Virus record (IMG/VR): IMGVR_UViG_3300031841_005801
Coordinates: 1-43,462 of that record
Length of the DNA stretch: 43,462 nucleotides
Origin: a virus
Direction: 5' to 3' (one strand)
Positions 1 to 43,462 of this stretch are shown one piece after another. Within the stretch, counting starts at the first letter, position 1, and the number at the start of each line of letters is the position of its first letter. The position numbers and the translations under genes were made by a program. The notes beneath the pieces were generated by a model. That model made no database searches. It worked only from the letters and a program-made list of their open reading frames with translations, and was not told the DNA's origin.

Positions 1-605
1 GATGGCAATCTCATGCTGCAGCACTGGTCCCAGGACCGATTCAAAACAGCCCTGAGCTTTATGCACGCTGGCAAGCTCTTGTTGAGGAGTCAAAGCAGCT
101 TTACTGCGATATGATTGACACCCGGAAGATTTCTATTATGGATGCCAGAACCATTCTTCCAAAGTGTCTTGAAACCCACTACTATGCAAGATTTAATCTC
201 AAGGACCTGCTTAACTTTATCCGTCAGCGAATGGACAAGCAGATTCAGCCAACAACTGATAATGTTATTGCATATCAGATGTACCTCGCTGTAGCAAATA
301 TCTTCCCGGAAGTGACGACTGTTGTTAATATGCACTCAGCTTCCAGGCACTACATTGCTACTGCGCGGACTGGAAAAGCAACAAATCTTTACTGGCCCGA
401 TGAGGATTCTGATAAGTTTGAGTGGCATCCGAGTGATTTCATCTATGAGTGCTATCGTGATGAAGTTAACGGCACAGATCCAGAGCTTGGTCGTAGAGAA
501 AACTTTAAGTTCTCTGAGATTGCAGAACACCATGATCGTGCAATTACAGACCTAGTTGAAAGATACAATGCTTGGAAGGCAGAAGCTGGATTTGAGAATC
601 CCTAG
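1..605 (+). CDS. thyX: flavin-dependent thymidylate synthase ThyX (5' end outside window)
   Basis: C-terminal part of ThyX, which methylates dUMP to dTMP using FAD, NADPH and methylene-tetrahydrofolate. The reading frame is open from base 3, so the start codon and the RHR-type flavin motif lie to the left of the window. What is visible fits the family: an ARTILP segment followed by a helix with FIRQRMDKQIQ, matching the family's ARxxLP...R.LxxFxxxR pattern. It is the first gene of a nucleotide-synthesis block and would supply dTMP independently of the host ThyA. It converges on a minus-strand gene and the stop codons overlap by a few bases. Identity is fairly sure; completeness cannot be judged. 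Confidence 0.85.
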   Translation, partial: WQSHAAALVPGPIQNSPELYARWQALVEESKQLYCDMIDTRKISIMDARTILPKCLETHYYARFNLKDLLNFIRQRMDKQIQPTTDNVIAYQMYLAVANIFPEVTTVVNMHSASRHYIATARTGKATNLYWPDEDSDKFEWHPSDFIYECYRDEVNGTDPELGRRENFKFSEIAEHHDRAITDLVERYNAWKAEAGFENP

Positions 606-1462
606 CTGGAATCCTCTTCAGCTTCACGAGCTTCTGCTATCTCGATAATGTGCTTGAAGACTTTTGTCCTAAATTTATTCTCAGTCTCTTTTTTAGGATT
701 TTTTAGGATATAGTCTTCCATCGCATGAGGTAGATCTACACCAAGCTTGGAAAGATCAGGCTCTCGGGAAATTAACCTGAGAGCTTCTTCTTTTCCATAT
801 AGTGAGAGTAACTCATCTGCTGTTTGATGTGCGTGTGCATCAATCTCAATGTAAGAGTCAATGTAGTCTTGCTGTGTTGAACCCTCACCCGGGACGACAT
901 TTTCATCTCTGTATTTTTCTAGTGCGTCTGACAGAGAGATACCTTCTGATTCTGCTCGCTTTTGAATCTGCTTTAGGTGTACAATTTCGTGCCTGATTAG
1001 AGCAGCACCTTTTCTTGCAATTCTCTCTGCATTGATATCATCTGTGTCAAGATCATCTCCGTATTGAGCAAGATTGACTACAACAAAGAGGTCATCATTG
1101 TCGTTAACAGTCGCGTACCCGCCGGCAATAACTGAGTCTGGGTATTGTGGCTTGTCTTTCGTCAGAAGGTATCCCGGATTGGCATCAAGCTCAGGCGACT
1201 GAACTACTATTGTAATATTTTCACCAGAGTTATCTAGTGCAAATTGCAAGTAGTCTTGCAAGGCTTGGGCCGATTCTGTTTGAAAGACATCGTAGAGATT
1301 CTCTATTTCTTCGTAATCAGCAGAGTCTTCCGTGTTATCTTCAAGCCAGAAATTAGAATCGATAATTGCTGACTCAATGCTGCCAAATAGTTTCTTATCT
1401 AGTGCAGCTTCTAGGATTACCTCTTTGACTAGCAAGCCTAGAATTCTACGTGTGATTTTCAT
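602..1462 (-). CDS. HExxH zinc metalloprotease-like protein
   Basis: 286 residues. The middle carries IRHEIVHLKQ, a classic HExxH zinc-binding and catalytic motif. About 50 residues on, YIEIDAHAHQTADELL offers acidic or His residues that could be the third ligand. The N-terminus (MKITRRILGLLVKEVILEA) is an amphipathic helix resembling leaders on other proteins in this window. It has no signal peptide. It is one of only three minus-strand genes and is translationally coupled to a small membrane protein upstream (ATGA overlap). Seen: the motif and the operon. Inferred: a peptidase acting in the virion, the host cytoplasm or on phage precursors. The protein family beyond the zincin motif is not recognised. 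Confidence 0.6.
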   Translation of the reverse strand: MKITRRILGLLVKEVILEAALDKKLFGSIESAIIDSNFWLEDNTEDSADYEEIENLYDVFQTESAQALQDYLQFALDNSGENITIVVQSPELDANPGYLLTKDKPQYPDSVIAGGYATVNDNDDLFVVVNLAQYGDDLDTDDINAERIARKGAALIRHEIVHLKQIQKRAESEGISLSDALEKYRDENVVPGEGSTQQDYIDSYIEIDAHAHQTADELLSLYGKEEALRLISREPDLSKLGVDLPHAMEDYILKNPKKETENKFRTKVFKHIIEIAEAREAEEDSS

Positions 1463-1608
1463 GATACGAGAGCTCCAATTGCACCAATAAGCATAATAAC
1501 AACAAATGTACCCAGGAGGCCGAGAGATATGATTACCTTTACCAGGTCAGACCACTCAAGGCCTTTTCTCTCTAGGAATTCTTGTATTTTTGCTTTTTGT
1601 TTTTTCAT
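1459..1608 (-). CDS. small single-pass membrane protein
   Basis: 49 codons on the minus strand. A basic N-terminus (MKKQKAKIQEFLERKGLEW) is followed by one long hydrophobic helix (LVKVIISLGLLGTFVVIMLIGAIGALV). Its TGA overlaps the ATG of the metalloprotease-like gene, so the two are probably co-transcribed and translated in sequence. Function unknown. A membrane anchor or partner for the downstream protease is one guess. Confidence 0.6.
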   Translation of the reverse strand: MKKQKAKIQEFLERKGLEWSDLVKVIISLGLLGTFVVIMLIGAIGALVS

Positions 1609-1639
1609 ACTAATAATTATTGTCTTTTTTCCAATTTAG

Positions 1640-1668
1640 TTAAAAACCTATTTTGTGGTTAGTATAAT
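1640..1668 (+). promoter_or_regulatory. candidate sigma-70-like promoter in divergent gap
   Basis: The 92-base gap between the divergent genes holds TATAAT at 1663-1668, with TTAAAA 17 bases upstream (a 4/6 match to TTGACA). It lies 33 bases before the ATG of the deoxyribosyltransferase-like gene. The gap is AT-rich and probably also serves the minus-strand pair. Confidence 0.4.
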
Positions 1669-1700
1669 CCTTAAAGCTATCTTACAAAGGAGTTAAAGTA

Positions 1701-2141
1701 ATGAAAGCATATCTAGCAAGCTCATGGTTCAACCCTGTTGCCAATCAGGAGGTTGACGACATTATCAGTGCTCTCGAGACAAACAATTTTGAAGTATTCT
1801 CACCAAGAGATTTCTTTGTTTGCCCTCCAGACGCAGATCTTGCAACCCAAAAGTCTACATACGAAGGAAATCTTGAGCACCTTCACAAGTGTGACTTTAT
1901 GGTTTGCAACACGCACGGAAAGGACATGGGTTCTATCTTTGAAGCAGGTTACTTTAAGGCTCTTGAGAAGCCAATTGTTTACTTTTGTGCCGGGCTTCCA
2001 GAGGGTGCAGCTTTCAATCTCATGCTGGCACAGAGCGGCGTGAAAGTCTGTACTTCAACAGAAGAGCTTAATGATTACCTGCATCGTTGTGATGCTGAGG
2101 GCAAGCTCCTCTTTGAACCTTACTACGGAAACATTGAGTAG
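1701..2141 (+). CDS. nucleoside 2-deoxyribosyltransferase-like protein
   Basis: 146 residues, matching the nucleoside 2-deoxyribosyltransferase fold. It starts with a beta strand (KAYLASSWF), has Asp65 in CDFMVCN, and then GSIFEAGYFKALEKPIVYF, where Glu81 sits at the place of the family's catalytic glutamate. These enzymes cleave or swap the base on deoxynucleosides or their monophosphates. In a phage this would salvage or sanitise the nucleotide pool, which suits its place between thyX and the polymerase. A good ribosome site (AAAGGAG) lies 8 bases upstream. Substrate cannot be told from sequence; a DNMP hydrolase is as likely as a true transferase. Confidence 0.7.
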   Translation: MKAYLASSWFNPVANQEVDDIISALETNNFEVFSPRDFFVCPPDADLATQKSTYEGNLEHLHKCDFMVCNTHGKDMGSIFEAGYFKALEKPIVYFCAGLPEGAAFNLMLAQSGVKVCTSTEELNDYLHRCDAEGKLLFEPYYGNIE

Positions 2142-2155
2142 GCTTAGGGCCTCAC

Positions 2156-2186
2156 TTGCGTGTAAATTTAAGCAGTTTATTATAAA
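2156..2186 (+). promoter_or_regulatory. candidate phage promoter before the polymerase gene
   Basis: TTGCGTGTAAATT at 2156-2168 recurs exactly at 28532-28544. Here it is followed by a -10-like TATAAA at 2181-2186 and then the polymerase ATG at 2205. A degenerate third copy lies before the sigma gene. The spacing resembles an upstream activator box plus -10 element. Confidence 0.4.
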
Positions 2187-2204
2187 ATAAATTGAGGAAT
2201 ATAA

Positions 2205-5200
2205 ATGTCATCTATTATTGTCCCTAAGAAATTTGTTGGTTTGCACGCACATTGTGGAACAGGTAGTCCCTATGATGGTCTCGGGTATCCGAACCAGCAT
2301 ATTGATTTTGTCCTTTCCAATGATATGAATGCTTGGGCTTTGACCGACCATGGAAATGGAAACGGTCTTGCTCACGCTCATACGTACGCAAAGAAGCTAA
2401 AGAAGAAAGGCCAGGAGTACCGTCAAATCTACGGTGTCGAGTTTTACTTTGTACCTTCTCTCTCTGAGTGGCGCGCATCCTATGAAGCTCATCGCGAAGA
2501 AGTTCGTGCGGCAAGGTCTGAAAAGAAGGCAAAGGAATCTACCGATATCAACTCTGAGGATGAAGTATCCGGAGGTCTTGTCATTGAGAATGAGGATGAG
2601 ACTAAGAATGACTTCGAGAAGAATGATTGGAAAAGGCGATATCACCTTGTTGTTCTTGCAAAGAATCAAGTAGGCCTGCAGAACCTTTTTACACTTGTCA
2701 AGAAGTCTTACACGGATGGCTTCTACAGGTTTCCTAGAATTGACTACAACCTTCTCAAGATGCACGGTGAGGGACTTGTCGTAAGTACCGCCTGTATCGG
2801 CGGCTATCCCGCATCTCTAATTGCAAGAGGTGAGGCAACTGGTAAGTCTGACAGTGATATTCTTCTAGATCTAGAAAACATGTCAGACAGGTTTATTGAT
2901 GCCGTAGGTCGTGACAACTTTAACCTTGAGATTCAGTTTAACTCTCTTTCAATGCAGCATAAGACAAACAGGCATCTTATTGCTCTGCATGAAAAGACAG
3001 GTATTCCCATGGTTGCAACGGCTGATAGTCATTACTATAGTAGGAACATGTGGGAGGCTCGTGAACTGTATCGCAAGCTTGGTCGAATGGGTGCCAGAGG
3101 TGATGCTATGCCTAAGCTTCCGGCTTTTGAAGATTTGAAGTGTGAGCTCTATCCAAAGAATGCACAGCAAATGTGGGATGAGTACAAGCTTCATGTTCCT
3201 GACTATGATTTCTACAAGGGGAAGGACCAGCTGATTGCAGATGCAATTGAAAGGTCATATGACATTGCATGGGATCAGTGCGAGGATGTTTGGTTTGACG
3301 AGGAGGCAAAGCTTCCTCGGTTCGGAACGCCGACAGATTCTGCGTTCAACCAGCTTGCCCGCAGAGTCAAGGATGCTCTGGTGGAAGAAAACCTCCACAC
3401 AGATCCTGTGTATGTTGAGCGTGCTAAGATGGAGCTGGATGATATCAAGTATCTTGGCTTTGAAAACTACTTCTTGACTATGACAAAGGTCTTTGACCTT
3501 GCCTCTCAGAGTACAATTATTGGCCCGGGTCGTGGTTCAGGTGCAGGCTCTCTTGTCAATTACCTGCTGGGTATTACAACCACAGATCCAATTAAGTACG
3601 GTCTTCTGTGGGAGAGGTTCTTGCACAGGGCAAAGGCAGGCTGGCCGGATATCGATACTGATGCTGGTGACAGAGATGTGCTGATTGATGCTTCTCGCGA
3701 GCTATTTGGGGAAGAGGCTGTTGTTCCAGTTTCAAACTTTAACACGCTGAAGCTCAAGTCGCTTATCAAGGATGTTTCCAAGTTTTATGGAATTGACTTT
3801 GGCGAGGTAAATGCCATGACCAACACCCTTGAAAAGGATGTTATGCACAAGGCAATGGGTGACCATGAGGAAAGGTCAACCTACGTTCTCACCCACGAAG
3901 ATTGCATGAAATATTCTCAGAAGTATGCTGAGTTCATGGAACAGTACCCGAAGGTAAGTGAGCACGTTCAAAACTTGTTTATGGAGTCTCGATCAATCGG
4001 TCGCCATGCAGGCGGTGTTCTAATCTGTCCAGATCTTGAAAAATACATGCCAGTTATCAAGGTTCGCGGTGAGCTACAGACTCCCTGGTCAGAAGGTATG
4101 AACTTCAGGCATCTTGAGCCGAACGGCTTTCTTAAGTTTGACTTCCTTGGCTTGACAACGCTTAAAATGGTTGAGGACTGCGTTAGGCTTATTCTCAGAA
4201 AGGAAGGTAACCCAGCCCCTACTTTTGCTGACATTCAGAAGTTCTTTGATGAAAACATGAACTGTCGCTACAACACACTAGATGACCAGAAAGTGTGGGA
4301 ACATGTTTATCACGAGGGCCGGTTTGTCCAGGTGTTCCAGTTTACACAGCAGGGTGCACGAAACTTCTGCATGTCTGCCAAACCTAGAACTATTGAGGAG
4401 CTGGCAACCATTACTGCAATTTATCGTCCTGGTCCGCTCTCTGCTGGCGTCCACCGAAAGTATGTGAAGGCTAAGAAGTCCGTTGAGGATGGCAACCCTA
4501 TTGAATATGATCACCCTGTTATTGAGGAGATTCTAAGCGAAACTTACGGCTTCATCTCTTTCCAGGAGCAGTTCATGCTTTTGGCCCAGAAGCTGGCTAA
4601 CTTTGACAAGGGTGCTTCCGATAAGATGCGTAAAACTCTTGTCAAGAAGTCACTTGACTCAAATGCGGCAAAGGTCCAGGAAAGAGTTGACCTTCATAAG
4701 AAGTTTGTCAACGGTGCTGTTGAGATTTCAGGCATGGACCGAGGCAAAGCTGAAAAGCTCTATGAGACCATTGAATTCTTCTCGGGCTATGGCTTTAACA
4801 AGTCCCATGCTGTATCTTATGCAATTGACTCTTACTACTCAGCCTGGCTCCACACTTACTACGAGAAGGAGTGGCTAGCAACCTGTTTGCAAACCCAGAA
4901 CGGTTCAAACAAGTTTGGTAAGGTAATTTCTGAGATTAAGTCACTAGGCTATACTATTCTCCCGCCTGATATCAACGCCTCTTCAGATGTTTGGGTTTAC
5001 AGCGATGAGCGTGGTGGCTTTGTCCCTCCGCTGACTGCAATCAAGGGTGTTGGTGATGCTGCTGTTGCAGAAATCATGGAAAGGCGACCCTTCTCAAGTC
5101 TGGATGAGATGATGTTTACTGAGGATGGCAAGTGGCGCCCTTCTAAGATGAACAAGACCTGCTTTAACTCGCTATGCCTTGTTGAGGCCTTTGGAAGCCT

Positions 5201-5762
5201 GGATGAATTTAAGAACGGTAAGGTTCTAAACCACAGGCAGCTTCACAGTGTAATTATTGACAACTACGACCTGCTCAAGAAAGGCAGGCACGGAATGACA
5301 AAGACTGCCGTTAAGAAACTTCTAAAGGAACAGGAAGAGGTTCCGAACTTTATTGATGTCAAGCTTGCTGAGACTGAGGGTGCACCTGACTGGAATCGTG
5401 CAGAAAAGATTGGCAATTGCGTTGAGCTTATGGCCAGCGCTGATGAGACTCTTGTCTTCCCGCCCAGGATTATGGCGAAGATTGAGAAGGCAAACGTTCG
5501 GTCTGTAACTTCACTCTCAGGCAAGGAGAAGGATATTGTCTGGTTCTGCATCCAGTCTCTTGAAGAAAGGACCACTAAGAATGGCAAGGTTTTCTATCGC
5601 ATGAAGGTCATGGATAATAACTCTGAAAGCTGCTGGGTCCGCGTCTGGGGTAAGTTTAAGGAGGTCCCTGACCTATATACCATGTGGCTGGCTGAGGTAG
5701 CTTCTACTGAGTCCTGGGGTTGCTCTACATCTTCCTACAAGATGAAGAAGCTAGACGTTTAG
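2205..5762 (+). CDS. dnaE: DNA polymerase III alpha subunit-like (family C) polymerase
   Basis: 1185 residues and uninterrupted. The order of domains is that of bacterial DnaE. The N-terminal PHP domain has His14/His16 in GLHAHCG and TDHGN near 47-51. The palm has GPGRGSGAGS near 440 and the Asp482/Asp484 pair in WPDIDTD. The third catalytic Asp is near 646 in LKFDFLGL. The fingers contain YRPGPLSAG and SFQEQFM. A helix-hairpin-helix follows (AIKGVGDAAV), then an OB-fold-like C-terminus. It would be the phage replicative polymerase. Family C enzymes are uncommon in phages, which more often carry family A or B. No separate clamp loader, primase or exonuclease is visible in the window, so those are elsewhere or host-supplied. 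PHP metal ligands look largely kept, so it may proofread. Confidence 0.93.
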   Translation: MSSIIVPKKFVGLHAHCGTGSPYDGLGYPNQHIDFVLSNDMNAWALTDHGNGNGLAHAHTYAKKLKKKGQEYRQIYGVEFYFVPSLSEWRASYEAHREEVRAARSEKKAKESTDINSEDEVSGGLVIENEDETKNDFEKNDWKRRYHLVVLAKNQVGLQNLFTLVKKSYTDGFYRFPRIDYNLLKMHGEGLVVSTACIGGYPASLIARGEATGKSDSDILLDLENMSDRFIDAVGRDNFNLEIQFNSLSMQHKTNRHLIALHEKTGIPMVATADSHYYSRNMWEARELYRKLGRMGARGDAMPKLPAFEDLKCELYPKNAQQMWDEYKLHVPDYDFYKGKDQLIADAIERSYDIAWDQCEDVWFDEEAKLPRFGTPTDSAFNQLARRVKDALVEENLHTDPVYVERAKMELDDIKYLGFENYFLTMTKVFDLASQSTIIGPGRGSGAGSLVNYLLGITTTDPIKYGLLWERFLHRAKAGWPDIDTDAGDRDVLIDASRELFGEEAVVPVSNFNTLKLKSLIKDVSKFYGIDFGEVNAMTNTLEKDVMHKAMGDHEERSTYVLTHEDCMKYSQKYAEFMEQYPKVSEHVQNLFMESRSIGRHAGGVLICPDLEKYMPVIKVRGELQTPWSEGMNFRHLEPNGFLKFDFLGLTTLKMVEDCVRLILRKEGNPAPTFADIQKFFDENMNCRYNTLDDQKVWEHVYHEGRFVQVFQFTQQGARNFCMSAKPRTIEELATITAIYRPGPLSAGVHRKYVKAKKSVEDGNPIEYDHPVIEEILSETYGFISFQEQFMLLAQKLANFDKGASDKMRKTLVKKSLDSNAAKVQERVDLHKKFVNGAVEISGMDRGKAEKLYETIEFFSGYGFNKSHAVSYAIDSYYSAWLHTYYEKEWLATCLQTQNGSNKFGKVISEIKSLGYTILPPDINASSDVWVYSDERGGFVPPLTAIKGVGDAAVAEIMERRPFSSLDEMMFTEDGKWRPSKMNKTCFNSLCLVEAFGSLDEFKNGKVLNHRQLHSVIIDNYDLLKKGRHGMTKTAVKKLLKEQEEVPNFIDVKLAETEGAPDWNRAEKIGNCVELMASADETLVFPPRIMAKIEKANVRSVTSLSGKEKDIVWFCIQSLEERTTKNGKVFYRMKVMDNNSESCWVRVWGKFKEVPDLYTMWLAEVASTESWGCSTSSYKMKKLDV

Positions 5763-5793
5763 CGAGATATATATTATCTGAGTGTGACCTAGC

Positions 5794-6561
5794 ATGAAGA
5801 TAACAGAATCAAGAATTAGAAGAATTATAAGAGAAGAGCTTTCTAGAATTATCGAATCCAGAGAGCCTTCGATAAACATTAGCCAGACAGACAAGCATGT
5901 CAACATAGACGTGACTTCCTACCCAGAAAAATGGGAAGAGGAGCTGGGGTATGTAGATCCAAGGACAGAGACTACGTCTTTAGATATCTCTACAGCAACG
6001 GACGCAGATGGAGAGCTAAGAACTGTCCATCTAGGAAAATTACAAGCAATCAAAGCACTACCACTCCCGGACCATGGCGTTCATAAACCTGACCCAGAAG
6101 ATATATGGACGCAGAAAATAGTCTATTATGTCCCAGTAGGCGGAAACTCCTACTGGCTTCCGGGAGCCTCTGTTGCCAAGGATGATAAAGGCAGAAATAT
6201 ACCTGTAATAGTTTACGGAAGTATCTACGACCCACATCTGGGAGAGATGTACAAGTTCGAGAAGATCGACGCCAATGTTGATTACGAGTTTAGCGCGAGA
6301 TTTCCAGGTCTAGAGGCATCTCACAACTGGAGCAACCCGCCTGACATCCCCCTAGACGATCACGAACCGCCTGCGGTTGAATATAAAAGCCCGTTTACTG
6401 CAGACTGGTGTGACAGGAATCCAGGCAAGTGTCCACCTGATCCTGACTACAGGGTTAGCTGGGATGATACCGATCTTGACGACTTCGAGGGTGAGACGTT
6501 TGAGCCGCAGGACAGGCCATCACGATTTACTATGCCGTGGTCTGAAAAGCCAGCAGAGTAG
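5794..6561 (+). CDS. unknown protein with MKITESRIRRIIREEL leader
   Basis: 255 residues of no recognised family. The first 16 residues form a strongly basic/acidic amphipathic helix with [LI]-x-E sites. Almost the same peptide closes the DUF192 protein at 40041-40454. The body is rich in Pro, Asp and aromatic residues (PVGGNSYWLPG, ASHNWSNPPDIP, DWCDRNPGKCPPDPD) and looks like beta-structured virion or extracellular material. It follows the polymerase by 31 bases. A packaged or structural protein is plausible but unproven. Confidence 0.55.
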   Translation: MKITESRIRRIIREELSRIIESREPSINISQTDKHVNIDVTSYPEKWEEELGYVDPRTETTSLDISTATDADGELRTVHLGKLQAIKALPLPDHGVHKPDPEDIWTQKIVYYVPVGGNSYWLPGASVAKDDKGRNIPVIVYGSIYDPHLGEMYKFEKIDANVDYEFSARFPGLEASHNWSNPPDIPLDDHEPPAVEYKSPFTADWCDRNPGKCPPDPDYRVSWDDTDLDDFEGETFEPQDRPSRFTMPWSEKPAE

Positions 6562-6597
6562 ATTTAATACACTTCTAGGTTAAAAAATTTTAATTTT

Positions 6598-6614
6598 CAT
6601 GTTATAATAACATG
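6598..6614. promoter_or_regulatory. perfect inverted repeat over -10-like element and start codon
   Basis: CATGTTAT-A-ATAACATG is a perfect 8-bp inverted repeat around a central A. It contains TATAAT and overlaps the ATG of the next gene (6612). The inner core GTTATAATAAC occurs again at 31413-31423, also in a larger inverted repeat before a gene. It could be an operator or a symmetric phage promoter. Confidence 0.45.
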
Positions 6615-7520
6615 ATGCTAACGTTTCCAACTAAAAATCTTTTTGTTGAAGGTCCGGACTGCTCGGGTAAAACAACACTTGTCAGTAACATTCACAAGCT
6701 TACGGGTTACAAGTGGCATATTCATGATAGATCTCAGGTCTCTAGGAGAATATTTCAGCAGATGTATGATAGGAACTTACCCTATCTAGGCGATGATTTT
6801 CATAGTGAAGTCTTTAATCTAAACAATAGATTTGTTTTTCTGCTGCCTCCATTTCAAATAGTTCGAGAAAGGTTTGAAAAGCGTGGTGACGATATTCATA
6901 AAAACGTTTTTGAAATCAAGCGTGTTTATGATGCATTTGAAAAAGAGTTTGGTCTACTCTCAAGGCTTCCAAATGTTCTGCCTTACTTCGGTGTCGCAAC
7001 TCCAAAAGCTGTCGAAGCTCTTTGTGCAACTCTGGAGCTGACAGAAAGGTCGATGCTAAGAGAGGTATCTGATCAGGTCTTTTCTACTGTGGAGCATTGT
7101 GAAGGGGAATGCTTTCCTTTACAGTTTACTCTTTACGATGATGGAGAGTTTGAAGAGGCTAGCAAGGATTCTATGACCTACGAGCCCGAGAAGGAGTATT
7201 ATGAAAAGATATACAATAGATTTCACGAGAAGATTGACAATGAGCTTCTGGGAAAAAATGAATACAACAGGCTGGAATCACCTTCTTCTCGCAGATTTGT
7301 TTACTCCGACGATAGTTGTATATCATTTATTCAATTATCGATAAGAAAGAGGGTTCTTGACTTCCACGTCGTAATAAGATCCTCGGATGTTAAAAATATC
7401 TTTCCCCATGATTTAAAATTTCTATATTATTTGGCATCTACCTGCTACGAAAAATTTCAAGGTGAAGCTTATGGTGCAAGGTTAAGATTTAACTTGAACT
7501 CTGCCCACATAATTAGTTAA
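6612..7520 (+). CDS. fusion of dNMP/thymidylate kinase-like and thymidylate synthase/dCMP hydroxymethylase-like domains
   Basis: 302 residues. Residues 9-130 are a P-loop kinase (Walker A GPDCSGKTT at 14-22) of the thymidylate/dNMP kinase type. Residues 225-302 match the core of the thymidylate synthase fold. Cys236 is followed by Gln at +5, Arg at +20 (RSSD at 256-259), an acidic residue at +31 (FPHDL, Asp267), and His299 in SAHII. This reproduces the C146/Q151/R166/D169/N177/H207 spacing of E. coli ThyA. Asp replaces Asn177, as in phage dCMP hydroxymethylases, pointing to cytosine rather than uracil. The usual TS N-terminal region and C-terminal tail are missing and the Tyr209 equivalent is Ile, so activity is uncertain. 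It could make or phosphorylate modified dCMP. The start codon lies inside an inverted repeat. Confidence 0.75.
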   Translation: MMLTFPTKNLFVEGPDCSGKTTLVSNIHKLTGYKWHIHDRSQVSRRIFQQMYDRNLPYLGDDFHSEVFNLNNRFVFLLPPFQIVRERFEKRGDDIHKNVFEIKRVYDAFEKEFGLLSRLPNVLPYFGVATPKAVEALCATLELTERSMLREVSDQVFSTVEHCEGECFPLQFTLYDDGEFEEASKDSMTYEPEKEYYEKIYNRFHEKIDNELLGKNEYNRLESPSSRRFVYSDDSCISFIQLSIRKRVLDFHVVIRSSDVKNIFPHDLKFLYYLASTCYEKFQGEAYGARLRFNLNSAHIIS

Positions 7521-7548
7521 AATCAATTTATATATTTAGTGAGGTACA

Positions 7549-8559
7549 ATGAGAGCTTTAGTTACGGGAGGTTGCGGGTTTATTGGCTCAAACCTAGTAA
7601 AAAGATTAGCTAGCGAAGGCTGGACAGTTGATGTTGTTGACAATCTTTCGGGAGGCACCGAAGAAGCAATTTCAGATCTAAAGATTCGAAGAATTCCAAT
7701 GGCTTCTCTGCTTCCGCAGTTTTATTACAATTTAGATAAATTGGGACAAAAGAGAGATCAAAAAGAAGTTCTTTTTATCCCTAGCGATTTTTCAGATTTG
7801 GGTGTTCTAGCAGCAATTAGAGATAAGAGGTATGATATAGTTTTTCACCAGGCAGCTGTTCCAAGAGTTAGTTACTCTGTTGAAAATCCGGCTGAGACTA
7901 CTTTTGAAAACATTACAAAAACCGTCTCTCTTTTCGAAGCTTGCCACGATAGCGTTAAGAGAGTTGTCTGGGCTTCATCCTCCTCTGTGTACGGAGGGGC
8001 TGAATTAATGCCAACTCCTGAATCTGAAAGAGGTAAAGTTTTACCGGCTTCTCCTTATGCCTGGCAAAAGTTTGCTATCGAAGATTATGCAAAGATGGCA
8101 TACAACCTCTATAACCTGGACATAGTATGCCTAAGATACTTTAATGTTTTCGGTCCAGGGCAACTTGGTGATTCTCCCTATTCAACTGCAGTCTCTGCAT
8201 GGTGCCATGCAACAAAGAACGCAACCCCGCTCAGGAGTGACGGAGACGGAGAGCAGTCAAGAGATCTGTGCTATGTTGACAATGTTGTAGATGCAAATAT
8301 TCTTGCTGCAAATTCTAGTCTCACTTTTAAAGGCAAGTGCTATAATGTAGCTTGCGGAGACAGGATTTCAAACAATCAAATTCTTGACTACTTCTTGAAA
8401 AACTATGATGTGACGATTAAGCATGCACCGGAGAGACCAGGCGATGTAAAGCACACACAGGCTGATATATCTTTGATCTCAAGCGAGCTTGGCTACAAGC
8501 CAAAAGTTAGATTCTGGGATGGTCTGGAAAGAACACTCGAGTGGTGGAAATTAAAATGA
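7549..8559 (+). CDS. NAD-dependent sugar-nucleotide epimerase/dehydratase
   Basis: 336 residues of the extended short-chain dehydrogenase family. TGGCGFIGS (6-14) is the NAD-binding glycine motif. VDNLSGG is the usual Asp for the adenosine ribose. WASSSSVYGG and YAWQK supply the catalytic Ser and Tyr/Lys. The C-terminal half fits UDP-glucose 4-epimerase-type enzymes (SRDLCYVDNVVDANI, RPGDVKHTQADIS). It would interconvert UDP- or GDP-sugars, for glycan or DNA/virion glycosylation or host envelope change. It overlaps the cupin gene by an ATGA, so the two are likely one unit. Exact substrate unknown. Confidence 0.85.
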   Translation: MRALVTGGCGFIGSNLVKRLASEGWTVDVVDNLSGGTEEAISDLKIRRIPMASLLPQFYYNLDKLGQKRDQKEVLFIPSDFSDLGVLAAIRDKRYDIVFHQAAVPRVSYSVENPAETTFENITKTVSLFEACHDSVKRVVWASSSSVYGGAELMPTPESERGKVLPASPYAWQKFAIEDYAKMAYNLYNLDIVCLRYFNVFGPGQLGDSPYSTAVSAWCHATKNATPLRSDGDGEQSRDLCYVDNVVDANILAANSSLTFKGKCYNVACGDRISNNQILDYFLKNYDVTIKHAPERPGDVKHTQADISLISSELGYKPKVRFWDGLERTLEWWKLK

Positions 8560-8987
8560 AAAATAGAGAGAACGATGAATATAAAACTGCGTGGGTTTCA
8601 AAAGGATCTTCAGTTGTTGAGAAACCCTGGGGGTATGAGACAAGATGGTCTGGATTTTCCGGTGTTCACGGAAAGACATTGTTCATAAAAGAAGGGTGCA
8701 GGACTAGCTTAAAGTACAATATGCGAAAAACAGAAGTTCTAATGCTGAGATCTGGTGAGGCGGAAGTTACATTTGGAAATGAAAATACACTAGCCAATCC
8801 ACAGCTGTACAGTTACAAGGTTCAAAAGATGGAAGTGGGCGATTGTCTACTTGTTCAGTCCGGATGTCCGTACAGGATAAGAGCAATAACTAATTGTGAA
8901 ATCTTTGAAATTGGTGACAACGCTGCTGATACACCTATTAGGATTGATGATGATTACGGGAGAGTGAAGAATGACAAGAATGCCTGA
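8556..8987 (+). CDS. cupin, mannose-6-phosphate isomerase type II-like
   Basis: 143 residues starting at the ATG that overlaps the epimerase stop. Motifs of the phosphomannose isomerase/GMP cupin family are present: VEKPWGYETRW near the start, the beta-barrel segment LKYNMRKTEVLMLRSGEAEV, and VGDCLLVQSGCPYRI. The typical second-His metal motif (HRAE-like H...H...E) is partly changed: the family's QxHxHRxE is replaced by LKYNMRKTE. Metal binding is therefore doubtful and it may be a sugar-binding or altered isomerase. It pairs with the upstream epimerase in sugar-nucleotide metabolism. Confidence 0.65.
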   Translation: MKNRENDEYKTAWVSKGSSVVEKPWGYETRWSGFSGVHGKTLFIKEGCRTSLKYNMRKTEVLMLRSGEAEVTFGNENTLANPQLYSYKVQKMEVGDCLLVQSGCPYRIRAITNCEIFEIGDNAADTPIRIDDDYGRVKNDKNA

Positions 8988-9540
8988 GTTCATAATTTTT
9001 ACTGGGCCGATGTTTGGTGCGAAAACTAGCAGGCTTCTAGCTGCAATTGATAGATTTTCGTATCAAAATAGAAAAGTCATATGCTTTAAGCCAAGAATCG
9101 ATCACAGATATTCAAAGTCAAGCATTACAACACACAACGGACATTCTGTTGAGGCAGTAAATGTGAACACTGGTGATGAAATTGTTAATATTGTTAATGA
9201 CAACAAGAACTTTTTTGATGTCGTTGCTGTAGACGAGGCTTTCATGATAGAAGGGTGCGCAGAAGCACTAATCAATCTCTTTAGAAATGGAAAGACTATT
9301 GTCGTTTCATCTCTACAGCTATCAGCAAGCGGGAACGTATTTGAAGAAGTTAGAGACATGATGCCCTGGGCTACTAAGATAGAGGTTTGTCCTGCTGTTT
9401 GTACAGTAAGCGGTAGAGATGCGTACTACACGCATAAGAAAGTTAACGATCTTGCAGAAATAACAGTCGGGGGATCAGAGCTCTATGAGCCCAGGTGCTG
9501 GGAGTTTCACTCTTATATGAACCAGACGCAGAAATTTTGA
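8971..9540 (+). CDS. tdk: thymidine kinase
   Basis: 189 residues matching bacterial/phage type II thymidine kinase, which makes dTMP from thymidine and ATP. GPMFGAKTSRL is the Walker A motif; the family norm is GPMFSGKT. VVAVDEAFM is the DEAQF-type Walker B. The zinc-ribbon part reads AVCTVSGRDAYYT and EPRCWEFH. The usual CxxC/CxxC is degraded: the second Cys of the first pair is Ser, and the last knuckle is CxxH. The lasso Tyr near the C-terminus (YEPRC) remains. It overlaps the cupin gene by 17 bases and has a strong ribosome site (GGGAGAG). Confidence 0.85.
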   Translation: MTRMPEFIIFTGPMFGAKTSRLLAAIDRFSYQNRKVICFKPRIDHRYSKSSITTHNGHSVEAVNVNTGDEIVNIVNDNKNFFDVVAVDEAFMIEGCAEALINLFRNGKTIVVSSLQLSASGNVFEEVRDMMPWATKIEVCPAVCTVSGRDAYYTHKKVNDLAEITVGGSELYEPRCWEFHSYMNQTQKF

Positions 9541-9547
9541 GATACAA

Positions 9548-10462
9548 ATGTTAGAACCTACTAGTGTAAATTGCGTTATCTACCACGCTGACTGTACTGA
9601 TGGATTTGGTGCAGCATACTCAGCGTGGAAGCAGCTTGGAAATAGATCTGAGTATCATGCATGCAAGCACGGAACACAACCACCTGACATCAAAGGGAAA
9701 AATGTCGTTATTCTAGATTTTTCTTTCGATAATGCAACTACAAAGAGAATGATTGAAGAAGCCAACTCACTTCTAGTCATAGATCACCACAAATCGGCCA
9801 TGGTTGAACTTCACGATATTTCAAATACAAAGTTTGATATGCACAAGAGCGGTGCGATGCTAGCGTGGGAATTTTTTCATCCAGGCAAAGACGCACCGAA
9901 ATTTATTCAATACATTCAAGATAGAGACTTGTGGAAGTGGGAGCTTCCATATTCAAAGGAATTTGCTGCAGCGTTCGATATGGTTCCGTTCGAATTTGAA
10001 GAGTTTGAAAAGTTTGAAGATGATTCTGTCTTTGATGATGCAGTCAAGCGAGGCTCTTACATTTTAGCGTACTCAAAGACAGTTGTTAAGAAAGTTTGTG
10101 ATAAGGCACAGCTTAGAAAAATGGACGGTAAAGATGTAATGGTCGTCAATGCTTCTCACTGGATGTCCGAGATTGGTGCACGCCTTGCTCCTGACTGTGA
10201 TTTTGCCATGATTTGGTATTGGGATCACGAGTCAAAAGAAACTAAAGTGAGCCTAAGGGCGTTTCATGACACTGTTGACGTTTCTGAAATTGCAAAAAAA
10301 TATGGCGGAGGCGGACACAAAAAAGCTTCGGGTTTCCAGCTTCCTAAGAACAAGCATGTTGAAGATTTGTTCGACAAGCCTCGCGCAAGGAGAAGTCGAA
10401 AGAAGAAAGCTATCGCTAGCCAGCCAGAGAGTGATAAGAAAAATGAGACCGACGTGGGATGA
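9548..10462 (+). CDS. DHH/DHHA1 family phosphoesterase
   Basis: 304 residues. The N-terminal DHH domain has YHADCTDGFGAA, ILDFSFDN and VIDHHKS (the name-giving DHH). The C-terminal DHHA1 domain ends with KKYGGGGHKKASGF. This is the layout of NrnA/NrnB-type nano-RNases and cyclic-dinucleotide phosphodiesterases. It is followed by a charged tail of about 40 residues with RRSRKKK. In a phage it could recycle short oligonucleotides from host nucleic acid breakdown or remove cyclic dinucleotide signals used in host defence. Sequence alone does not separate these roles. Confidence 0.82.
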   Translation: MLEPTSVNCVIYHADCTDGFGAAYSAWKQLGNRSEYHACKHGTQPPDIKGKNVVILDFSFDNATTKRMIEEANSLLVIDHHKSAMVELHDISNTKFDMHKSGAMLAWEFFHPGKDAPKFIQYIQDRDLWKWELPYSKEFAAAFDMVPFEFEEFEKFEDDSVFDDAVKRGSYILAYSKTVVKKVCDKAQLRKMDGKDVMVVNASHWMSEIGARLAPDCDFAMIWYWDHESKETKVSLRAFHDTVDVSEIAKKYGGGGHKKASGFQLPKNKHVEDLFDKPRARRSRKKKAIASQPESDKKNETDVG

Positions 10463-10853
10463 AATATGGATGGACTTTGCACAGTCCATCTCAAAAAGAT
10501 CTTATGACCCTAGATATCAAGTTGGGGCTGTAATTGTTACAGACGACAATACACAAGTCCTCTCTGTCGGCTACAATGGTAACTATTCAGGCGGTCCTAA
10601 CGAAGTAGAGTCTGAAATTCCAGGTGAATCTGGCTTGTTACATGCTGAAATTAACGCTCTGCTTAAAATGGATTATAACAACCCGAAAAAGAAAAAACTA
10701 TATTTGACTCTCTCTCCCTGCAGGATGTGCGCCAAGGCAATAGTAAACTCCGGGATTGGTGAGGTCATGTATGCTGAAAAATACAGAGATTCTTCGGGCT
10801 TGGAAATTTTAAATGATGCAGGAATAAACCACAAGTTAATTCCTACCAAGTAG
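10443..10853 (+). CDS. deoxycytidylate (dCMP) deaminase
   Basis: 136 residues from the ATG at 10443, chosen because upstream residues in this frame overlap the DHH gene and do not fit the family. LLHAEINALL is the zinc/catalytic HAE motif and SPCRMC is the PCxxC motif. QVGAVIV and SVGYNG are also typical of the dCMP deaminase/ComEB family. It makes dUMP for ThyX, which lies at the left end of this block. It overlaps the DHH gene by 20 bases. Confidence 0.88.
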   Translation: MRPTWDEIWMDFAQSISKRSYDPRYQVGAVIVTDDNTQVLSVGYNGNYSGGPNEVESEIPGESGLLHAEINALLKMDYNNPKKKKLYLTLSPCRMCAKAIVNSGIGEVMYAEKYRDSSGLEILNDAGINHKLIPTK

Positions 10854-10870
10854 ATAATTATTATCGTACC

Positions 10871-11137
10871 ATGCAGAAGTTTTCAGCCAGAGATATCAAG
10901 AATCTTATTACGTATCTTAGAGAAAATATATCTGTGTATGCTGGGGACAAAAAAGACCAGAGGGTCCTGATCAAGCCCGGACTTAAAATTACAAATAAGC
11001 AGTCTGGCTTAAATTACACAGTCCATTCTGTAATGAGAGATCCAGAGGGCAAAGGTTTGATTATTTCTTGCACTAGAGAGCCCGATGTTACGATCACTAT
11101 TACTAGCAAAGACTTGAAACATTTTGAGAGAACGTGA
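10871..11137 (+). CDS. unknown small protein
   Basis: 88 residues, not recognised. A helical N-terminus (SARDIKNLITYLREN) is followed by a mainly beta part with KPGLKITNKQSGLNYTVHSV and EPDVTITITSKDL, perhaps a small beta barrel. It is separated from the deaminase by 17 AT-rich bases and ends two bases before the next gene's start. Confidence 0.55.
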   Translation: MQKFSARDIKNLITYLRENISVYAGDKKDQRVLIKPGLKITNKQSGLNYTVHSVMRDPEGKGLIISCTREPDVTITITSKDLKHFERT

Positions 11138-11138
11138 A

Positions 11139-11831
11139 ATGACCATATCAAAGAAAGACATAATAAGTGGAATAAGAAGAGATTTAAAAATAGAAAAAAA
11201 TAAAATTTCTGAATCTATAGTAGCGCAGCCAAAGAAGTTTTCTTTAAGCACCGAGCTCTTGAGCAATGCTAACAAAGAAAACCATATACAGCTTTATGAT
11301 CAATACGTTGAAGATTTTAACAGAATAAGCGCTGAGCTTGATTCTGCTTCTAAAGATTCGGCTGGGTCAAACCATTCAGACTTTAGATCTCTAAAAAATG
11401 ATGAAACATATAATTTAAACGCTGCATACCTTCACGAGCTGTACTTTAATAACATAAGTGATCCACATAGCCAGATAAAAATGGATAGCCTTTCCTACAT
11501 GAGACTGTCCAGAGACTTTGGTACTTTTGATGAATGGCAGCAAGATTTCATAGCATGCTGCATGTCTTCTAGGTGTGGATGGGCAATGACCTATTTTAAC
11601 ACTTATACTCAAAAATATATGAACTGCGTAATTGATTTGCACAGCCTAAATGTTCCTGTTGGATCCTACCCGATTGTTGTAATGGACGTCTGGCAGCATG
11701 CTTATTACAGAGATTATTTAAAAGATGTTAAGTCATACGTTTTTGGAATGATGAAGCAGCTTGACTGGAGAGTTATTGAAGAAAGAGTCAAGCGTGCTGA
11801 TGAGATTTCCAAAATAATAAGGGGTCAATAA
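11139..11831 (+). CDS. Fe/Mn superoxide dismutase-like protein
   Basis: 230 residues from the ATG at 11139. A TTG at 11124 is possible but lies inside the previous gene. Residues 85-215 follow Fe/Mn-SOD. AAYLHELYFNNI gives the His ligand (His99). GWAMTYFN matches the GWAWL strand. VMDVWQHAYYRDY gives Asp183 and His187, with Gln in place of the Glu that normally forms the dimer bridge. An N-terminal His near ENHIQLYDQYV could be the fourth ligand. The enzyme would convert superoxide to peroxide. It carries an extra basic helical leader (IISGIRRDLKIEK) and sits with virion-like proteins, so it may be packaged. Activity is uncertain because of the E-to-Q change. Confidence 0.72.
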   Translation: MTISKKDIISGIRRDLKIEKNKISESIVAQPKKFSLSTELLSNANKENHIQLYDQYVEDFNRISAELDSASKDSAGSNHSDFRSLKNDETYNLNAAYLHELYFNNISDPHSQIKMDSLSYMRLSRDFGTFDEWQQDFIACCMSSRCGWAMTYFNTYTQKYMNCVIDLHSLNVPVGSYPIVVMDVWQHAYYRDYLKDVKSYVFGMMKQLDWRVIEERVKRADEISKIIRGQ

Positions 11832-12475
11832 TGTCAAGTTTAAAAGATATTAAGTTATTTCTAGAGGAGTCCGAGAAAGAGCTTTACGCGGAACCTCAAA
11901 ATGAGCCTCTCACAAAGGATCTCAAAGTCCAGTACTCTGTAGACAATAGAATCGACTCATTTTTAATTAAGTTTGAATCAGAGTCTCAAGTGCCAGATGA
12001 GGATATGATCCTTGAGAGCTTGAAGGATTTAACACTGCGCGCTCTTCTGGAGCAGGGTGCAGCAGACGATGCAGCAGACGATGCAGCAGAAGCTGAAGAT
12101 GAAGTTGAAGAAGAAGCCGAGGATGAGGCGGGAGAAGATTCACCTGTAGAAACAGAACCTACTGGGTCTGAAAGAATTAGCGTAGATGAGCCTATTGAAG
12201 CACCTCAGATTCCTCTTGATGTAGACCAATTCGCTCTTAGGGTTGGAAAGCTCATTAAAAACGCGGATGTTTTACTAGACCTAAAGACGGTAATAGTCAA
12301 TAGATCTCTAAAATTCCTCTCAGACAACTACGACGAGGCACACGCTAAAAGGTTGCTCGAGTCACTTGACAGTCAGTTTGATATTGATATAGACGACCCT
12401 GGTGCCCCAGTTGAAACACCCTTTGCTGCCGGCGCCTACGCTGGCGGTACCGGAGGTTTGGGCGGAGGAGGGTAG
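11831..12475 (+). CDS. acidic unknown protein, possible virion protein
   Basis: 214 residues. The N-terminus (MSSLKDIKLFLEESEKEL) is a helical leader with an LxE site. Next comes a low-complexity acidic stretch encoded partly by a 12-base repeat (12059-12082). A helical part (FALRVGKLIKNADVLLDL) follows, and a Gly-rich end (GGTGGLGGGG). No family recognised. It overlaps the SOD-like gene by one base (TAATG). Head-core, scaffold or neck protein is possible. Confidence 0.55.
   Translation: MSSLKDIKLFLEESEKELYAEPQNEPLTKDLKVQYSVDNRIDSFLIKFESESQVPDEDMILESLKDLTLRALLEQGAADDAADDAAEAEDEVEEEAEDEAGEDSPVETEPTGSERISVDEPIEAPQIPLDVDQFALRVGKLIKNADVLLDLKTVIVNRSLKFLSDNYDEAHAKRLLESLDSQFDIDIDDPGAPVETPFAAGAYAGGTGGLGGGG
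12059..12094 (+). repeat. 12-base tandem repeat in acidic gene
   Basis: GCAGCAGACGAT occurs twice head to tail (12059-12070, 12071-12082), followed by a partial third copy GCAGCAGAAGCT. It encodes AADD repeats and probably arose by slippage. Confidence 0.7.
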
Positions 12476-12480
12476 AAGCC

Positions 12481-12765
12481 TTGTCTAAGACTTTAAAATC
12501 CTTAGAGAATAGAAAGTCACTTCATTTTAACCTTAGAGCTTCTGCGCACAGCGCTCTCCGAATTCAGTGCTTTAAGAAACAGATTACTATGCAAGACTTT
12601 TTCGAAGAAGTTTCAAGACTTGTCGAGTCAGAGTCACAAGTCGTCCTTAGCATTATGGACTCCGCGGCTGACAGGAAGAGATCTAGGCAGATAGAAAAAT
12701 TAAGTGAAACAGATGCTGAGTCTCTGTATAATATGATTGAGAGAGAAATAGAGACAGACAGTTGA
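12481..12765 (+). CDS. ribbon-helix-helix-like small protein
   Basis: 94 residues starting at TTG, five bases after the previous stop; the preceding GGAGGAGGG is a strong ribosome site and supports this start. The stretch LHFNLRASAHSALRIQCF, then ITMQDFFEEVSRLV, has the strand-turn-helix-helix pattern of Arc/MetJ-type DNA-binding proteins (beta strand with alternating residues, then 'iTMqdfF' and a helix). It could be a phage regulator acting as a dimer. The C-terminal third is charged and helical. Role inferred only. Confidence 0.55.
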   Translation: MSKTLKSLENRKSLHFNLRASAHSALRIQCFKKQITMQDFFEEVSRLVESESQVVLSIMDSAADRKRSRQIEKLSETDAESLYNMIEREIETDS

Positions 12766-13052
12766 AAATCTTATTTAAAAAAATCGTATCTGGCCTTGGA
12801 AGAATCCTTTTAAGAAAAAAGAAAAAAGAGAAAAAGCTGAAAGAAGCTGAGATTAAAGAAGAGATTAAGTCTATACAGGAACAAGTTATAATTCTCTCTA
12901 ACATAGTCAGAGATCAGTCAGCAATTATAGTCTCTCTTGCAAAGTCACAAACAGACCTCTCTAAAGCTTTTACAAAGATAGAGTCAGAAAGCAGAGATGA
13001 AAACTGCTTTCTCATAAAGATACCGATGACGGTTGACGAAACAGTAAACTAG
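12762..13052 (+). CDS. small coiled-coil protein with basic amphipathic N-terminus
   Basis: 96 residues; the TTG start overlaps the previous TGA (TTGA). The N-terminus is hydrophobic and very basic (LFKKIVSGLGRILLRKKKKEKK). A long heptad-like helix follows (IKSIQEQVIILSNIVRDQSAIIVSLAKSQ). Possibly membrane-associated. No family recognised. Confidence 0.5.
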   Translation: MKILFKKIVSGLGRILLRKKKKEKKLKEAEIKEEIKSIQEQVIILSNIVRDQSAIIVSLAKSQTDLSKAFTKIESESRDENCFLIKIPMTVDETVN

Positions 13053-13090
13053 ACTCTCTGGTGAATAATTATAGTTATTCGGAGAGTGAC

Positions 13091-13330
13091 ATGGGTGATA
13101 ACGAGATTGACCTTAAAGAAACTGAAGCCCTTATTTCGGGTGAAAAGCTTGGATTGCTTGACAGAGTAGTCGGAAGGCTTATATCTAGAAAGTTCTTTGT
13201 ATTCTTAACTGCTACGGGATTGATGATTTGGAGCACATTAGATCCTGACACATGGGGAATGATTGCCATGATTTATATCGGTGGTCAAACAGTTATTGAT
13301 GCAGCAATATCATGGAAGCACGGTAGATAA
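13091..13330 (+). CDS. holin-like small membrane protein
   Basis: 79 residues from ATG 13091 (GGAGAGTGAC ribosome site directly before it); an upstream in-frame GTG at 13061 lacks a site. There are two hydrophobic segments, SRKFFVFLTATGLMIWSTL and WGMIAMIYIGGQTVIDAAI, separated by a short DPDT turn, with charged ends. Its size and topology fit a class II holin. It precedes a membrane-anchored coiled-coil gene and a secreted protein, a common layout for a lysis cassette. No endolysin is recognised nearby. Confidence 0.5.
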   Translation: MGDNEIDLKETEALISGEKLGLLDRVVGRLISRKFFVFLTATGLMIWSTLDPDTWGMIAMIYIGGQTVIDAAISWKHGR

Positions 13331-13728
13331 TGTTTAAACTATTGGCACTCAAAGGGTGGATAAAATCTACCTGGAAGTCGATTGTCCTGTTTTGCAAAGA
13401 TAGGTGGGAGCTTCTTGCAGGCGCGCTAATCGGTGTGCTGGGCGTACTAGCTGTCAGAAATAGAAATCAAGAAAAAGATCTAGAAAATACTATCAAGACA
13501 TCGAGAGACCTAAGAGATCAAAATATAAAAATTTCTGAAGATGAGGCAAACAGAGTCTCTGAGGCTATTGAAGAGCACGCAGAAAGAGAAGATCAGATTA
13601 GAAAAGATCATGAAGAAAAATCGGAAAGGCTAGAAAGAAGAGTCGAAGAGCTGAAAGAAGAAATTCTTGAAGAAGAAAAGACTAGCCCGGGCACAATAGC
13701 AAAAGAGATCAACAAGCTTATTGACTAG
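13330..13728 (+). CDS. membrane-anchored coiled-coil protein, spanin-like
   Basis: 132 residues. One transmembrane helix near 26-43 (WELLAGALIGVLGVLAV) is followed by a long charged coiled coil (AIEEHAEREDQIRKDHEEK and onward). This is the architecture of inner-membrane spanins and other phage envelope-spanning proteins. It shares a TAATG junction with the holin-like gene. Alternatives include a tail-tape or phage exclusion membrane protein. Confidence 0.5.
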   Translation: MFKLLALKGWIKSTWKSIVLFCKDRWELLAGALIGVLGVLAVRNRNQEKDLENTIKTSRDLRDQNIKISEDEANRVSEAIEEHAEREDQIRKDHEEKSERLERRVEELKEEILEEEKTSPGTIAKEINKLID

Positions 13729-13775
13729 TTTATCTTGGCAGTCCTGGCTGTAATATTACAGAGAGGATTTAAAAA

Positions 13776-14222
13776 ATGAAGCTTTTAATTTTTCTTATTG
13801 CTGCATCTTCTATTGTGCTCTCTCCGGTAGCACATGCTCAAGACCCAGAGGGCGCAGTAACAGTCCAGGAGGGTGATCCCGCTCCCTTTTCTGGAACACT
13901 TCTCACAAATGAGGCGGCAGCTACTTTGCTAGCTGAAATACAGGTTTGTTCAGAAAGAGCTTCTCTTGAGTACGAACTAGAACTTGAGCGCCAGAAATCA
14001 ACTTGTGATTTAGAAAAGACCTTGCTTGAAATTAGGCTTGATAGTCAAAAGCAAATGTATGAAAACATCGTGAGTGCCCAAGATCAGCAGCTTGACTACA
14101 CTTTAAAAGTAAGAAACCCCAGGCTTTCAAGAGAGGCTTCTTTTGTTATCGGAGTAGCTTCCGGCATCTTGCTCACAACTGCTAGTGCCTATGCTATAAA
14201 CTTAGCTTCAAACGGAAACTAA
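13776..14222 (+). CDS. secreted/envelope protein with signal peptide and C-terminal membrane helix
   Basis: 148 residues. The N-terminal signal peptide (MKLLIFLIAASSIVLSPVAHA) has an AxA cleavage site before QDPEG. Then comes GDPAPFSGTLL, a segment often seen in phage proteins next to holin/spanin genes. A coiled-coil middle contains two Cys (VCSERA, STCDLEK), and a C-terminal hydrophobic helix ends it (FVIGVASGILLTTASAYAI). It probably acts in the host periplasm, perhaps in lysis together with the two genes before it. Ribosome site AGAGAGGA. Confidence 0.5.
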   Translation: MKLLIFLIAASSIVLSPVAHAQDPEGAVTVQEGDPAPFSGTLLTNEAAATLLAEIQVCSERASLEYELELERQKSTCDLEKTLLEIRLDSQKQMYENIVSAQDQQLDYTLKVRNPRLSREASFVIGVASGILLTTASAYAINLASNGN

Positions 14223-14269
14223 AAAATATTAGAATTCGTAATAATTAGTATGTAGGAGTTCCTGCTGAT

Positions 14270-16477
14270 ATGAAAGTAATTGTAAATAAAAAGGCGCTAA
14301 TTGAAGCGATAGTCGAATCTCTGTCTGAAGAAGATGGGCCAGAATTTGAAAGAATAAACCCAGATGAAGACAGTCCAATCCAGGCAGTAGAGATGATGTC
14401 TACACAGCTAGCAGAAGCGATGCCTCCGGTTGATGATCCAGATTTTATACCTGCAACAATTGAAGAATTGTCGAGGTCTGCATTTGTAATTGGGGGTGAG
14501 GTTCCAGAATCTCAAATAGAGTTTTTCTACAGAAAGCTTCACGAGCTCCTTGATCAAGCAATTGACAGAGAGCACGAAAGAGGCATGCAAGTCGAATCAC
14601 TGAAAAAGATCATTGACATTATTGTCGAAGGTGGTCATGACGAACTTGGTTATGAATTTGATCCCGATGGTGATTCTGAGGAAGAGCTATCTGCAGAAGA
14701 GCTCATTGCGCAATATCAAAAGGATCAAGGTGTACAAGCACCAGCTACACCCAAATCCAAGCCAAGCGACGATGAACCTGAAGAAGAAATATCAGACGAA
14801 GACTTGCCCGAAGAGAAAGACAAAGATTACTATGTCAAATCAGCACTTCAAGATTTTATAGCCAAGATAGTTGCTAAGAAGCTTCACATTGTCCCGCTTA
14901 AAGATGAAAAGGGTAAAGTTCAAACTGCTCCGATGATAAAGATGGACAACAAGGGTCAGTTCTCTTTGATGGACGAGCCCATGACAGTTTTAGCTTCTGA
15001 GAACAGCGCCAGCGACATCATTCAGTCTGCGCTTAACGATCCAGAGACTTCTGACCTTTTTGCCAGCCTTGTTAGAAACGTGAGTAAAAAATCTAGCCCA
15101 GACGATCCAGCAGCTGTTAAGGTCTCATACGTACTGGCTGTCAGTGAGCTTTCCAAAGAGCTGGGCAAGGAAGGTGATCCAGTTGACGAAGAAACTGCAG
15201 CTATTATGGCGGCAAACAACATGGCTGACACAATATCTAAAAGTGCCGGTGTACCAAAATTTGGGCCCGAGATATCTGAAATGATGGCTGGGATGGCTGA
15301 AGATGCAGAATCTTCAGGTGAAGAAACAGTCCAGGCTTCATCAGGATCTGGCCGTGATGTTGTCACGAGAGAGGTTCCGCTAGCAGTAATGGTTTCCGCC
15401 CTAAGAACTGTTGCAGAGGAAAGAAAAGAAAAGCCCAAGAGGGGCCGGAAGAAACTTGAGACTGAAGAAGTTCCTTTGACCCCTGAAGAGGCTGCCGGTC
15501 TTGAAGATGCAAAAGAACTAGCAGCTATAGAAAAGAACATGAAGAGCCTAACTGCTAATTCAGGAATGTTCGGGTTTAGCGGTGCCGCCGGTCTAAGACA
15601 GTGGATGAATAAGTTTCCACTCATGGCCTGGACAATTATGATGGGAGAGGAAAAAGGGTCGAAAGCATTCCAGGGTTACAGCTCGCTGATATCAGGCTAT
15701 ATGCTTACCCTTGTTGATAACTTTACTGAAAAGGTAATACCAGCTGTCAAGAGTGGAATTGAAAGAGACACAGACACTGATGAAGAGGAAAAGGCGGCAA
15801 TCTTTGCAATCTTAGACGGCCTGCTAGAAGAGTTCGAAGAGATGCAAGAGTCAGCACAGATGAGTGAGGAAGAGGAGATTGATCCCGAGCTTCTTCTTGG
15901 AGACTTTGCGCAAGGAAAGATTGCCGGACCGGTTCTAAGAAATGCTATTGATGATCTATTCAAAAAAGAAGACTTGATGAAGCTTTCAAAGCACATTGAA
16001 AAAGAGATGATACCATATCTTGAGTCTGAAGGTTTAGGGAAAAAAGCTGCTACGAAGCTAGCGCACATGTTTAACGGAAGAGTTAAGATGGTTAATCCAA
16101 CAGAGCTCAAGCGGTCGCAAAGCGGCGGAGAAGTCTCTAAGTCAACACAGAACGTTGCAGATCTTGGTATTGGAATAGAAGAGCTAACCAAGGCGCAGAA
16201 AAAAGTCTCTGAAGTTCTAGAGGCATGGTTCAGCGAAGATGCTGCTAGAAAGAGAAAACAGATGGCAAAAGAGAAGAATTCAAAGAGCAAATTCTCTAGA
16301 GATAAGATTAGGTCTGCTGCTGAAGAAAAGCTCGTTAGTATGCCTGATCCCAAGAAAGAATCAGAGCGAATTAAGTTCCTCGCAGACTTGCTCGATGATG
16401 CAATCAATGCAGCTACTAAGGATGCTGAGCTTGAGGCAGACCTCGAGGCTAAGAAGATTCCAAAATCAAAGAGGTAG
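14270..16477 (+). CDS. large acidic unknown protein, possible internal virion protein
   Basis: 735 residues, not recognised. It starts with a short helical leader (VNKKALIEAIVESLSEE) like others in this window. Long acidic low-complexity stretches alternate with helical parts. A more hydrophobic centre lies near 440-500 (GMFGFSGAAGLRQWMNKFPLMAWTIMM). The C-terminus is highly charged and basic (RKRKQMAKEKNSKSKFSRDK). The size and mixed charge resemble head-core or ejected proteins. A ribosome site GTAGGAG lies 11 bases upstream. The minus strand also has long open frames here, but their Ser-rich composition marks them as shadows. Confidence 0.6.
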   Translation: MKVIVNKKALIEAIVESLSEEDGPEFERINPDEDSPIQAVEMMSTQLAEAMPPVDDPDFIPATIEELSRSAFVIGGEVPESQIEFFYRKLHELLDQAIDREHERGMQVESLKKIIDIIVEGGHDELGYEFDPDGDSEEELSAEELIAQYQKDQGVQAPATPKSKPSDDEPEEEISDEDLPEEKDKDYYVKSALQDFIAKIVAKKLHIVPLKDEKGKVQTAPMIKMDNKGQFSLMDEPMTVLASENSASDIIQSALNDPETSDLFASLVRNVSKKSSPDDPAAVKVSYVLAVSELSKELGKEGDPVDEETAAIMAANNMADTISKSAGVPKFGPEISEMMAGMAEDAESSGEETVQASSGSGRDVVTREVPLAVMVSALRTVAEERKEKPKRGRKKLETEEVPLTPEEAAGLEDAKELAAIEKNMKSLTANSGMFGFSGAAGLRQWMNKFPLMAWTIMMGEEKGSKAFQGYSSLISGYMLTLVDNFTEKVIPAVKSGIERDTDTDEEEKAAIFAILDGLLEEFEEMQESAQMSEEEEIDPELLLGDFAQGKIAGPVLRNAIDDLFKKEDLMKLSKHIEKEMIPYLESEGLGKKAATKLAHMFNGRVKMVNPTELKRSQSGGEVSKSTQNVADLGIGIEELTKAQKKVSEVLEAWFSEDAARKRKQMAKEKNSKSKFSRDKIRSAAEEKLVSMPDPKKESERIKFLADLLDDAINAATKDAELEADLEAKKIPKSKR

Positions 16478-16480
16478 TAA

Positions 16481-16873
16481 ATGAAAGTTTCCAGCTTGCT
16501 TATTGAGAATAGCAACAGAGTTGTAACCGGGTCAAGTACTGTTGATAGTCTCCTGGAGTCTATAGGGGGTGTAGTTGAAAACCCGAGTAGGCTGCCCGTT
16601 TCTGTAGATCAGTCTGAGTGGGTGACACTAGCCTCGCCAGAAAGAATTTCTAGAACTTTTTCTTTTTCATCTCCCGGCAAGCTAAGGTATTTTGTTAATG
16701 AGCTCTTATCGTACCAGGAGAGAGTCTACCACCACGCAATGATAGCAATCCAGGGTGACGTTGTAACTGTTGAATCATATACACACGATGTTAACGGTGT
16801 GACTGGGCAGGATCTAAAACTAGCAAGCTTTGCTGATGAAGTTTACGAAGATACAAGGTTCTTTAGTAGTTAA
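16481..16873 (+). CDS. pterin-4a-carbinolamine dehydratase-like protein
   Basis: 130 residues. Residues 45-125 match the PCD/DCoH family: RISRTFSFSS, then FVNELLSYQERVYHHAMI with the His84-His85 pair, VVTVESYTHDVNGVTGQD with His102 and the TH..xGxT..D signature, and a terminal LKLASFADEV helix. The enzyme dehydrates 4a-hydroxy-tetrahydrobiopterin; the fold also serves as a dimerisation cofactor for transcription factors. The Pro of HHP is Ala here. A leader MKVSSLLIEN precedes the domain. It lies among virion-like genes, so a non-catalytic role is possible. Confidence 0.7.
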   Translation: MKVSSLLIENSNRVVTGSSTVDSLLESIGGVVENPSRLPVSVDQSEWVTLASPERISRTFSFSSPGKLRYFVNELLSYQERVYHHAMIAIQGDVVTVESYTHDVNGVTGQDLKLASFADEVYEDTRFFSS

Positions 16874-17223
16874 TGGGAAGAGTACTTGTTAGTAGCGAGC
16901 TAGAGGATATTATAGATAAAGATAATATTCTAGGTAGCGATTCTCAAGATCTCAACGGGCTGGTACGGGTTACATGCAATGACAGCACATTCTCAGGAAC
17001 TCTAGAAAAAATAAAGATTTCTCCCAAAGGCACCAGGCTAGAGATATCTTTTTTGCCAACTCAAATAGACGCTGTGTCGTCTCTTTTGCTGAGAGAAGAT
17101 AGGTCTTTTTTAGTAGGGTCTGGTTTGAAAGTTGAAGCAAGATTATCAAAGCAGCTCTCATACTCTATTGTCCGGGAAAAAGATATATACATTTGGAAGA
17201 TTATTACAGATAATTCTGAATAA
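16873..17223 (+). CDS. unknown small beta-rich protein
   Basis: 116 residues sharing a TAATG junction with the dehydratase-like gene. Alternating strands (GLVRVTCNDSTFSGTLEKI, TRLEISFLPTQ, YSIVREKDIYIWKI) suggest a small beta barrel or sandwich. No family recognised. Confidence 0.55.
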   Translation: MGRVLVSSELEDIIDKDNILGSDSQDLNGLVRVTCNDSTFSGTLEKIKISPKGTRLEISFLPTQIDAVSSLLLREDRSFLVGSGLKVEARLSKQLSYSIVREKDIYIWKIITDNSE

Positions 17224-17246
17224 TTACCTACAAAGGAGCGCTTAAA

Positions 17247-17429
17247 ATGAAAAAGAAAGACACTCAATTTACTTTTGATAAGTTTGTCAAAGACATTCAA
17301 AAGAGAGAAGATTCAGCAAGGAAAAGAGTTGAAGATCACCAGAGTGACCAGGAAGCCCACCCTGCAAGAAAATACAATCAGTTATACAGAGAGCGCTGGC
17401 AAAATAGAATTAGAATTCGGAGAAAGTAA
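17247..17429 (+). CDS. small basic unknown protein
   Basis: 60 residues with a very strong ribosome site (AAAGGAG, nine bases before ATG). Highly charged and helical (KFVKDIQKREDSARKRVE) with an Arg-rich end. It ends one base before the GTG of the next gene. A nucleic-acid-binding role is possible but not shown. Confidence 0.55.
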   Translation: MKKKDTQFTFDKFVKDIQKREDSARKRVEDHQSDQEAHPARKYNQLYRERWQNRIRIRRK

Positions 17430-17430
17430 A

Positions 17431-18150
17431 GTGGCAACTCTAAAATTAGGCAGTAAAAAAGATATTAAGAATTTTTTTAAAATCCTGGCCGAAGAAAGCG
17501 TCAAGGAAGCAAAGTCAAAAATTTTTGATACCAGCGCTGATGCAGAAAATCTCATGGCTCAGTCTGCTGCCGACAAGCAAGCATTCAAGACTATTGTAGA
17601 AGAAGAGAAAGAAGAAGAGATCATCGACGATGAAGATGCACCAGAGGAGTTCGAAGCTCCAGAGTCCACTGAGCCTGCTACCCCGGATCCCGCTAGCAGT
17701 GCTAGCATAGAAGACGTTTCTCTTGACGCAATTCAGAAAAAGATTATGATGATGAGGAGTGCTCCCTCTGTCAAAGATTCAAGCGTTGAGCAGAGACTTT
17801 CTGACTACTTGAAGTTTCTTTCAAAAGAAGAGAAGGTTGCGCTGCTTGCATACGTTGAAGCTCTATCCGGGCTTATGACCGGAGAGGTTCCTGCTGAATC
17901 TGCTCCAGATCCGAGTGATCCCCCGTACAATGTTCAGATGAACCCAACCGGAGGTTCTGAGGGTGCAGCCCCTGAGCAAGACGAAGAAGAAGTTGAAGAC
18001 GAACCCGTTGAAGCTGAAGCTGAAGTTGAAGAGGAGGAGGTCGAAGTTGAAGATGACGGAAATGTTCCAATTCAGGTCGGCAGTGTTCAAGAATCAGCTT
18101 CAATTGAAAAAATTAGAAATAAAGTCATAGAGCTCCTAAAGAGATCATGA
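17431..18150 (+). CDS. acidic unknown protein, possible virion protein
   Basis: 239 residues from GTG 17431, chosen because CGGAGAAAG lies just upstream and the longer in-frame extension overlaps the preceding gene. Starts with a helix (KKDIKNFFKILAEESVKEAK), then Glu/Pro-rich stretches (EEEKEEEIIDDEDAPEEF and a poly-acidic run near 200). It ends with an amphipathic helix (ASIEKIRNKVIELLKRS) similar in style to the IIREEL modules. Overlaps the next gene by ATGA. Not recognised. Confidence 0.55.
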   Translation: MATLKLGSKKDIKNFFKILAEESVKEAKSKIFDTSADAENLMAQSAADKQAFKTIVEEEKEEEIIDDEDAPEEFEAPESTEPATPDPASSASIEDVSLDAIQKKIMMMRSAPSVKDSSVEQRLSDYLKFLSKEEKVALLAYVEALSGLMTGEVPAESAPDPSDPPYNVQMNPTGGSEGAAPEQDEEEVEDEPVEAEAEVEEEEVEVEDDGNVPIQVGSVQESASIEKIRNKVIELLKRS

Positions 18151-19409
18151 AAATAAACCTGTCAGAGTTTGAGAGCTACCTGCTAACAGAAGTCAGCCTC
18201 AAGCATGAGGCAGACACACCAGAGTATATTAAAGAGCTCGACGATCTAATTGTATCGATGCGAAATCTTAAAGATTCTCTGGGTCGCGGGCCAGAGCGCT
18301 TAAAACATAGAAAAGAGCGGCACAGGTTGCAGGGTGCAATTGAAGCTGTGAGGTTTCTCAAGAGAGCTTCTGAGCGAAAGCTAAAAAGAAAAGAACTCCT
18401 GTCAGAAGGCGGTGCAAAGATACCGCCAGGTCAAGGTGCGTCTTTGACGCCCGAGGTGGTAGTTCAGGCATCAGAGCTGTATAAAAGTCTTATAGAGGAC
18501 TTTAATGAGTATCTGGCGGCAAAAGACCTTAGACCTGTCAAAGCAATAAAGCCTGTGGGTTCAACTGCATATTACAGAGAAGATCTTGAAGAAGATAGCG
18601 ATGTAATTTATGGAGACATAGACTTCCTTGTAAGTTTGCCTCCTGCTGACGGCGGCGAGGATTTTGGTGCATCTAGAAAGTCTCAAGCTGCAATAAAAAG
18701 AAATTACGAGAAAGAATTTTTAAACTTTCTTAAAGCATCTCCCCCGGGCTTTGTTGATGTTCCGCTCACAGGAGAGTCCTCTCCTACAATGGTTATTATA
18801 GATCTAGATAATGGTAAAAAAGTCCAGGTTGATCTTATAGCGACTACTGATAGGTATGAAGACTGGATGCAGGTTCGGTGGGTACCCGAGCGCGGCATCA
18901 AAGGCTATGTGGGTGGAAATCTTTACAAGGCTTTTGGAGACACGCTGACGCTTACTATTGGAGACCAGGGTGTTATTGCAAGGATTAAAGATGGGAACAG
19001 GGTATCTTCTAAGCAGAGAGGAAAGGATGTAAAGTTTATTCAAGTCTCATCCAATCCGAGTACGTTTTTTAAAGATATTGTTGACTACCTTGTGGGAGCA
19101 AAAGAGTTTGAGATAACACAGGGCCTTGCGGATAGCCAGGGCATCTCAGCAGATAATATTACGATATCTGGAATTGCCGACGGAATAAGGGCAGTTGCTG
19201 AAACACTCGAGGGGAATGGTGCCCTTCCGGAAAAGTTTGGTAGTAGTGTAGAGATGCTCGAAGAAGTTTTAGCAAGGTTCAAGCTAAACCTAGATGCTTC
19301 AGTAGAAAAGAAGTCCAAGAATCAAAACATGACAGAAGAAAAGCTTGCAAAGTTGGTAAAGATGAATTCAGAACAGTATAATAATGTCAAGAATTCTTTC
19401 AACTTATGA
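18147..19409 (+). CDS. pol-beta-type nucleotidyltransferase
   Basis: 420 residues. A helical leader (MKINLSEFESYLLTEVSL) with an LTE site and a basic coiled N-terminal part precede a nucleotidyltransferase core. KPVGSTAYYRED carries the Gly-Ser motif (138-139), YGDIDFLVSL the catalytic DxD (157, 159), and KKVQVDLIATT the third Asp (229). These are the hallmarks of the pol-beta superfamily, which transfers NMP to nucleic acids, proteins or small molecules. The C-terminal part is helical. The same motif set appears in the third domain of the 1491-residue protein two genes on, so they are probably paralogous domains. Target unknown. Confidence 0.72.
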   Translation: MKINLSEFESYLLTEVSLKHEADTPEYIKELDDLIVSMRNLKDSLGRGPERLKHRKERHRLQGAIEAVRFLKRASERKLKRKELLSEGGAKIPPGQGASLTPEVVVQASELYKSLIEDFNEYLAAKDLRPVKAIKPVGSTAYYREDLEEDSDVIYGDIDFLVSLPPADGGEDFGASRKSQAAIKRNYEKEFLNFLKASPPGFVDVPLTGESSPTMVIIDLDNGKKVQVDLIATTDRYEDWMQVRWVPERGIKGYVGGNLYKAFGDTLTLTIGDQGVIARIKDGNRVSSKQRGKDVKFIQVSSNPSTFFKDIVDYLVGAKEFEITQGLADSQGISADNITISGIADGIRAVAETLEGNGALPEKFGSSVEMLEEVLARFKLNLDASVEKKSKNQNMTEEKLAKLVKMNSEQYNNVKNSFNL

Positions 19410-19418
19410 GACTTTTAA

Positions 19419-20066
19419 ATGGACTACTTTATTTCGGATTCCCATTTTGGGCATAGGAATATTATAAAATACTGCAACAGACCCTGGTCATCTGCAGAGG
19501 AAATGAACAACGGAATGATACAACGGTGGAACTCTGTCGTGGGAAACGATGACAGAGTTTTTGTTGTTGGCGATATGTTTCTCTGCGATGAAGAAGATGC
19601 AAAAGAAATTATGTCACGCCTAAATGGGTATAAGATCTTAATAGCAGGCAACCATGACAGCAGAGAATCTAAGATGCTCAGGATAGGCTTTAATGAGTAT
19701 CATAGAGAGCTGCCATACTGTCTTGGTGACATGGGGACAGCGCTTATGAAACATTACCCACACCCTGACAAAGTAACAACAGAGAGCGGATATGACTATC
19801 TTATTCACGGTCATCTTCACGTGCCTCCGCACAGAGACGGCCTAAAAATTAATGTCGCTGCTGACCTAATTGACTTCACCCCTGTCAGTAGAAACTATGT
19901 TCTTGACTCTCTTGGCGGATCTACTTCCAATTCAGGCAATGAGATAATTAACCTAGAATCTAACGATGAGAAAATAAAACTATCAATAGAAATAAGACCT
20001 GAAGATTTTTCTGGAACTATTGACCATATTTATAAACTACTAAGAAAGCAATGGAGAAGTAAATAA
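19419..20066 (+). CDS. calcineurin-like metallophosphoesterase
   Basis: 215 residues with the metallophosphoesterase motifs in order: ISDSHFGHRN (DxH), FVVGDMF (GD), IAGNHDS (GNHD) and LIHGHLHV (HGHxH). Such enzymes hydrolyse phosphomono- or diesters using two metals. A C-terminal extension of about 60 residues has no recognised motif. It lies between a nucleotidyltransferase and a nucleotidylyltransferase/ligase-like protein (two bases before the latter), which suggests a joint role in processing nucleic-acid or nucleotide ends. Confidence 0.82.
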   Translation: MDYFISDSHFGHRNIIKYCNRPWSSAEEMNNGMIQRWNSVVGNDDRVFVVGDMFLCDEEDAKEIMSRLNGYKILIAGNHDSRESKMLRIGFNEYHRELPYCLGDMGTALMKHYPHPDKVTTESGYDYLIHGHLHVPPHRDGLKINVAADLIDFTPVSRNYVLDSLGGSTSNSGNEIINLESNDEKIKLSIEIRPEDFSGTIDHIYKLLRKQWRSK

Positions 20067-20067
20067 A

Positions 20068-23000
20068 ATGAAGCTCGGACTCTACGGCGGCGGTTTTAAA
20101 CCTTTTCATACGGGACATTTTGCAAAGCTACTTCTTGCTCTTGACGAAGCGGACAAGGTAATCTCGTTCTTCGGAATCAAAAAGCAGAAGTTTAGCAAGA
20201 AGACAGGCAAGCCTCTTAAGACAGCCTTTAGAAGCTTTGGGAACAAGCCCGATGCCAGACTTTTCAATCAAGAAATGCAAGAGGAGGTGGTTTCAATATA
20301 CGAAGACGCACTTGAAAATGCATTTCCAGGAAACCTTGATATAGTTCCAAGCGCAGACGAGACACCCATAAGAAAGATCTTTAATGTTCTCAGCAATTTT
20401 GCATACCAAAATATGACTCCGGAAGAAAGAGACACAGTCCAAGAGGAAGTTCCGCAGGTTTACGCAGGTCAAAACCTTCAAGACTTTGACATGAACCAGG
20501 TTGATGAGATTGTAGTTGTTGCCGGTCAAGAAGAGCTTGACAGGACATACCTTTCCGGGGTTGACAGGCAGGCAGAAAAATCAGAGATTGGCAGAAAAAT
20601 AAAAGATCTCATTGATTCTGGCAAGATACGTTTTGAGACCGGAGCTGGTGACCAGCAACGACTTGTGGACTTGCTTAAAAGATACAGGGAGGATGCCGGA
20701 GAAGACCATGTCCTTGTTCGCGGGACTGATGTTAGAAACTTTGCAGGTGAAGGAAACGTGGATTCCCTGCTCAATTACATTCCAAGTGTTGTTCCCGAAG
20801 AGCAAAAGGCACAATTAGTTAAGATTCTAGTAGGAGATAAATCTCAAAACGAAGGATTTTTTATGCCAATTATTACAGACACTACAGTCCTAAGAGCCGC
20901 AGCCAGATTTACCTCATCTAAAGTATCAGAAAGAAGAATTGCGGAGCAAAAGAAAAAAGGCGAGGGTCACATCTTAGGATTGACTGAAGACATGTCACTT
21001 ACCTTTGATGCTCTTAAGAGCCTTATAGCTGACGTCCTTTCAGGCAGGGTTGAGCACATAGAGGAAAAGATGGATGGTCAGAATCTCACCTTTACCGTGC
21101 TAGACAACGGTGAAATAAGGTTGTTTGGTAAGGGAGTTACCTCTAGTGCTCTAGACAAGGGCGGAAAGGGAAAAGCTGACCTTGAAGATGCTTACGGTAA
21201 AAACGAAAATCTGCTGGACGCTTTCTCTTCTGCTTATGATGTTGTTGAGAAGTACCTTGCCAAGAAAGATGCTGAGCTTATAAGGTCTCTGTTTCAGGAT
21301 GGGAGAGTTGTAATTGAGGGCCAGATCATGACGCCGATCAACCCTAATACGATACCTTACACAGAAAACCACGTAAGGTTTGTCAGACCTTTCACACCGG
21401 ACGCTTTAGACATTGACATGGATGCCTATAGAGACGTCTTTGGAGACGCTGACGTAGAAATTCAGGATCAGAAAGGTCGTCCATGGTCGTTTGGTCCTGT
21501 TCCAAAGCTTGAGCAGGTTGAAATCGACGCCAGCGAAATTCAGTCTAAGATTGAAGAGCTTGAAAGAGATATTGACGATCTAATCGGGGGAATAAGCCCG
21601 ACCCCGAAGACTATCGGAGACTATGCATCACATGCTATGGAAAGGTATATAGATGAAGTTGCACCTCAAATAAAGCTTGGAAGTCTCTCTGCAGACCAGA
21701 AAAAGCGGGCGCTTGAAAGACTTGCAACTGGAAACAAATCAGCAATAGGAAAAAAAGAGCTGGCAGAGTTTTGGCCAGAAGTTCAAAAGTTTGAAAAGCT
21801 TAGGACAGCTCACGTCGCTGCTGCCATCGCCGATCTAGAAAAGATAGTTCAAAAACTTGGCACATACTTTTTTGACACGCTAGAGTTTGCCCTGGCTACT
21901 AATGATAGTGTAGTAGCCGATCTTGCTGCTGAGGTTGAAAAGATAAAGCAGGCCCGGGCTGCTGACTCAATTACTATTAAGAACGTTGAAAGCGGAGATG
22001 TATCTGACTTAGTTGACACATCTTGGGCTACAAAGCTTGATTCGTCTCTCTCTAGGGTCGAGCAGATGGATCTCTTTAAGAAAGCTGTCGAGGGCGTTGT
22101 TTTGAGAATGCCAGATGCAGAAGGAAATCAGATAGTTAGAAAGCTGACCGGTATGTTTACACCGATTCACAGACTTGTCTCTCTGTTTAGATATCCTGAT
22201 AGGTACAGCAAGCAAGTCCTGTCAATTGAAGAGCCAGATGAGGAGTTGACAACTTCAGAAAAAGAAGCAATAAATGAACTTCTAAGGAATTTTACACAGA
22301 GAATCTCTGAGTCAAAGGGTGGGTTTAAAAACACCCAGGGTCAGTCTTTGACCGTCGATATTGAGCTTGATAATGTTGAACCTACCCTGGAAGACTTCTT
22401 TAATAATCACCTTGCACCTGCAGGCGTAGAGCTGTACAAACCAATCGGAAGCACAGGAAAGAAGACAAAATCTGGCGACCTTGATATCGTTATTCAATCT
22501 CCAGGTGAAAAATCTGAAAAGAAGATCTTTAAAGATAGTCTTCTAGGGTCGCTTAATCAATCACTAGAGGATGGTCAGGCAAAACTTCTCGGTCAGAACA
22601 TTGCTGTTATGTATCCAATCCAGGGTAGTCAGGCCGGGGAGTATGTTCAAATTGATATAATGATGGACGACTCTCCGAAAGATACTGCGTGGCTAATGTC
22701 GGGAACAGGAGACGAGGGTATTAAAGGTGTATACAGAAATCTAATGCTTTCATACATAGCTAATCGGAGGAGCAGAGAGGGAGACCCTTCAGAAAAGATG
22801 GCACTGTCATTTCCCGGAGGCTTGCAGATAAAAATTATGCCTGGTGGTCTTGACCCGGAAGATCCCAAGAACAAAAGAAAGTGGCAGAACGTAGGGAAAA
22901 GAATAAGAGACCCTGAAGCGATAATGCAGAAGCTTGATATCTCCGGGATGCCAGAAGACATTGAGACTTTTCAAGAGCTTGTTGATATTATGAAAGCAGA

Positions 23001-24543
23001 CGACACCCTTTCAGATTATCTTGCAGGATTCGAAGATTATATTCAGAGATATCTGAGTGACGAGAAGTCTGCTGCTCAAGCGAGAAAGGCAGTTGACTAT
23101 GTAAATTCAATAATCACTGAATCTAGAGATCTTGAAAGCCTGTATGATATTATAGAGCTTCTCCTGGAGTCAGAAGGGAATCAGTCAAGCATACCCTTTG
23201 CAAAAGTAATGTGGAGTGAATCTCTTAAGATGTTCCCCGGAGTTTGGGAAAATAGAACTTCAGCCTCAGCTTCAGGTGGCAAGGATGAGGAAGGTGCAGA
23301 AAAAGCTGTCGCAATCAATGAGAACTTAATACACCTTGCCAATGCCGGGTACTCTCTTGAAGATGTTGGTGATGGTGTAGTAGTTCGCGGGAAAGGAGAC
23401 TCTATTAAGCTTGACAAGAAAGAGGCGGTCGAATACATGCTTGGGCTTGGCTCAAATCAATCTTTGCCGAGAGTCAAGATAAAGCATGTTCCCGGACTAG
23501 AGAAGTACGACCTTCTTATGATTGAAGGTTCTCGACCCATGGAAGTTAAGAAGATGGCTGGAAAAACAGTGTTTTCAAAACTTGGTTCATCTACAGGTAG
23601 AAACTTTGAGATGGGGGTTAAGATCCTCAAGCCTATGAGATCTGCTGCATCAATAGCTGCAAATTTACTTGCAGACAAAGGGCTTGTAGAAGAGTCAACC
23701 GGCAAGGCACTTGTTAGAGAGGTTGAAGAGTTTACTGATGTAAAAGAGATAGCTGAGGCTGTTGAGGCAATAGATTATCTCTTCTTCAAATCTAGATTTG
23801 GAACTAGCCCTAAAGAGTTAAGAGGTGTGGCACTCAAGATTGATAGCGGCCAGTTCCCGTCAGGCCTAGTAAAGAAAATTGTGGCAGGAGAGATATTAGA
23901 TACTCCTGTAGGAAACTGCCTTGAGCTAGCTGAAAGAGCACTAAGCAACACTCTTGGAGAATATTCTCCAACTAGCAAGAAATCAGATGCTGTAGACCTT
24001 GATACAGACACTGTAGATGTTGAGGCAAAAGTTGGTGATGAAACTTTTGACGGCAAGGTATCTCTGGACTATTTCTACAGCGAGCTTATCTTTAAGCTCT
24101 ACGACTCAGAGCTTGATGAGATACAAATACCCGAAGAGAAGATGAAATACTACTCTGACTCTTTAGAGCTAATAGCATCAATCTATCAACCTCTAAAGAG
24201 AATATCGGAAATGGCAACAGAAGATGTATTTGATGAGTTTATAGAGAGTCTTATCTATTCCGGGCTATACGGTGTTCGAGATGACTCTTATTTTGTTACC
24301 CCTTGTGACCCGTCAAGCGTTAGAGTCTATAGCACCACACAAGGCTTTAGAGCCCTTCTACAGCTAAAGAGTGAGCCTTCTGAAGTTATTGAGCTTTCAT
24401 CTCCTAAGCAGGCACCTGATGAAGACGGCGAAGTTGAAGAAGTTGACCTGACACCCACACAGCCTGAAGAATCTTCTTCTGAAAACCCAGGTGATCAAGA
24501 TTCAAACCAGGACACAGAGGACAATGAGCAAGAGAACACATGA
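20068..24543 (+). CDS. giant fusion: HxGH nucleotidylyltransferase, ligase-like and pol-beta-type transferase domains
   Basis: 1491 residues. Domain 1 (1-260): GLYGGGFKPFHTGHF with His14/His17 is the HxGH motif of NMNAT/cytidylyltransferase enzymes. Domain 2 (about 305-715): EEKMDGQN has the KxDG nucleotidyl-lysine motif of ATP-dependent DNA/RNA ligases (Lys334). VVIEGQI, AVEGVVLR and VRKLTGMF match later ligase motifs, with a coiled insertion between about 490 and 660. Domain 3 (about 770-960): KPIGSTGKKT...GDLDIVI and VQIDIMM are pol-beta nucleotidyltransferase motifs. The remaining C-terminus is unknown and ends in an acidic tail. Three separate nucleotidyl-transfer chemistries in one chain suggest a repair or modification machine, or an ejected virion enzyme. 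Similar ligase-like proteins are recalled from T4-like marine phages. Confidence 0.72.
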   Translation: MKLGLYGGGFKPFHTGHFAKLLLALDEADKVISFFGIKKQKFSKKTGKPLKTAFRSFGNKPDARLFNQEMQEEVVSIYEDALENAFPGNLDIVPSADETPIRKIFNVLSNFAYQNMTPEERDTVQEEVPQVYAGQNLQDFDMNQVDEIVVVAGQEELDRTYLSGVDRQAEKSEIGRKIKDLIDSGKIRFETGAGDQQRLVDLLKRYREDAGEDHVLVRGTDVRNFAGEGNVDSLLNYIPSVVPEEQKAQLVKILVGDKSQNEGFFMPIITDTTVLRAAARFTSSKVSERRIAEQKKKGEGHILGLTEDMSLTFDALKSLIADVLSGRVEHIEEKMDGQNLTFTVLDNGEIRLFGKGVTSSALDKGGKGKADLEDAYGKNENLLDAFSSAYDVVEKYLAKKDAELIRSLFQDGRVVIEGQIMTPINPNTIPYTENHVRFVRPFTPDALDIDMDAYRDVFGDADVEIQDQKGRPWSFGPVPKLEQVEIDASEIQSKIEELERDIDDLIGGISPTPKTIGDYASHAMERYIDEVAPQIKLGSLSADQKKRALERLATGNKSAIGKKELAEFWPEVQKFEKLRTAHVAAAIADLEKIVQKLGTYFFDTLEFALATNDSVVADLAAEVEKIKQARAADSITIKNVESGDVSDLVDTSWATKLDSSLSRVEQMDLFKKAVEGVVLRMPDAEGNQIVRKLTGMFTPIHRLVSLFRYPDRYSKQVLSIEEPDEELTTSEKEAINELLRNFTQRISESKGGFKNTQGQSLTVDIELDNVEPTLEDFFNNHLAPAGVELYKPIGSTGKKTKSGDLDIVIQSPGEKSEKKIFKDSLLGSLNQSLEDGQAKLLGQNIAVMYPIQGSQAGEYVQIDIMMDDSPKDTAWLMSGTGDEGIKGVYRNLMLSYIANRRSREGDPSEKMALSFPGGLQIKIMPGGLDPEDPKNKRKWQNVGKRIRDPEAIMQKLDISGMPEDIETFQELVDIMKADDTLSDYLAGFEDYIQRYLSDEKSAAQARKAVDYVNSIITESRDLESLYDIIELLLESEGNQSSIPFAKVMWSESLKMFPGVWENRTSASASGGKDEEGAEKAVAINENLIHLANAGYSLEDVGDGVVVRGKGDSIKLDKKEAVEYMLGLGSNQSLPRVKIKHVPGLEKYDLLMIEGSRPMEVKKMAGKTVFSKLGSSTGRNFEMGVKILKPMRSAASIAANLLADKGLVEESTGKALVREVEEFTDVKEIAEAVEAIDYLFFKSRFGTSPKELRGVALKIDSGQFPSGLVKKIVAGEILDTPVGNCLELAERALSNTLGEYSPTSKKSDAVDLDTDTVDVEAKVGDETFDGKVSLDYFYSELIFKLYDSELDEIQIPEEKMKYYSDSLELIASIYQPLKRISEMATEDVFDEFIESLIYSGLYGVRDDSYFVTPCDPSSVRVYSTTQGFRALLQLKSEPSEVIELSSPKQAPDEDGEVEEVDLTPTQPEESSSENPGDQDSNQDTEDNEQENT

Positions 24544-24802
24544 GATACCTGAAAGGGTAATGCTTCAGATTGAAGAGGTTGCCTCTTATGCCTCTGATTG
24601 TGATGATTGGGTGACCATAAAAAAAGAAATTATGAAAGGGTGCCCTTCCGGTCTTCGAAGCATGTTTTCTCGAAGAGATCCTATTACAAAGGAGCAAGTT
24701 CCAAATGATTTTGACAGATCTGTAATTAGCAGGTTTGAAGAGCTCACGGGTCAAAATCTTGTTATTAGAACCTTAGACGAAAGACGAGAACTAAAGGGTT
24801 AA
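24524..24802 (+). CDS. unknown small protein
   Basis: 92 residues from ATG 24524 (GAGGA just upstream); it overlaps the end of the giant fusion gene by 20 bases. Sequence is mixed helical (RVMLQIEEVASYASDCDDW) with GCPSGLRSMFSRRDP. Not recognised. Confidence 0.55.
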   Translation: MSKRTHEIPERVMLQIEEVASYASDCDDWVTIKKEIMKGCPSGLRSMFSRRDPITKEQVPNDFDRSVISRFEELTGQNLVIRTLDERRELKG

Positions 24803-24847
24803 CATTTTTTCCTTCTTGTGCTATATTTTTTGAAGGAGGCGTTATAA

Positions 24848-25195
24848 ATGAATAACCAAAATTGGGTGCCGGAAATTTGCTACGAAGAGGGCCAGGATGG
24901 GCTAAGTTCACACATACCTTTTATACAGGTCCCTGAAGGTGTAGATATGCCTAACATGCTTTTTATTTTTGAATCTAGGGAGACTGGTGAATTCGAGCCA
25001 GGCATGGAGGGCGAAGAAGTTCCAGTTGTCCAGCTTGACCTTCACCAGTACGCAGACATGAGCGTTTTAAAGGAAGGTCTAGACCTAGAGACCTATGACA
25101 AGGTTAGGGAATGTCTGGGCCTTGAACCTATGATGTCAGCTGTTGAGAAAGGTAGAAAGATTACAGAGAATGTTAGGTTGACATTTACTGAGTAA
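24848..25195 (+). CDS. unknown small acidic protein
   Basis: 115 residues with a strong ribosome site (GAAGGAGG). It has a Pro-containing N-terminal half (NWVPEICYEEG, IPFIQVPEG) and a helical C-terminal half. No recognised family. The upstream gap holds a T-rich tract and a weak TATATT. Confidence 0.55.
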   Translation: MNNQNWVPEICYEEGQDGLSSHIPFIQVPEGVDMPNMLFIFESRETGEFEPGMEGEEVPVVQLDLHQYADMSVLKEGLDLETYDKVRECLGLEPMMSAVEKGRKITENVRLTFTE

Positions 25196-25241
25196 AAATT
25201 AAAGTTAGGTAATAATTAATCCTAGCGGAGGAACATCTACA

Positions 25242-25754
25242 ATGGAATTAAACGCTGACAGATTAGCAAAGCTTGCAGGCCTTTCAGTTGCAAAGAGAAC
25301 TAGCTTAAACGAAGCTAGCAACAGAAGTCAACACGAAGAACCCGGACACGATCCGGAGTTTAGACACGGCAAGGGACAGCTTGCTGAAGGTGATGGCGAG
25401 AAAGAAGTCGAAGAGACGCATTGCAATGAAGAAGAAGAACAAGAAGAAGCAATGATGTACGAAGATGAAGATGCTAGCGAAGGATACGGCCACATGATGG
25501 ACGAGAAGCTTGACGATGATCTTGATCTCGTAGAGATTGACGAAGCAATGCTCGCAGAAGAGATTGCTAGAATGCGTCAGGAAAGGCTTCAGGAGAATGA
25601 GCTACGCTCCATCATTAGAAACGAAGTTGCATCTGTTGTAAACCAGATGAAGAAGTCCAAGGCAGAAAATTCACAGAGTAAATCTGCAGAAGCGACAGGG
25701 GTTGCAAAGGGATTTACCGGACCAAAGGGATTCCCTGGTCCTGGCTTCATGTAA
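25242..25754 (+). CDS. acidic protein with IIRNE helix and collagen-like end
   Basis: 170 residues. Acidic low complexity occupies the middle. Near 119-130 a helix (ENELRSIIRNEVASVV) matches the module seen at the start of the 5794 gene and the end of the DUF192 protein. The C-terminus is GFTGPKGFPGPGFM, collagen-like Gly-Pro triplets. A strong terminator follows 27 bases downstream. Probably a virion protein; function unknown. Confidence 0.6.
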   Translation: MELNADRLAKLAGLSVAKRTSLNEASNRSQHEEPGHDPEFRHGKGQLAEGDGEKEVEETHCNEEEEQEEAMMYEDEDASEGYGHMMDEKLDDDLDLVEIDEAMLAEEIARMRQERLQENELRSIIRNEVASVVNQMKKSKAENSQSKSAEATGVAKGFTGPKGFPGPGFM

Positions 25755-25780
25755 TTTAAGATTTATATCTTCGCTAACTT

Positions 25781-25813
25781 AAAAAACCGCCCTTTTTAGG
25801 AGCGGTTTTTTTT
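25781..25813 (+). terminator. rho-independent terminator
   Basis: AAAAAACCGC pairs with GCGGTTTTTT across a CCTTTTTAGGA loop, and the 3' arm runs into eight T residues. It ends the transcription unit of the acidic protein gene. Confidence 0.85.
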
Positions 25814-25832
25814 ATTATTCTGTGCTGTTGTG

Positions 25833-25838
25833 TATAAT
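25833..25838 (+). promoter_or_regulatory. TATAAT -10 element after terminator
   Basis: TATAAT lies 21 bases before the ATG at 25859 and just after the terminator. No convincing -35 is visible. It likely starts the unit that includes groEL. Confidence 0.45.
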
Positions 25839-25858
25839 TTTACTGCACGGAGAACAGC

Positions 25859-26305
25859 ATGAAACTTAATGTTGGACAAGTCATATATTTATTGACAAAT
25901 AAATCTTCAAAGGTTTACCCAGCTCTTGTTTGCGAAGAGATTAAAAAGAAATCTCTTGACGGAGAAACTACAAACTATGTCGTAAGACTTCCTACTGATG
26001 ATGCCAGAGAGGTTGAAGTAGACAAGCTTGACGCTGAAATCTTTGAAACTATCAAAGACGCAAAAGAGACTATGCTTAGTAGAATCTCTTCTGAAATTGA
26101 TTCAATGCTTGAGCAGGCAGTAAATATGTCCAGCGTTTTTTCTAAGTTTGTAATTGATCAGCCCGTAACTATCGAAGATCAGGCTGAAGAAGAGAATACA
26201 GAATCTGCTGTTGAAGAAGACTTTGCCCTTGTAGATCTCGGAGACGGGAAGGTAGGAAGGGTTAATATCGGTCATGTAAATGATGTAATAGGAGAAGGAA
26301 AATGA
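25859..26305 (+). CDS. unknown protein upstream of GroEL
   Basis: 148 residues. It starts as a small beta domain (MKLNVGQVIYLLTNKSSKVYP, then NYVVRLPTDD), continues with a helix, and ends with a second short beta element (FALVDLGDGKVGRVNIG). Not recognised. It overlaps the next gene by ATGA and opens the unit that includes groEL. Confidence 0.55.
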   Translation: MKLNVGQVIYLLTNKSSKVYPALVCEEIKKKSLDGETTNYVVRLPTDDAREVEVDKLDAEIFETIKDAKETMLSRISSEIDSMLEQAVNMSSVFSKFVIDQPVTIEDQAEEENTESAVEEDFALVDLGDGKVGRVNIGHVNDVIGEGK

Positions 26306-26496
26306 GTATTGAAGATATGCCAGTTTCAGAAACCACAATTCGTGAATGGCGAAGTTCTGGTCTAATTACAGCTGAGGAGATTGCTTATAAATCTGGAGAT
26401 CTCTTTGTAGCTGAAAATGTTATAACTAAAAATAGAAGAATCATCACCCCTAGCATCAAAGAGTCGCTAGGAAATAAAAGAGTTCTAAGAGGATAA
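26302..26496 (+). CDS. unknown small protein
   Basis: 64 residues; ATGA overlap with the previous gene, six bases before groEL. The N-terminus (SETTIREWRSSGLITAEEIAYKSGD) has a helix-turn-helix-like rhythm but is too short to assign. Confidence 0.5.
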   Translation: MSIEDMPVSETTIREWRSSGLITAEEIAYKSGDLFVAENVITKNRRIITPSIKESLGNKRVLRG

Positions 26497-26502
26497 TTTT
26501 TA

Positions 26503-28101
26503 ATGAACAAGAGCGGTGAATCAAAAAACATAATGTTTGGAAGAGAGACTCAAGACTACCTTGTGTCTGGAGTCAATACGCTTGCCGATGCTGTTGCTGT
26601 GACAATGGGTCCAATGGGAATGAATGTTATCATTGAGTCTGAAAGAGGCCACCCGGTTGTTACAAAAGATGGAGTAACAGTTGCAAAGTCTGTTAGAGTA
26701 AAAGACCCTGCTGAAAATTTAGGAATTGATGTTGTTAGAGAGGCAGCATCTAGGACTGCTGACACTGCTGGCGATGGAACAACAACAGCGACTGTTCTCG
26801 CTCGTTCCATATTTTCTGAAGGTTTGAAGATGATAGCAGCAGGCTATGCCCCTAGAGATATTATTTCCGGATTAAAAGAGTCATCAAAGGATGTAATTAG
26901 CTTTATATCAGAGACTTCAAGGCCCGTTAAAGATAGGGGCGAGATAATGAGTGTTGCTACAATTTCTGCAAACGGAGAGTCCGAGATAGGAGAGTTGATA
27001 ACTTCAGCCATGGACACACTAGGCCCAGACGGTGTTATCACTGTTGAAGAAGCCAAGGGTTTCAAGAGTGAACTAGTTGTTGTGGAAGGAATGCAAATTA
27101 ACAGGGGTTACCTGTCACCTTATTTTGTTAATAACACAGAAAAGATGACGGCGGAGTTTGAAAATCCAAGAATTCTAATTTGCAATCAAAAGCTAACAAG
27201 TATTCACAAGATAGCACACCTTCTCGAGGCATCCCTGGGATCTTCTACGCCTATTTTAATTATTGCCCCTGATATAGAGGGTGAAGCTATGCAAGGCCTG
27301 GTAGTAAATACTACCAGAGGCACTCTAAAGGCTTGCGCTATTAAGTCGCCCGGTTTTGGAAATGCTCGAGTCGGAATGATTGAAGATTTGTGTCTTATGC
27401 TTGAGACAAGATCAGTAGACACAATAGATGACTCTATTGAAGAGATAACTCTCGAAGAGCTTGGAACTTGTAGCAGGGTTGTAGTCTCTAGAGCCGGGAC
27501 TACTTTTGTAGACTGTCCAGCTTCAAAAGAATCAATTGATTCAAGGTCTCAAGAAATAAAAAGTGCCTTAGAGGGCCCAATGATTTCTGACGACGAAAGA
27601 GCAGTATTAAGAGTAAGGCTTTCTCGACTTGCGGGCGGAGTGGGAATAATCAGAGTAGGAGGCGCAACTGAAGGTGAGCTTATTGAAAGAAGGGATAGAG
27701 TTGACGATGCACTAAGTGCTACTCAGGCTGCAGTAGATGAGGGAATAGTACCCGGCGGTGGCACGTGTCTCCTTAGGGCATCAACTTCTTTACAGTTAAA
27801 GAACTATAATGAGAGAGTTCAGCCCGGAGTCAAAATTATGAAGTCTGCTTGCACAGCTCCGATTAGGCAGATATTGGAAAATGCAGGAGAGGCGTCTGAG
27901 CTAATTATATCAAAAGTTCTTGACAGCAAGGGGTCTTCTTACGGTTTTAACGCCCTAACAGGAGAGTATACAGACATGATAAAGTCTGGAGTCATTGATC
28001 CGTCAAAGGTAACACGCTGCGCAGTTGAAAACGCTGTCTCTGCCGCATGTACTCTTCTATCTGCAGGCTGTACAATGACTCTAGAGCAAAATGATCAGTA
28101 A
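26503..28101 (+). CDS. groEL: phage-encoded chaperonin GroEL
   Basis: 532 residues, close to the full length of bacterial GroEL (about 548). The ATP site is intact: VTMGPMG, VVTKDGVTVAK, GDGTTTATV near 90-98, and the Asp of RVDDALSATQAAVDEG. GGGTCLL follows. The apical domain keeps the hydrophobic client/GroES-binding residues (NRGYLSPYFVNN, AHLLEASL, GLVVNTTRG). The Gly-Gly-Met tail is absent; it ends in MTLEQNDQ. It would fold phage proteins, perhaps capsid or polymerase, in the host cytoplasm. No GroES gene is recognised beside it, so it either uses host GroES or works alone as some phage chaperonins do. Confidence 0.94.
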   Translation: MNKSGESKNIMFGRETQDYLVSGVNTLADAVAVTMGPMGMNVIIESERGHPVVTKDGVTVAKSVRVKDPAENLGIDVVREAASRTADTAGDGTTTATVLARSIFSEGLKMIAAGYAPRDIISGLKESSKDVISFISETSRPVKDRGEIMSVATISANGESEIGELITSAMDTLGPDGVITVEEAKGFKSELVVVEGMQINRGYLSPYFVNNTEKMTAEFENPRILICNQKLTSIHKIAHLLEASLGSSTPILIIAPDIEGEAMQGLVVNTTRGTLKACAIKSPGFGNARVGMIEDLCLMLETRSVDTIDDSIEEITLEELGTCSRVVVSRAGTTFVDCPASKESIDSRSQEIKSALEGPMISDDERAVLRVRLSRLAGGVGIIRVGGATEGELIERRDRVDDALSATQAAVDEGIVPGGGTCLLRASTSLQLKNYNERVQPGVKIMKSACTAPIRQILENAGEASELIISKVLDSKGSSYGFNALTGEYTDMIKSGVIDPSKVTRCAVENAVSAACTLLSAGCTMTLEQNDQ

Positions 28102-28145
28102 AAGCTAAATCAAGGCATATTTATCTATATCCGGTGATAGCAGCT

Positions 28146-28529
28146 ATGAAAGACGAAAAGAAGACACTCTCAGAGATTATTAAAGATATTATTTTACTTG
28201 AGTACGAAGAGACGCGACTTGACAAGTCACTAACAAATATAAACTGTGTGCTCAAGCTTTCAAAAGAAGCGCACGTTCCCGATACACTCACTAGAATTAG
28301 AGTTCTTCCCACAGTTTCAGTTGTAGGTCAAAAGTCACCGGTTAACAGAACAGAAACAGGCGCTACTGTTGAAGTTTACGTTAAATTTCTTCCTAATTCT
28401 TCTGACACCTACAAAAATATTGTCAGCATATCTAAGCTGATAAAGAGTCTTCCGGGCGTGGAAATTGTAAAAGTCTTGACTCTCGGTGGAAGAAGTGTTG
28501 CTTATAAGGGCAAGCCGATTATTGTTTAA
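28146..28529 (+). CDS. unknown protein after GroEL
   Basis: 127 residues from ATG 28146. A helical N-terminal half (LSEIIKDIILLEYEETRLDK) is followed by a beta-alpha-beta part (TGATVEVYVKFLPN, SISKLIKSLPGVEIVKVL) that looks like a ferredoxin or ACT-type fold. It is not GroES-like. It lies behind TTATCTATA at 28121. Function unknown. Confidence 0.55.
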   Translation: MKDEKKTLSEIIKDIILLEYEETRLDKSLTNINCVLKLSKEAHVPDTLTRIRVLPTVSVVGQKSPVNRTETGATVEVYVKFLPNSSDTYKNIVSISKLIKSLPGVEIVKVLTLGGRSVAYKGKPIIV

Positions 28530-28531
28530 TT

Positions 28532-28565
28532 TTGCGTGTAAATTACTTTTCGGCTATGGTATACT
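28532..28565 (+). promoter_or_regulatory. candidate phage promoter with TTGCGTGTAAATT box
   Basis: TTGCGTGTAAATT (28532-28544) is identical to the box before the polymerase gene. A -10-like TATACT lies at 28560-28565, 25 bases before the GTG start of the next gene. Confidence 0.4.
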
Positions 28566-28589
28566 TTATAAGACATTGGAGGAATTAAA

Positions 28590-28847
28590 GTGAAAAATGT
28601 CAAATTGATTAGTGAGTCCGATCTACCCTATGTTTCTGAGAGAGAGATCAGCAGAAGCATTTCCGGTCTTAGGGACAGTCTTTTTAACTTGAATCCAAAC
28701 TGGAGAACTTCTAAGAACGAAAGGCTTAGAACTCAGTGTCTTCACATTGAGACTGAAATCTGCTATTTGCAGAGAGAGCTTATGTGGAGAAAAAAGCGTG
28801 AGGCATGTCATAAGACATACCTTCAGGCTCGAAGCGCAATGCGATAG
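28590..28847 (+). CDS. unknown small basic protein
   Basis: 85 residues from GTG with a strong ribosome site (TTGGAGGA). Helical and basic, with a cluster near the end (REACHKTYLQARSAMR) and two Cys in the middle (QCLHIETEICYL). Possibly nucleic-acid or RNA-polymerase binding, judged only from charge and its place before the sigma gene. Confidence 0.55.
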   Translation: MKNVKLISESDLPYVSEREISRSISGLRDSLFNLNPNWRTSKNERLRTQCLHIETEICYLQRELMWRKKREACHKTYLQARSAMR

Positions 28848-28850
28848 CAA

Positions 28851-28888
28851 ATGCGTGCAAAATTAAAAATTAAAAATTAAAATATAAA
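28851..28888 (+). promoter_or_regulatory. AT-rich promoter region of the sigma gene
   Basis: ATGCGTGCAAAATT resembles the TTGCGTGTAAATT boxes at 2156 and 28532. It is followed by tandem TTAAAAA units and TATAAA at 28883-28888. The sigma ATG is at 28913 with AAGGAG before it. Confidence 0.4.
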
Positions 28889-28912
28889 ATATACAATATA
28901 AAGGAGAACATT

Positions 28913-29656
28913 ATGGGTAATTTGCTTGACTCGTATATGAAAGATGTTGGAAAATCTAAGCTTCTAACTAGAGAGGAAGAAGTTGAACTCTGTAAGAGGA
29001 TTGAGCTTGGAGACTCTCTAGCAAGGCAGCGAATGATTGAGTCCAACCTTAGGCTTGCAATTAGCATTGCTAAGAGGTATTACAAGAGCGGATGTCCAAT
29101 GGAGGACTTGATTCAAGAGTCGAACATTGGTTTGATGAAAGCAGTAGAAAGATTTGACTGGAGAAAGGGCTTTAAGTTTTCGACTTACGCTTCCTGGTGG
29201 ATCAAGCAGTCTGTTAGCAGGTATGTTTCTTCTCACAAGAATACTGTCCGCGTTCCTTCTCACGCAGTATCACTTGCCTACAAGGTGACAAAGATGATGG
29301 CTGAGTATGAGGAAGAATTTGGCACCATGCCTACGAACGAAGAGATTAGTACTATTCTCGGTGTTTCTGAAACTATGGTCAAGGCCAGTCTTGATTCTAT
29401 CAAGCTTAACAAGATTATTTCTATTGATACGCCTATTGGTGATTCCGACTCTAACAGAACGCTAGGGGATATGATCGAAGATGAGGGCGCAAATCAAATT
29501 GAAAAGATTCTTGATAATGAAAAGATTAGAATGAAAATTATCGAATCTCTTTCAAAGCTCTCTGCAAGAGAAGAGCAGGTTCTAAGGCTTCGCTTTGGAA
29601 TCTCTGAAGTTCTAGATGATTCCGAATATGAGCTAAGCAACCAAGGAGAAAAGTAA
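28913..29656 (+). CDS. sigma-70 family factor lacking region 4.2
   Basis: 247 residues. Region 1.2/2 is very close to bacterial primary sigma factors: LLTREEEVELCKRIELG, NLRLAISIAKRYYKSG, DLIQESNIGLMKAVERFD, FSTYASWWIKQSVSRYV. Region 3 (VPSHAVSLAYKV, TMPTNEEISTILG) and the 3.2 linker (SIDTPIGDSD) follow, then region 4.1 (LSKLSAREEQVLRLRFGI). It stops there, and the -35-reading helix-turn-helix 4.2 is missing. The next gene, three bases on, encodes a region-4.2-like helix-turn-helix. It would direct host RNA polymerase to phage promoters, melting -10 elements itself and relying on a partner for upstream contacts. Confidence 0.9.
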   Translation: MGNLLDSYMKDVGKSKLLTREEEVELCKRIELGDSLARQRMIESNLRLAISIAKRYYKSGCPMEDLIQESNIGLMKAVERFDWRKGFKFSTYASWWIKQSVSRYVSSHKNTVRVPSHAVSLAYKVTKMMAEYEEEFGTMPTNEEISTILGVSETMVKASLDSIKLNKIISIDTPIGDSDSNRTLGDMIEDEGANQIEKILDNEKIRMKIIESLSKLSAREEQVLRLRFGISEVLDDSEYELSNQGEK

Positions 29657-29659
29657 AAA

Positions 29660-29953
29660 ATGCCAATGCCCAAAGGACACAAGAAAGAAAATGGATACTC
29701 AACAGTACAGAATCACGGAGGAATGGGGTACAGAGAAATTGCAGAAGAAATGACAAAGTCTGGTGATAAGATGAATCATTCAACTGCTAGAAATGTATTT
29801 CTAAAAGCTGTAAAGAAAGTTGCTAGAGATACTTGCATTACAGCTGGTGTCTCCTTCTCTGAAAAAGATCTTGAGAAGATTGCATCCGACCCTAGATTCC
29901 AGGCAGGCCTGGTTGAAATTATTAGCGATGAATCCTATAAAGTTTCTATTTGA
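29660..29953 (+). CDS. separate sigma region-4.2-like helix-turn-helix protein
   Basis: 97 residues starting three bases after the sigma stop. GMGYREIAEEMTKSGDKMNH then STARNVFLKAVKKVAR (22-56) has the helix-turn-helix pattern of sigma region 4.2, where 'eIgeelgvsreRvRqie..AL.KLR' is usual. A basic lead (MPMPKGHKKENGY) and a short C-terminal tail complete it. Together with the upstream protein it would make a two-piece sigma factor. It might instead act like T4 gp33, a flap-binding co-activator. The ribosome site AAGGAGAAA overlaps the end of the sigma gene, so production is likely coupled. Confidence 0.65.
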   Translation: MPMPKGHKKENGYSTVQNHGGMGYREIAEEMTKSGDKMNHSTARNVFLKAVKKVARDTCITAGVSFSEKDLEKIASDPRFQAGLVEIISDESYKVSI

Positions 29954-30209
29954 AAAGATACAGTTTTTAGGATTTGAAACGGAAATTCTAGAGGCATGTG
30001 ACTGGGATGAAGACAGGGCCGAGTTTGTCAAGCAAGAGTTCCAGAAGTGCCTAACATCTGTCAATACAAAGGTTGAGTTTAGTCAGAATAGTCTTAGAGA
30101 GACTCTCTTGTCCTCGCTTGAAGAAAAAGAAGTCGAAGCGTGCATATGTATACTTGAAAGATGCATGACTGATTTTTCGTTAAGCGAGGGAGAGAAATAT
30201 GAAAATTAG
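29928..30209 (+). CDS. unknown small protein
   Basis: 93 residues from ATG 29928 (MNPIKFLFEKIQFLG), overlapping the helix-turn-helix gene by 26 bases. Helical, with Cys in EACDWDED and EACICILERCM. The in-frame extension further upstream lies wholly within the previous gene and was not used. Not recognised. Confidence 0.5.
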   Translation: MNPIKFLFEKIQFLGFETEILEACDWDEDRAEFVKQEFQKCLTSVNTKVEFSQNSLRETLLSSLEEKEVEACICILERCMTDFSLSEGEKYEN

Positions 30210-30558
30210 AGCAAATCTAAATTTTTTCTTATCTAAGAGGGGTGTGAGCCTAAAGGGCCTCTGTGAAAAAAACGGGCTTAAGACTAAGGAGCAGCTTCTT
30301 GGATATCTAGATGATGCTAGTGTTGAAAGACCCGATGAGTCAACAGTGGCAGATCTCTTTGCTAAAAAGAAGCGTGTTGCTAAAAAAGTAGTAGCTAGGC
30401 AAGCTGAGAAGCCCGAAGAGGTTGCACCAGCTAGTTCATCAGGCCAGGCTGCTGCACCAAGCACAAGCTCTTTGGAAAGCAAAGAAGCTACCAGCGGTAG
30501 AAGGCGCAGGAGAAGGAGAACTAAGAGAGACCAGGTCTCAAGTGCTTCGAAAGAATGA
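30199..30558 (+). CDS. small protein with very basic tail, possible nucleic-acid-binding
   Basis: 119 residues with a strong ribosome site (GGGAGAG). Residues 1-55 are helical (FFLSKRGVSLKGLCEKNG, KTKEQLLGYLDD), with a SAP-like or small helical domain rhythm. An Ala/Ser/Pro linker leads to RRRRRRRTKRD near the C-terminus. Likely binds nucleic acid. It lies directly downstream of the sigma pair, so a transcription or genome-packing role is plausible. Confidence 0.55.
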   Translation: MKIRANLNFFLSKRGVSLKGLCEKNGLKTKEQLLGYLDDASVERPDESTVADLFAKKKRVAKKVVARQAEKPEEVAPASSSGQAAAPSTSSLESKEATSGRRRRRRRTKRDQVSSASKE

Positions 30559-30803
30559 ATCTCAAGATTATCAATAATGATGCCTTTCTTGATGAAGACT
30601 CACATACAGTATCAATACAGTTTGATAGAGTTACATTCACAATGCTCGTTGAAGAGTTCTTAGAGTTCTATACATCAGTCTCAGAGATAAAAGATTTTTT
30701 TGATAATTCACCTGATTACGTTTTCGCCCAGGAGAAGGACATCGATTCCGGCTCTGTAAGAGGTATCATAATGCCAAAGCCCGATGAGGACGATTACACA
30801 TAG
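30555..30803 (+). CDS. unknown small acidic protein
   Basis: 82 residues, ATGA overlap with the preceding gene. Beta-strand start (HTVSIQFDRVTFTMLVEEF) then acidic helix. Not recognised. Confidence 0.5.
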   Translation: MNLKIINNDAFLDEDSHTVSIQFDRVTFTMLVEEFLEFYTSVSEIKDFFDNSPDYVFAQEKDIDSGSVRGIIMPKPDEDDYT

Positions 30804-31096
30804 TGTCTGTTTCGATTACATTTAGCCAGAGTGGCTACACCATCAGCTCCAATGCACCCAGCCCGGAACTAGTCACCAGCCTGGGAGACACCCTGGTCTT
30901 AAACCCGAAAATCTTGGACGGCATGGGTGCAAGAGCTGTTCAGAAAGGTAGTCGTGTGAAAATGTATGCCCATACTATATTTTTCTCCTGGCAAGGACCA
31001 GACCTCAAACAAAGAGAAAAATGTTTCTCAGGGGATGAAAGTTACTTTTTACAGTCTGCTATTGAAGACTTAGAATCTTTACAAAAAGGAGATTAG
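30803..31096 (+). CDS. unknown small protein
   Basis: 97 residues from GTG, overlapping the previous TAG by one base. Beta-rich (SVSITFSQSGYTISS, GSRVKMYAHTIFFSWQG). Not recognised. Confidence 0.5.
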   Translation: MSVSITFSQSGYTISSNAPSPELVTSLGDTLVLNPKILDGMGARAVQKGSRVKMYAHTIFFSWQGPDLKQREKCFSGDESYFLQSAIEDLESLQKGD

Positions 31097-31098
31097 TT

Positions 31099-31413
31099 TT
31101 GGAATTTGATCACGTTGCAGTAAGATGTTCTGACATTCAGAGATCAGTTGCCTGGTATATTAAAAACCTAGATTGCGAAGTCGTGTATCAAGACACAACC
31201 TGGGCTATGCTTAAGATTGGTGAGTCTAAGATTGCTCTAGTTTCAAAAGATCAGCATCCGGCACACATTGCCGTTCGTGTAGAGAATTCACTTAAGTTCC
31301 CATGCCCACCAGACAAAGTCAAGGTTCACAGAGACAGCTCGTCATATTATTACGGAGCCGACCCAGATGGCAATATTATTGAGTGGGTAGCATATACTAA
31401 TGAAGAAGAATAG
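31099..31413 (+). CDS. VOC (glyoxalase/dioxygenase) superfamily protein
   Basis: 104 residues from TTG with AAGGAG upstream. It has the vicinal-oxygen-chelate beta-alpha-beta-beta-beta modules: FDHVAVRCSDIQRSVAWY with a metal-ligand His at the start, AHIAVRV with the second His, and YYYGADPDGNIIEWVAY, where Glu near the end is the usual metal ligand. Proteins of this fold act as lyases, dioxygenases or drug/fosfomycin resistance enzymes. Substrate unknown. It ends just before an inverted repeat and the structural paralogues. Confidence 0.78.
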   Translation: MEFDHVAVRCSDIQRSVAWYIKNLDCEVVYQDTTWAMLKIGESKIALVSKDQHPAHIAVRVENSLKFPCPPDKVKVHRDSSSYYYGADPDGNIIEWVAYTNEEE

Positions 31414-31425
31414 TTATAATAACTA
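31411..31425. promoter_or_regulatory. inverted repeat with TATAAT core
   Basis: TAGTTAT-A-ATAACTA is a perfect 7-bp inverted repeat. Its core GTTATAATAAC equals that at 6601-6611. It lies 14 bases before the ATG of the first structural-looking paralogue. Confidence 0.45.
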
Positions 31426-31438
31426 GAGGAAAATAGAT

Positions 31439-31873
31439 ATGTCAAGTAGTTGGGATATGAAGCAGGGCCCAAATTTTGCACCTGCATATCAAGTTTCGGG
31501 AACACCCTTTGTCACAGGCAGCGCTAGTGCCACTGAGCTGGATGCGACTCCAGTTAGGATTGTTTTTCCGTATGTTACAAGATGGATTCAGATAAGAAAT
31601 TGGAGTGGAGCAACAGGAAAACTTAGAGTTGGCTTCACAAAGAATGGTGTTAACGGTACAGAGAAAAACAATTATTATCTTTTAGAATCTTCAGCGGGCA
31701 CGACTGCTCACAGTCTTGCTGATACAGACAGGTGGGAAATTAGATGTACAGAAATCTACCTCAGGGCTGATAACGGGTCCGCTCCCACAGGCTTTAATCT
31801 GATTGCAGGTCTTACCGGTATTGAATCGTTTCCAGTCCTTACGGGTAGTAATGGCTTTAAGGGAGTCGGTTAA
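31439..31873 (+). CDS. structural-looking protein, paralogue copy A
   Basis: 144 residues. It begins SSSWDMKQGPNFAPAYQVSG and ends FPVLTGSNGFKGVG; the same signatures appear in the next gene and, in part, in 34889-35311. The body is all beta (RIVFPYVTRWIQIRN, KLRVGFTKNGVNG, RWEIRCTEIYLRAD), as in capsid decoration, tail or adsorption proteins. No signal peptide. Precise virion role cannot be told. Confidence 0.65.
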   Translation: MSSSWDMKQGPNFAPAYQVSGTPFVTGSASATELDATPVRIVFPYVTRWIQIRNWSGATGKLRVGFTKNGVNGTEKNNYYLLESSAGTTAHSLADTDRWEIRCTEIYLRADNGSAPTGFNLIAGLTGIESFPVLTGSNGFKGVG

Positions 31874-32289
31874 TGTCAAGTAGCTGGAATATGAAACAAG
31901 GGCCGAATTTTGTCCCAGCCTATCAAGTCTCAGGAACACCATATGTCCTGACAGAGACAAGCGTTGGAACTTCTACAGTTGTTAAAGTGACGTTTCCCTA
32001 CTTGACGAGATGGGTGAAGATTAGAAACATAGGGGGTTTTGTCCTGAGGGTTGGCTTTACCGAAGAGGGCGTCAAAGGGACAGAGACTAGAAACTTTTTT
32101 CAGCTAAACCCTTCAACAGCCGCTAGTGGATACTCTCAGTCAAAGACAGATCGCTGGGAGATAAGGTGCAAAGAACTTTATTTTTTAGGCCAGGGAGGCA
32201 CGACCGGGTTTAGTCTTGCTGCCGGCCTTACAGGTATTGAGTCATTTCCAGTCCTGACTGGAAGCAACGGTTTCAAAGGAGTTGGTTAA
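31873..32289 (+). CDS. structural-looking protein, paralogue copy B
   Basis: 138 residues, joined to copy A by TAATG. It shares SSSWNMKQGPNFVPAYQVSG, FPYLTRWVKIRN, LRVGFTEEGVKGTETRN, RWEIRCKELYF and the closing FPVLTGSNGFKGVG. DNA similarity is also clear at both ends, so this is a tandem duplication that has since diverged in the middle. Confidence 0.65.
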   Translation: MSSSWNMKQGPNFVPAYQVSGTPYVLTETSVGTSTVVKVTFPYLTRWVKIRNIGGFVLRVGFTEEGVKGTETRNFFQLNPSTAASGYSQSKTDRWEIRCKELYFLGQGGTTGFSLAAGLTGIESFPVLTGSNGFKGVG

Positions 32290-32519
32290 TGGCCACTAAG
32301 GAAACAATCAAAGAGCTTGTTGAAAGGCTCACAACAATTGAAAATGAAATAAAAATTCTACAGACAGACAAGAAGGAACTTCTTGCCGACTACAGCGATA
32401 GAGTTGACGTGAAAGCTTTTAGAGCTGCATGGTCTGTCATGAAAGCAAAGAAGAGAGTTGATGAGTCTGAGTTTGACCAAATTCTTGACGAACTAGAAAG
32501 AAGTGTCTCAATCAACTAG
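32289..32519 (+). CDS. small coiled-coil protein
   Basis: 76 residues, TAATG junction with copy B. Helical start (TIKELVERLTTIENEIKILQTDKKE) predicted to coil. The C-terminal half is also helical and charged. Not recognised. Confidence 0.55.
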   Translation: MATKETIKELVERLTTIENEIKILQTDKKELLADYSDRVDVKAFRAAWSVMKAKKRVDESEFDQILDELERSVSIN

Positions 32520-32745
32520 CACTTTTAACGAGGGTGATGCAGTCCTCGTTTCAGATGCCGCTTTAATCTATTCGGGCTTATCGCCAGAAGGGACCAGCGA
32601 TACAAGGGTCGGTCTTGTGATTAGAGTTAGAAATGCTCGTAGCACGATGGACCTGGACAATGATGACAATCTGGTAGAAACTCTCTTGCCAGATGGTACA
32701 ATTGAATGGATTTGGGAACAAGATCTTATTAAATTAAGCTCTTAG
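32503..32745 (+). CDS. small SH3/KOW-like protein
   Basis: 80 residues from GTG, overlapping the coiled-coil gene by 17 bases. GDAVLVSDAAL...VGLVIRVRNA and TIEWIWEQDLIKL resemble the small barrel of other short MKVGD-type proteins in this window. Function unknown. Confidence 0.5.
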   Translation: MSQSTSTFNEGDAVLVSDAALIYSGLSPEGTSDTRVGLVIRVRNARSTMDLDNDDNLVETLLPDGTIEWIWEQDLIKLSS

Positions 32746-32803
32746 AAATCATTGTTTCTCAACTTTGCATATGTAATATTATAGACCTTTTTTGGAGGCA
32801 TAT

Positions 32804-32965
32804 GTGAAGATCTTAAAAAGTCGTTCTTTTTGGTTAGTCTTATCAACTGTAAATGTAATGTCAGGGTTGATTTGTGCATATAGTGGCTCTCTAGAAGGGG
32901 CTTTAGTTTGTACTCTTTCCCTTGCAGCGTGTATGATATCATATCATCTTTCAGAATTTGACTAG
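32804..32965 (+). CDS. small two-helix membrane protein
   Basis: 53 codons from GTG with TTTGGAGG seven bases upstream. The nearby ATG is followed at once by TGA and cannot be the start. Two hydrophobic segments: FWLVLSTVNVMSGLICAYSG and LEGALVCTLSLAACMI. Function unknown. Confidence 0.55.
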   Translation: MKILKSRSFWLVLSTVNVMSGLICAYSGSLEGALVCTLSLAACMISYHLSEFD

Positions 32966-32973
32966 GGGAAAGG

Positions 32974-33459
32974 TTGGAAAAGATTGAGAGTAAAAATTGG
33001 CACACAGCCAGTGGAATTCCAATAGATTTTAAAGATATTCTTGTTGAAATTGAAGGTTACGTCCGCGGCGGTGGAAAGATATTTGTAGGAACTGACAGTC
33101 AGATAAAAGGCGATGTTGTTGTTTTTGCATCTACGATATGTCTTCACGGAAACCTGTCTGATAAAAAATATGCCACGTACTTTTTTAACAAGACTCGACT
33201 GGACAGGTCTATAAATCAAGAGCTTCAGAAAAGAATAATGCAAGAAGTTCAACTTTCTATTGACCTTACAATGCTCTTAATTGAAAAGTACCCCAATGCC
33301 GATGTTGAAATTCACGTTGATGTTGGGACGACAAGCAAGTCAAAAACAAGAAAGTATGTTGACATGATTAACGGGTGGCTTACGGGAATGGGAATAGGGT
33401 GCAAAATGAAACCAGACTCCTGGGCTTCTTCTGCTGTTGCTGATCACCATACTAAATAA
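32974..33459 (+). CDS. DUF458/YkuK-type RNase H-like protein
   Basis: 161 residues from TTG (GGGGAAAGG upstream). KIFVGTDSQIKGDVVVFAST carries the first Asp of the RNase H fold (Asp41). VEIHVDVGTTSKSKTRKY and GCKMKPDSWASSAVADHHTK match the second half of the DUF458 family (YkuK of Bacillus), including the Ser-Ala-x-x-x-Ala-Asp end. Predicted nuclease or RNase H-like binding protein. Substrate unknown. Confidence 0.75.
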   Translation: MEKIESKNWHTASGIPIDFKDILVEIEGYVRGGGKIFVGTDSQIKGDVVVFASTICLHGNLSDKKYATYFFNKTRLDRSINQELQKRIMQEVQLSIDLTMLLIEKYPNADVEIHVDVGTTSKSKTRKYVDMINGWLTGMGIGCKMKPDSWASSAVADHHTK

Positions 33460-33628
33460 GCCTATCTGACAGTTTCCAGAATACACTCTGTTGCACACAT
33501 AGCGTCACAATGATTTGCCCTAGGTTTGGCGCTTTGAGTTCAACATGAGCTGACGTAGACACTTTAAAATGCATGTAATTTTTAGCTTGGCTTGTTAAAA
33601 TATAACTGTAGCAGTTATTGGCGGTTAT

Positions 33629-33862
33629 ATGATTCTTAAAAATTTTGTTCTAGTCGGAATTATTCTATCTCATGATGATGTCCGATCTACTGTTGAGTTT
33701 AATCTCAACCCTGCGGTTAGCGGAGGTCCTTCCGTTGCCGTGTTGCAGAATTCTGTAATTCCATGTGATATCAAGGTTGGCAAAAAGATTTATGTTGTCA
33801 AGAGCGCAAGCATGGATCACCCAGAGATTTCTTGTGAGGCACCTGATGATCGAGTTAATTAA
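33629..33862 (+). CDS. unknown small protein
   Basis: 77 residues, beta-rich (FVLVGIILSHDDVRSTVEFN, VAVLQNSVIPCDIKVGKKIYVV). Preceded by a 169-base gap (33460-33628) where I see only scattered AT-rich tracts and no gene. Not recognised. Confidence 0.5.
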   Translation: MILKNFVLVGIILSHDDVRSTVEFNLNPAVSGGPSVAVLQNSVIPCDIKVGKKIYVVKSASMDHPEISCEAPDDRVN

Positions 33863-34034
33863 ATCACTTTTTCGTGTAGATCCTGGAAAAAAGATCCTAA
33901 GAGAAAAAGATAGAAAGTACAAAGAGGCTGTCCACCTTCAAAGAAATGGGAAGTTGAGAGAGTTTGCTGTTGTTATGAAAGAGATTGAAGAACTTGAAAA
34001 GCAATATGCTGAGGTGATGAGTGAGGCAGAATAA
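33846..34034 (+). CDS. DUF6435 (Lacal_2735-like) small protein
   Basis: 62 residues from ATG 33846, overlapping the previous gene by 17 bases. LIKSLFRVDPGKKILREKDRK, then EAVHLQRNGKLREFAVVMKEIEEL, matches the small family with 'lFkkDP.kkLekkY..ll..A...QRnGdi..y..l..eae.L' pattern, known from bacteria. Function of that family is unknown; it is a short helical hairpin. Confidence 0.6.
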   Translation: MIELIKSLFRVDPGKKILREKDRKYKEAVHLQRNGKLREFAVVMKEIEELEKQYAEVMSEAE

Positions 34035-34149
34035 GAGATCACAGAAAGAAGATATTGAAAAAGCCGAGAGAGATCTTTTGATTATTAGCTGGCTTGGAAT
34101 TATCTCTACTGTTGCTGTTATCGTTAGTTTGATGCTGAGATCACAATGA
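34021..34149 (+). CDS. tiny membrane protein
   Basis: 42 codons from GTG with GAGGTGAT upstream. A charged helix (NKRSQKEDIEKAERDLL) is followed by one membrane helix (IISWLGIISTVAVIVSLML). Overlaps the DUF6435 gene by 14 bases and the next gene by ATGA. Function unknown. Confidence 0.5.
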   Translation: MRQNKRSQKEDIEKAERDLLIISWLGIISTVAVIVSLMLRSQ

Positions 34150-34238
34150 ATCTGTTTGTTGACATTTTTATCAAGGCTGTTCTCATCTATGCTGGGTGGT
34201 ATGGGTTTAACGCTCTTTTCTGGATGGTGTTACAATGA
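34146..34238 (+). CDS. tiny membrane peptide
   Basis: 30 codons, almost wholly hydrophobic (MNLFVDIFIKAVLIYAGWYG...). It is held between two stop/start overlaps (ATGA at each end), which supports real translation. Function unknown. Confidence 0.4.
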   Translation: MNLFVDIFIKAVLIYAGWYGFNALFWMVLQ

Positions 34239-34678
34239 AAGTAGGTGACAGAGTCAAGATGTCCCACCCAGGCAAGCGAAATGGCGAAATTGGTGTGATT
34301 ACCGAGTTGAATGTCCCTATTAATTCGCACACTTGCGATGCCTGCCAGTGCGGGGTCAGGCTGGACATTGGAGATGAGTCGTGGCTCGTACACAAGAACT
34401 GGGTTGCAGTTGTCGGCTCATCACGAAAAACCTGCGAGTTTATCGAGGTTGAGAATACAGACACGCTGGGAAACAAGATCCGATCGATCTTCGTCCCCCG
34501 ACCGACAAGCTGGTTGGGAGGCTGGGCTAGACATCAGTGGCTTAAAAGCTATTTCAAACAAGAGTGCTCCATCGCCAGTCCGGAGTTTTGGAACGTTCTT
34601 GTTGAAAGACACGGAGAACCCAAGGTTCTCATTGAAGAAAACGGTAAGTTTAGAATTGAATCAAAAGGAGATATATGA
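34235..34678 (+). CDS. KOW-like MKVGD family protein, longest copy
   Basis: 147 residues. MKVGDRVKMSHPGKRNGEIG then VITELNVP is a KOW/SH3-like small barrel. CDACQCGVRLDIGDESW adds a Cys cluster. The C-terminal half (SWLGGWARHQWLKSYF) is Trp-rich and unrecognised. Codon use looks richer in C/G-ending codons than in flanking genes. ATGA overlaps at both ends. Confidence 0.55.
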   Translation: MKVGDRVKMSHPGKRNGEIGVITELNVPINSHTCDACQCGVRLDIGDESWLVHKNWVAVVGSSRKTCEFIEVENTDTLGNKIRSIFVPRPTSWLGGWARHQWLKSYFKQECSIASPEFWNVLVERHGEPKVLIEENGKFRIESKGDI

Positions 34679-34737
34679 AAGTCGGTGGTTTGGTGAGGAC
34701 TAATGATGGTCCCACCATTTATTTTCTGAACATTTGA
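34675..34737 (+). pseudogene. truncated MKVGD (KOW-like) gene start
   Basis: 20 codons (MKVGGLVRTNDGPTIYFLNI) with an ATGA overlap and a good AAAGGAGA site. Its first 13 bases equal those of the gene at 35911. It looks like the head of a KOW-like gene cut off before the third paralogue and the structured region. Confidence 0.45.
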
Positions 34738-34888
34738 TTTTATCTAATATAATTAAAACTAGGACTTAGGACTAGAAAAACTTTAAAGCACCCAAATCAT
34801 CAATGTCGGCGACGCAAGTTCTTATGAGATTTCAAGTTTATTATGTGCGAACTATACGTACAAATTGAGTCAATGAGGACAATGTAAA
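34738..34888. other. intergenic stretch before third paralogue
   Basis: 151 bases without a usable reading frame. It has a TATAAT-like TAATATAATT near 34744, a repeated AGGACT (34762 region) and a GTTC...GAAC inverted pair near 34820-34853. The next gene's ribosome site (GAGGAC) is at its end. No RNA gene is recognised. Confidence 0.4.
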
Positions 34889-35311
34889 ATGAGCTTAAAG
34901 ACGCCCCAGCCGCACCACGGCTTCGTCCCGGAATATCAAGTATCAGGCTGGCCTTTTGTCAAAACAATCACCGGGTTGTCGACGACTCCGGTTAAAATCG
35001 CGTTTCCATATGTAACACGCTGGATTGCGTTCTCAGTTCATGCAGGCGAGCATAGAACCGTTCGAATGGGTTTTACAGAAAACGGCGTGAATAATGTGAC
35101 CGGTGACGGCTGCTATTTTATTCTTGAGACTGATAATAAGGAAATTGGTGAACACTCAGTGAAGAGCCAGGTGTTTGACTTAAAGTGCAAAGAGTTGTGG
35201 TTTAGAACAGACTCTGGAAATAACACGACAGTGTCTGTCATCGGCGGTTACACAAACATCCAAAACTTTCCTGTTTTGACTGGATCGGCTGGTTTTGACG
35301 GTGTAGGATAA
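34889..35311 (+). CDS. structural-looking protein, divergent paralogue copy C
   Basis: 140 residues. It shares VPEYQVSGWPFV, IAFPYVTRWIAF, VRMGFTENGVNN, DLKCKELWFRTD and the closing FPVLTGSAGFDGVG with copies A and B, but lacks their SSSWxMKQGPN opening (HGFVPEYQVSG instead). Codons here are richer in G/C than in copies A and B, so it was probably gained separately rather than by recent duplication. Same presumed virion role. Confidence 0.65.
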   Translation: MSLKTPQPHHGFVPEYQVSGWPFVKTITGLSTTPVKIAFPYVTRWIAFSVHAGEHRTVRMGFTENGVNNVTGDGCYFILETDNKEIGEHSVKSQVFDLKCKELWFRTDSGNNTTVSVIGGYTNIQNFPVLTGSAGFDGVG

Positions 35312-35330
35312 GGAACAAAGCGATCCAAAT

Positions 35331-35346
35331 TTGGATCCAAGACCTT
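35331..35346. repeat. 16-base perfect palindrome
   Basis: GATCCAAATTTGGATC is a perfect palindrome just after paralogue C. It could be a transcription-end hairpin, a binding site or an insertion boundary. No T-run follows, so a terminator is unlikely. Confidence 0.6.
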
Positions 35347-35427
35347 GAGCTAGTTGAAGAAACCGGCGCAGCTAATAACAGAAAACGCAACTTGAACAAC
35401 GCTCTCACCTGAGTTATAATCTAATAG

Positions 35428-35619
35428 GCGTGAGGCGGTATTACGCAGGGTTCTACTGAGATGATATACGACCCGGACCAAGGAGTAAGAGTCTTAAAAG
35501 GGAATACTCGGTCAATTGCAGGTGAAAACCCTGCCACTCCTTCAAATGAAGCTACCCCGCTTGTAGCGGGTGGGACTGGAAACAGTCAGTTAGGTGGTCT
35601 GGTTGCCTAACACCTTTTT
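35428..35619 (+). ncRNA. candidate structured RNA (omega-RNA-like or novel)
   Basis: Six or more compact stems can be drawn by eye. GCGT/ACGC (35428-31 with 35443-46) and GGGT/ACCC (35448-51 with 35471-74). A three-way junction GGAGT/ACTCC (35482-86 with 35536-40) encloses GAGT/ACTC (35489-92 with 35506-09) and GCAGG/CCTGC (35518-22 with 35530-34). Then CCCGC/GCGGG (35556-60 with 35566-70), GACTG-GAAA-CAGTC with a GNRA loop (35574-35587), and GTTAGG/CCTAAC (35589-94 with 35606-11) followed by TTTTT. A TATAAT lies at 35415. GAAGC plus a GC hairpin plus GGGTGG resembles the 3' end of IS200/IS605 TnpB/omega-RNA units. No family could be confirmed. Confidence 0.5.
35461..35610 (+). pseudogene. 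49-codon frame resembling a TnpB C-terminal tail (doubtful)
   Basis: The frame MIYDPDQGVRVLKGNTRS... to GLVA lies across the hairpin region. There is no clear ribosome site. Its Gly/Asn/Thr/Pro-rich end (GENPATPSNEATPLVAGG) has the style of the C-terminal tails of IS605-type TnpB proteins, which overlap their guide RNA. If so, this is a remnant whose catalytic part is gone. It may equally be an accident of a structured RNA. Confidence 0.25.
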
Positions 35620-35632
35620 GGGAGAGAAGAAA

Positions 35633-35914
35633 ATGACTGACGAAATCAAAGAACTCAAAAAAGAGAACACAGAACACCCGCCAGAATGTAAATGGCACAA
35701 AGATTGGCACGCTTGCGATTGCGGAGCATTTGATAATCGCGGCAACACACCAGAAAGAATTGAAGAACAGATAGAGTGGTTGAAGAAAGTCGCAGAACAG
35801 AAAGAAATAAACAAGATGGTCGATGAAGTTGAATCTGCCGCTGTTAAAGCAGCACATAAAGTAATGGAAAAACACAGCGAAGCATTTGAGAAACTTGCGG
35901 AGAATAAAGAATGA
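35633..35914 (+). CDS. small Cys/His-rich charged protein
   Basis: 93 residues from ATG 35633 (GGGAGAGAAG upstream); an earlier in-frame GTG lies in the hairpin region. ECKWHKDWHACDCGAFD forms a possible zinc site, flanked by charged helices (DEIKELKKENTEH, EEQIEWLKKVAEQKEI). Not recognised. ATGA overlap with the next gene. Confidence 0.55.
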   Translation: MTDEIKELKKENTEHPPECKWHKDWHACDCGAFDNRGNTPERIEEQIEWLKKVAEQKEINKMVDEVESAAVKAAHKVMEKHSEAFEKLAENKE

Positions 35915-36063
35915 AAGTCGGTGACTTGGTAAAATACAACCACCCGTGTGAGATCACACCCGCAAGGGTTGGTGTAATCGTTGAGTATATCGGAAATATC
36001 GATATTTCCGCAAATATTTGGGCTCCCAAGCGTGCAAAACTACCGCTGGGTATGGTATTATGA
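35911..36063 (+). CDS. small KOW-like MKVGD protein
   Basis: 50 codons (MKVGDLVKYNHPCEITPARV, then GVIVEYIGNI). Same small-barrel start as the proteins at 34235 and 41992. Its first 13 bases are identical to the broken copy at 34675. Function unknown. Confidence 0.5.
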   Translation: MKVGDLVKYNHPCEITPARVGVIVEYIGNIDISANIWAPKRAKLPLGMVL

Positions 36064-36089
36064 AACATAAGGAATAGGGAGAAAGAAGA

Positions 36090-36707
36090 ATGATTCATGT
36101 TGTTGGAGAAATTCCGAAAAGAGTTGCAATTGCTGTGAGTGGTGGGGTTGACTCAATGGCTGTTCTAGACTTTCTTCGTAGATCTCGCGATGTTAAAGTT
36201 CTACACTACAATCATGGAACAGGAAGGTATGCTGATGAAGCTACTAGCCTCGTTAGGGATTATTGCAGAGAGCACGGTCTATTTCTAGCTATTGGCTGGA
36301 ATGGTAAAAAGATGCCTGGCGGCGTGTCAGCTGAGGCCTGGTGGAGAGAGCAGCGTTATAAGTTTTTTGGAGAAGTCACTGATCTTCCGATTATTACAGC
36401 TCACCATCTAGGGGATGTTGTAGAAAATTGGATTTTTACAAGCCTGAATGGAAACCCGTTCTTGATTCCTCATCAGCGAGATCAATATCTTAGGCCCTTC
36501 CTTACAACAGAAAAATCAAATCTTGAGAGCTGGTGCAACAGGAAAAAAGTTCCTTATGTCGTCGATCCTAGTAATGTTGACACCAAATATCGTCGAAACT
36601 ATATTAGACATGTTATGATGCCTCATGTTGAAAATATCAACCCGGGGATCAAGAAGACAATTAAAAAGAAGCTTATCAATAGCCTCAAACACTCTTGTAA
36701 AGAATAG
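36090..36707 (+). CDS. TilS-like PP-loop ATPase
   Basis: 205 residues with GGGAGAAAG upstream. IAVSGGVDSMAVLDFL is the PP-loop SGGxDS motif (17-22). VLHYNHGTG, SAEAWWREQRYKFF, ITAHHLGDVVENWIF, LRPFLTTEKSNLESWC and VDPSNVDTKYRRNYIRHVM all match tRNA(Ile)-lysidine synthetase TilS, which adenylates C34 of tRNA(Ile2) and adds lysine. It is shorter than bacterial TilS (about 300-430) and lacks the C-terminal tRNA-binding domains. It would keep AUA decoding going late in infection, or modify another substrate. No tRNA gene is in the window. Confidence 0.82.
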   Translation: MIHVVGEIPKRVAIAVSGGVDSMAVLDFLRRSRDVKVLHYNHGTGRYADEATSLVRDYCREHGLFLAIGWNGKKMPGGVSAEAWWREQRYKFFGEVTDLPIITAHHLGDVVENWIFTSLNGNPFLIPHQRDQYLRPFLTTEKSNLESWCNRKKVPYVVDPSNVDTKYRRNYIRHVMMPHVENINPGIKKTIKKKLINSLKHSCKE

Positions 36708-36752
36708 ACGCCTTAAGTTATTATTAGAAAGCAACACCAGCGAGAAAACTAA

Positions 36753-37772
36753 ATGAGAAAATCCATATCGTTCGACGATGTTCTAATAACGCCAAAGTTT
36801 AGTGACATTGTTTCAAGGTCAGAGATTGATCTTACCTCCTCCCTAGGAAACCTGCAATCTGAGATCCCCATTGTCTCAAGTCCAATGGACACGGTAACAG
36901 AGACATCGATGGCTGAGAAAATATCTTCTCTAGGCGGGATTGGAATCATACACAGGTATAACTCTCCAGGAGAGCAATCAGAGCTTGTTTCAAAGTGCAA
37001 TGCTAAGAACGTCGGCTTTGCTGTTGGTGTTGGAGAAGATATGATTGAAAGAGCACAGAAATGTGTTCACGCTGGGGCAAACTTAATTTGCATTGACGTT
37101 GCCCACGGTCACCATGCTCTGGTTAGGCATGCTCTCACGACTCTCAGAAATACTTTCGGCAACAAGATTCACATCATGGCAGGCAACGTTGCAACAAGAG
37201 AAGGGTACGAAGACCTTGCCTCATGGGGAGCTGATTCAGTTAGGGTCGGAATCGGCGGGGGCTCAATTTGTTCTACCCGAATTCAGACTGGCCACGGTGT
37301 CCCTACTCTCCAGTCTGTGATTGATTGTGCAACCTCTGAGCTTTCGGGAACGGTACCGATTGTTGCAGACGGAGGTATTAAAAATAGCGGAGATATTGTT
37401 AAGGCTATAGCAGCAGGCGCAGACTTTGTTATGCTCGGATCTCTTCTCTCTGGGACGGACGAATCTCCAGGTGAAAAGATTCAGAGGGGTAATAATCTGT
37501 ACAAGGAGTACAGGGGTATGGCAAGTGAAAGAGCACAAATTAACTGGCGCGGTCGGGTTGCATCTCGGGAGGGTGTGGCAGCCCTGGTTCCGTACAAGGG
37601 TAGCATTGAAGATATTGTCGAAAGCCTCGTAGCCGGCATTAGAAGCGGCCTAAGCTACTCAGGTTGCAGAACGATATCTGAATTTCATGCTACAGCATCA
37701 ATGATACATCAAACTTCTTCAGGCTTTTCTGAAAGCAATACACATGTTTTGTCACGCGGCATCAAGATATAG
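36753..37772 (+). CDS. CBS-less IMP dehydrogenase/GMP reductase
   Basis: 339 residues, a TIM barrel. Motifs: [67 protein letters not shown] with catalytic Cys173, [15 protein letters not shown] and [10 protein letters not shown]. Bacterial IMPDH usually carries a CBS pair (about 490 residues) that is absent here. The length fits GMP reductase, but NVAT and the flap/dinucleotide-site pattern ([15 protein letters not shown]) are more like IMPDH. IMPDH would feed GTP synthesis; GMP reductase would return GMP to IMP. Confidence 0.85.
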
Positions 37773-37781
37773 GATTTTTAA

Positions 37782-38000
37782 ATGAGCATTAAGGTAAAAA
37801 AAGGCGAGCAGTTTTCCTTTAGTCAGAGGGGTCACAATGGCTTCTTCTACCCGGGAAAGAAAACTTCAAATATTCTTCACGATGTTGACGGAGAGAAGAT
37901 GCCGTGGATAGGATCCCGTGAGAAAGTACCTCTTGCAGTTCCTGAAAGTGCAGTTTTGCCTTTTGGGTCTCAAGAAAAGAAAACAGTTGTCTGGATTTAA
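37782..38000 (+). CDS. unknown small protein
   Basis: 72 residues between the IMPDH-like and helicase genes. Contains FSFSQRGHNGFFYPGKK and a Pro/Val-rich end. Not recognised. Five bases separate it from the helicase start. Confidence 0.5.
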   Translation: MSIKVKKGEQFSFSQRGHNGFFYPGKKTSNILHDVDGEKMPWIGSREKVPLAVPESAVLPFGSQEKKTVVWI

Positions 38001-38005
38001 AGTAC

Positions 38006-39640
38006 ATGAAAGATCTTTGCTACGAGAGTAAATTTCCATACGCACAAATAAGAGACCAACAGCGGGAAGCGATTGACTTTGCAATTGAGTCCCTTGTTAA
38101 GCAAGATAAAAGGTTTTGCATTATAGAAGCAGGAACGGGTGTAGGTAAGTCTGCGATTGGGCTTACAGTCGCTAGAGTTCTATCTGAAGCGATGGCACCT
38201 GATCCAGATATTTCTCCGGGCTCTTATTTTCTTACAACTCAGAAAATACTCCAAGACCAGTATCAGTCAGACTTTGCGTCAATGGTCTCCTTAAAATCTT
38301 CTTCAAACTATCAGTGCAAGTTTCATAAGTCGAACACCTGTTCAGAAAGTCAGCAGCTACTTCGATCAGAAGAGAAAGGCTCTAGATTTTTTAATACGTG
38401 CGTCTTTAATTGCACATACAAAGAAGAGAAAAAGAAATTCCTAGAAGAAAAGGAGAGTGTAACTAATTTTCCTTATTTTCTAACTGAGTCTAACTTTAGC
38501 GGGAAGATTACAAAAAGGCAGGTTCTAGTAGTTGACGAATCTCACAATGCAGAGTCTGAACTCTCAAGATTTGTAGAGGTCAGTGTGTCTGAGCACTTTG
38601 CCAAAACACTTCTTAATCTAAGTTTTCCCTCTACACATACTCAATTTCAGGTATTTAAGTGGATCGTTCAAACATATCTCCCAGCTGCCCAGAAGAAAGT
38701 TGCTCACATAGAAAGAATGATCGCCCAGTTTGGAGGGGATAAGTTCAGAGAAAAGCTGACACAGTTCCAAAAGATTTCTAGACAGCACGATCTTCTTAAG
38801 AGTCATGTGACAAAGATTGAAACCTTTGTAAAGATGTATGATAAAGATAACTGGGTGTTTGAGATTAGTAAGACAGAGCAAAGGGGAAGTGTCAAAGCAA
38901 CTTTCAAGCCTATAGATGTGTCACCGTATGCAGAGGAAAGCTTGTTCAGGCTCGGTGAAAAGATTATTCTGATGAGTGCTACAATAATCGATCCCAAGAC
39001 TTTCTGTGAAACACTGGGAATTCCAATATCTGAATGTGCATTTATTAGTATTCCATCACCCTTTAATACTGAAAACAGGCCGATTATGTTTTCTCCGGTA
39101 GGTAGCATGTCTTCAAAAATGTCGGAATACACACTCCCAAAATTACTCGAGGCGGTCAAGCTGATTCTGGAAAATCATGAGAGTGAAAAAGGGATAATTC
39201 ATTGTCACACATACAGAATTGCTAGATATCTAAAGTTCAATATAAAAGATAGAAAGCTTAGAGAAAGGATATTGATTCACGATCATGCGAACAGAGATGA
39301 AATTCTTCAGAAGCATATCAAGTCTAAAAAGCCGACTGTTCTTCTATCGCCTTCTATGACAGAAGGGGTTGATCTTAAGGGTGATGCTAGTAGATTTCAA
39401 ATTCTGTGCAAAGTTCCGTATCCGTACCTTGGAGATAAATTGGTCAAGAAGAGAATGAATAAGTTTCCCGGCTGGTACAATCTTCAGACTGCAAAGACAA
39501 TAATTCAGTCTGCAGGCAGAAGCATAAGAAATAGTGAAGATCACGCAGTGACATATATTCTTGACGCAGATTTCCAGCGGTTCTTTAAGAGAAATGGAGC
39601 ACTATTCTCAAAAGACTTCAAGGAGTGCATAGTTAAGTAA
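38006..39640 (+). CDS. XPD/DinG-like superfamily 2 helicase with Fe-S cysteines
   Basis: 544 residues. IIEAGTGVGKSAIGL is motif I (43-49). Four Cys (104, 112, 132, 136) sit where XPD/DinG enzymes hold a 4Fe-4S cluster. VVDESHN is a DESH variant of DEAH. Further motifs: IILMSATII, IIHCHTYR, LLSPSMTEGVDLKG, and QSAGRSIRNSED as motif VI. Such helicases unwind DNA 5' to 3'. Role in replication, recombination or repair of phage DNA is inferred. It lies 20 bases before a membrane-protein gene. Confidence 0.88.
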   Translation: MKDLCYESKFPYAQIRDQQREAIDFAIESLVKQDKRFCIIEAGTGVGKSAIGLTVARVLSEAMAPDPDISPGSYFLTTQKILQDQYQSDFASMVSLKSSSNYQCKFHKSNTCSESQQLLRSEEKGSRFFNTCVFNCTYKEEKKKFLEEKESVTNFPYFLTESNFSGKITKRQVLVVDESHNAESELSRFVEVSVSEHFAKTLLNLSFPSTHTQFQVFKWIVQTYLPAAQKKVAHIERMIAQFGGDKFREKLTQFQKISRQHDLLKSHVTKIETFVKMYDKDNWVFEISKTEQRGSVKATFKPIDVSPYAEESLFRLGEKIILMSATIIDPKTFCETLGIPISECAFISIPSPFNTENRPIMFSPVGSMSSKMSEYTLPKLLEAVKLILENHESEKGIIHCHTYRIARYLKFNIKDRKLRERILIHDHANRDEILQKHIKSKKPTVLLSPSMTEGVDLKGDASRFQILCKVPYPYLGDKLVKKRMNKFPGWYNLQTAKTIIQSAGRSIRNSEDHAVTYILDADFQRFFKRNGALFSKDFKECIVK

Positions 39641-39660
39641 AGTAGAAAAGAGATTGTAAT

Positions 39661-40008
39661 ATGGGATATAAATTTTTCATTGGAATTTGCCTGTTCATTC
39701 TTACACACATACTTGTCTGGTTCAGTACAAACCTTCAGCTAGTTGAAAGGTTTAACTCTATAAACACACTAGCACTAACAATTGCTCTTGCTATACCCAC
39801 AAGTCTTTGTGGATATTATGGAACAAGAATCATATATGATTCTCTTCAAGACTCCTTGTGGGCTGTTAGATTTGTAGGATTTGGCGTGTCTTATTTTGTC
39901 TTTCCCATTCTCACCTGGACTCTTTTAGGGGAGTCCATGTTTACAGTAAAGACAATGGTGTGCATATTCTTGTCTCTTGTTATAGTTGCAATCCAGGTGT
40001 TCTTGTAG
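39661..40008 (+). CDS. four-helix membrane protein
   Basis: 115 residues with four hydrophobic segments (FFIGICLFILTHILVWF; LALTIALAIPTSLCGYYG; SLWAVRFVGFGVSYFVFPIL; KTMVCIFLSLVIVAIQVFL). It looks like half of a small-transporter fold. Substrate unknown. Inner-membrane location is likely. Confidence 0.6.
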   Translation: MGYKFFIGICLFILTHILVWFSTNLQLVERFNSINTLALTIALAIPTSLCGYYGTRIIYDSLQDSLWAVRFVGFGVSYFVFPILTWTLLGESMFTVKTMVCIFLSLVIVAIQVFL

Positions 40009-40040
40009 CTGCTGGTGTATAGTTATCTATAGAGATAGCT

Positions 40041-40454
40041 ATGAGTCAAAAAGTCTTATCTATAAACGGTGTACCTGTTCAAGTAGAGGTTTCTGATACT
40101 GAGAGGAAACGACAACAAGGGCTAATGGGAAGAAGGCACCTTTCTCCAGGCACTGGGATGCTGTTTGTTTTTCCAAAAGAGCAGGGTCTCGGATTCTGGA
40201 TGAAAAATACAATGGTGCCTCTATCAATTGCTTTCATATCTAAGTCAGGACAAATACTGAACATTGAAGAAATGTACCCTTATGATCTTACAACAGTTAG
40301 ATCTCAAGGAGACGCCCTTTGTGCTCTTGAAGTTCCATCAGGCTGGTTTAAAAGAAACGGAATCCACCCGGGTGATATTGTCAACGGTATCGAAGACAAG
40401 GCTCTTGTAACTGAATCTCGAATTAGAGAAATCATTAGGGAGTTTTTAAAATGA
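40041..40454 (+). CDS. DUF192 protein with C-terminal IIREFLK helix
   Basis: 137 residues. The DUF192 domain shows VSDTERKRQQGLMGRRHL, GTGMLFVFPKEQ, GFWMKNTMVPLSIAFI, ALEVPSGWFKRNGIHPGD. Unlike many bacterial DUF192 proteins it has no signal peptide. The last 14 residues (TESRIREIIREFLK) are nearly the same as the N-terminal leader of the 5794 protein, an added module. Function of DUF192 is unknown. A near-inverted repeat TATCTATAGAGATA lies just before it. ATGA overlap with the next gene. Confidence 0.8.
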   Translation: MSQKVLSINGVPVQVEVSDTERKRQQGLMGRRHLSPGTGMLFVFPKEQGLGFWMKNTMVPLSIAFISKSGQILNIEEMYPYDLTTVRSQGDALCALEVPSGWFKRNGIHPGDIVNGIEDKALVTESRIREIIREFLK

Positions 40455-41023
40455 AAAATCTATTCTCTTTGCTCTTTTTACTTCCCCTTCTTTCGTGCGG
40501 AAAGGCAGAGATTAAAGCTGAAAAAGCAGAAGACACGAGCCATCTCGAGAGGAACTGGGAGACTTGGGATACATGCAGCCAGAAGCCTGGCGATCATCCG
40601 TGTAATTTTAAACTTGTCGATCAAGACGGAAAAGAGGTAGAGCTGTATGACTATTACGGCAAAGTAATTATAATAGATCTTTCGACAATGTGGTGTGGTG
40701 TCTGCCAGCACGCAGCTCCTATTGGTAAATCACTTGTTGAGGAATACGGCGAAGACAATGTCGTCTGGTTGACGATCTTGGTGGAAGATGAATCCGGGCT
40801 TGCTCCAGATCAGGATGATTTACAGCGATGGGTTGACAGATATGGCGCAGCCCCTCCGGTGCTTGCTGGTGACAGATCTCTAATAGATCCAAATGCAGAG
40901 GATGGGTATCCGGTGACTGGCTGGCCGACCTTTGCTGTTGTTAACAGAGAGATGGTTATCACAAACGGCCTTAACGGCTGGAGCGAATCTTATATAAGAT
41001 CATGGGTTGAAAATAGCTTGTAA
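40451..41023 (+). CDS. thioredoxin/TlpA-like lipoprotein
   Basis: 190 residues. The lipoprotein signal (MKNLFSLLFLLPLLSC) has a lipobox Cys16 followed by Gly-Lys. The thioredoxin-fold domain has FKLVDQDGKEVELYDYYGK, IIIDLSTMWCGVCQHAAP with the CxxC pair Cys82/Cys85, and GWPTFAVVNRE with the cis-Pro. It resembles TlpA/ResA reductases. It would be anchored to the periplasmic face of a host membrane, handling disulfides or cytochrome-type substrates. Phage-coded lipoprotein thioredoxins are unusual. It could also exclude superinfecting phages. Confidence 0.82.
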   Translation: MKNLFSLLFLLPLLSCGKAEIKAEKAEDTSHLERNWETWDTCSQKPGDHPCNFKLVDQDGKEVELYDYYGKVIIIDLSTMWCGVCQHAAPIGKSLVEEYGEDNVVWLTILVEDESGLAPDQDDLQRWVDRYGAAPPVLAGDRSLIDPNAEDGYPVTGWPTFAVVNREMVITNGLNGWSESYIRSWVENSL

Positions 41024-41052
41024 ATTACAAGATTTGTATATAATATTAGACT

Positions 41053-41307
41053 ATGGGCTCAAAACAGTGGGTTGTTTATTTGCTTGAATGTTCTGACAGT
41101 TCGTTCTATTGCGGTGTAACTAACAATATTGATAGAAGGTTGCATGAGCACAATACAAGCAAGCGAGGTGCAAAATATACCAGGTCAAGGAGACCCGTTC
41201 ACCTAATAGCTTCTATGAGTGCAAGCTCTAGGTCAGAAGCCCAATCTCTAGAATCTAGAGTTAAAAAGATGAAAAAGTCAGAGAAGTTAAAGTTCTTCAT
41301 GCAATAG
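41053..41307 (+). CDS. GIY-YIG nuclease domain protein (UPF0213-like)
   Basis: 84 residues. WVVYLLECSDSSFYCGVTNN gives the GIY-YIG pair as VYL and YCG. NIDRRLHEHN supplies the catalytic Arg. YTRSRRPVHLIASM and EAQSLESRVKKMKKSEK (with the metal-binding Glu) complete the small stand-alone domain. It is like UPF0213/YhbQ and SLX1-type nucleases. It may cut branched or damaged DNA. A TATAAT-like TATATAATAT precedes it. Confidence 0.85.
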   Translation: MGSKQWVVYLLECSDSSFYCGVTNNIDRRLHEHNTSKRGAKYTRSRRPVHLIASMSASSRSEAQSLESRVKKMKKSEKLKFFMQ

Positions 41308-41315
41308 TTATCTAT

Positions 41316-42011
41316 ATGGTTCCATTTGAGCAAATACTGAAAGACTGGAGAAGAATTCTAGAGTCAGGCAGCGTCGATGAAAAGTTTGGGCCAAAATCTC
41401 TAAGAGTCCTGGATTTTGATCATACAGTTGCTTTTACTGGAGAGAAAGTCTATATAATGAGCCCAGAAGGAAAGATAGTTGATACTCTGGATTCTGAAGA
41501 GTATTCTCATCATGAATTTACAAAAGACGAAGCGATGGCTGGATACTATTATGACTTTAGAGAATTCGATGACGTCAATACAAAGGCTGCAAAAGAAAAC
41601 CCGCATGTGACCGCAATCCTTAGAAATTTTGTGAACGCAGGGCCGGAAAGAATAATAGTAATACTCACAGCAAGAAATCAAGAGGCCGAGGATGGCATTA
41701 GGAGCTATCTTGAATCCATAGGAATTGATCACTCTAGTGTTAGTGTAGTTGGTGTAGGAAGCTCACAACCTCAAAAGAAAGTTGATGTTGTTAAACAAAT
41801 GCTTGATAAGTATGATACAATAAAGGCAGTAAGCTTCTTTGATGACTCAGTGGCAAATACAGATGAGATGAAAAATTTTCTTGACTCCTATAGCAAGGAG
41901 CCAGGCAAAAGAATTGATTTTGATGTTGCCATAGTAGATTCAGAAGGAAAGCTAGTTAGGATGCCAGGATACAGATCTAAAAGGAGAAGAGATGTTAAAA
42001 GTAGGCGATAG
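41316..42011 (+). CDS. HAD superfamily phosphatase-like protein
   Basis: 231 residues. A helical leader (FEQILKDWRRILESGS) precedes LRVLDFDHTVAFT, HAD motif I (Asp33/Asp35). IVILTARNQEA is motif II, KKVDVVKQML supplies motif III Lys, and VSFFDDSVANTDEM is motif IV. The C-terminus is basic (YRSKRRRDVKSRR). It probably dephosphorylates a nucleotide, sugar or nucleic-acid end. The start ATG is the last part of TTATCTATATG, and no clear ribosome site is seen, so the start is somewhat uncertain. Confidence 0.78.
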   Translation: MVPFEQILKDWRRILESGSVDEKFGPKSLRVLDFDHTVAFTGEKVYIMSPEGKIVDTLDSEEYSHHEFTKDEAMAGYYYDFREFDDVNTKAAKENPHVTAILRNFVNAGPERIIVILTARNQEAEDGIRSYLESIGIDHSSVSVVGVGSSQPQKKVDVVKQMLDKYDTIKAVSFFDDSVANTDEMKNFLDSYSKEPGKRIDFDVAIVDSEGKLVRMPGYRSKRRRDVKSRR

Positions 42012-42189
42012 AGTTTTTCCAATAATGAACATGGGAAACACAGGTACAATTGTCGAAGTAAGAATAGAGAAATCAAACAACTGGATGGTTGGCGGAGCTT
42101 CTTCAGGTGTTAGGAGGTTAATTGTTAAGCATGACGATGGTGTAGTTATAAACTATACGTCGAACGATTTGATGAGGCTAGATGATTAA
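41992..42189 (+). CDS. small KOW-like protein of the MKVGD family
   Basis: 65 residues (MLKVGDRVFPIMNMGNTGTI, then VEVRIEKS), overlapping the HAD gene by 20 bases with AAGGAGAAG upstream. Small barrel as in the proteins at 34235 and 35911. The C-terminal part reads VKHDDGVVINYTSNDLMRL. Function unknown. Confidence 0.6.
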   Translation: MLKVGDRVFPIMNMGNTGTIVEVRIEKSNNWMVGGASSGVRRLIVKHDDGVVINYTSNDLMRLDD

Positions 42190-42413
42190 TGTCTGAAGAA
42201 ATTAAAAGAATGGAAGAGGCCATACGCAAGCTTGAGAGTGAGGTTGATACTTTAAAATCTGGCCCTCAGAGAAAAGAAAGAAAGCAAATTTTAAAATCTA
42301 TTGCTGACCTATCCCGAGCCATTTTCTCAAGAAATAATCTTGAAATCTTTCTCTCTCTCACATCTCTTGTAATATCTACGTGTATAGCACTCTATCTTGC
42401 ATTTTTTCAGTAG
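42189..42413 (+). CDS. coiled-coil protein with C-terminal membrane anchor
   Basis: 74 residues, TAATG junction. A coiled coil (EIKRMEEAIRKLESEVDTLK) is followed by a C-terminal membrane helix (LEIFLSLTSLVISTCIALYL). Tail-anchored; role unknown. A small minus-strand protein at 42724 has the same layout. Confidence 0.55.
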   Translation: MSEEIKRMEEAIRKLESEVDTLKSGPQRKERKQILKSIADLSRAIFSRNNLEIFLSLTSLVISTCIALYLAFFQ

Positions 42414-42446
42414 GATTGCCGGCCTTTCCTGTCACTTTCTATTACG

Positions 42447-42452
42447 TATAAT
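42447..42452 (+). promoter_or_regulatory. TATAAT -10 element
   Basis: CGTATAATAGATAC lies 21 bases before the GTG at 42473, with AGGAGA as ribosome site. No -35 at the usual distance. Confidence 0.4.
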
Positions 42453-42472
42453 AGATACATAGGAGAAAAATC

Positions 42473-42727
42473 GTGTCAACTTCAGATTTTTCAGATCTCT
42501 CTAGCTTGTTAGAATCTTATAATACACAGCCAGTGTACATATTGAGCGGATCAGGATTTACCTGGTACTATAGCGAGGCAAAGAGAACAATGGTTAGAGT
42601 TTCTCGAGGCTCTGAGTGTATATTTTGCGAGGAAGATCCAGAGGCAAAAGAAAAATACATCGTTCAGATCGGATCAGAGATTTTCTCTGTCCCGAAAGAA
42701 GATTTGATTGAAGTTGGCTGGAACTAA
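42473..42727 (+). CDS. unknown small protein
   Basis: 84 residues from GTG. Helical start (FSDLSSLLESYN) then beta strands (VYILSGSGFTWYYSEAK, YIVQIGSEIFSVPKEDL). Not recognised. Converges with the minus-strand gene, the two stops overlapping by four bases. Confidence 0.5.
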   Translation: MSTSDFSDLSSLLESYNTQPVYILSGSGFTWYYSEAKRTMVRVSRGSECIFCEEDPEAKEKYIVQIGSEIFSVPKEDLIEVGWN

Positions 42728-42951
42728 AATATAAAGAAAGAAATTAGAAAGCCTGATATGAATCCAGCAAGGAAGAAACCGAGAATGGATAGTCTTCTGC
42801 TTTCAATGTCTCTTCTATCAGATTCAATTTGAGAATTTAGCATGACTTCTAGAACATGCAACTCTCTTGCTCTTTGTGCAAGTTCGCTTTGAATTCTGTC
42901 TAGGTGCTCTTCTCTTTCTTTTAAAAGTGTGGGATGGGGTATTATTTTCAT
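42724..42951 (-). CDS. small coiled-coil membrane-anchored protein
   Basis: 75 residues from the ATG at 42951 (GGAAAG upstream); a longer in-frame start at 42999 would overlap the opposite gene's start. A coiled coil (EEHLDRIQSELAQRARELHV) leads to a C-terminal membrane helix (LSILGFFLAGFISGFLISFF). Tail-anchored; function unknown. Divergent from the protease gene. Confidence 0.5.
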   Translation of the reverse strand: MKIIPHPTLLKEREEHLDRIQSELAQRARELHVLEVMLNSQIESDRRDIESRRLSILGFFLAGFISGFLISFFIF

Positions 42952-42997
42952 TTTTTCTTTCCGCCTATACATATTATATGTAAAAATGGAGTCATGC

Positions 42998-43462
42998 ATG
43001 AAAAAAAATACACTTTTTCTCCTCTTTCTTTCTCTTTTTTTCCTATCGGGTCATTCACAGGCTAATGATTCAAGTCTAACCTTACCAGCTCATTCTGGCC
43101 CGGAAAGAAGCTTTGAAAGTGTTTCAAGTGCGTCTGTTATAGTTGTTACTCAATTCGGGTATGGAACTGGAACAGTTGTAAAATATAAGAAGAAAACTTT
43201 TGTGTTAACAGCGAACCACGTTGTTTCTTCGATGTTTGGTGAAGAAGTTTCTCCCACTATAATCAAAGAGGGGGAGACAGTAGGTGCAGACGTAATATAC
43301 AGAGACCCTACATCTGATATTGCTGTTCTATCTCTGAAGTCAAGCTTGGATGTTAAACCGTATAAACTCTCGTTCCCGAGGAGAGATGTCTCGCTTGGAG
43401 ATTCAGTTGGATATTGCGGATATCCCAACAGGAGAGATATGTCTTGCTTTGTCGGAAGGGTC
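42998..43462 (+). CDS. secreted trypsin-like serine protease (3' end outside window)
   Basis: 155 codons visible, open to the right edge. A signal peptide (MKKNTLFLLFLSLFFLSGHSQA) is followed by a chymotrypsin/HtrA-like domain: VIVVTQFGYGTGTVV, FVLTANHVVSS with the catalytic His, and RDPTSDIAVLSL with the catalytic Asp. The Ser motif lies beyond the window. Family members of this HtrA/DegP type cut proteins in the periplasm. It shares a short divergent promoter gap with the coiled-coil gene. GGAG lies seven bases before the ATG. Confidence 0.78.
   Translation, partial: MKKNTLFLLFLSLFFLSGHSQANDSSLTLPAHSGPERSFESVSSASVIVVTQFGYGTGTVVKYKKKTFVLTANHVVSSMFGEEVSPTIIKEGETVGADVIYRDPTSDIAVLSLKSSLDVKPYKLSFPRRDVSLGDSVGYCGYPNRRDMSCFVGRV

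Follow-up and report, generated by a model that had tools for sequence, protein, structure and literature searches.

A conserved phage fusion of a compact kinase and a minimal thymidylate synthase-like domain with a putative dCMP site

The fusion gene and its surroundings

The window—the whole stretch of DNA analysed here, a 43-kb viral contig—carries on its plus strand, at 6612–7520, an open reading frame of 302 amino acids in which two domains are joined: a compact P-loop NMP-kinase-like domain (residues 1–145; 6612–7046) and a minimal thymidylate synthase (TS)-fold domain (residues 146–302; 7047–7517). A reading of the sequence alone, without database searches, had already described a kinase joined to a TS-like core, and the arrangement proves to be a conserved fusion with 75 distinct fused homologues in IMG/VR, gathered by three scans of that collection and a search of whole records. 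All 140 open frames that match the TS-like profile (E ≤ 1e-10) also match the kinase profile. Fused copies were absent from the INPHARED phages, PLSDB plasmids searched with the TS-like domain gave no match, and GTDB cellular genomes returned kinase-like matches only, with no fusion. Pfam finds no TS in the window protein or in 20 aligned TS-like domains, with the result that standard annotation does not see the family; Polysacc_deac_3, DUF5759, and other weak Pfam matches in the TS-like domains were set aside as single-member chance matches. At L235 and L240 (G063 65019–65922) the fusion gene is divided between two overlapping frames, perhaps through a frameshift or an assembly error.

The genes of the window are arranged in the following order: the C-terminal part of a divergent ThyX paralogue, here called ThyX*, which is cut by the window's left end (3–605; PF02511 at 21–311, E = 5.7e-15); a nucleoside 2-deoxyribosyltransferase (1701–2141; PF05014, E = 1.7e-16); a C-family (DnaE-like) DNA polymerase (2205–5762); a hypothetical gene; the fusion; an NAD-dependent nucleotide-sugar epimerase (7549–8559; PF01370, 4e-46; PHROG 540); a cupin; a thymidine kinase (8971–9540; PF00265, 8.4e-34); a DHH gene; and a dCMP deaminase (10446–10853; PF00383, 6.9e-21; PHROG 174, 3.1e-46), the start of which was placed by comparison with locus L001. 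All of the genes in this list that have coordinates lie on the plus strand. The deoxyribosyltransferase, the polymerase, and the epimerase are conserved neighbours, and in the flanks covered, 64 of the 78 fusion loci have an epimerase of the same cluster. Relatives of the window carry two all-alpha pyrophosphatase-like genes upstream, near ThyX*; the first is small and has a weak, sub-threshold match (E = 7.7e-4) to PF08761, the family of the RB69 gp56 dCTPase, and the second is fused to a 5'-nucleotidase domain. Taken as a set, the dCTPase/dUTPase-like genes, the dCMP deaminase, and the nucleotide-sugar epimerase fit cytosine modification. No DNA glycosyltransferase was identified, and TAGT was not found in the 20 records searched.

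Several further features of these genomes can be recorded here. An Fpg/Nei-type glycosylase (L154 7608–8411) lies near ThyX* in 44 of 128 loci of relatives, and an HhH-GPD DNA glycosylase (L193 5588–6013) in 38 of the 128; Nei/Nth-type enzymes can excise oxidised pyrimidines, and these recurring glycosylases may bear on the modified base. A MKITESRIRRIIREEL-like N-terminal leader is common to otherwise unrelated proteins (window 5794–6561; L001 70, 1090, and 4172) and is absent from six control loci—perhaps it is a targeting or packaging signal. The window also encodes a phage GroEL (26503–28101; PHROG 5725, E = 7.5e-148).

A compact kinase and a reduced TS fold

The N-terminal domain, previously read as a dNMP-kinase-like P-loop domain, appears to be just that, and intact. 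It matches the PHROG 761 thymidylate kinases (E = 2.5e-9), and the motifs expected of thymidylate-kinase-like NMP kinases in that group are all present: a Walker A motif, EGPDCSGK, at 13–20 (EGxDxSGK as the family consensus), the DR motif within DRS at 39–41, and the arginines of a LID-like R87..R91-G-D93. The closest solved relative by profile is YorR of the SPBc2 prophage (E = 2.7e-10), which also comes first when the model of the window protein is compared in VIA-align 2 (Z 13.2, 2.7 Å, 139 residues). Conservation was counted over the 75 distinct fused proteins, some columns having 73 ungapped residues: G19, K20, D39, R40, R87, G92, and D93 are found in 75/75, and R91 in 74/75. The kinase is probably active, since its Walker A motif, D39-R40, and R87...R91-G92-D93 hardly vary. 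Its closest relative in an isolate is the kinase of the Pelagibacter phages HTVC119P and HTVC200P; compared with the HTVC119P kinase, that of the window is shorter by about 21 residues in the stretch that runs from the P-loop helix to the DR motif.

Profile search and structure prediction were both applied to the C-terminal domain, and a TS fold is predicted with confidence. AlphaFold2 models of the whole protein (42 sequences; pLDDT 95.7, pTM 0.91) and of the domain alone (pLDDT 95.6, pTM 0.91) agree with a TS alpha/beta fold. In Foldseek the first matches are, in order, AfhB (1.9e-6, 9.2e-6), T4 dCMP hydroxymethylase (1.2e-5), and then ThyA. Among the best 50 VIA-align 2 matches, the domain-only model reaches Z 10.3–11.4 over 137–144 residues against TS-family entries, with MilA (11.4), AfhB (11.3), and ThyA (11.2) in effect tied; T4 gp42, the dCMP hydroxymethylase, is absent from these best 50 matches, which has no bearing on the fold of gp42.

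A C-terminal domain profile built from 20 members finds T4 dCMP hydroxymethylase as its best PDB match (E = 1.7e-5), followed by mutants of that enzyme, while ThyA does not appear up to E = 10. AfhB falls at E 0.04, in the same range as chance rows, so its likeness to the window domain rests on fold and on profile–profile scores; neurotoxin chains and SLC53, at E 0.03–0.6, were rejected as chance matches in which only a helical stretch is aligned. The domain also matches the PHROG 160 thymidylate synthases (E = 0.0032). By hhalign, the window family scores 42.6 against the T4 group, 40.4 against the AfhB group, 22.5 against MilA-like proteins (a score that rests on two sequences), and 11.4 against thyA (one sequence).

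What remains of the TS fold is a predicted nucleotide-binding core with several segments cut away. The sequence-only reading held that the N-terminal half of TS is missing, and this was right only in part: a helix and strand (149–176) and a long helix (191–213) are present N-terminally, and the losses are the middle segment with Glu58/Tyr94, a portion of the loop that leads to the catalytic cysteine, and everything past the active-site histidine. The strand at 170–176 and the SRR motif are separated by about 50 residues, a shorter distance than in gp42 or AfhB, and the stretch that holds Glu60, Trp82, Ser94, and Tyr96 has no counterpart when aligned with the window family. The catalytic Glu60 has no aligned residue, its segment being deleted; E193 (74/75) and E211 (70/75) are conserved candidates for its place. 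E166 and Y196 are likewise found in 74/75 each, and E166, E193, and Y196 could be local replacements of the missing residues. The chain ends three residues past His299, with similar ends in homologues, and there is no C-terminal tail of the ThyA type that closes over folate.

A probable dCMP site and the choice between chemistries

The residues expected to hold and activate the nucleotide have been kept. Over the fused homologues the hallmarks of the TS superfamily—the cysteine nucleophile, the phosphate arginines, and the active-site histidine—are nearly invariant. S226-R227-R228 (7287–7295; R227 75/75, R228 73/75) corresponds to Arg123/124 of T4 gp42, which bind phosphate and are supplied by the partner subunit (PMC6400193). 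Cys236 (7317–7319; 74/75) aligns with the gp42 cysteine and is equivalent to the catalytic Cys146/148, the nucleophile of gp42 being Cys148 (PMC6400193). R256-S257 (7377–7382; 72/73 ungapped each) are the R166-S167 equivalents, and His299 (7506–7508; 72/73 ungapped), in an SAH motif in 60/75, is the equivalent of His207. The ThyA hallmark Asn177 is replaced by Asp267 (7410–7412) in 73/73 ungapped sequences, at the position of gp42 Asp179 and in the column that is Asn in the D179N mutants 6l18 and 6a9a. All of these positions are on the plus strand.

The first reading had placed Cys, Gln+5, Arg+20, and Asp+31 at C236, Q241, R256, and D267. Every placement is correct, and the recognition of Asp267 at the Asn177 position of ThyA is borne out by the alignment with gp42; the spacing is not a matter of chance for C236, R256, and D267, but Q241 is not conserved and is His in 58/75. 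The conserved SRR motif and H299 had been overlooked.

In T4 gp42, Asp179 protonates N3 of dCMP, and the D179N change cuts kcat up to about 3600-fold (PMC6400193). A metagenome association study took the Asn-to-Asp change at position 177 as the dCMP-specificity switch, and among the domains it ranked, TS had the strongest association with modified cytosine in the DNA of phages; that MetaGPA paper shows the association of Asp177 and does not mention the kinase, the fusion, or ThyX (PMC8670742). The conserved residues, the roles of their gp42 counterparts, and the Asp177 association together make a dCMP site in the TS-like domain well supported, and the substrate is likely to be dCMP rather than dUMP.

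Two phage enzymes and one CMP hydroxymethylase, all with solved structures, stand close to the window domain. The window domain resembles T4 gp42 (PDB 1b49, 6a9a) in its TS fold, its cysteine nucleophile, the SRR and RS grip on phosphate, the aspartate at 177/179, and a short C-terminus; unlike gp42, it is joined to a kinase, shows no identifiable Glu60, Ser94, Tyr96, or Arg177, has 7 rather than 23 residues from RR to Cys (23 also in RB69 ORF048c), and stops right past the histidine. AfhB (9iqc, 9iqu) is a protein of phage HY126, almost identical to RB69 ORF048c; its PDB titles call it a dCMP hydroxylase and a riboflavin-dependent monooxygenase, and the Mosigvirus enzyme of this type has been called a 5-hydroxy-dCMP synthase (PMC13390438). 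With AfhB the family shares the TS fold, Asp at 177, SAH[VI] around the histidine, the absence of Gly at the TS LG position, and Asn169 as the commonest residue (39/75, with Asp in 24/75 and in the window itself) at a pterin-contacting position; in RB69 a PHROG 761 kinase is also encoded near the AfhB-type gene. In contrast to the window family, AfhB is a separate protein in which the E..FW segment and the YG motif are retained. As it also has equivalents of Glu58/60 and Tyr94/96, AfhB in its turn falls short of an exact model. The third enzyme, MilA (PDB 5b6e), is similar in fold (Z 12.4 with the whole-protein model), but MilA and a MilA-like protein of Pelagibacter phages are full-length TS domains encoded by separate genes, with Gly173 and Asp169 kept.

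On this evidence the protein is unlikely to be a genuine dCMP hydroxymethylase that depends on methylene-THF and is joined to its kinase, with E193 or E211 in place of Glu60. gp42 is the best PDB profile match and narrowly leads in hhalign score, and it binds THF although it too is without the C-terminal tail (PMC6400193). The signature of hydroxymethylation is Ser94/Tyr96 together with an acid three residues before the cysteine (PMC6400193); the window has this acid (D233), as do 42/75 homologues, and 70/75 have an acid at −3 or −2. However, the −3 acid is not conserved as such, the segment with Ser94/Tyr96 and Glu60 has no visible equivalent, the gp42 folate-tail residue Arg177 is matched by Arg in only 5/75, the TS glycine is Thr in 41/75, and Asn is commoner than Asp at position 169. 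The sequence-only reading of a dCMP hydroxymethylase is therefore supported for the aspartate and a likely dCMP site but not for hydroxymethylation, as equivalents of Glu60, Ser94/Tyr96, and Arg177 are not identifiable.

Neither hhalign nor structural Z separates a gp42-like from an AfhB-like enzyme, and AfhB, a hydroxylase that also carries the aspartate, is as close as gp42 by score and fold; Asp177 is thus best read as a mark of dCMP binding, not of hydroxymethylation. In the alignments, AfhB-type hydroxylation and hydroxymethylation appear indistinguishable, the family being without residues that both enzymes keep.

The losses could also mean that the TS-like domain is non-catalytic, a dCMP-binding domain that regulates the kinase or channels substrate to it, a reading we hold to be rather improbable. 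Consistent with it, the folate half of the pocket and the general acid/base residues are gone, and there are relatives in which the kinase is kept beside a TS-like part that is degenerate or missing: homologue L051 (4992–5882) has Cys→Asn, Arg256→Lys, and His→Tyr with an intact kinase, and contig G052 (L150 15265–15846) has a natural truncation, the kinase part and about 40 residues only, directly before a thymidine kinase. The TS-like part therefore seems dispensable in some phages. Against this, Cys236 is present in 74/75, which would be needless in a pure binding domain, and the unfused TS-like protein of Geobacillus phage GR1 keeps the Cys, the Arg-Ser, and the Asp.

Gene pairs of comparable content recur in other phages. 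Separate, adjoining genes for a kinase and a D177-type TS are found in Pelagibacter phages HTVC119P and HTVC200P, where the two genes overlap, in Dhakavirus UGJNEcP4, and in Enterococcus phage 9183, which gives the fusion the look of a recurring kinase/TS pair joined into one gene. In view of the Asp177 tie (PMC8670742) and these pairs, cytosine modification by the phages that carry the fusion is plausible. In HTVC119P (L005 6431–7279) and HTVC200P (L006 6455–7273) the gene is annotated as a thymidylate synthase; as the product is MilA-like with Asp at 177, it is probably a dCMP/CMP-modifying enzyme.

ThyX* and a proposed reaction

ThyX* is set apart from ThyX by its motif: RHRxGSFxAQCTGDR replaces RHRxxSxNExSxR, with RHR kept. 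Some form of ThyX occurs in 40 of 43 fusion contigs, and 20 of the 43 carry two copies, one canonical and one divergent (~330 aa). ThyX* is also seen in L104, L107, L112, and others, with canonical ThyX beside it in about half of the contigs. The association holds in the reverse direction as well: in a search of 37 more ThyX* records over their whole length, 22 matched the profile of the fusion, 19 of them with the full-length protein; the other three are a contig-edge piece, a kinase-only copy, and a split frame. ThyX* records without the fusion are of 52 kb or less, except for one of 134 kb with ThyX* at the contig end.

Within the phage collection, ThyX* occurs in a single isolate, Geobacillus phage GR1 (OK896991), whose host is G. 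stearothermophilus ATCC 10149; unlike the window, GR1 has the two halves of the fusion in two genes. Its locus (L137 14001–15424) encodes a TS-like protein (UDY80710, PHROG 35203) with the same minimal domain as the window (hhalign E = 4e-9), and this gene follows that of ThyX* with a 1-base overlap; the same compact kinase (UDY80706; hhalign E = 2e-12) is encoded upstream. Immediately upstream of ThyX*, GR1 carries a gene of the nitroreductase family. The 1-base overlap and the co-occurrence suggest a functional link between ThyX* and the TS-like domain; the co-occurrence may also reflect only the common descent of one phage group, the gene set being inherited together.

ThyX bears as well on a possible role of the TS-like domain in ordinary thymidylate synthesis, whether as an enzyme with dUMP/dTMP as its substrate or as an accessory subunit. 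Canonical ThyA (PF00303) was not found in the 43 fusion contigs, which leaves ThyX as the only dTMP-forming enzyme found in them, and the window has its thymidine kinase gene nearby. Nevertheless, the invariant aspartate disfavours dUMP (PMC6400193), and the second, canonical ThyX beside the divergent one in 20/43 contigs indicates that dTMP is already supplied there; we regard either role as very unlikely.

Our tentative preference, held at somewhat less than even confidence, is for a bifunctional enzyme that modifies dCMP at C5 and phosphorylates the product without using the standard folate pocket. Among the points in its favour is the near invariance of the dNMP-binding residues and the cysteine in 75 fused proteins. 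With roles carried over from T4 gp42, the TS-fold domain would hold dCMP, its phosphate gripped by R227, R228, and R256; Asp267 would protonate cytosine N3, and Cys236 would add to C6, making C5 reactive. C5 would then gain a hydroxyl or hydroxymethyl group. With no standard folate half in the pocket, the donor or oxidant would have to bind in another way or be delivered by a partner protein, and for that part the best candidate is ThyX*, a divergent flavoprotein. The N-terminal kinase could then convert the modified dCMP to its diphosphate, on the way to the phage polymerase. A more specific version—a two-part enzyme in which the TS half-enzyme activates dCMP covalently, ThyX* delivers the oxygen or one-carbon unit, and the fused kinase phosphorylates—is a speculative idea with a small chance of being correct; if true, two unrelated thymidylate synthase families would be combined in one reaction.

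In the known pyrimidine-modifying members of the TS superfamily, the half of the fold that faces the cofactor is retained. A widespread family reduced to the nucleotide half would test the minimum fold for C5 chemistry, and with GR1, an isolate in which the parts are split, the family can be tested in a cultured phage. If the enzyme is active, cytosine modification and phosphorylation would take place on one chain, and a phage group with modified DNA that has gone unrecognised would be indicated. The fusion suggests, without proving, that these uncultivated phages have an unusual way of producing DNA with modified cytosine.
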